From the NCBI GenBank assembly GCA_020048405.1, contig JAIFMP010000081.1, forward strand, positions 1 to 41,264: DNA of 41,264 nt, in the 5' to 3' direction. The translations under genes and the position numbers were made by a program. The notes beneath the pieces were generated by a model. That model saw nothing but the letters and a program-made list of their open reading frames with translations. It had not been told where the DNA came from and did no database searches. The stretch is from Hydrogenophaga sp. (GTDB taxonomy: Bacteria > Pseudomonadota > Gammaproteobacteria > Burkholderiales > Burkholderiaceae_C). Positions within the stretch are counted from its first letter, which is position 1. Every line of letters begins with the position of its first letter. Positions 1 through 41,264 of the stretch are shown piece after piece.

Positions 1-1672
<1,672 letters not shown>

Positions 1673-1683
1673 AAACAACGTTG

Positions 1684-1719
1684 ATAGCTAACAAATGAAT
1701 ACCATCAAGCGCTATCAGG
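1684..1719 (+). repeat. Dispersed 36-nt element, copy A
   Basis: ATAGCT-AACAAATGAATACC-ATCAAGCGCTA-TCAGG. Confidence 0.75.
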
Positions 1720-2580
1720 GATTTTCGTTTTAGCTTTCAGCTCAGGCACTCCCGGGAAAGCCAAGAGCCCCAGGGCCAACAACACCTGAAGCATCACCAC
1801 CAGTTCAAAAGGCCGTTGGGTGTCAGCCGTGGGCAGCACGGGAACGATGGTGGGCCAGAAGTTGGTGGCCGTGTGCAGCACCAGCGCAGCCGTCACGCCC
1901 CCGCCCGACCTGAGCGCCAGCCACGCAACCATCACCGACATGGCCAGCGTGCTGAGCAAAAACGTGGCCACCGTTGTGTGCGCCTGCACGGTATGGGCCT
2001 GGTAGAACAGCGGCAGGTGCCAAACGCCCCACACCAAACCCAACAGCAGGCCGGCATAGCGCCACCCCAGACGGGCCTGCAAAGCAGGCAAGGCCAACCC
2101 TCGCCAGCCAAACTCCTCGCCCAGCGGCCCGCCCAGCAACGCAATGGCCAACAGGTTCACACTGGCGAGAAGCAGGTGTCCGGTGGCGGGTGACGGTGCC
2201 ATGGTGCCGCCCATGGCCGTGTGCACACCCGCCGCAATCAGCACCACAACCAAAGGCAGTGTGAAGGCCAGCAGAAGCCATCCCCAGCCTGCAACGGGAC
2301 GCACACAGCCAACAAGCCAGTTGCGCAAGCCAGCACGCCCACGCCAGCCCCAAACCACCAGAACCGCCGCGGCGGTGGGCCCGAAACCGCCAGCCCACAT
2401 CAGCAAAGTACCCGCCCAGGGCGAGCGCAACGCGACGTGGGGAAATATCCACCAGCAAGCCCACGACAGGCCAAAAGCCAGCACCCAATAGGCTGTGAGA
2501 GCGGGGGATTGCCATCGGACCGGTTCGGCGATGGCAAGGGGAGGCTGCATGCCGGATTGGGCCGGAAACAAGGTAGGCAT
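1705..2580 (-). CDS. CPBP-family intramembrane metalloprotease
   Basis: Multi-TM protein with GEEFGWRGLALPAL and LVWGVWHLPLFY motifs typical of CPBP/Abi proteases. Confidence 0.85.
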   Translation of the reverse strand: MPTLFPAQSGMQPPLAIAEPVRWQSPALTAYWVLAFGLSWACWWIFPHVALRSPWAGTLLMWAGGFGPTAAAVLVVWGWRGRAGLRNWLVGCVRPVAGWGWLLLAFTLPLVVVLIAAGVHTAMGGTMAPSPATGHLLLASVNLLAIALLGGPLGEEFGWRGLALPALQARLGWRYAGLLLGLVWGVWHLPLFYQAHTVQAHTTVATFLLSTLAMSVMVAWLALRSGGGVTAALVLHTATNFWPTIVPVLPTADTQRPFELVVMLQVLLALGLLAFPGVPELKAKTKIPDSA

Positions 2581-2693
2581 GCGATGCAGCCTAAATGTCA
2601 CGCGGCATGCCGACTGTGCGCCGCCAGACGGTCGTCAGCCAGGCACTGGCCTGTCGGCACAAATGGGGCGCCGCAGGGCTGCGGCGTCAGGCA

Positions 2694-4283
2694 TTATTCC
2701 CACTCAATGGTGGCTGGCGGCTTGCTGCTCACGTCGTAGGTGACACGGTTGATACCACGCACTTCGTTGATGATGCGGCTGCTGACCTTCTTCAACAGCG
2801 CATAGGGCAGTTCGGCCCAGTCAGCCGTCATGAAGTCTGACGTTTGCACGGCGCGGCCGTCGCCCATCACGCCCACGCTCTTCACGGGCAGAAAGACCGT
2901 GAACGCCTGGCTGGTCAGGTCGTACCACGTCTTGCCAGTTTCAGCGTCCACAAAGTTGCGCAGTTCTTCGATGAAGATGGCATCGGCCCGGCGCAGCAGG
3001 TCAGCGTATTCCTTCTTGACCTCACCGAGGATTCGCACACCCAGGCCGGGGCCTGGGAAAGGATGGCGGTAGACCATGTCGTGCGGCAGGCCCAGGGCCA
3101 CACCCAGCTCACGCACCTCGTCTTTGAACAGATCGCGCAGCGGTTCGAGCAGTTTCAATCCGAGCTGTTCCGGCAAACCACCCACGTTGTGGTGGCTCTT
3201 GATGGTGACAGCCTTCTTGCTTTTGGCACCGCCCGACTCGATCACATCCGGGTAGATGGTGCCTTGCGCCAGAAACGTTGCTCCCTTTCGTGAAGCATCA
3301 CCTTTTTTCAAAGCAAGCGCTGAGGCCTTGAAAACCTCTACAAATTCGCGCCCGATGATTTTGCGCTTGGCTTCGGGGTCGCTCACTCCAGCCAGGTGCC
3401 CCAGGAACTGATCGGATGCATCCACCCGGATCACCTTCGCGTGCAGCTTGCCCACGAACATGTCCATCACCATGTCACCTTCATTCAACCGCAGCAGGCC
3501 ATGGTCAACAAACACACAGGTGAGTTGGTCGCCAATGGCGCGGTGAATCAGGGCGGCAGCCACCGATGAATCTACGCCGCCCGACAGGCCCAGGATGACC
3601 TCTTCGTCACCCACCTGAGCACGGATTTTTTCAACCGCCTCGGCAATGTGGTCGCGCATGACCCAGTCGGGCCGGGTGCCACAGATGCCCAGCACAAAAC
3701 GCTCCAGCAGTGCCTTGCCTTGCACGGTGTGAGTCACTTCGGGGTGAAACTGCACAGCGTAGAAGTGGCGGGCCTCATCGGCCATGCCGGCAATGGGGCA
3801 TGAATCGGTGGACGCCATCAGCTTAAAGCCGGGTGGCAGTTCGGTGACCTTGTCCCCGTGGCTCATCCACACCTTGAGCATGCCGTGACCTTCGGCGGTG
3901 GTGAAGTCAGCGATGTCTTTCAACAGCTCGGTGTGGCCACGGGCGCGCACCTCGGCGTAGCCAAATTCTCGGGTGTTGGAACCTTCCACCTTGCCGCCCA
4001 GCTGCTGCGCCATGGTCTGCATGCCATAGCAAATGCCCAGCACGGGAATGCCCAGTTGGTAGACGGCATCAGGGGCTTTGTCATCCACCTCGTACACGCT
4101 GGCGTGGCTGCCCGACAGGATCACGCCTTTGAGTTGGCCATCGGCCGCGAACTCGCGCACCCACTCATCGGTCACATCGCAAGGGTGAACTTCGCAGTAC
4201 ACATGGGCCTCGCGCACACGGCGGGCAATGAGCTGCGTGACCTGGGAGCCGAAATCGAGGATGAGGATTTTTTGGTGCTGCAT
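2694..4283 (-). CDS. guaA: GMP synthase (glutamine-hydrolysing)
   Basis: [63 protein letters not shown]-terminal KPPATIEWE. Confidence 0.98.
3292..3327 (+). repeat. Dispersed 36-nt element, degenerate copy F (inside guaA)
   Basis: GAAGCA-TCACCTTTTTTCAA-AGCAAGCGCTG-AGGCC. Confidence 0.45.
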
Positions 4284-4319
4284 GGTGCGTCAGTCGGGGC
4301 AGTCGAAGTGAAGGCAGGC

Positions 4320-4355
4320 AAAAAGAAAAAGCCGCTCCCGTGAGGGATGCGGCTT
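4320..4355 (-). terminator. Rho-independent terminator downstream of guaB
   Basis: Minus strand AAGCCGCATCCCTCACGGGAGCGGCTTTTTCTTTTT: hairpin followed by T-tracts, between guaB and guaA. Confidence 0.8.
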
Positions 4356-4368
4356 GCTGGCAAGGTGT

Positions 4369-6482
<2,114 letters not shown>

Positions 6483-6505
6483 AGTGTTTTGGGGCAGCGC
6501 CCGGC

Positions 6506-6835
6506 TCAGTATCCCGCTTTGGCGCCGGGCCGTTTGTTGGCAAACAAGCCCGCTGCCTTGCTGCCTTGCTTGCTGAACCGCTTGCGCCGGGCCTCTTTCG
6601 GGTCTGCGGTCAGCGGTCGGTAGACCTCTACCCTGTCGAACTCGCGCAACGGCGTCTTCAAACTGGCAGGCAAGTTCCACACGCCAAACGACAGGTCGGG
6701 CATGGACGCGAAACCGAAACGTTCTGTCCAGCCTGAGCGGGCCAAAGCAGTGGCCACCGTCGCACCGTCGGGCACCTCCACAGAGTCCTCAATGACCTGA
6801 CGCGGTGCAGGCGACCAAACCAGGGACACTTTCAT
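6506..6835 (-). CDS. rnfH: RnfH-family ubiquitin-like protein
   Basis: VSLVWSP...VPDGATVATAL..FGVWN...REFDRVEVYRPLTADPKEARRKR; start overlaps the ratA stop. Confidence 0.88.
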   Translation of the reverse strand: MKVSLVWSPAPRQVIEDSVEVPDGATVATALARSGWTERFGFASMPDLSFGVWNLPASLKTPLREFDRVEVYRPLTADPKEARRKRFSKQGSKAAGLFANKRPGAKAGY

Positions 6836-7287
6836 CAGCCGCTGCCAGGGCCGTACACCTGGTCTGCACGCTTGACGAACGCATCGACCAGGTTGGCGGC
6901 TATTTTGTCGAAAACAGGTCCTACTAGTGTTGCCAGTGCGGCGTTCGAAAATCCGTAATTGAGCTTGAAGTCCACTTTGCACGCGCGCTGTGTGCCATCA
7001 CCCAAAGGCGTGAACTCCCAGGTGCCATCCAGCCGGGAAAACGGGCCGTCCACCAGGTGCATGACCACCTTGCGGTCTGGCTCGTGCGTGTTGCGGGTGG
7101 TGAAGCTCTGCTTGAGCCCACTGAGCGCCATGCCCACTTTGGCGGTCATGCCTGATTCCGACGCATCGAGCACCGTCGTGTGGTCGCACCAAGGCAAAAA
7201 AGCGGGGTAGCTTCCGACATCGGTCACCAACGCGAACATTTCGTGGGCGCTGTGCCAGAGCAGGACTGATTTGTGAACGCTTTTCAT
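6835..7287 (-). CDS. ratA: RatA/COQ10-like START-domain protein
   Basis: MKSVHKSVLLWHSAHEMFALVTDVGSYPAFLPWCDHTTV..., adjacent to rnfH and divergent from smpB (common arrangement). Confidence 0.87.
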   Translation of the reverse strand: MKSVHKSVLLWHSAHEMFALVTDVGSYPAFLPWCDHTTVLDASESGMTAKVGMALSGLKQSFTTRNTHEPDRKVVMHLVDGPFSRLDGTWEFTPLGDGTQRACKVDFKLNYGFSNAALATLVGPVFDKIAANLVDAFVKRADQVYGPGSG

Positions 7288-7342
7288 ACAATGGGGAGGC
7301 TTGGGCGATTGTATTCGCCGGGGTATTTTCCACCTTGCCTGA

Positions 7343-7853
7343 ATGACCACCTCCAAACCCACAGCCCCGCTCTCTGCCGCTGCAGGCAAATCCACCAAAA
7401 AAGCAGAAACCAAACCTGTTGTCACACGCATTGCCGACAACAAGAAAGCCGTCTTCAACTACCACATTGAAGAGCGCCACGAAGCAGGCATGGTGCTGCA
7501 GGGATGGGAAGTCAAGGCATTGCGCGAAGGCAAGGTGCAGCTGACCGACGGCTATGTGATCGTCCGCGAGGGCGAGTTGTACCTGATTGGCTGCCAGATC
7601 AACCCCCTGCGCACAGCCTCCACCCATGTGACAGAAATTGCTGCTGCACAAAGACGAAATCCGCCGGCTGATGGGCAAGGTCGAGCAGAAAGGCTACACC
7701 TTGGTGCCGCTGAACCTGCACTGGAAAAGCGGCAAAGTGAAATGCGAAGTCGCGTTGGGCAAAGGCAAGGCGGAGCACGACAAGCGCGACACCATCAAGG
7801 ACCGTGAAGGCAAACGCGAAGTAGAGCGGGCCATGAAAGTCCACAACCGCTGA
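7343..7853 (+). pseudogene. smpB: SsrA-binding protein SmpB, frame disrupted by a short internal deletion
   Basis: Frame 1: [40 protein letters not shown]...[20 protein letters not shown]; the rest, [71 protein letters not shown], is in another frame. The usual residues between HV and KLLLHK are missing. Confidence 0.85.
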
Positions 7854-7924
7854 GAGTGTGTGGGGTACCAGCGGCAGCGAAGCTCACCGCCACCTTGCAT
7901 GCATTCTGGCCACTGAAAAAACGA

Positions 7925-9097
7925 TCAGCCCAAGCCTCGCAAAGGGTGTGCGTGTGCAGGCCACGGGCTGACAAAAAACGGACTGACCATGTCTGCGGCG
8001 ACATCGTCCCCCCGAGATGGCAACCATTCTGGCTGGTGGTCTTTGTCGATGGCAAGCGCGCGTATCCCTTCAACCGTTTCACTCTCGGATGCCGTGCGGC
8101 CGAGGTGAACGGGATGAAAACAGTGCCGCACCATGTCCCGCTCCATGCGCAGATCGTCGGCCAGGCCCATGCGGCGGGCACGACGAATCTGCTCCAGCAC
8201 CACGGCCAGCATCAGAGGTGAACGCCTGCGCAAAGTGGCGAGTGTGGTTTGAGCAAACTCAGACGCATCAGCCGCCAGAGCGACCAGAATGTCTGGCACG
8301 GTGTCCAGCGAAAAACACTGGTCAATTTTGCCTCTGACGCTTTTACTGTTTGGTATTTGCGCTATGAATTTCGTTTCAACCAGGTGTTCAACCGCATTGG
8401 CCGATTCGAAGGGGGTGGACTGAAGCTCGGCCCACACCACATTGAGCCGGGCCGCATCCAGACAGCCGTCTGCCAGCCCGAAGGCAACGGCATCACCAGC
8501 CTCGATGGTTTGCCCCGTCAAAGCCAGCCACTCACCCACGCGCCCGGGACAACGGCTCAGAAAAAAGCCTCCGCCCACATCAGGAAACAGTCCAATGCCA
8601 GTTTCGGGCATCGCCATTTGGGTGCGTTGAGTCACCACCCGCAAGCTCGCCCCCTGGCTGATGCCCATTCCCCCACCCATGACGATGCCATCCATGAACG
8701 CGATGTAGGGCTTGGGATAGGTGTGTATCAGGTGATTGAGGCGGTACTCCTCTGTAAAAAAATCTTCCAGCCGTGGGTCGCCAGCCAATGCAGCCTGATG
8801 GAAAAAGCGAATGTCTCCGCCAGCACAAAAGGCGCCGAACGGCCCTTGTTTACCGGTACCACGCACCGCGACGGCCAGCACAGCCGGGTCGTCACGCCAC
8901 TGCTCAAGAGCAGACGTGAGGGCCCGCACCATGTCGAGAGACAGCGCGTTGAGCGCGCGAGGACGGTTGAGTGTGATGCACCCGACGCGGCCGTGTCGCT
9001 CGGCCAAGACATCCAGGGTGACAAGTGGGACCGGTACCGGGGCGGCATCGGCAGAGGTTGCGACGGCGGCTTCGGCGGGCAGAGGGGCTGTGGTCAT
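7925..9097 (-). CDS. Enoyl-CoA hydratase/isomerase family protein (3-hydroxyisobutyryl-CoA hydrolase-like)
   Basis: ITLNRPRALNALSLDMV, FCAGGDIRFF, PYIAFMDGIVMGGGMGIS, AMPETGIGLFPDVGGGFFLSR. Confidence 0.88.
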   Translation of the reverse strand: MTTAPLPAEAAVATSADAAPVPVPLVTLDVLAERHGRVGCITLNRPRALNALSLDMVRALTSALEQWRDDPAVLAVAVRGTGKQGPFGAFCAGGDIRFFHQAALAGDPRLEDFFTEEYRLNHLIHTYPKPYIAFMDGIVMGGGMGISQGASLRVVTQRTQMAMPETGIGLFPDVGGGFFLSRCPGRVGEWLALTGQTIEAGDAVAFGLADGCLDAARLNVVWAELQSTPFESANAVEHLVETKFIAQIPNSKSVRGKIDQCFSLDTVPDILVALAADASEFAQTTLATLRRRSPLMLAVVLEQIRRARRMGLADDLRMERDMVRHCFHPVHLGRTASESETVEGIRALAIDKDHQPEWLPSRGDDVAADMVSPFFVSPWPAHAHPLRGLG

Positions 9098-9128
9098 GGG
9101 GTTTTCCGGTGCACTGGACACCGAAGGA

Positions 9129-10049
9129 TCATGCCACGATGGATGGAGGTGGTTCCTGCATTTGTGCAGCGGTGCGTCTCTCGCGCCACCCCAGAATTTC
9201 ATTGGTGAGCAGTGCACCGACCACCAGGCTGCCGCCTGTCAGCACATGGTTGCCCGGCACTTCATTGGCCCCCACCCAGGCCAGCAAGGTACCAAACAGC
9301 ACCTCCAGCAAAGCCAGCAGCGACACCTCGGGCGCGCTGAGCACCCGGGCACACACCACAGACAATGCGCACGGGATGGCGAGCTGGAAAGCCCCCAAGC
9401 CCGCCAACAAGGCTAGGTCGTGTGCGCTGGCAGCCATGGGCCAGGCCAGCGGCAAGGTCACCACCGAGGAAATGAGTGCCCCCACCAGCACGGCCGGCAC
9501 CAAATCCAACTGACGACCCTGTTGCCGGTTGCGCTGCACGAGTGTCCAGTTGACTGCGGCTGCCACCGGCACGCACAAGGCCACCAGTGTGCCCTCCACA
9601 CCGCCGCTGGAGAGCTGGCTTGCAAACATCCATGCAATGCCCACACCTGCCACCACAATCGCGCCCCAGGTGCGGCGGGCCAACCGGTGACCAGTGAACA
9701 CACGTGACACCAATGCCGTCAGCAAAGGGCCTGCGGCCAGCGTCACGAGCACATTGGCCACCGTGGTCAAGGTCAGCGCAACCATGAAGGCGGTGAACAT
9801 CACCGCCCAGCACACACCCGACAGCCACAGAACACCTCCTGCAGCCCGCATGCGGGCCCAAACCCCCCACCCCTGCCACAGCGGCAACACGACCACCAGG
9901 GTCAGCAGCGTGAAGAAGCTGCGCCAGAAGGTGACTTCGAACGCTTTGGCTGCCTCCAGGTGACGGGTCACCACCCCGGCTGTGGACCAGAGCAGGGTAA
10001 CGACCACCATCAACACGACGGCTTGGCAGTGGGAGAGTTTGCTGTTCAT
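9129..10049 (-). CDS. EamA/DMT-family transporter
   Basis: About 10 TM segments; LWSTAGVVTRHLEAAKAFEVTFWRS and C-terminal ALLEVLFGTLLAWVGANEVPGNHVLTGGSLVVGALL. Confidence 0.85.
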   Translation of the reverse strand: MNSKLSHCQAVVLMVVVTLLWSTAGVVTRHLEAAKAFEVTFWRSFFTLLTLVVVLPLWQGWGVWARMRAAGGVLWLSGVCWAVMFTAFMVALTLTTVANVLVTLAAGPLLTALVSRVFTGHRLARRTWGAIVVAGVGIAWMFASQLSSGGVEGTLVALCVPVAAAVNWTLVQRNRQQGRQLDLVPAVLVGALISSVVTLPLAWPMAASAHDLALLAGLGAFQLAIPCALSVVCARVLSAPEVSLLALLEVLFGTLLAWVGANEVPGNHVLTGGSLVVGALLTNEILGWRERRTAAQMQEPPPSIVA

Positions 10050-10072
10050 GCTGGTGGCTGCTCCGGAAACAC

Positions 10073-10096
10073 ACAACGGGGCCAAAGCCCCGTTGT
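10073..10096 (-). terminator. Perfect 10-bp hairpin downstream of typA, possible terminator
   Basis: ACAACGGGGC-CAAA-GCCCCGTTGT; only a weak U-tract follows. Confidence 0.55.
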
Positions 10097-10121
10097 TCTG
10101 AATGCGCGGATCCGCGTGAGA

Positions 10122-11948
10122 TCAGGCCTTGGCAGCGCGCTTGCGGTCGTGCTCTTTCAGGAAGCGCTTGCGCAGGCGCACGCTCTTGGGCGTGATTTCC
10201 ACCAGTTCGTCGTCTTCGATGAATTCCACGCCGTATTCAAGGTTCAACTCGATCGGTGGGGTGATCTTGATGGCGTCTTCCTTGCCCGACACGCGGAAGT
10301 TGGTCAGCTGCTTGGTGCGGGTGGCGTTCACCACCAAGTCGTTGTCGCGGTTGTGGATGCCCACGATCATGCCTTCGTACACCGGGTCATTCGCCTTCAC
10401 GAACATGCGGCCACGGTCGTCGAGCTTGCCCAGGGCATAGGTGAAAATTTCGCCATCGTCCATGGAAATCAGCACGCCGTTTTTGCGGCTGGCGATGTCG
10501 CCCTTGTGGGGCTCGTAGCTGTCAAAAATGTTGGCGATCAGGCCAGAACCACGGGTCAGGTTCAAAAACTCGTTGGTGAAACCGATCAGGCCCCGGGCAG
10601 GAATGCGGTATTCCAGACGCACGCGGCCACGGCCGTCCGGCTCCATGTTGACCAGCTCGCCCTTGCGCTCGCCCAAAGCCTGCATCACGCCGCCCTGGTG
10701 CTGCTCTTCGATGTCGGCGGTCACCATTTCAATAGGCTCGTGGCGCACGCCATCCACATCGCGGAACACCACGCGAGGCTTGGACACAGCCAGCTCGTAG
10801 CCTTCGCGGCGCATGTTCTCCAGCAGGATGGTCAGGTGCAGTTCGCCGCGGCCAGACACTTCGAAAATACCGTCTTCATCGGTTTCACGCACACGTAAAG
10901 CCACGTTGTGTTGCAGCTCTTTCTGCAGGCGGTCCCAGATCTGGCGGCTGGTGACGTACTTGCCTTCGCGGCCAGCCAGGGGGCTGGTGTTCACGCAGAA
11001 GTTCATGGTCAGCGTGGGCTCATCCACCTTGAGCATGGGCAGCGGGGTGGGAGTGATTGGGTCGGTGATAGTCACGCCGATGCCGATGTCGGCAATGCCA
11101 TTGACCAGCACGATGTCGCCAGGGCCTGCTTCGGTCACCTGAACGCGGTCCAGCCCCTGGAAGGTCAATACCTGGTTGATGCGGCCCTTGACGGTCTTGC
11201 CATCAGGGCCTTCCATCACCACCACGTCCATCGACGGTTTGATGGTGCCTTGGCTGATACGGCCCACACCAATGCGGCCCACGAAAGTGGAGAAGTCCAA
11301 TGCGGACACTTGCAGTTGCAGGGGTGCGGATGCGTCACCGGAGTTCGGTGGCACGTGTTTCAGGATGGTGTTGAACAGGGCTGACATGTCAGGGCCCCAC
11401 TGCTCGCCAGGTGCGCCCTCTTCCAGCGAAGACCAGCCGTTGATACCTGAGGCATACACCACGGGAAAGTCCAGCTGCTCGTCGGTGGCACCGAGTTTGT
11501 CAAACAGGTCAAACGCGGCGTTGACCACTTTGTCAGGGTTGGCACCGGGCTTGTCGACCTTGTTCACCACCACGATGGGCTTCAGACCGAGGGCCAAGGC
11601 CTTCTTGGTCACAAAGCGCGTCTGGGGCATGGGGCCTTCCTGCGCGTCGATCAGCAGCAACACGCTGTCGACCATGGACAGGGCGCGCTCCACCTCGCCG
11701 CCGAAGTCCGCATGCCCGGGGGTGTCGACGATGTTGATGTGGGTGCCTTCCCAGCTCACGGCACAGTTCTTGGCCAGGATGGTGATGCCACGCTCTTTTT
11801 CGATGGCGTTGTTGTCCATCACGGTATCCACCACCTTTTCGTGTTCGGCAAATGTGCCGGACTGACGCAGCAGTTGGTCAACCATGGTGGTTTTGCCGTG
11901 GTCGACGTGGGCAATGATGGCAATGTTGCGGATTTGTTTTTGACTCAT
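10122..11948 (-). CDS. typA: Translational GTPase TypA/BipA
   Basis: RNIAIIAHVDHGKTTMVDQLLRQSGTF, ERGITILAKN, DTPGHADFGGEVER, NKVDKP; full-length BipA architecture. Confidence 0.97.
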   Translation of the reverse strand: MSQKQIRNIAIIAHVDHGKTTMVDQLLRQSGTFAEHEKVVDTVMDNNAIEKERGITILAKNCAVSWEGTHINIVDTPGHADFGGEVERALSMVDSVLLLIDAQEGPMPQTRFVTKKALALGLKPIVVVNKVDKPGANPDKVVNAAFDLFDKLGATDEQLDFPVVYASGINGWSSLEEGAPGEQWGPDMSALFNTILKHVPPNSGDASAPLQLQVSALDFSTFVGRIGVGRISQGTIKPSMDVVVMEGPDGKTVKGRINQVLTFQGLDRVQVTEAGPGDIVLVNGIADIGIGVTITDPITPTPLPMLKVDEPTLTMNFCVNTSPLAGREGKYVTSRQIWDRLQKELQHNVALRVRETDEDGIFEVSGRGELHLTILLENMRREGYELAVSKPRVVFRDVDGVRHEPIEMVTADIEEQHQGGVMQALGERKGELVNMEPDGRGRVRLEYRIPARGLIGFTNEFLNLTRGSGLIANIFDSYEPHKGDIASRKNGVLISMDDGEIFTYALGKLDDRGRMFVKANDPVYEGMIVGIHNRDNDLVVNATRTKQLTNFRVSGKEDAIKITPPIELNLEYGVEFIEDDELVEITPKSVRLRKRFLKEHDRKRAAKA

Positions 11949-12000
11949 GGGTACATCCTGAAGAACTTGAAAAATGCGTCTGGCTGAAGGGCTGCGCGGG

Positions 12001-13020
12001 TCAGTGTGGCAAGGCCACGGGGCTGGCCTTGTGCACCGTATCGTTCGGGCCAGCGGAATCGGGTAACAAGCGGGCTTGGTTCAGCATTTGCTGAATTTCG
12101 AGCGGGTTGAGCAATCGGGTGGGCACCAGTTCACCCCCTGACACATGGGCTGTGCCCAGCAGCGCAGAAGTTTGGAAACCGAATACTGCCACCTCATCCG
12201 CATCTGCCAGGGTCGTGCGGCGACGCAAACCGCTCAAGAAACGTCCGGCATTGTCGTCATCCAGTGTGACCGGCTGATGATGGGGCAGCAGCACGGTGAC
12301 TGGTTGCAGCGCTTTCACGCGCGCGGTTTCGTCCATCGCTTCAAGCTGTTCAACGGTGATGCAGTCGGCTTCGCGGAAGTTGCCCGTTTGGGTACGGCGC
12401 AGTGCCCGCAAGTGCCCGACCGTACCCAGCGCTTTGGCAATGTCCTCGCCCAGCGTCCGGATGTAAGTGCCCTTACTGCACGAAGCATCAAATTGAATAG
12501 CTGTATACCCTTGATCATCAAGCGCTAACGCCATATTCAATTCAAAAATCTCGATGCTGCGCGGCTCGCGCTCGACGGTTTGCCCAGCGCGTGCATATTC
12601 GTACAGCGCCTTGCCGTCTTTCTTCAGCGCCGAGTACATCGGTGGCAGTTGTTGCTGGGGGCCCAACATGCGCTGCGTCAGCGCATCGAGGTCGGCTTGC
12701 GTCAGGGCAGGCACATCGGCAGTGGTCACCACTTCGCCCTCGGCATCGCCTGTCGTGGTGGCTTGGCCCAACCGCAAGGTGGCGCTGTAGCGCTTGTCGG
12801 CATCCAGATGCTGCTGGCTGAACTTTGTGGCAGCGCCAAAGCACAGCGGCAACACGCCGGTGGCCAGAGGGTCTAGCGTGCCTGTATGCCCCGCTTTGTC
12901 GGCGCGCAGCAACCACTTGGCCTTTTGCAAAGCCTGGTTGCTGGAAAACCCCAGCGGTTTGTCAAGCAGCAACACCCCATGCACAGGGCGCCGCTGCACC
13001 CGTGTGCGTGGCGCAGTCAT
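12001..13020 (-). CDS. truB: tRNA pseudouridine(55) synthase
   Basis: GVLLLDKPLGFSSNQALQK, KAGHTGTLDPLATGVLPLCFG, CSKGTYIRTLGEDI. Confidence 0.96.
   Translation of the reverse strand: MTAPRTRVQRRPVHGVLLLDKPLGFSSNQALQKAKWLLRADKAGHTGTLDPLATGVLPLCFGAATKFSQQHLDADKRYSATLRLGQATTTGDAEGEVVTTADVPALTQADLDALTQRMLGPQQQLPPMYSALKKDGKALYEYARAGQTVEREPRSIEIFELNMALALDDQGYTAIQFDASCSKGTYIRTLGEDIAKALGTVGHLRALRRTQTGNFREADCITVEQLEAMDETARVKALQPVTVLLPHHQPVTLDDDNAGRFLSGLRRRTTLADADEVAVFGFQTSALLGTAHVSGGELVPTRLLNPLEIQQMLNQARLLPDSAGPNDTVHKASPVALPH
12497..12532 (+). repeat. Dispersed 36-nt element, copy B (inside truB)
   Basis: ATAGCT-GTATACCCTTGATC-ATCAAGCGCTA-ACGCC. Confidence 0.75.
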
Positions 13021-13022
13021 GG

Positions 13023-13394
13023 CTATTCGTCCTGGGCGCGGGAAGACACGGCCTTGGCAATCAAGGCGTTCATGTCGGCCGCACGCTCGGTGGTGCGGTC
13101 GAAATGAAAGTGCAACGTGGGCACGGTGTGAATGTGCAGTCGTTTGAACAGGCCGTTGCGCAAGAAACCAGCAGCCTGGTTCAGCGCCACCGTGGTGGCG
13201 ACAGGGTCACCGGTCAGCAGGCTGAAATACACCTGTGCATGGGCGTAGTCGGGCGTGACTTCGACGGCCTGAATGGTCACCATGCCCACCCGCGGGTCTT
13301 TGAGTTCGCGCGCAATCAGCTCGGTCAGATCACGCTGGATCTGATCGGCCACGCGAAAACCGCGGTTGGGGGTGGATGATTTCTTGGCTGCCAT
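13023..13394 (-). CDS. rbfA: 30S ribosome-binding factor A
   Basis: [45 protein letters not shown], between truB and infB. Confidence 0.95.
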
Positions 13395-13409
13395 GCACTG
13401 AGCCCCGCT

Positions 13410-16313
13410 TTACAGCGTGCGGGCCACTTCCTTGACCTCGAAGAATTCGAGCTGGTCGCCTTCTTTGATGTCGTTGTAGTTGCGCAGCTTGATACCGCAC
13501 TCGAAACCTTCTTTGACTTCGCGCACATCGTCTTTCATGCGTTTCAGGGAATCGAGTTCGCCGGTGTACACCACCACGTTCTCGCGCAGCAGGCGGAAAT
13601 GCGCGCTGCGGGTCACGTAGCCACCTGTCACCATACAACCAGCCACCGTGCCGATCTTCGACGCCACGAACACCGTGCGGATCTCGGCCATACCGATGAT
13701 TTCTTCGCGGCGGTCTGGAGTCAGCATGCCCGACATGGCGACCTTGAGCTCGTCCACGGCGTCGTAAATGATGCTGTAGTAACGCAGGTCAACGCCATTG
13801 CTCTCAGCCAGTTTGCGGGCACCTGCATCGGCGCGCGTGTTGAAGCCGATCACCACAGCCTTGGAAGCGATGGCCAGGTTGATGTCGGACTCGCTGATGC
13901 CACCCACGCCGGCATACACCAGTTGCACCTTGACTTCGTCGGTGGACAGCTTGAGCAGGGACTGCGCCAACGCTTCCTGCGAGCCCTGCACATCGGCCTT
14001 GACGATGATGGGCAGCATCTTGACCTCGCCGGCCGTCATGTCGCTGAACATGTTTTCCAGCTTGGCTGCCTGCTGCTTGGCCAGCTTGGTGTTGCGGAAC
14101 TTGCCTGCGCGATAGGTGGCAATTTCACGGGCACGGCGCTCATCGGTCAGCACCATGAATTCGTCACCGGCCTGCGGCACTTCGGTCAAACCCTGAATTT
14201 CCACCGGAATCGAAGGCCCAGCCGATTTGGTGGGTCGGCCGTTCTCATCGAGCATGGCCCGCACACGGCCATAGGTCTGGCCAGCCAGCACCACGTCACC
14301 GGTTTTGAGCGTGCCGGACTGAACCAGCACGGTCGCCACAGGACCACGGCCTTTGTCCAGCTGAGCTTCGATCACGAGGCCCTTCGCCATCACGTCCACA
14401 GGGGCCTTGAGTTCCAGCACTTCGGCTTGCAGCAACACCTGCTCCAGCAGGGCATCGATGCCCTGGCCGGTTTTGGCGGACACGCCGACAAACGGTGAAT
14501 CGCCGCCGAACTCTTCAGGCACGACCTCCTCCACCACCAGCTCGTTTTTCACGCGCTCCAGGTTGGCATCGGGTTTGTCGATTTTGTTCACAGCGACCAC
14601 GATGGGCACACCCGCAGCCTTGGCGTGCTTGATGGCCTCTTTGGTCTGGGGCATGACGCCGTCGTCCGCCGCCACCACCAGAATGACGATGTCGGTTGCC
14701 TTGGCACCACGGGCACGCATGGCGGTGAACGCTTCGTGGCCAGGGGTGTCGAGGAAGGAAATCATGCCGCGCGGTGTTTCCACGTGGTATGCGCCGATGT
14801 GCTGAGTGATGCCGCCAGCCTCGCCAGCCGCGACTTTGGCGCGGCGGATGTAGTCCAGCAGCGAGGTTTTGCCGTGGTCAACGTGGCCCATGACCGTCAC
14901 CACGGGTGCACGCGACACTGCCTCAGCGGTCTGGTGCAATGCGTCTTCGTCGGTGAAGGCTTCTGGATCGTCCAGTTCGGCCTGCACGGCACGATGGCCG
15001 AGTTCTTCCACCACGATCATGGCGGTGTCTTGGTCGAGCGGCTGGTTTATGGTGACCATCTGCCCGAGCTTCATCAGGTGCTTGATGACTTCCGACGACT
15101 TGACCGACATCTTGTGTGCCAACTCGGCCACGGTGATGGTTTCCGGCACATGCACTTCCAAAACCTTGAACTCTGCCGGTGCGGCGAAAGTGGAGTTTTG
15201 GTTGTCGCGGCTGTCCCTGCTGTCACGGCGGCCCTTGGGACCACCACGCCAGTTAGACCGACCCGCCGTGGTGTCACCACGGGTTTTGATCTCTTTTTTC
15301 TTGGCTGCGTCGTCTTTCCAGGTGGATGACAAGTTCTCAGACTTGACTTCTTTCTTGCCAGCACCAGGAGCTGTGGACACAGCGGGGCGGGCAACGCCTG
15401 GGGCGTTGGTGCCCGCAGGCTTGTGAAGCGTGCCCTTCAGGGCAGCTTTCGGGTCCACGGCGGGCTTGACTTCTGCCACGGGCTCGGGCTTTTTGGCCAC
15501 GAGCACCTTTTTGGGTGCAGACATCATTTCCCGGATGGCTGCCGCTTCGGCTTCTGCCTTGCGACGACGGTCTTTCAGGTCGATGGCCTTGGCTTCTTCG
15601 GCTGCCTTTTCTCCGGCCACTTTGGCAGCTTGCACGCGACGCGCTTCCTGCTGCGCCTCTTCCTGTGCATTGGGCTGAACGGCAGCGGGCGCGCTTGACG
15701 CAACGGCAGGAGCAGGTGTCTCTGCGCTCGACTGAGGCACTGGAGCAGCACGTCTGGCGGCCTCAATCTGTGCCGCCTCGGCTTGGGCAGCAGCCCGAGC
15801 AGCTTCACGATCGCGTTCGGCTTGGGCCGCAACTTGTGCTTCACGCGCCTCTTCGGCCTCCCGCTCTTTGCGGCGCTGGTCCAGCTCTTCCTCTTGCACA
15901 CGCAAGAGCTCAGCCTGGCGACGCGCTTCTTCCTCCCGGCGCTTGAGCTCTTCGGCGTTGGCAGCAGCCACGGCAGGCGATTCCGCAGGTGTTGCGTCGG
16001 CCACGACTTCGTCATCGCGCTGGATGAATGTGCGCTTTTTTCGCACTTCCACCTGAATGGTGCGAGCACGCCCAGTGGCATCGGCCTGCTTGATTTCGGT
16101 GGTGGACTTTTTCACCAGAGTGATCTTTTTGCGCTCGCCCGATACCGTACCGTGGCTGGTTTGCAAATAGCTCAACAATTTGTGTTTGTCCACATCAGAC
16201 ACAGGGTCTGCACCCGATGACTTGGGCACGCCCGCGCTGGCGAGTTGCTCCAGCAGGGTGTGTGTGGGTTTGTGCAGTTCGGCTGCCAATTCTGCGACGC
16301 TGATGCTGGTCAT
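13410..16313 (-). CDS. infB: Translation initiation factor IF-2
   Basis: [75 protein letters not shown]; long charged N-terminus. Confidence 0.97.
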
Positions 16314-16338
16314 GGGTGTTTCTCCGTTGCCTCCGTGA

Positions 16339-17838
16339 TCAGGATTGGGCCTCACCCGCTTCACCGGCGAACCAGTGAGCGCGTGCCTTCATGATCAGGG
16401 CTGTCGCTTCTTCGGGCGATTGCCCGGTAATTTCAGACAATTCGTCGGTGGCCAGGTCTGCCAGATCGTCGCGGGTGTTGACACCAGAGGCTGCCAACTG
16501 CGAGATCATTTCTGCAGTCACACCTTCCAAGTCGCGCAAATCTTGCGATACCGCTTCGACACTCTCTTCACGCACAAGCTCCATCGTCAGCAACGCGTCT
16601 TTGGCCCGGGTGCGGAGTTCCGCGACTGTGTCTTCGTCGAACGATTCGATGTCCAGCATTTCCTGCAGTGGCACGTAGGCAACTTCTTCGAGGCTGGTGA
16701 AACCCTCCTCGATCAGGATATCGGCAATTTCCTGGTCCACATCGAGTTTGGCCATGAACAAGGCACGCACACCGTCTGATTCTGCCGCCTGCTTCTGGGC
16801 AGACTCGTCAGCAGTCATGATGTTGATGCGCCAACCGGTCAAATCAGACGCCAGGCGAACGTTCTGGCCACCACGACCAATGGCGATAGCCAGGTTTTCT
16901 TCGTCAACCACCACATCCATGGCGTGACGCTCTTCGTCCACCACGATGGACTGAACATTGGCAGGCGCCAAGGCGCCGATGACGAATTGGGCCGGGTCTT
17001 CGCTCCACAGCACGATATCCACCCGCTCTCCAGCCAGTTCTGTGGTCACACCGTTCACACGCGAGCCACGCACACCCACGCAGGTGCCGATGGGATCCAC
17101 GCGCTTGTCGTGTGACAAGACAGCAATCTTGGCGCGGGAGCCAGGATCACGGGCACACGTTTTGATTTCCAACAGGCCCTGTTCGATCTCGGGCACTTCC
17201 TGACGGAACAACTCCATCATGAAGGCGGGCGATGAGCGAGACAGCACGATGGGCGCACCGCGCAACGTCAGGTCCACCTCCATGATCATGGCGCGCACGC
17301 GATCACCGGTGCGGAAATTCTCCTTGGGGATCATTTCAGTTCGGCGCAGGCGGCCTTCCACACGGCCGCTTTCAACGATCAGGTCGCCCTTGTCCATGCG
17401 CTTGACCGTGCCGACAAAAATCTTTTCGCCACGCGACATGAAGTCGTTGAGCAACATTTCGCGCTCTGCATCACGGATTTTTTGCAGAATAACCTGCTTT
17501 GCAGCCATCGCACCGATGCGGCCAATGGGCATGCTCTCGATCGGCTTCTCAATGAAATCACCGACTTCAATGTCGGAGATTTCATCGCTGGCATCCGACA
17601 CCAGTTCTTCAGCCTCGGGGTTCTGAAGACCGGCTTCGTCAGGAACTACCAGCCAGCGGCGGAACGTTTCGTAGTTGCCGCTGTCGCGGTCCACGCTCAC
17701 GCGAATGTCCACCTCGCCTTGGTACAGCTTTTTGGTGGCAGAAGCCAGAGCCAATTCAACGGCACCAAAAACCACATCACGCTCAACGTTCTTTTCGCGC
17801 GAAATTGCATCGACCAACATCAGGAGTTCGCGATTCAT
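16339..17838 (-). CDS. nusA: Transcription termination/antitermination factor NusA
   Basis: [38 protein letters not shown]1/KH regions, two C-terminal acidic repeats. Confidence 0.97.
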
Positions 17839-17895
17839 GTCACTGGCCTGCCTTTCTTTTTTCTGCTAACAGCTTCAATGGGGTGTAGTACGGTG

Positions 17896-18492
17896 TCATT
17901 CGGCCGCATCGGCGGCCGAATTCGGCTGCTCTGCAGTAGCCTTGGGCTTGCGCCCTTTGAAATCAACAATGGGGGCCAAGCGCACCTCACGCAATTCGTC
18001 CAACGTGAAACGCATGGCCTGGTAAACAGCGGGCGGGCGCTTTTTGCTCACACGCTGACCTGGTTTGGGGGCAAGCTCGTCGGTCCAGACAATTTGCCAG
18101 ACATCGGGCTGATCCGTGGACTCCAAGGTACCCCTGAATTTCTTGCGGTTGGCCGCAATGTCGGTCCCTGTGATGCCAATCGGCTCTTTCAGAGTCAGAT
18201 CAATGTCGGCACCCACAAACCGGTTGAAATCCGTCGGAGTGCGCAAGGGGCGGTCGATGCCGGGTGAGCCAACCTCCAACCGTTTGTAGTCCACGCCCTC
18301 AACTTCCAGCAAAAACTGCAACTGACGGGTCACTGCCTCGCAGTCTTCGACGTTCACAAACTGCTCGGGCGTGCCGGCTTGGAAGGGCATGTCGATGGTG
18401 ATGCGCAGCAGACCGGCGGCTGTTCGCTCAATCTCCACTAGGTCATAACCCAAACCGGTGACGGTTTGCTCAACTGATGCTTGCCACGCCAT
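17896..18492 (-). CDS. rimP: Ribosome maturation factor RimP
   Basis: VEQTVTGLGYDLVEIE...LRITIDMP..VNVEDCEAVTRQL...RLEVGSPGIDRPLRTPTDFNRFVG; upstream of nusA. Confidence 0.95.
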   Translation of the reverse strand: MAWQASVEQTVTGLGYDLVEIERTAAGLLRITIDMPFQAGTPEQFVNVEDCEAVTRQLQFLLEVEGVDYKRLEVGSPGIDRPLRTPTDFNRFVGADIDLTLKEPIGITGTDIAANRKKFRGTLESTDQPDVWQIVWTDELAPKPGQRVSKKRPPAVYQAMRFTLDELREVRLAPIVDFKGRKPKATAEQPNSAADAAE

Positions 18493-18542
18493 AAATCGCT
18501 GGTATTCGGATGTATCCGCCAAAAATACTGAAAAGCTTTCGC

Positions 18543-18576
18543 CCAAAAAAAACGGGCGGTGATTACCCGCCCGTTT
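18543..18576 (-). terminator. Rho-independent terminator between the DUF2788-like gene and rimP
   Basis: Minus strand AAACGGGCGGGTAATCACCGCCCGTTTTTTTTGGGC: GC-rich stem followed by a T8 tract. Confidence 0.8.
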
Positions 18577-18646
18577 GGTCGTGAAGTTCGCATTCTAACC
18601 CGAGGCGCGAACCTACTGCAATTGGAAGCAGGTCTACGACGCTGAA

Positions 18647-18868
18647 TCAGATGCCCAGAACCCATTTGATGATGTTTTTGGCCACAAAGCCCAACATTCC
18701 GAAGGACAACACCAGAAAAATAATGAAGGTCCCGAACTTGCCCGCCTTGGATTCACGCGCAAGGTTCAACACGATGAACATCATGTACAGAATGAACGCC
18801 CCGACGCCGAAGGTGAGGCCAAATTGGGCGATTTGCCCTTCGGTGTAACCGAAGATGGTGATTTCCAT
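18647..18868 (-). CDS. DUF2788-like small membrane protein
   Basis: MEITIFGYTEGQIAQFGLTFGVGAFILYMMFIVLNLARESKAGKFGTFIIFLVLSFGMLGFVAKNIIKWVLGI; two TM segments. Confidence 0.75.
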   Translation of the reverse strand: MEITIFGYTEGQIAQFGLTFGVGAFILYMMFIVLNLARESKAGKFGTFIIFLVLSFGMLGFVAKNIIKWVLGI

Positions 18869-18928
18869 GAGGTAGGTGTGGTGGGCCTCAGGCCGCGTGG
18901 CCCGTGTCAAACGGCCTTGGAGTATCGC

Positions 18929-19690
18929 TCAAGCGGTTCGCGTCAGATCGCAGTAGGCATGCCAACTGGCATGCGCCAGCACCGGAACCACCACGATCAG
19001 CCCTGCCAGACCAGCCAGCATGCCGAGACCAGCCAAGCCCATGATGATCAATGCCCACAAGCCCAGGACCAGCGGATAGGTGCCAACCGCATTCCAGCTG
19101 GCCAGCACTGCAGCCCTCACCGACTTGTTGGTGTCGACCAGCATGGGTATGGCGATAACGCTGGATGCAAACATGGGTGCGGCCAGCACGCCCCCCACAA
19201 GCAGCCACACCTCAAACAGCCAGCCGTCAGGCGCCAGCACCACATGCCTCAGAAAATCCATCGGGTTTCGCACGGGCACGGGGGTGAGCGCAGTGATCAT
19301 CGAAGCGGATGTCATCACCCACCCTGTGGCAGCAAACCCCAGAAGCAGGCCAAACACGATCAAGCGCCCGTCCAGCGATCGCCATATCCGGAAGACCTCC
19401 CCCATGCCGACACAGTGGCCTGTCGAGCACTGTTTACTGACTTGGTACAAACCGGTGGTGAGAATAGGGGCGACGATCATGAAGCCAGAAAATGCCCCGG
19501 CCAGCATCCAGAAACGGTCACTGGCAACCCACAACAGCAACCAGCCAAAACAAGCCAGGACAGCACCATGCAAAAGGCCTGGCCCCGGATTGCGAACAAG
19601 ATCTCTCCACCCCAGCTTGAGCCAACGCAGGGGGGAGTTCAGCCCGATGACTGGTTCGTTTAGTGGAGGGGTCATGGCCATGGGATTCAT
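18929..19690 (-). CDS. DUF2189-like / BPSS1780-type multi-TM membrane protein
   Basis: WLKLGWRDLVRNPGPGLLHGAVLACFGWLLL...FSGFMIVAPILTTGLYQVSKQ...HASWHAYCDL. Confidence 0.75.
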   Translation of the reverse strand: MNPMAMTPPLNEPVIGLNSPLRWLKLGWRDLVRNPGPGLLHGAVLACFGWLLLWVASDRFWMLAGAFSGFMIVAPILTTGLYQVSKQCSTGHCVGMGEVFRIWRSLDGRLIVFGLLLGFAATGWVMTSASMITALTPVPVRNPMDFLRHVVLAPDGWLFEVWLLVGGVLAAPMFASSVIAIPMLVDTNKSVRAAVLASWNAVGTYPLVLGLWALIIMGLAGLGMLAGLAGLIVVVPVLAHASWHAYCDLTRTA

Positions 19691-19764
19691 CGCGACGCAG
19701 TGTAGCCATCCGCCGGTGATGCACCGAGCGGGTAAACACGTAAAAACAACCAACTTTTAGTCAA

Positions 19765-21387
19765 TCAGTGTGCCGATGCAGCCAGCAAGCTGAGCGTGTA
19801 CGGATGTTTGGGGCAGCTGAAAACCGCTTCACGGCTGCCCTGCTCCACCACCTCGCCGCCCTTGAGCACCAGCACCTGGTGGGCCATGGCCTGGATCACA
19901 TCCATGTCGTGGGTGATGAGCAGATAGCTCAGTTGCCGTTCTCGCTGCAGCCGCTGCAACAGGGTCAGCACCTGCTGCTGCACGGTCACATCCAGAGCGC
20001 TGGTGGGCTCGTCGAGCACCAACACGGCGGGTTCTACGATCAGGGCCCGGGCAATGGCCAAGCGCTGCCGCTGTCCGCCTGAAAACTCGTGCGGGTAGCG
20101 CTGCAGCAAAGCATGCGCCGCCTGCGCGCCTACAGCGCTTTCATCGACCAGTCCCACACTGCCCAGCGCAGCCAGTACCCGATTGCGCCTCTGTGCCGGT
20201 GGCAGCCCCGGGGCGTGAACATCCAACCCCTCGCCCACGATCTGCTCCACCGTCATGCGGGGCGACAGCGACGAGAACGGGTCTTGGAACACCACCTGCA
20301 CATGGCTGCGCTGGCGGCGGTTGGCTTGGGCCTCGCGCGCCCAGGGCTGGCCCGCCACGCGCAAGTCGCCTGTATAGGCAATCAAGTCCAGAGCGGCCAA
20401 GGCCAGTGTCGATTTGCCAGAACCCGACTCTCCCACCACCCCTAAGGTTTGGCCAGGCAACAGCTCAAAGTCCGCCCCCTTCAGCGCCACAGACCGCCCC
20501 CGGCTGAACCAGCCCCTGATGCCTGGCCGGGGCACCGGGTAGGCCACCGCGAGGTTCTGTGCTTGCAGCGACGACGCAGTGCCTTCGGGTGGTGCACAAG
20601 GCGACAGCGGGTCACGCTGCGGACGGCTGTTGAGCAGTTTTTGGGTGTAGGGGTGCTGCGGGTTGCCAAACACATCGGCCACCGTGCCCTGCTCCACCAG
20701 CACGCCGCGTTCCATGATGGCCACGCGGTCGGCAAAGCGGCGCACCAGCTGCAGGTCGTGTGTGATGAGCAGCACCGCCATGCCCCGCTCGCGCTGCTGA
20801 GTGGCCAGCAGCTCCAGAATTTGCCCACGCAGCGACACGTCCAACGCCGTGGTGGGCTCGTCGGCCAACAGCAGCTTGGGTGCGCTGGCCAGGGCCATGG
20901 CGATCATGGCGCGCTGGCGTTGTCCGCCGCTCAGTTGGTGCGGGTAGGCCTGGGCTTTGCTGGCAGGCTCCGGCAGACCCGTGGATGCCAACAAATCAAT
21001 AGCTGACTTGATACACACATCAAGCGGTAGACCCTGTTTCAACTGAAATATCTCGGCAATTTGCTTGCCGATGGTCATCAGCGGGTTCAACGCCGTCATG
21101 GGCTCCTGGAAAATCATGGCCACGTCGCCGCCACGCACACCGCGCAGCTGGTGCTCGGTCATCGCCAGCAGGTCGTGCCCTTGCAGCAAAGCCTGGCCAG
21201 AGGTGCGTGCATTGGCCACCAGGCCCAGCAAACTCAAAGCGGTGAGCGTTTTGCCAGAGCCCGATTCGCCCACCAGCGCCAGTTTTTCACCGGCGTTGAT
21301 GTGAAAGTTGATGCCTTTGACCACCTCGTGCGCACCAAAGGCCACGCGAAGGTCCGTCACGCTCAGCAGGGTTGTGGGTTGCGTCAT
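19765..21387 (-). CDS. yejF: Peptide ABC transporter, fused double ATP-binding protein (YejF-type)
   Basis: Two NBDs: [43 protein letters not shown] and [43 protein letters not shown]. Confidence 0.93.
20999..21034 (+). repeat. Dispersed 36-nt element, copy C (inside yejF)
   Basis: ATAGCT-GACTTGATACACAC-ATCAAGCGGTA-GACCC. Confidence 0.72.
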
Positions 21388-22433
21388 GGCTGCCCCCCGT
21401 CATTCGAAGCATCTGCCTTGCGAGGGTCCAGCGCATCGCGCAGCGCATCACCCATGAAGGTGAGCAGCAGCAGCGTGATCACCAGCACGGCAAAGGTGGA
21501 CAGGGAAATCCACCACGCATCGATGTTGTTTTTGCCCTGCGACAGCAACTCGCCCAGGCTCGGAGTGCCCGGTGGCACGCCCAGACCCAGAAAGTCCAGG
21601 CTGGTCAGCGCCAGGATGGCCGCGCTCATGCGAAACGGCAAAAACGTCACCACCGGTGTGAGGCTGTTGGGCAGGATGTGCCGGGTGATGATCTGCCAGT
21701 GGCCCAGCCCCATGGCGCGGGCGGCGCGCACGTAGTCCATCTGGCGGTTGCGCAGAAACTCGGCGCGCACGTAGTCGCTCAGGCCCATCCAGCCGAACAA
21801 ACTCAGCAGCACCAGCAGCAGCGCCAGGCTGGGCTGGAACAGGGCCGAAAAGATGATGAGCAAATACAGCTCGGGCATGGAGCCCCAGATTTCGATGAAG
21901 CGTTGAAACGCCAAATCGGTCTTGCCACCGAAGTAACCTTGAATGGCCCCGCTCAGCACCCCCAAAGCCACGCCGCACACGGTCAGAGCCAGCGCAAACA
22001 GCACACTCACGCGAAAGCCGTAAATCAGCTGCGCCAGCAGGTCGCGCCCCCGGTCGTCGGTGCCCAGCCAGTTGTCGGTGGTGGGCGCAGAAGGATTGGG
22101 CGCTTTGGCAAAGTAGTTCAGCGTTTTGGGGCCGTAGCGGTTGGGCGCGTACAGCACCCAATTGCCGGGCTCCGCCAGCTTTTGCTGGATGAACGGGTCC
22201 AAATAATCGGTGGGTGTGGGAAAGTCGCCGCCAAAGGTTGTTTCAGGGTAGTCGTGCAACATGGGTGCATACCACTGTCCCTGGTAGCGCACCACCAGCG
22301 GGCGGTCGTTGCTGACCAGCTCAGCCACCAGGCTCAAGCCCACGAGCACGCAAAAAGCGAGCAGGCTCCAAAAGCCTAAGCGGTTGCGTTTGAAACGCTG
22401 CCAGGCGCGGCGTGACGGTGACAAAGACTGCAT
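21384..22433 (-). CDS. yejE: Peptide ABC transporter permease (YejE-type)
   Basis: SPSRRAWQRFKRNRLGFWSLLAF...GTDDRGRDLLAQLIYGFRVSVLF...DYVRAARAMG...ITRHILPNSLTPV...SLDFLGLGVPPGTPSLGELLSQGKNN. Confidence 0.92.
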   Translation of the reverse strand: MQSLSPSRRAWQRFKRNRLGFWSLLAFCVLVGLSLVAELVSNDRPLVVRYQGQWYAPMLHDYPETTFGGDFPTPTDYLDPFIQQKLAEPGNWVLYAPNRYGPKTLNYFAKAPNPSAPTTDNWLGTDDRGRDLLAQLIYGFRVSVLFALALTVCGVALGVLSGAIQGYFGGKTDLAFQRFIEIWGSMPELYLLIIFSALFQPSLALLLVLLSLFGWMGLSDYVRAEFLRNRQMDYVRAARAMGLGHWQIITRHILPNSLTPVVTFLPFRMSAAILALTSLDFLGLGVPPGTPSLGELLSQGKNNIDAWWISLSTFAVLVITLLLLTFMGDALRDALDPRKADASNDGGQP

Positions 22434-23773
22434 CACTTCGACCACTCGTTTGACAAGGATTCCGCCTGTTTAAGCACCAGCTCGACGGCATCGGCCTGCT
22501 GGTCAGGCGGATATTTCCATTTCTGCAAACAGCGCCGCACCAAAATCCTCAGCCGTGCCCGGACACTTTCGCGCACCTGCCAATCCACCGTGGTGCTGGC
22601 CCGAAGCTTTTCTGTGATATCAACGGCAATCTTCTTCAAGGTGTCATCACCCAACTCGCGTACGGCGCTCTCGTTGTTGGCCAATGCGTCGTAGAAGGCG
22701 ATTTCGTCGTGCCCCAAACCCAGCGCAGCTTCACGCTCCAAAACGGCCTGGAATTCCTTGGCCATCTGGATCAGCTCTTCGATCACCTGCGCTGTCTCGA
22801 TGGCGCGGTTGTGGTACTTACGCAGTGTCTCCAGCAAGCGGTCGCCGTATTTCTTCTCCTGGACCACGTTGTTGCGCGTATGCGCCCTGATCTCGTCGCG
22901 CAGCAGCTTCTCCAGCAGCTCCACAGCCAGATTCTTCGTCTTCATCTGGCGCACGTCTTCGAGGAACTCGTCCGACAGCAAACCGATGTTGGGCTTGTCC
23001 AGCCCAGCGAGCGCAAAGATGTCTGCGACACCGTCGGCCACGATGGCGTTGTCCAGAATTTGTTTGAGCGCGCTGTTCTTGTCTTCCGTGGTGCGCTTCT
23101 TGTCTACCGTGGTGAACTTGTTGATGGCGGCCTTGATCGCGGCGAAAAAAGCAATTTCTTTGCGTAGGGCGGCAGCTTCGTCCAGCGTGCCACAGAGCGA
23201 GAACGCCTTGCTTACCGCAGTCATCACATCCAGAAACCGCGTCTTTCCGTCCTTCAGGCCCAGAAGGTGGTTGGCTGCGGGCACCAGCAGCGGCACCGCA
23301 TTGGCCTCGAAGGCGCTGTAGTCAAAGCCATGCATCAGTCCGCGCACGATATCCATCTTTTCCAACAGGACCGCCAGAGCCTCGGTAGCGTTGCGCGTTG
23401 GGTCGCCCTTGCCTTTGGACTCGGTGTAGGTTTTCAGCGCAGCCTTCAGCTCGCTGGCAATGCCGATGTAGTCCACCACCAGCCCGCCGGGTTTGTTCTT
23501 GAACACGCGGTTCACCCGCGCAATCGCCTGCATCAGGTTGTGGCCCTTCATGGGCTTGTCCACGTACAGCCGAATCGGCCTCGCCAGGTCATTTACCTCG
23601 TCATTTACCCCACCAGGTTCGGGAGAAAGTTCCTGCCAGCCATCAAAGCCCAACAAAGCCAGCGCAGTCGGCACCCGCAGGCCGCCCGGGTTGCGAAAAC
23701 TGAAACCCGCCGGTTCCTTGACCACCAGCGCCGACAAGTGCCCGGTGAAGTCCGCGTGAACCAGCGTGCTCAT
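22433..23773 (-). pseudogene. hsdR: Truncated/chimeric type I restriction endonuclease subunit R (C-terminal part only)
   Basis: LYVDKPMKGHNLMQAIARVNRVFKNKPGGLVVDYIGIASELK (motif VI region) plus the C-terminal helical domain; nuclease and Walker/DEAD motifs absent. Replaced by about 68 aa of unrelated sequence (MSTLVHADFTGHLSALVV...). Confidence 0.85.
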
Positions 23774-24450
23774 GGCTGCTTCAACGCCCTGATCTGTACC
23801 AGCCAAGCGGCAAAGAACGCACATTCGGCCTCGATCTTGGCAAGCCCAATTTTCTTGGCAGCGATGGAGCCATGCATACGCTTTCGGTAGCTGGGGTTCT
23901 TCAGTTCACGCTCTAGGTGCGCTGCAGGCTTGGTTTCAGGTCGGTCGTTGATATGTTCCGGCGATTCCGCCGCCGCGCGTGCAGCGGCCAATGCCGCAGT
24001 TGCCCCGTGCCACCCGAGCTGTGTTTGGGTCAATGTCTGTACATCGCTGAACAAAAGCGCCTCAAACTCGTATGGCTGGATGTAAGGGATGAACCGGCCA
24101 GGCTGGCAACCAGCCTCGGCCACAACGTCAGCATGAAGCGCCTGCTTCAACACATCCAATCGCTTTGGCAACTCGGCTTGAGTCAGTGAAGCCTCAAAGC
24201 CGGGGAACCCGCCGTCGAGGCGATACAGGTCGAACAAGGTCGTGACCACCGGCGCGCTGTACTGCCGCAAGGTGTTACGCAAGTGGCGTTTGACGCGGTC
24301 GTACTTCAAGGCGCCGCCTTTGTGGCCGGGGGATGTCTCCACCATCTCGGGGATGAGGTTCAAGCCCAAGTCATAGAACGCTGGTGCCAACACATCTCGA
24401 ACGAAGGTTTCCTCAGTCTGCCCCTCACAGACGATACACACGCGCTTCAT
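23770..24450 (-). CDS. DUF4276-like (TOPRIM-like) protein, partner of the adjacent AAA ATPase
   Basis: MKRVCIVCEGQTEETFVRDVLAP...TTLFDLYRL...FIPYIQPYEFEALLFSD; ATGA overlaps at both gene junctions. Confidence 0.8.
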   Translation of the reverse strand: MKRVCIVCEGQTEETFVRDVLAPAFYDLGLNLIPEMVETSPGHKGGALKYDRVKRHLRNTLRQYSAPVVTTLFDLYRLDGGFPGFEASLTQAELPKRLDVLKQALHADVVAEAGCQPGRFIPYIQPYEFEALLFSDVQTLTQTQLGWHGATAALAAARAAAESPEHINDRPETKPAAHLERELKNPSYRKRMHGSIAAKKIGLAKIEAECAFFAAWLVQIRALKQP

Positions 24451-25544
24451 CGGGTCGGCCTCCCGCCCAGCACATTGCGCTTCCACAGGTCGCCGAGGTT
24501 GTAGTCCTCAAGCCAGTCCTTTAGCTCCTCCGGATCCAGCCGCTTGAGCACCGTGGCACCGCTTTCACGTTCCACGACCACCACGTCCTGCGGTTCAAAA
24601 GCGTTGAGCAACTCAACTGACTGGGTGGAGACGATCACCTGTTTGGTTTCAGCCACCTGCTTGAGCATGTCCGCCAGCAGGTTGATGGCGTACGGGTGCA
24701 GACCCAGCTCAGGTTCGTCGATCAACACCGTGTCGGGCAGCAGGTGCATGGGTTGCATCAGCAACGTGGTCAGGCAAATAAAACGCAAGGTGCCGTCCGA
24801 CAGCACGTGTGCCTTGTACGGCGTGTCCGGATCGGTCTGCTCAAACCACTCCAGTTCAATGTTCTCTGGCAAAGGATCGCGGATGACAAAGCCACCGAAG
24901 AAAGGCGCCGCCAGCTTGATCGTGTCAACGATGCGCTGATAGGCGTCAGGGTAGGTCTTGTTGAGACTGGCCAGATACGCCGCCAGGTTGTCCGCTGCCG
25001 GTTTCAGTCGCAGGTTGTCGTTGCTGCCATGCGGGCGCTTTACGGCGGCTGAATCGCCTGTGTCGTGAAAATGGTACTGACGCCAGCTTTGCATGGCTGG
25101 TCGCACGTACTTGCTCACAGCCTGCTGGTCGTCTCGCAGCTTGGCTTCATCGTGTGCAGTGCCCAGAGAGATCGCTTTGGCCGTGAAGTGCCCGTCAATC
25201 CAGGTTTGCTCGCGGCTGAAGATCAGCCGGTTGTCTGCCGTCGGCGTCAGGCTGATTCGGTAGCCATTGCTGATGCCTTGATACCCAGGTTCAAAGTAGA
25301 TCTCGACATCCATCTGCTGGGTGCGCTTGCGGCTGCCGTGCAGCAGCGCATCCGGCCCGCCCTGCTTCTGCACAAAAGTCTGCAAGTTGCCATCAGCCAG
25401 CGCCGCCAACAGTTTGAAGATGCCGATGAAGTTGCTTTTGCCCGCGCCATTGGCACCAATCAGCACATTGAGCTTGCGCAGCTCGAAATTTTCAAGCTTG
25501 GCGACGGACTTGTAGCCTCTCAGGGTGACGGTTTTGAGTTTCAT
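24447..25544 (-). CDS. AAA-family ATPase (AAA_21/RloA/OLD-like ABC-ATPase fold)
   Basis: LRGYKSVAKLENFELRKLNVLIGANGAGKSNFIGIFKLL (Walker A), LSDGTLRFICLTTLL, VLIDEPELGLHPYAINLLADML (Walker B), VIVSTQSVELL. Confidence 0.9.
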   Translation of the reverse strand: MKLKTVTLRGYKSVAKLENFELRKLNVLIGANGAGKSNFIGIFKLLAALADGNLQTFVQKQGGPDALLHGSRKRTQQMDVEIYFEPGYQGISNGYRISLTPTADNRLIFSREQTWIDGHFTAKAISLGTAHDEAKLRDDQQAVSKYVRPAMQSWRQYHFHDTGDSAAVKRPHGSNDNLRLKPAADNLAAYLASLNKTYPDAYQRIVDTIKLAAPFFGGFVIRDPLPENIELEWFEQTDPDTPYKAHVLSDGTLRFICLTTLLMQPMHLLPDTVLIDEPELGLHPYAINLLADMLKQVAETKQVIVSTQSVELLNAFEPQDVVVVERESGATVLKRLDPEELKDWLEDYNLGDLWKRNVLGGRPTR

Positions 25545-25623
25545 CTGGCAGTTGCTCCGTGTGCTGATTCTCCCAGACCGCTACCCGATCCAGGTTGGCC
25601 AGGAATCCTCGGCGTTGACTCGC

Positions 25624-27282
25624 TCACACTGCGACATCCATCTCTGCGCTCTGAACCTTGAGTTCCCCTGACAGAAGCCTCGGCAGCAGTGCGTCGCGAA
25701 ACTTTGCAAGGGTTTCTGTCGAGTCAGCCAAGTGCGGCAGTCTTAACAAGATCGGTTTGAGCAACTCGTCATACGCATCCAGAACGGCCTTGGGCGGGAC
25801 GACCAGAGGCAAAGCCTTGACGCTGCCTGTTGGGCGTGCAATGGCGGGCACGCCAACCTGGCTGGTGTTGGACAGCAGCTGCCGTTTCCCAGTGTCCGAA
25901 CGAAGAAACTCGAAGAGGTACCGGGCGCTCATGCGAGCGCGATCGACCGAGAGCAGCATTTGGCTTTGCGAGACGACGTAACGCGGGAACTTGCTGCGTT
26001 GAGGTATCAGACCAACTTGTCCCAGGGTTCCGCGATGGGTGATGACTATGTCGCCCGGAAATGCGTTGGCGCTCTTGAGCTCATCGGCCTTGGTTTCGGT
26101 GAGGAATACATAGTTGCGCTCCATCAAGCCGTCGGTGAGGTTTCCGCCTCGGATAACGGGTACACCCTCCTCAACAAAGTTGTCCTTCTTGATGTCTGAA
26201 CCGAAAGGACCCATCGCTACACGGGCGGTGACATCCCCAATACGACTGGCGAGCCAACCAGAAGGGATCGCTCCCAGTTCTGAATCCTTCATATCATCCG
26301 GAAACAGCGCGGCGGTGGCGGCTAGGGTGGCGAACTGTTCGGATGGCAGGGTGTCGAGTTCGGCGTCGGGTTTGCCGCTGATGGCGGTCATCGCGGCGCG
26401 CAGCGGGTCGCGGCCTGCTGCCTTGGCGGCGATCTTGGCTTTGACGGGGTCGAAATTGACAAACCACGATGTGAAGATGGCTTGCGCCATGGCTTCGAGG
26501 GTTTGGTTGATGCGGCAGTTGACGGTGATCTTGTCGTCAAGCACGCTGAGCATTTGAGCAATTCGTCGCTGCGTGCCAAGGCCTGGCACTCGAACTCTTG
26601 CCAAGTGCAGATGGTTCCTGTTGACACCCGGTACAGCCCCCTTGTCCGAATAGGCATGGAAATCCAGGGTCTTCAGGAAGTAACTAATGAACCGCGGATC
26701 GTTGCCCTTGAAGTCACGAACATAGAGCGTCGTGTTCAATGGCCAATAGTCCTCTTCAACGTAAAAGACCTCGCCGATGGTTCCGTATCGACCTGTCACG
26801 ACGCCAGGGCCTTTGACCATGGCCTCGAAGTGAAAGTCACTCACTCCAGAAGACGAGACGATTGGCACGTGCCCTTGAGTTCGCTTGTCTTTAGGTAGGT
26901 CATAGCCGCGCTTTAACTCGAGCACCTCTCCGAGAGAGGCTTCTGTCCACTCGCTACTAGAAGCCACAACCCCGCCCCGCCCCACCTTTTGCACCACTAC
27001 CCTATCCCGCTCAATGATCTTCCTGAACGACTCACTGGTCGTCGCCCAATCCACCACATCCACTTTGTAGGGCAAGTCTGATTCATCAAACGCTTCCTCC
27101 AGCAGCCCTAAGGTGCGAAAGCTCAGCGGCGTTTCGCCGACGATGCACAAGTCAAGATCGGAATACTCCTTGGCAAGCCATTTGGCGCGGGAACCAAAGG
27201 CCCAGACTTCACGATTGGGGACAAGCTTCGCCAAAGTTTCCTGAACCATTTTCAGGTGGTCGGCGCGAATATCAAGCAACAT
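25624..27282 (-). CDS. hsdS: MNT nucleotidyltransferase domain fused to type I R-M specificity subunit HsdS
   Basis: N-term about 100 aa VWAFGSRAKWLAKEYSDLDLCIVG (MNT GSxA-SDLDL motif); from about 26967 HsdS: EWTEASLGEVLELKRGYDLPKDKRTQG...GTQRRIAQMLSVLDDKI...GWLASRIGDV...LAKFRDALLPRLLSGEL. Confidence 0.9.
   Translation of the reverse strand: MLLDIRADHLKMVQETLAKLVPNREVWAFGSRAKWLAKEYSDLDLCIVGETPLSFRTLGLLEEAFDESDLPYKVDVVDWATTSESFRKIIERDRVVVQKVGRGGVVASSSEWTEASLGEVLELKRGYDLPKDKRTQGHVPIVSSSGVSDFHFEAMVKGPGVVTGRYGTIGEVFYVEEDYWPLNTTLYVRDFKGNDPRFISYFLKTLDFHAYSDKGAVPGVNRNHLHLARVRVPGLGTQRRIAQMLSVLDDKITVNCRINQTLEAMAQAIFTSWFVNFDPVKAKIAAKAAGRDPLRAAMTAISGKPDAELDTLPSEQFATLAATAALFPDDMKDSELGAIPSGWLASRIGDVTARVAMGPFGSDIKKDNFVEEGVPVIRGGNLTDGLMERNYVFLTETKADELKSANAFPGDIVITHRGTLGQVGLIPQRSKFPRYVVSQSQMLLSVDRARMSARYLFEFLRSDTGKRQLLSNTSQVGVPAIARPTGSVKALPLVVPPKAVLDAYDELLKPILLRLPHLADSTETLAKFRDALLPRLLSGELKVQSAEMDVAV
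26970..26986. repeat. Pentameric CCCCG/GGGGC tandem repeat at the MNT-HsdS joint
   Basis: CCCCG CCCCG CCCCA CC on the plus strand. Confidence 0.8.
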
Positions 27283-27682
27283 GGGCAGGCAGCCTTTGCA
27301 GCAAATCGCGCGCATTGCTTACAAAGTCGCCAATTTGGGCAAATACCCCTTGAGCGATTTCGGAGTCGTAGCTGTGTGAGGTGCGATCACGTGCAGCCAA
27401 AAAACCAAACCAGCTTTCAGCATCGGCCAGCATGCCCAGTTTGGCAGCTTCGCGTATCCAACCCTTTTTGGCGCTGGCTTCGTCCATGTCGTATTTTTCT
27501 TTGAGCACACGAATGACCAGTTGCCGACTTAAATCCATGGCCACTTCAAAACGTTGAATCGCTCCATCACGCACACTCAACGTCAATCGAGATTGGTGCT
27601 CTGTGGCGTAGCGGTAATCGTCAAGCGCATCTTCAACGGCCTTGACCGCCAGATGCAAAGCTTCAAGGCTGATTTCAGACAT
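27272..27682 (-). CDS. HEPN-domain protein (HI0074-like nucleotidyltransferase substrate-binding family)
   Basis: All-helical; ALHLAVKAVEDALDDY...FEVAMDLSRQLVIRVL...WFGFLAARDRTSHSYDSEIAQ (R-x4-H HEPN motif); overlaps the MNT start. Confidence 0.85.
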   Translation of the reverse strand: MSEISLEALHLAVKAVEDALDDYRYATEHQSRLTLSVRDGAIQRFEVAMDLSRQLVIRVLKEKYDMDEASAKKGWIREAAKLGMLADAESWFGFLAARDRTSHSYDSEIAQGVFAQIGDFVSNARDLLQRLPAHVA

Positions 27683-27881
27683 GATTTGCGCCTTCCAATT
27701 TCAGATAAACAACGTACTCACCTTGGTCGTCAAGTGCCAATAGATTGCCTTGTTGCAAGGCAATCAGATGCTGCGGTTTCAGCGTGATCAACTGACTCGC
27801 CCAGCGTTTACCAAAAGGTTTTTCAGATGCTTCGGTGTCGAAGATGTCATCGACGATGGCAATGTATTCGTCGCTATTCAT
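27675..27881 (-). CDS. 68-aa conserved-looking small protein of unknown function between hsdM and HEPN
   Basis: MNSDEYIAIVDDIFDTEASEKPFGKRWASQLITLKPQHLIALQQGNLLALDDQGEYVVYLKLEGANHV; overlaps both neighbours by 4-8 nt. Confidence 0.7.
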   Translation of the reverse strand: MNSDEYIAIVDDIFDTEASEKPFGKRWASQLITLKPQHLIALQQGNLLALDDQGEYVVYLKLEGANHV

Positions 27882-29608
27882 AATTTGTAGCCCAAACCAG
27901 CCAGGTTATTTTTGATTTCACCCTCCAGCTTGGCACTCTCTGCAAACTGCGCAACCAGTTGCTTTGTAAGCCGCGCCATCTTGTCGGCGAAGGCTTCGGC
28001 GTCTTCCTCCTGGTGTTCGGCTCCCACGTAGCGCCCCGGGGTCAACACGTATTCGTGCTTGCGGACGTCGTCCAGCTTTGCTGAGTAGCAAAAGCCTTTG
28101 ACATCCGCATACCCCTCGCCCTGCTGCCAGGCGTGGAAGGTGTTAGCGATTTTTTGAATGTCGTCTTCGGTGAAATCACGCAGCACACGGTCTTTCATGT
28201 GGCCCATCTGGCGGGCGTCGATGAAGAGGAACTGCTTACGGCGGTCGCGCTTTTTCTTGCTGAGGTTGAAGCCGTTGGCCTTGTCGCGGGTCAGGAACCA
28301 GATGCAGGCAGGTATTTGCGTGTTGGTGAAGAGCTGGCCGGGCAGCGCAACCATGCATTCCACGCAGTCGCGCTCCACCAGTTGCTTGCGAATCTCGCCT
28401 TCGTTGTTGGTGTTGCTGCTCATGGAGCCGTTGGCCAGCAACAAGGCCATGCTGCCGGTGGGTGCCAGGTGGTGGAGCATGTGCTGCAGCCAGGCGAAGT
28501 TAGCATTGCCCTGGGGAGGGGTACAGCCGGGCAACCAGCGCGGATCGTTCTCCAGCTTGGCGTTCCACCATTCCTTCATATTGAAGGGTGGGTTGGCCAT
28601 GACGTAGTCGGCCCGCAGGTCGGGGTGCAGGTCATTCAGCAGGGTGTCGGCGTGGCCACCGCCAAAGTTGAAGTCGATGCCGCGGATGGCCATGTTCATG
28701 GCCGCGAGCTTCCAGGTGGTGGGGTTGCTCTCTTGGCCGTAGACGCTGATCTGGCAGCTGGCTTTGTTGCCGGTGCCCGTTGCGTACTTCGCCGACTTAC
28801 CTGCGTGCTGTTCAATGAACTCTTCGCTCTGCACAAAGAAGCCGCCAGAGCCCATGCAGGGGTCGTACACGCGACCTTTGAAGGGCTGGAGCATGTTGAC
28901 AATGAGGCTGACGATGGCTTTGGGCGTGTAGTACTGGCCACCCTTCTTGCCTTCGGCCAAGGCGAACTGGCCGAGAAAGTATTCGTAAATGTGGCCCAAG
29001 ATGTCCTTGGCCTTGAGGCTGAGCGGCTGGCCCTTGTATTCGGAGGCGTGAAAGTTGGTGTCAGAGAACAAGGCCATGAGCTCGGCCAGCTTGTACGACT
29101 CGATTTCGGTGTTCGCGAAATTCTTGTTGAGCACGTTCTTGAGCTTTTTCTCGTTCTCGCGCTCAATGGCTTCCATGGCGTTGTCGATGAGCCAGCCGAC
29201 GGTGCGCATCTTTTCGGGCTCGTTTTTGCCGGCCTGGTTCCAGGGCAAACCAGTGCCGGGTGGCAACTGGGCACACGCGACCAGCATGGGCCAGCGCGCT
29301 TCGCTGGGCACCCAGAAGACGTTCTTCTCGGTGTAGTAGTCACGCACCTCCAGCTCGGCGGCAAGGTCGACCTTATAGGTGCCGGGGTACTCGGCCGGGT
29401 TCATGTAGTAATCGTGCGCCGGATCGGTGAACTGGGCCTTGAGTTCGTTCTGGCGCTCTTCAAACGCGTCAGACACGTACTTGATGAACAGCAGGCCGAG
29501 CACGATGTGCTTGTAGACGGCGGCGTCCAGGCTGGGCAGCAGCTTGTTGGCGGCGGTCCAGAGCTTCTTTTCGAGGTCGTCAAAAAACTGTTGTTCGGTG
29601 GTGTTCAT
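27878..29608 (-). CDS. hsdM: Type I restriction-modification DNA methyltransferase subunit M
   Basis: LLFIKYVSDAFEER, GGQYYTPKAIVSLIVNMLQPFKGRVYDPCMGSGGFFVQ, YVMANPPFN (NPPF); full length. Confidence 0.97.
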   Translation of the reverse strand: MNTTEQQFFDDLEKKLWTAANKLLPSLDAAVYKHIVLGLLFIKYVSDAFEERQNELKAQFTDPAHDYYMNPAEYPGTYKVDLAAELEVRDYYTEKNVFWVPSEARWPMLVACAQLPPGTGLPWNQAGKNEPEKMRTVGWLIDNAMEAIERENEKKLKNVLNKNFANTEIESYKLAELMALFSDTNFHASEYKGQPLSLKAKDILGHIYEYFLGQFALAEGKKGGQYYTPKAIVSLIVNMLQPFKGRVYDPCMGSGGFFVQSEEFIEQHAGKSAKYATGTGNKASCQISVYGQESNPTTWKLAAMNMAIRGIDFNFGGGHADTLLNDLHPDLRADYVMANPPFNMKEWWNAKLENDPRWLPGCTPPQGNANFAWLQHMLHHLAPTGSMALLLANGSMSSNTNNEGEIRKQLVERDCVECMVALPGQLFTNTQIPACIWFLTRDKANGFNLSKKKRDRRKQFLFIDARQMGHMKDRVLRDFTEDDIQKIANTFHAWQQGEGYADVKGFCYSAKLDDVRKHEYVLTPGRYVGAEHQEEDAEAFADKMARLTKQLVAQFAESAKLEGEIKNNLAGLGYKL

Positions 29609-29689
29609 GTTTGCTTGTCGGTTTTGGGCCTGCGCCAGGGCTTACCCTTGCTGAGCAAGCCTATTCGATTTGGCGACGGTTTTTTGAGG

Positions 29690-30724
29690 TCAATCGAACT
29701 TCACGCGTGGGTCAACCCACACGTAGCACAGGTCGCTGATCAGCTTGGTGACCAGCCCAATCAGCGTGAAAAAGTACAGCGTACCCAGCACCACAGGGTA
29801 GTCGCGCCGAATGACGGCCTCGTAACTCAGCAGGCCCAGGCCGTCCAGCGAGAACAGCGTTTCAATCAGCAGCGAGCCCGCAAAAAATGCACCGATGAAA
29901 GCCGAAGGAAAGCCGGTGATGATGGGCAGCAGCGCGTTGCGAAACACATGGCCGTACAGCACCTGGCGCTCGCTCAGGCCTTTGGCGCGGGCGGTCAGCA
30001 CGTACTGCTTGCGAATTTCTTCCAGGAATGCGTTCTTGGTCAGCATGGCCGTCACGGCAAAGCTTCCCAGCACCATGGCAGTGACCGGCAGGCAGATGTG
30101 CCACAGGTAGTCCACCACCTTGGCACCCCAAGTCAACTCGTCCCAATTGGAAGAGGTCAGCCCGCGCAGTGGGAACCACTGCAACTGCCCCCCAAACACC
30201 ACCAGCAGCGCCACGCCCAGCACAAAGCCTGGAATGGCGTAGCCCGCCAGCACCAGCAGCGTGGTCACCAGGTCAAACCGCGAACCGGCACGCACGGCCT
30301 TGGCCACGCCCAGGGGCACGGCCACGCCGTAGCTGATGAAGAAGGTCCAAAGCCCCAGGCTGATGGAGACCGGCAGCTTTTCCACCATCAGCTGCCACAC
30401 GTCCTTGTTCTGGAAAAAGCTGCGCCCCAGGTCAAAGCGGGCAAACTGGCCGAGCATTTGCACAAAACGCTCGGTGGGCGGCTTGTCGAAACCGTACAAG
30501 GCCTTGATTTGTTCCAGTTTTTTGGGGTCAACGCCCTGCCCTCCCCGGTAACCCAAGCCACCACCTTCGGCCCCGCCACTGCCTGCTGCGCTGGATTTGG
30601 CTTCGGCCAGGTACTGCTCCACCGGGCCACCGGGCACAAACTGGATGACCACAAACGTGAGCAGCAGCACGCCAAACAGCGTGGGCACCATCAACAACAG
30701 GCGTTTGAGGATGTAGCTCAGCAT
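29690..30724 (-). CDS. yejB: Peptide ABC transporter permease (YejB-type)
   Basis: MLSYILKRLLLMVPTLFGVLLLTFVVIQFVPGGPVEQYLAE...YGFDKPPTERFVQMLGQFARFDLGRSFF. Confidence 0.93.
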   Translation of the reverse strand: MLSYILKRLLLMVPTLFGVLLLTFVVIQFVPGGPVEQYLAEAKSSAAGSGGAEGGGLGYRGGQGVDPKKLEQIKALYGFDKPPTERFVQMLGQFARFDLGRSFFQNKDVWQLMVEKLPVSISLGLWTFFISYGVAVPLGVAKAVRAGSRFDLVTTLLVLAGYAIPGFVLGVALLVVFGGQLQWFPLRGLTSSNWDELTWGAKVVDYLWHICLPVTAMVLGSFAVTAMLTKNAFLEEIRKQYVLTARAKGLSERQVLYGHVFRNALLPIITGFPSAFIGAFFAGSLLIETLFSLDGLGLLSYEAVIRRDYPVVLGTLYFFTLIGLVTKLISDLCYVWVDPRVKFD

Positions 30725-30744
30725 GTGCAATCACTCAACAGGTA

Positions 30745-30780
30745 ATAGCAAACTTTGCTTACCAATAAAGCGCCAGAGGC
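30745..30780 (+). repeat. Dispersed 36-nt element, copy D (yejA-yejB intergenic)
   Basis: ATAGCA-AACTTTGCTTACCA-ATAAAGCGCCA-GAGGC. Confidence 0.7.
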
Positions 30781-30792
30781 AGTTTTGATCAT

Positions 30793-32589
30793 TTATTTGG
30801 CCCACCAGGTGTCCAGCGCCCACGCCTCGGCGCCTTGGGTGTAGGGTGGCATGGTCTCGGGCTTGGCCAGGCGCAGTGCGCTGTAGGCCAGGCGGTGGGT
30901 GCCAGCGGTCCATTGGGGCACGAGCACATGGCTGTGAGTGATGACGCGCTCCAGCGCGCGGCAGGCCGGCAACAGCTCGGCCTTGGTTTTGGCGGCGGTC
31001 ATGGCGGTGATGAGGGCATCGACCGCCGGGCTCTTCATGCCGGTGAAGTTGCCTGAGTCTTCGGTGTCGGCGGCTTTGCTGCCAAACAAATCCGCGTATT
31101 CCTGCCCGGGGTTGTGCGTGCCGCCAAACGCCATGCTGGTGATGTCGAACTCAAACTTCTGCAGCCGCTGCTGGTACAGGGCAAAGTCCACAGGGCGGAA
31201 CCGCAGGGTGATGCCCAGTTTTTCCAAATTGCGGATCCAGGGCGTGACCACGCGGGCGCCACTTTCGTTGCTGTCCAGGTACTCCAGTTCCAGCGCCTGG
31301 CTGGCGGCATTTCGCAAAGCCCCGTCTTTGTAAACCCAGCCCGCATCGGCCAACAGTTGTTTGGCTTTCAGCAGGTTGCCACGCAGGCTGCTGTCGCCAT
31401 CGGTGCGCGGCGGTGTGGCCATGGGGCCAAAAACGGTGTCAGGCACCTGGCCGCGCCAGCGGTTCAGCAACGCCAGTTCGTCGGCGCTGGGCTGGCCAGT
31501 GGCCTGGCAGTCGGTGTTGCCAAACAGGCCGTTCACACGCTGGTAGGCGTTGTAGAACATCTGGCGGTTCATCCACTCGTAGTCCATGGCCAGGCCCAGT
31601 GCCTGGCGCACCCGCACATCCTTCAGGCGTTCACGCCGGGTGTTCAGCACGTAGCTTTGAAAGCCCGAGGGCAGGCGGTGCTTCAGTTCCAGCTTGACCA
31701 GTTCGCCGCTGTCAAACTTCTTTCCGGTCACGCGGCGGGCCCAGTCGCCTGCAGAGAAAAACCGCATCAAATCGAATTCGCCCGCCTTCAGGGCCTCCAG
31801 CCGGGCCGTGTTGTCCTTGTAAATCTTGACGATGATGCGGTCGAAGTTGGCGCTGCCTTTGCGCACGGGCAAGTCCTTGGCCCAGTAGTCGGCGTTGCGC
31901 ACGTAGGTGATGTCCTTGCCGAAGCGCACCGGGCCGATTTTGTAAGGCCCGCTGCCAATGGGCTCGTCCATCACCACCTCGTTGAACGGTTTGCCGGCGC
32001 CCCACTGGTGGCTGAACACGGGCAGCCCGCCCACGGTCAGCGGCAATTCACGGTTGGGCTTCTTGAAGCGGTAACGCACCGTGCGGTCGTCCAGCACGTC
32101 CAGCCCGGCCACGTCTTCCAGCGCTGTTTTGTACGCGGGAGAGGTGTGGGGGCCCATCAGCGTGTCGTAGCTGTGCTTCACGTCTTTGGCCACCACCGGG
32201 GCTCCGTTGTGGAATTTGGCCTGGGGCCGCAGGCGAAAGGTGGCGCTCAGGCCATCGGGCGCGACGGTCACGTCTTCGGCCAGCAGACCGTAGCCGGCAG
32301 CGGTTTCGTCCAGCGCGCCCGTCAGCAGCGTGTCGAACATCAGGCCCGACAGGTAAGCGGGCGCGTTGCCTTTGATGGTGAAGGGGTTGTACTTGTCAAA
32401 GGTGGAGGTGCGCAGGTTGCTCACCAGGCGCATCTCACCGCCCTTGGGGGCCTGCGGGTTGACGTAATCGAAATGGGTGAACCCAGGCGGGTACTTCAAC
32501 TCGCCCCACAGCGCGTAGCCGTGCGCCGCCCAGGTGGTGGGGCTGAAACAAGCGAGCACGAACGTCAGGCAAACCGGCAAAAGGCGCAT
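30793..32589 (-). CDS. yejA: Extracellular solute-binding protein of a peptide ABC transporter (YejA-type)
   Basis: Signal peptide then HGYALWGELKYPPGFTHFDYVNPQAPKGGEMRL...SFDKYNPF-like (TFDKYNPF), C-term PQWTAGTHRLAYSALRLAKPETMPPY. Confidence 0.9.
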   Translation of the reverse strand: MRLLPVCLTFVLACFSPTTWAAHGYALWGELKYPPGFTHFDYVNPQAPKGGEMRLVSNLRTSTFDKYNPFTIKGNAPAYLSGLMFDTLLTGALDETAAGYGLLAEDVTVAPDGLSATFRLRPQAKFHNGAPVVAKDVKHSYDTLMGPHTSPAYKTALEDVAGLDVLDDRTVRYRFKKPNRELPLTVGGLPVFSHQWGAGKPFNEVVMDEPIGSGPYKIGPVRFGKDITYVRNADYWAKDLPVRKGSANFDRIIVKIYKDNTARLEALKAGEFDLMRFFSAGDWARRVTGKKFDSGELVKLELKHRLPSGFQSYVLNTRRERLKDVRVRQALGLAMDYEWMNRQMFYNAYQRVNGLFGNTDCQATGQPSADELALLNRWRGQVPDTVFGPMATPPRTDGDSSLRGNLLKAKQLLADAGWVYKDGALRNAASQALELEYLDSNESGARVVTPWIRNLEKLGITLRFRPVDFALYQQRLQKFEFDITSMAFGGTHNPGQEYADLFGSKAADTEDSGNFTGMKSPAVDALITAMTAAKTKAELLPACRALERVITHSHVLVPQWTAGTHRLAYSALRLAKPETMPPYTQGAEAWALDTWWAK

Positions 32590-32668
32590 GCGACAATTCT
32601 GCCCACTTTCTGTCGGGCTTCTCTGTGGGCCCGGTCATCAACCCCACACACCAAGATTCGAGAACACC

Positions 32669-33463
32669 ATGGGTTTCCTGACTGGCAAAAAACTGCTCAT
32701 CACCGGCGTCATTTCCAACCGCTCCATCGCTTACGGCGTGGCCAAAGCCTGCCACGCACAGGGTGCCGAGCTGGCGTTCAGCTACGTGGGCGAGCGCTTC
32801 AAGGAACGCATCACCGACTTTGCCGCCGAGTTCGACTCCAAGCTGATTTTTGACTGCGATGTGGGCAGCGACGAACAAATAGACCAGCTGTTCAAAGACC
32901 TGTCAGCCACCTGGCCCACCTTTGACGGGTTTGTGCACAGCATTGGATTTGCCCCGCGCGAGGCCATTGCCGGTGAGTTTCTGGATGGCCTGAGCCGCGA
33001 AAACTTCCGCATTGCGCACGACATCAGCGCCTACAGTTTCCCCGCCATGGCCAAGGCCGCCCTGCCCTATCTGAGCGACAAGGCCGCGCTGCTGACCATG
33101 ACCTACCTGGGCGCCATCCGCACCATTCCCCACTACAACACCATGGGCCTGGCCAAGGCCAGCCTGGAAGCATCGGTGCGTTACCTGGCTGAGAACCTGG
33201 GCCCACGCGGCATCCGCGTGAACGGCTTGAGCGCTGGCCCCATCAAAACGCTGGCCGCCAGCGGCATCAAAGACTTTGGCAAGCTGCTGGCCATGGGTGC
33301 CGCCGCAGCGCCGCTTCGTCGCAACGTCACCATTGACGACGTGGGCAACGTGGCTGCATTTCTGCTGAGCGACCTGGCATCTGGCATGACCGCCGAAATC
33401 ACCTATGTGGACGGCGGCTTCAACGCCACAGCTGGCGTGAGCAAAGACAGCGCGGGCGTTTGA
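32669..33463 (+). CDS. fabI: Enoyl-[acyl-carrier-protein] reductase (NADH)
   Basis: MGFLTGKKLLITGVISNRSIAYGVAKACHAQGAELAFSY...LTMTYLGA...YNTMGLAKASLEASVRYLA. Confidence 0.97.
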   Translation: MGFLTGKKLLITGVISNRSIAYGVAKACHAQGAELAFSYVGERFKERITDFAAEFDSKLIFDCDVGSDEQIDQLFKDLSATWPTFDGFVHSIGFAPREAIAGEFLDGLSRENFRIAHDISAYSFPAMAKAALPYLSDKAALLTMTYLGAIRTIPHYNTMGLAKASLEASVRYLAENLGPRGIRVNGLSAGPIKTLAASGIKDFGKLLAMGAAAAPLRRNVTIDDVGNVAAFLLSDLASGMTAEITYVDGGFNATAGVSKDSAGV

Positions 33464-33477
33464 TTCAAGGTTTATTG

Positions 33478-33513
33478 GGCTCTACTGCTTAATGGCATTG
33501 CAGAACTTGCTAC
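33478..33513 (-). repeat. Dispersed 36-nt element, copy E (fabI-ligase intergenic, opposite orientation)
   Basis: plus strand GGCTC-TACTGCTTAAT-GGCATTGCAGAACT-TGCTAC. Confidence 0.55.
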
Positions 33514-33543
33514 TTATTTAAGTAAGACGTACTGGGCGAAATC

Positions 33544-34392
33544 ATGCAGCGCCGTGTATTTTTAGCTTCGGTTTTGGCCTTTGCGGGCGCCGCTAAGGCG
33601 CAAAGCACCGCTGGTGATGCCCATCGGCCAGCACTCATGCTGGCCAACGTGTACAACGACCGCACACCCCTGGCAGCCTATTGGGTCAGCGAAAAGTACG
33701 ACGGTGTGCGTGGCTTCTGGAACGGACACCAACTGGTGACCCGCGGAGGTGAGGTGGTGCACGCGCCAGCCTGGTTCACCGCCGGGTGGCCCGCCACCCC
33801 CATGGATGGCGAGCTGTGGGCAGGTCGGGGGCGCTTTTCGCATGCGGTGTCTACCGTCCGCGAGCAAACGCCTGACGATGCAGCATGGCGTGATATTCGC
33901 TTCATGGTGTTCGACCTGCCCACGCACCCGGGCAACTTCACTGAGCGCACACAGACCTACCAGCGTCTGGTGTCGGGACTGAACCAGGCTTGGGTGCAAG
34001 CCGTGCCGCAGTGGCGGGTTGACAGCCATGCCGCTTTGCGAGTCCAACTCAATGCACGCGTGAAGGCGGGTGCAGAGGGGCTGATGCTGCATCGCGCCGA
34101 TGCGCCTTACCGCAGCGGCCGCTCGGACGACCTGTTGAAAGTCAAACTGCACGCCGACGCTGAAGCACGCGTGGTGGGGCACGTGCCGGGCCAAGGCAAG
34201 TACGCGGGGCGGTTGGGCGCACTTCTGGTGGAAACGCCCGAAGGCGTGCGGTTCAAACTGGGCACCGGGTTCACCGATGCCCAGCGTGCCAACCCGCCGC
34301 CTTTGGGCACCCAGGTGACCTACCGCTACCGGGGCTTGAACGACAGCGGCGTGCCACGGTTCGCCAGCTTCTGGCGGGTGCGGGGAGAGTGA
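33544..34392 (+). CDS. ATP-dependent DNA ligase, minimal LigE-like with predicted signal peptide
   Basis: MQRRVFLASVLAFAGAAKAQ signal; adenylation motif SEKYDGVRGFW; MDGELWAGRG; EGLMLHRADAPYRSGRSDDLLKVK; small OB-fold C-term. Confidence 0.9.
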   Translation: MQRRVFLASVLAFAGAAKAQSTAGDAHRPALMLANVYNDRTPLAAYWVSEKYDGVRGFWNGHQLVTRGGEVVHAPAWFTAGWPATPMDGELWAGRGRFSHAVSTVREQTPDDAAWRDIRFMVFDLPTHPGNFTERTQTYQRLVSGLNQAWVQAVPQWRVDSHAALRVQLNARVKAGAEGLMLHRADAPYRSGRSDDLLKVKLHADAEARVVGHVPGQGKYAGRLGALLVETPEGVRFKLGTGFTDAQRANPPPLGTQVTYRYRGLNDSGVPRFASFWRVRGE

Positions 34393-34395
34393 AGG

Positions 34396-36687
34396 TCAGC
34401 CGGCCTTCACACAGTCAGCAAAGTAGGCCTTTTTGCCGTCCGGCCCCACCACTTCCACCAGTCCGTGGATATCGGTCTCAAAGCCGGGGCACTGGGCATT
34501 GAACTCACGCGAGAACTTCAGGTAGTCCACGATCTTCCGGTTGAAGACTTCTCCGGGAATCAACAGTGGAATGCCGGGTGGGTAAGGCGTGATCAAACTG
34601 GTGGCCACGCGGCCTTCCAGATCATCGATGGCCACACGCTCGGTGGTGCGGTGAGCAATGTGGGCAAATGCATCACTGGGCTTCATGGCCGGGGTCAAGT
34701 CGCTCAGGTACATGTCGGTGGTCAGGCGAGCAATGTCGTACTTGGCATACAGGGTGTGCACATGCTGACACAAGTCACGCAGGCCCATTTGCTCGTACCG
34801 GGGGTGCTTCTGGCAGAACTCCGGCAGGATGCGCCACAGCGGTTGGTTGCGGTCGTAATCGTCTTTGAACTGCTGGAGCGCGGTCAGCAACGTGTTCCAG
34901 CGGCCCTTGGTGATGCCGATGGTGAACATGATGAAGAAGCTGTACAGGCCGGTTTTCTCCACCACCACGCCATGCTCGGCCAGGAATTTGGTCACGATGC
35001 TGGCCGGAATGCCGGTGTCGGCAAAGCTGCCGTCCATGGCCAGGCCGGGCGTGACAATGGTGGCCTTGATGGGGTCCAGCATGTTGAAGCCAGGCGCCAT
35101 GTCGCCAAAGCCATGCCAGGTGTTGGCCGCAGCGGCCTCTTCACTGAGGCCTTCGGTGCGCTTGAGCACCCAGTCAGAGGCGTTGCCCATGCCCTCTTCG
35201 GCCAGTTCCTGTGGGCCCCACACCTGGAACCACCAGTCGCCGTCGCCAAACTCGTCGTCCACCTTGCGCATGGCACGGCGGAAATCAAGGGCTTCCAGAA
35301 TGCTTTCTTCCACCAGCGCACGGCCACCGGGCGGCTCCATCATGGCGGCCGCCACGTCGCAACTGGCAATGATGGCGTACTGAGGGCTGGTGCTGGTGTG
35401 CATCAGGTACGCCTCGTTGAACAGGTGGCGGTCGAGTTTGGTGCTTTGCGAGTCCTGCACCAACACGTGGCTGGCCTGGCTGATGCCGGCCAGCAGCTTG
35501 TGGATGGACTGGGTGGAATAAACCACAGACTCTTTTGGCCTCTGGCGCTTTTTCCCCATGGCATGGTAGCTACCATAAAAGGAGTGAAAAGCAGCGTGGG
35601 GCAACCAGGCTTCGTCGAAGTGCAGGTTGTCAACATAGCCGTCCAGCATGGACTTGATGGTTTCGGTGTTGTAGAGCACGCCGTCGTAGGTGCTTTGGGT
35701 GAGCGTGAGGATGCGGGGCTTCACCGCGTCGGCATCCACCCCAGCCAAGAGTGGGTTGGAGCGGATCTTGGCCTTGATGGCGTCGATCTCGAACTCGCTC
35801 TGCGGAATCGGCCCGATGATGCCCCAGTGGTTGCGCGTGGGCTTCAGGAACACGGGGATGGCCCCGGTCATGATGATGGCGTGCAGGTTGCTCTTGTGGC
35901 AGTTGCGGTCTACCAGCACCACGTCGCCGGGAGCCACGGTGTGGTGCCACACCATTTTGTTGCTGGTGCTGGTGCCGTTGGTGACGAAGAAGCAATGGTC
36001 GGCATTGAAAATGCGCGCCGCATTTCGCTCGCTGGCCCCGATCGCCCCGTTGTGGTCCAGCAACTGGCCCAGCTCTTCCACCGCGTTGCACACGTCGGCG
36101 CGCAGCATGTTTTCGCCGTAAAACTGGTGGTACATCTGGCCTACAGGGCTTTTCAGAAAAGCCACGCCGCCGGAATGGCCGGGGCAATGCCAGCTGTAGG
36201 AGCCGTCCTCGGCATAGTCCAGCAACGCTTTGAAAAACGGGGGCTGAATGCCTTCCAGGTAACTCTTGGCCTCGCGGATGATGTGGCGCGCCACAAACTC
36301 GGGCGTGTCCTCGAACATGTGGATGAATCCGTGCAGCTCGCGCAAGATGTCGTTGGGCAAGTGGCGGCTGGTTTTGGTTTCGCCGTACACGTAAATGGGC
36401 ACGTCGGCGTTCTTCCAGCGCACTTCTTCAATGAAGCCGCGCAGGTTCAGCACCACTGGGTCCACATCGGGGCCGGGCGTGAACTCTTCGTCGTCAATCG
36501 ACAGAATGAACGCGCTGGCGCGGCTCTGCTGCTGCGCAAACTGAGACAAATCCCCATAGGTGGTCACGCCCAACACCTCGAAACCCTCCGTTTCAATGGC
36601 CTGCGCCAACGCACGAATGCCCAGGCCAGAGGTGTTCTCGGAGCGGTAGTCTTCGTCAATGATGACGATGGGGAAGCGAAATTTCAT
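34396..36687 (-). CDS. Arginine/lysine/ornithine decarboxylase (PLP fold type I)
   Basis: MKFRFPIVIIDEDYRSENTSGLGIRALA..., SWHCPGHSGGVAFLKSPVG, TQSIHKLLAGISQASH (PLP lysine). Confidence 0.93.
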   Translation of the reverse strand: MKFRFPIVIIDEDYRSENTSGLGIRALAQAIETEGFEVLGVTTYGDLSQFAQQQSRASAFILSIDDEEFTPGPDVDPVVLNLRGFIEEVRWKNADVPIYVYGETKTSRHLPNDILRELHGFIHMFEDTPEFVARHIIREAKSYLEGIQPPFFKALLDYAEDGSYSWHCPGHSGGVAFLKSPVGQMYHQFYGENMLRADVCNAVEELGQLLDHNGAIGASERNAARIFNADHCFFVTNGTSTSNKMVWHHTVAPGDVVLVDRNCHKSNLHAIIMTGAIPVFLKPTRNHWGIIGPIPQSEFEIDAIKAKIRSNPLLAGVDADAVKPRILTLTQSTYDGVLYNTETIKSMLDGYVDNLHFDEAWLPHAAFHSFYGSYHAMGKKRQRPKESVVYSTQSIHKLLAGISQASHVLVQDSQSTKLDRHLFNEAYLMHTSTSPQYAIIASCDVAAAMMEPPGGRALVEESILEALDFRRAMRKVDDEFGDGDWWFQVWGPQELAEEGMGNASDWVLKRTEGLSEEAAAANTWHGFGDMAPGFNMLDPIKATIVTPGLAMDGSFADTGIPASIVTKFLAEHGVVVEKTGLYSFFIMFTIGITKGRWNTLLTALQQFKDDYDRNQPLWRILPEFCQKHPRYEQMGLRDLCQHVHTLYAKYDIARLTTDMYLSDLTPAMKPSDAFAHIAHRTTERVAIDDLEGRVATSLITPYPPGIPLLIPGEVFNRKIVDYLKFSREFNAQCPGFETDIHGLVEVVGPDGKKAYFADCVKAG
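35538..35573 (-). repeat. Dispersed 36-nt element, copy G (inside the decarboxylase gene)
   Basis: plus strand GCCTC-TGGCGCTTTTT-CCCCATGGCATGGT-AGCTAC. Confidence 0.6.
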
Positions 36688-36839
36688 GGCGCGGCCTGTA
36701 GGGCGGTGAAAGGGCTGGGGGATGCACGAGCACCCCAAAAAGCAAGCGCGAAGTGTACGGAAATATTGTGTCGGCACTGAGGCACCCGAGCCCTGTGTGT
36801 TTCACAATGGAGCAACACAATCAACCGCAAGGGTGAGAC

Positions 36840-37277
36840 ATGGCAGATTCGACCATCTGGTGGATGCTGGCAGGTATGGCTGTGGTGGCCGAACTGCTCA
36901 CCGGGACTTTTTATTTGCTCATGCTGGCGCTGGGTCTGGCGGGCGGAGCCGTGGCTGCACACCTCGGTTTTTCACAGGCACTCCAGCTGGTGTGTGCCGC
37001 CGTGTTGGGTGCGGGTGCAGTGGCAATCCTTCAAAAAATACGCCCCCGCCCCCACAGGGACTTGCAACCACAGGCCGATGCTGACGTGAACATGGACATC
37101 GGCCAGACACTCCAGGTCGACCAGTGGACTGGCCGCTCGGCCCAGGCCAGCTACCGCGGTGCACAATGGTCTGTCGAGTTGCTGGACGGTCACGAAACAT
37201 CGGCCGCGCAGCCCGGCCGCTATCGCATCAGCGCCGTGGTTGGGAACGTGTTGCGCGTCGAACCCACTGAACCCTGA
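36840..37277 (+). CDS. NfeD-like membrane protein
   Basis: TM segments then OB-like WTGRSAQASYRGAQWSVEL; directly upstream of an SPFH/band 7 gene. Confidence 0.85.
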   Translation: MADSTIWWMLAGMAVVAELLTGTFYLLMLALGLAGGAVAAHLGFSQALQLVCAAVLGAGAVAILQKIRPRPHRDLQPQADADVNMDIGQTLQVDQWTGRSAQASYRGAQWSVELLDGHETSAAQPGRYRISAVVGNVLRVEPTEP

Positions 37278-37300
37278 ACACCCTCCACCGGAGTTACAGC

Positions 37301-38224
37301 ATGGAAATTGCACTTTTTCTGTTCGTCATCGCACTGGTTTTCATCGTCCGCTCGATCAAGATCGTTCCCCAGCAGAACGCCTGGGTCAAGGAAAGGTTGG
37401 GCAAGTACGCGGGCACGCTGACACCGGGCCTGAATTTTCTGGTGCCATTTGTCGATCAGGTGGCCTACAAACACTCCCTCAAAGAAATAGCACTTGATGT
37501 GCCCAGCCAGGTGTGCATCACCAGAGACAACACCCAGCTCCAGGTGGATGGCATCCTCTACTTTCAGGTGACCGACCCCATGCGGGCCAGCTATGGCTCA
37601 GCAAACTACGTCAATGCCATCACCCAGTTGGCACAAACCACGCTGCGCTCCGTCATCGGCAAACTGGAGTTGGACCGAACATTCGAAGAGCGCGACATCC
37701 TCAACGCCCAGGTGGTGGCCGCGATCGATGAAGCCGCACTCAACTGGGGTGTCAAGGTGCTCCGTTACGAAATCAAGGACTTGACCCCGCCGAAGGAAAT
37801 CCTGCACGCAATGCAGCAGCAGATCACGGCCGAGCGCGAAAAACGTGCCCTCATCGCCGCCTCTGAGGGTCGCAAACAGGAACAGATCAACATTGCCACG
37901 GGCGAACGCGAGGCGTTCATCGCCCGCTCTGAAGGCGAGAAACAAGCTGCCATCAACAATGCCCAAGGTGAGGCAGCGGCCATTCTGGCGGTGGCCGAGG
38001 CGTCGGCCCAGGCCATCGAGCGCGTGGCTCGTGCCATTCAACAACCTGGGGGTGAGCAGGCCGTTCAACTCAAGGTCGCCGAAAAAGCCGTTGAAGCGTA
38101 CGGACGAGTGGCCACCGATGCCAGTACGACGCTGATCGTGCCCAGCCACATGGGCGAGGTGTCCAGCCTGATTGCATCAGCCATGGCCATGGTGAAGTCT
38201 CAAACCCACGGCAACACGAACTGA
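37301..38224 (+). CDS. SPFH/Band 7 stomatin-like protein (QmcA/slipin type)
   Basis: IVRSIKIVPQQNAWVKERLGKYAGTLTPGLNFLVPFVDQVAYKHSLKEIALDVPSQVCITRDNTQLQVDGILYFQVTDP. Confidence 0.93.
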   Translation: MEIALFLFVIALVFIVRSIKIVPQQNAWVKERLGKYAGTLTPGLNFLVPFVDQVAYKHSLKEIALDVPSQVCITRDNTQLQVDGILYFQVTDPMRASYGSANYVNAITQLAQTTLRSVIGKLELDRTFEERDILNAQVVAAIDEAALNWGVKVLRYEIKDLTPPKEILHAMQQQITAEREKRALIAASEGRKQEQINIATGEREAFIARSEGEKQAAINNAQGEAAAILAVAEASAQAIERVARAIQQPGGEQAVQLKVAEKAVEAYGRVATDASTTLIVPSHMGEVSSLIASAMAMVKSQTHGNTN

Positions 38225-38249
38225 ACCGACCACCGAGCCAGAACAGCCA

Positions 38250-38289
38250 ACAAAAAAGCCCCTTGGCACGGAGGCCTTGGGGCTTTCAG
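38250..38289 (+). terminator. Hairpin terminator downstream of the SPFH gene
   Basis: AAAAAGCCCCTTGGCACGGAGGCCTTGGGGCTTT inverted repeat. Confidence 0.65.
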
Positions 38290-38490
38290 GGTGTTGCAGT
38301 GGACCGTTGGAGGCGGGCAGCAACACTTTTCTGGCGGAGCAGGCGTCCGTTCCGTCTAACTTTCACGTTGTCTCACCAAGCATCAAAACCCACCAGTTTC
38401 CCTTTGAAAACAACGCATTGATTGTCTTGCGTTGTATCAGATAGCCCCATACAATCGCGCCCACAAACATGGGTAGAAATGGGGTAGAAA

Positions 38491-39717
38491 ATGGCCAGAC
38501 GGATAAACATACTCACTGCAAAAGAAGTGAGCAACGCTTCGACACCGGGCTATCTGTTCGATGGTGCTGGGCTTTACCTTCAGGTGGCGAACGGCGGCAG
38601 CAAGTCATGGGTGCTGCGTTACACGGTGAACAAGCGCCCTCGTGAGATGGGACTTGGCTCAACGGTAACGTTCACGCTGGCCGAGGCTCGAGTAAGGGCC
38701 GCGAAGTTCAGGCAGATGATTGCCGATGGACTAGACCCTATCGACGAACGTAAGAACACGATTCTTGCCAAGCGCATGGCCGAGGCTAACGTCATCACGT
38801 TTGACAAGGCTGCGGAGAAATACATTGCCGCCAACAAGGAAGGGTGGCGCAACGCCAAGCACGAGGCACAGTGGCGCAGCACCCTGGCTACATACGCCAG
38901 CCCGGTTATCGGTGGCATGTCGGTGGCGACCATTGAAACCGGGCATGTTCTGCGCATCCTTGAGCCAATATGGACAGTCAAAACCGAGACAGCAACTCGT
39001 GTCCGAGGACGGATTGAAAAGGTCTTGGATTGGGCCAAGGTTCAGGGTTACCGCGCGGGGGACAACCCTGCCGCATGGAAAGGGCACCTCAGCGAAGCAT
39101 TGCCGAAGCCTTCAAAGGTGGCAAACGAGGGACACCATGCCGCACTGCCTTGGGCTGACATCGCAGCCTTCATGGCTGAATTGCAATCTATGCCCGGTGT
39201 GGCTGCTCGTGCACTTGAAATGATCATTCTGTGCGCCAGCCGCACGAGTGAGGTGCTGAATGCGCAGTGGCAGGAAATTGATCTGGACGGTGCTGTCTGG
39301 ACTGTCCCAGCGGATCGCATGAAGTCATTCAAGCCACATCGTGTCCCCTTGTCGGCTCCGGTATTGCAGTTGCTGCGCAAACTACCTCAGGTGGACGCGT
39401 ATGTGTTCCCCGGCGCAAAAGAAGGCACCGCACTATCAAATATGAGTTGCCTTGCGGTACTCAAGCGCATGAATCGGGCAGACCTGACGGTGCATGGCTT
39501 CCGTTCAACGTTCAGGGATTGGGTAAGTGAGTGCACGGCATATCCCCGCGATGTGGCGGAAATGGCCTTGGCCCACGCCATCGCAGACAACACGGAGGCG
39601 GCATATCGTCGCGGCGATTTGCTGGAGAAGCGCCGCGCCCTCATGGCCGATTGGGCCAACTACTGCGCCACACCCCGTAGCGACAACGTTGTGCACCTGA
39701 GCAGGGAGGCAGCATGA
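38491..39717 (+). CDS. Tyrosine-type recombinase/integrase (P4-type, DUF4102 N-terminal arm-binding region)
   Basis: GYLFDGAGLYLQVANGGSKSWVLRY...LAEARVRAAKFRQMIADGLDPIDERK...CASRTSEVLNAQWQEID...VHGFRSTFRDW...AYRRGDLLEKRRALMADWANYC. Confidence 0.95.
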   Translation: MARRINILTAKEVSNASTPGYLFDGAGLYLQVANGGSKSWVLRYTVNKRPREMGLGSTVTFTLAEARVRAAKFRQMIADGLDPIDERKNTILAKRMAEANVITFDKAAEKYIAANKEGWRNAKHEAQWRSTLATYASPVIGGMSVATIETGHVLRILEPIWTVKTETATRVRGRIEKVLDWAKVQGYRAGDNPAAWKGHLSEALPKPSKVANEGHHAALPWADIAAFMAELQSMPGVAARALEMIILCASRTSEVLNAQWQEIDLDGAVWTVPADRMKSFKPHRVPLSAPVLQLLRKLPQVDAYVFPGAKEGTALSNMSCLAVLKRMNRADLTVHGFRSTFRDWVSECTAYPRDVAEMALAHAIADNTEAAYRRGDLLEKRRALMADWANYCATPRSDNVVHLSREAA

Positions 39718-40109
39718 CCGAAAGAAAAGTAGGTAGGCCAACAACGCGAAATAGAGAGGCATTAATGTTGGCAATTTGGCGTGCAGTTCAGGAGGAAAAA
39801 CATTGCCGAGGAGCAAAAAGCCTGCGTCAAGCGTGCACCAATCTATATGAAAAGCGTGCTGACTTTCTGATCAAAATAATTGATGAAGATGGGAAAGTGA
39901 TTGATGTAATAAAAGGCATTTCCGGTGCTGCAACATTGTGGCAAAGATATCAAGCAGCCGAAAAAGCAAGGCACGATAAAGACCGTTATCCGATATTGCA
40001 CGCAAGGGCAGAGCATCTTCTAAAAACACTACCCGGCACGTTTGAACGGGTTGAGGCTGCACGCAAGGAATACGCAGCCATAAGAATGAAAAACGATTGG
40101 CTTTCGTAG
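39714..40109 (+). CDS. Hypothetical protein of the mobile element
   Basis: 131-aa ORF, AT-richer, ATGA overlap with the integrase stop. Confidence 0.65.
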   Translation: MTERKVGRPTTRNREALMLAIWRAVQEEKHCRGAKSLRQACTNLYEKRADFLIKIIDEDGKVIDVIKGISGAATLWQRYQAAEKARHDKDRYPILHARAEHLLKTLPGTFERVEAARKEYAAIRMKNDWLS

Positions 40110-40226
40110 GCACCGCACCACTGCAACGCTCAGTCAAATAATTTCCGTACCAAAACAGGAGAACAAGGCTTTTATTGTCCGTCTCAAGGTTGCCAATTGG
40201 GGCAACCTGAGATTGAAAGGGACTAA

Positions 40227-40421
40227 ATGAAGCCGCAAAGCTACCGCCCTAAACAGGCTGCTGAATTACTCGGAATAGGTGTCGCTACGCTGTGGCGCTG
40301 GTCTAAAGAGCGTGCCGACTTTCCTAAGCCAATTCGCCTAAGTGCACGGTGCACCGTTTTTGACGGAGTTGCGCTGTTGGCATGGCGTGATGCGCAACGC
40401 ATTACATGCGAGGTGGCGTAA
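40227..40421 (+). CDS. AlpA-family helix-turn-helix regulator/excisionase-like
   Basis: YRPKQAAELLGIGVATLWRWSKERADFPKPIRLSARCTVFDGVALLAWRDAQ. Confidence 0.88.
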   Translation: MKPQSYRPKQAAELLGIGVATLWRWSKERADFPKPIRLSARCTVFDGVALLAWRDAQRITCEVA

Positions 40422-40531
40422 TGACCACCATCACCCGAAAACTCAAAGCCGCCGCCAAGGTGGTCATGCCGCCGCTGCTTACGTTTGTGGCCGTGATTGC
40501 CGCCTTCGAAGTTTGGGGGTTGCTGAAATGA
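40421..40531 (+). CDS. 36-aa predicted single-TM peptide
   Basis: MTTITRKLKAAAKVVMPPLLTFVAVIAAFEVWGLLK; TAATG and ATGA overlaps with neighbours. Not in the supplied ORF track. Confidence 0.5.
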   Translation: MTTITRKLKAAAKVVMPPLLTFVAVIAAFEVWGLLK

Positions 40532-40755
40532 ACGCCCACAACGACCTCGACACCGCGACCAACGAACGCGCCGCCAAGCATTTCCACACCCTGCGTGCGC
40601 AACTGGCTATGCATGGTCACGTTCTGCACCGTACCGAGAGCAAGGACGGTGCAATCACCTACTACTGCCACAAGTGGGGCTTGGTTCGCCACTTCCAAAA
40701 CCTTGATGCCGTTGACGCTTTCCTGACTCAGGTGGGAGGCGTTGACCATGCTTGA
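40528..40755 (+). CDS. Hypothetical protein of the mobile element
   Basis: MNAHNDLDTATNERAAKHFHTLRAQLAMHGHVLHRTESKDGAITYYCHKWGLVRHFQNLDAVDAFLTQVGGVDHA; start overlaps the upstream stop. Confidence 0.6.
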   Translation: MNAHNDLDTATNERAAKHFHTLRAQLAMHGHVLHRTESKDGAITYYCHKWGLVRHFQNLDAVDAFLTQVGGVDHA

Positions 40756-41264
40756 AGCAGAAAAAAACACGCCGACACTTTCACCAGATCAGCCGACACA
40801 AACCGACAAAACCAACATAACCGATTCAACACCCACCACAAACGCCGATTTTCTGGCCGCAGTGTTCGGCGATGTGGGCGTGGAGCGTCCGTTTGTACTG
40901 GGTTTTGCTGGGAAGCCAAAAGAACGCAAGGCATGGGGAGGCGATGCGTACCAACCGGGCAAAAGCCACACAACAAATGACTCGTTGAACTGGTACTTCA
41001 GCCTTGCTGTGTATCGCGCAAACGATGGATACCACCGCCGCGAAGCCGACTGTGCCGCAGTGCATGGAATCATGCTCGATGACATCGGCACCAAAGCATT
41101 GCCACTTTCGCGGCTGGATGGGTGCCCGCCTTCATACGTCATCGAAACCAGTCCCGGCAACTATCAAGTCGGGTATCTGTTCGACACACCACAAACCGAC
41201 CTGAAGCGCATCAAAGCACTGAATCAGGCCACCGTGGATGCTGGCCTATGTGACCCTGGCGCGA
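40748..41264 (+). CDS. Primase/RepB-like replication protein, partial at right edge
   Basis: GIMLDDIGTKALPLSRLDGCPPSYVIETSPGNYQVGYLFDTP, typical of element/phage primase-like proteins; open at the window end. Confidence 0.65.
   Translation, partial: MLEAEKNTPTLSPDQPTQTDKTNITDSTPTTNADFLAAVFGDVGVERPFVLGFAGKPKERKAWGGDAYQPGKSHTTNDSLNWYFSLAVYRANDGYHRREADCAAVHGIMLDDIGTKALPLSRLDGCPPSYVIETSPGNYQVGYLFDTPQTDLKRIKALNQATVDAGLCDPGA

Follow-up and report, generated by a model that had tools for sequence, protein, structure and literature searches.

A HEC-01-type ATPase–DUF4276 gene pair between hsdS and an hsdR remnant in a type I restriction–modification operon of Hydrogenophaga sp.

Results

Gene content of the locus

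The window analysed here is the whole 41,264-nucleotide stretch of a Hydrogenophaga sp. contig, and the genes described below lie on its minus strand in a type I restriction–modification (R-M) operon. These are the methyltransferase gene hsdM (27878..29608), a gene for a HEPN-like nucleotidyltransferase partner of the HI0074/HepT type with the motif R-x4-H-x-Y (RDRTSHSY; 27272..27682), hsdS fused to an N-terminal MNT nucleotidyltransferase domain (25624..27282), an ATPase gene (24447..25544; 365 aa), a DUF4276 gene (23770..24450; 226 aa, with its ATG at 24450 and its stop at 23770) and a 446-aa ORF holding an hsdR remnant (22433..23773). The ATPase was recognised as an OLD/SMC-like ABC ATPase by its motifs, Pfam, PADLOC and predicted fold, and the DUF4276 protein was predicted to be RloB/OLD-TOPRIM-like by Pfam, PADLOC and profile comparison. 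The two genes share an ATGA stop/start overlap of four nucleotides (24447..24450), which is also present in 27/51 relatives, and a second ATGA joins the DUF4276 stop to the start of the hsdR-remnant ORF (23770..23773). Both ORFs are real, and an earlier note on this DNA had their coordinates, motifs and ATGA overlap right. It had also set the pair between hsdS and an hsdR remnant; the placement stands, with the corrections that HsdS is an MNT-HsdS fusion and that HsdR sequence makes up only residues 69-446 of the remnant ORF.

The MNT domain on the N-terminus of HsdS and the adjoining HEPN-like gene (together 25624-27682) form a type VII-like toxin–antitoxin system in which the specificity subunit of the R-M system carries the antitoxin part. 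The same fusion was seen in four other loci (L036, L037, L039 and L041).

Selection on the pair and state of hsdR

The pair is intact and under selection: in pairwise comparisons of the window with its nearest relatives, the ATPase gave dN/dS values of 0.024–0.049 and DUF4276 gave values of 0.063–0.071. The C-terminal part of HsdR gave likewise low values (0.055–0.093), and the damage to hsdR is therefore recent or a product of the assembly. Residues 69-446 of the remnant represent the C-terminal third of HsdR, are 88-91% identical to relatives and are without the nuclease and most of the motor. Residues 1-68 matched neither any HsdR nor the loci of the relatives, and in their own genome they matched only themselves. 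The truncation is either a biological deletion or an assembly artefact. The deletion-scar check reported no direct repeat at the hsdR junction. A short repeat, GGTAAATGAC, is visible near 23,590–23,612 by eye only.

The state of hsdR bears on whether the position of the pair could be incidental or partly an assembly product, in which the draft assembly would have fused a neighbour from a defence island to a rearranged hsdR. Apart from fragments on contig C148, the 181-contig assembly indeed lacks the N-terminal 600+ residues of HsdR, and a second hsdR on C148 is likewise gapped in that region. However, the order ATPase-DUF4276-hsdR recurs with full-length hsdR in independent genomes (L001-L003, in L001 and L003 preceded by hsdM and hsdS), which makes such an origin very improbable. 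Because of this recurrence the placement is genuine, whether or not the hsdR junction is.

The ATPase

The ATPase carries the Walker A motif GANGAGKS, the signature LSDGT and the Walker B motif LIDEPELGLHP, and matched Pfam AAA_21 (9e-30). The core Walker A residues, the SDG of the signature and DEPELG are invariant among 55 ATPase sequences. The AlphaFold model (pLDDT 91.9) matched the SMC head, Rad50, retron PtuA, Septu PtuA and OLD in Foldseek with E values from about 1e-14 to 1e-12, and a profile search of the PDB sequences retrieved OLD, PtuA, GajA, AriA and retron ATPases, so the protein falls in the SMC/Rad50/OLD/PtuA/AriA group. Its C-terminal tail, N357-x-x-G360-G361-R362-P363, is conserved in 54–55 of 55 sequences and lies within the sole segment of the monomer model with pLDDT below 50. 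A tail that is conserved yet disordered in the model suggests a docking peptide.

Fold and active site of the DUF4276 protein

The second protein matched Pfam DUF4276 (1e-43) and contains the motifs E9-G-x-T-E13 (EGQTEE), D74-x-Y76 (FDLY) and E128-F-E130. Its structural model (pLDDT 93.5) has the order β1-α1-β2-α2-β3-α3-β4, and E9 follows β1 (strand 2-8) and D74 follows β3. The TOPRIM topology has the same order of elements, with a Glu after strand 1 and a DxD motif after strand 3. E9 is invariant in the relatives (52/52), as the TOPRIM Glu would be. D74 is likewise kept in 52/52, and the second position of the DxD motif is Tyr76 in 51/52, which departs from the TOPRIM pattern. E13, E128, E130, E165 and K190 are invariant in the same 52 sequences.

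In hhalign comparisons, DUF4276 matched RloB at 95.1% (E 3e-8), mainly in the first 50–60 residues, the E-values being those of single comparisons. This bears out the resemblance to the RloA/RloB-type pairs of hsd loci that had been suggested before. The direct match of DUF4276 to the OLD TOPRIM was weak (20.7%, E 1e-3) and that to DUF4435 was 3.3% (E 0.013), and RloB itself matched the OLD TOPRIM at 75–85% and DUF4435 at 86%. Twenty-nine unrelated neighbour families, used as controls, reached at most 0.8% against DUF4276 and 2.1% against RloB. Foldseek searches with the DUF4276 model returned nothing at E <= 0.001 in either the PDB (best E 0.03, with query TM below 0.3 among the top hits) or BFVD, where the first match was an RloB-like protein (E 0.037, probability 0.80). 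No solved-structure relatives of DUF4276 or RloB were found by sequence.

Because of the profile comparison with RloB, DUF4276 is best read as a divergent RloB-like TOPRIM, which would join the OLD/DUF4435 TOPRIM group through RloB. Of the TOPRIM-like character that had been assigned to it by eye, the profile link and the order of the elements hold, and the second Asp of DxD does not. Since that Asp is a near-invariant Tyr and the Foldseek searches gave no significant match, the nuclease chemistry of DUF4276 is presumptive, and with the Tyr in 51/52 sequences metal-dependent cleavage is not assured.

Assignment to HEC-01 and comparison with related systems

The ATPase matched the PADLOC HEC-01A model PDLC04175 over residues 2-363 of 365 (E 1.4e-142), and the DUF4276 protein matched the HEC-01B model PDLC04188 over residues 1-224 of 226 (E 3.6e-70). 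By both protein models the pair thus belongs to the PADLOC candidate system HEC-01. Other PADLOC systems were far weaker for the ATPase (AriA 5e-28, MAD3 4e-27), and the AriA match spanned the same part of the protein as the AAA_21 match. The pair is therefore not unclassified, and at the level of classification it is an already named subtype, an outcome that the earlier note had foreseen as one that would count against its proposal. HEC stands for Hma-embedded candidate, and HEC-04 has been reported to act against T4 and T5 (PMC12111858); several HECs have been reported to be antiviral (PMC12988326). In the literature searched, the coverage of which was incomplete, we found no mechanism of or dedicated paper for HEC-01, and nothing relevant on DUF4276.

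Both HEC-01 components match in the right order, and relatives of the pair occur in Hma-like SNF2/methyltransferase operons. The window pair differs in that its host operon is a type I R-M and not an Hma operon, the pair being embedded between MNT-HsdS and hsdR. As the membership rests on two protein models, it is unaffected by the non-Hma host.

PARIS (AriA/AriB) resembles the pair in having split ATPase and TOPRIM genes, and AriA is among the PDB matches of the ATPase, but the PARIS effector is DUF4435/AriB whereas that of the window is DUF4276. No AriB/DUF4435 match was found in Pfam or PADLOC, and with the low DUF4435 profile score given above, membership in PARIS was rejected and the earlier comparison was not borne out to that extent. 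The RloA/RloB and AbiLi/AbiLii pairs likewise combine an OLD-like ATPase with an RloB-type TOPRIM protein in type I R-M operons (PMC10440598), and in profile comparison DUF4276 comes closest to RloB. However, RloB (PF13707) was not among the Pfam matches of the DUF4276 protein, the second Asp of DxD is replaced by Tyr in the latter, and by inspection the NxxGGRP tail of the ATPase is unlike the tail of an RloA-like ORF in another locus (L102). Judged by these profiles, the DUF4276 protein is related to RloB and is not a member of the RloB family. An RloB match with an in-frame TGA was seen in the same genome (L102, G000:C173; L084), just downstream of the RloA-like ATPase ORF.

With MADS the window shares a MAD3-related ATPase and a specificity-type protein in the locus, but the match to MAD3 reached 106 bits against a cut-off of 420 bits, and this assignment was rejected. 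In L099, the gene neighbouring a MAD3 match gave no profile match to DUF4276. The OLD proteins of classes 1-3 (P2 Old, GajA and retron-Eco8) have the same ATPase superfamily and the same ATPase/TOPRIM logic; they are single polypeptides, whereas the window has two ORFs overlapping by ATGA and a TOPRIM-like part of the RloB type.

Distribution of the pair and its genomic surroundings

An ATPase match was found beside every DUF4276 match, in 59/59 related loci. Thirteen of the 59 loci carry type I R-M genes, with the pair between hsdS and hsdR wherever both are visible; this share is a lower bound, given the shortness of some contigs and a search confined to relatives of the window R-M. In three more loci the neighbours of the pair are SNF2 helicase/SLFN/N6-N4 methylase or Eco57I-type methylase/DEAD helicase genes. 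On plasmids it was found between methylase and Mrr protein genes (Ideonella), between SNF2 helicase and methylase genes (Aeromonas), and alone beside vapBC and tet(39) on an 11-kb mobilizable Acinetobacter plasmid (L107, NZ_CP114258.1). In the remaining loci the neighbours are mostly housekeeping genes. The hsdS-hsdR slot of some relatives holds further cargo, namely a SIR2_2 protein (L001, 7882-8904; L002 and L007 have similar genes), another AAA_21 ATPase accompanied by a 180-aa ORF (L007, 10678-12227) and a RhuM-Fic protein (L032, 11166-12152).

The recurrence beside type I R-M could mean that the pair guards restriction, the ATPase sensing anti-restriction proteins (Ocr, Ard) or loss of R-M and then firing DUF4276. 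Such a role would fit the 13/59 loci, the R-M label changing at least five times on the ATPase tree with all five changes forced by well-supported branches, and the presence of the pair in other methylase operons as well; PARIS works in that manner (PMC12409363), and for OLD-ABC modules a role as a second layer that backs up BREX has been proposed (PMC12839542). We nevertheless regard it as unlikely, since in most relatives no R-M lies within about 10 kb (though some flanks are short), the Simplicispira pair (L004) persists beside a mere hsdR vestige, and hsdR is broken in the window too. The hsdS–hsdR junction is moreover a general cargo site: it houses embedded defence genes such as DarTG2, and an AAA-like ATPase gene pair in four genomes (PMC12255303), and TgvAB is encoded within a type I cluster (PMC11411939). 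Since defence genes are known to be embedded at this junction, position alone is no argument for anti-restriction sensing.

Portability of the pair

In Methylomonas-like genomes the bare pair lies between obgE and proB. Among 32 proB loci examined, mostly from one family, two have the pair there, two were not judgeable, and in 28 obgE abuts or slightly overlaps proB; one of these 28 empty sites belongs to a genome (that of L023) that carries the pair elsewhere. The bare pair set against 28 empty sites indicates that the ATPase and DUF4276 genes alone are the unit gained or lost, a behaviour that holds for that family and is not a general rate. Together with the 13 type I loci and the three helicase/methylase operons, this insertion marks the pair as a portable module, complete in itself, which has entered R-M operons again and again and does not depend on one. 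The tie to R-M is looser than had been drawn before, most relatives being standalone.

The standalone copies in methanotroph housekeeping operons, some at shared syntenic sites, together with an SMC/Rad50-like ATPase and the precedent of the archaeal OLD protein Cran1 (PMC12796447), would also suit a pair that serves housekeeping or genome maintenance and not defence. The spread of the pair is, however, patchy (18/301 sampled family genomes) and extends to plasmids, the obgE-proB site is empty in most relatives, the pair resides repeatedly in R-M/Hma operons, and frameshifted or broken copies occur, and we consider such a role improbable. The broken or frameshifted copies concern the ATPase and/or DUF4276 in L049, L050, L055, L057 and L058, including Methylotuvimicrobium buryatense 5G.

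Discussion

The ATPase–DUF4276 pair of Hydrogenophaga sp. is a genuine module, intact and conserved, of a candidate system that had been named before, and it sits in a cargo slot of a known kind. Our analysis indicates that it is probably a HEC-01-type two-gene module, pairing an OLD/SMC-like ABC ATPase with DUF4276 as a divergent TOPRIM effector of the RloB type. The module occupies the hsdS-hsdR slot of a type I R-M operon, moves independently of R-M, and would hold its effector through the ATPase until infection frees it. Most likely the pair acts as a two-component toxin–antitoxin-like abortive system, with the OLD-type ABC ATPase as sensor and antitoxin and the TOPRIM-like protein as effector.

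These roles are assigned by analogy with PARIS and with the AAA/RloB-homologue pair. In PARIS, AriA sequesters the AriB tRNase, which is inactive until a phage protein triggers its release (PMC12409363). In E. coli an AAA protein neutralises an RloB-homologue toxin, and the RloB domain, which occurs in type I R-M operons, is related to OLD_TOPRIM (PMC10440598). On this model the ATPase would oligomerise, form a complex with the DUF4276 protein and inhibit it, possibly through the conserved but disordered NxxGGRP tail. An infection cue sensed by the ATPase would serve as the trigger by which DUF4276 is released or activated, and the freed effector may then cut its nucleic acid target, so that the infected cell is stopped. 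The two genes suffice as a unit, and their movement is independent of the host R-M operon. Counting against this reading of the module, many pairs lie in housekeeping surroundings and not in defence islands, and the pair had no match in 50,697 phage records.

A further-reaching reading would make DUF4276 a distinct class of TOPRIM-derived effector with altered chemistry (D-x-Y in place of DxD; invariant E13, E128, E130 and K190), gated by the NxxGGRP tail of its partner ATPase, a short, invariant and disordered segment, and the pair a bare two-gene element that enters tight operon junctions (hsdS-hsdR, obgE-proB) without a transposase of its own. We offer this only tentatively, and taken as a whole it is rather doubtful.

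HEC-01 as a candidate system and the hsdS-hsdR cargo slot as a kind were already known. As far as the literature searched goes, which was incomplete, the profile link between DUF4276 and RloB with its altered DxD site, the invariant tail of the ATPase and the clean insertion of just these two genes at obgE–proB are new. DUF4276, a widespread uncharacterised family, is now linked to the RloB/OLD TOPRIM effectors, with named residues. As a complete unit, the two genes move without depending on the R-M operon that they often inhabit, and this bears on the question of whether modules embedded in R-M operons are guardians of restriction or passengers of a cargo slot.
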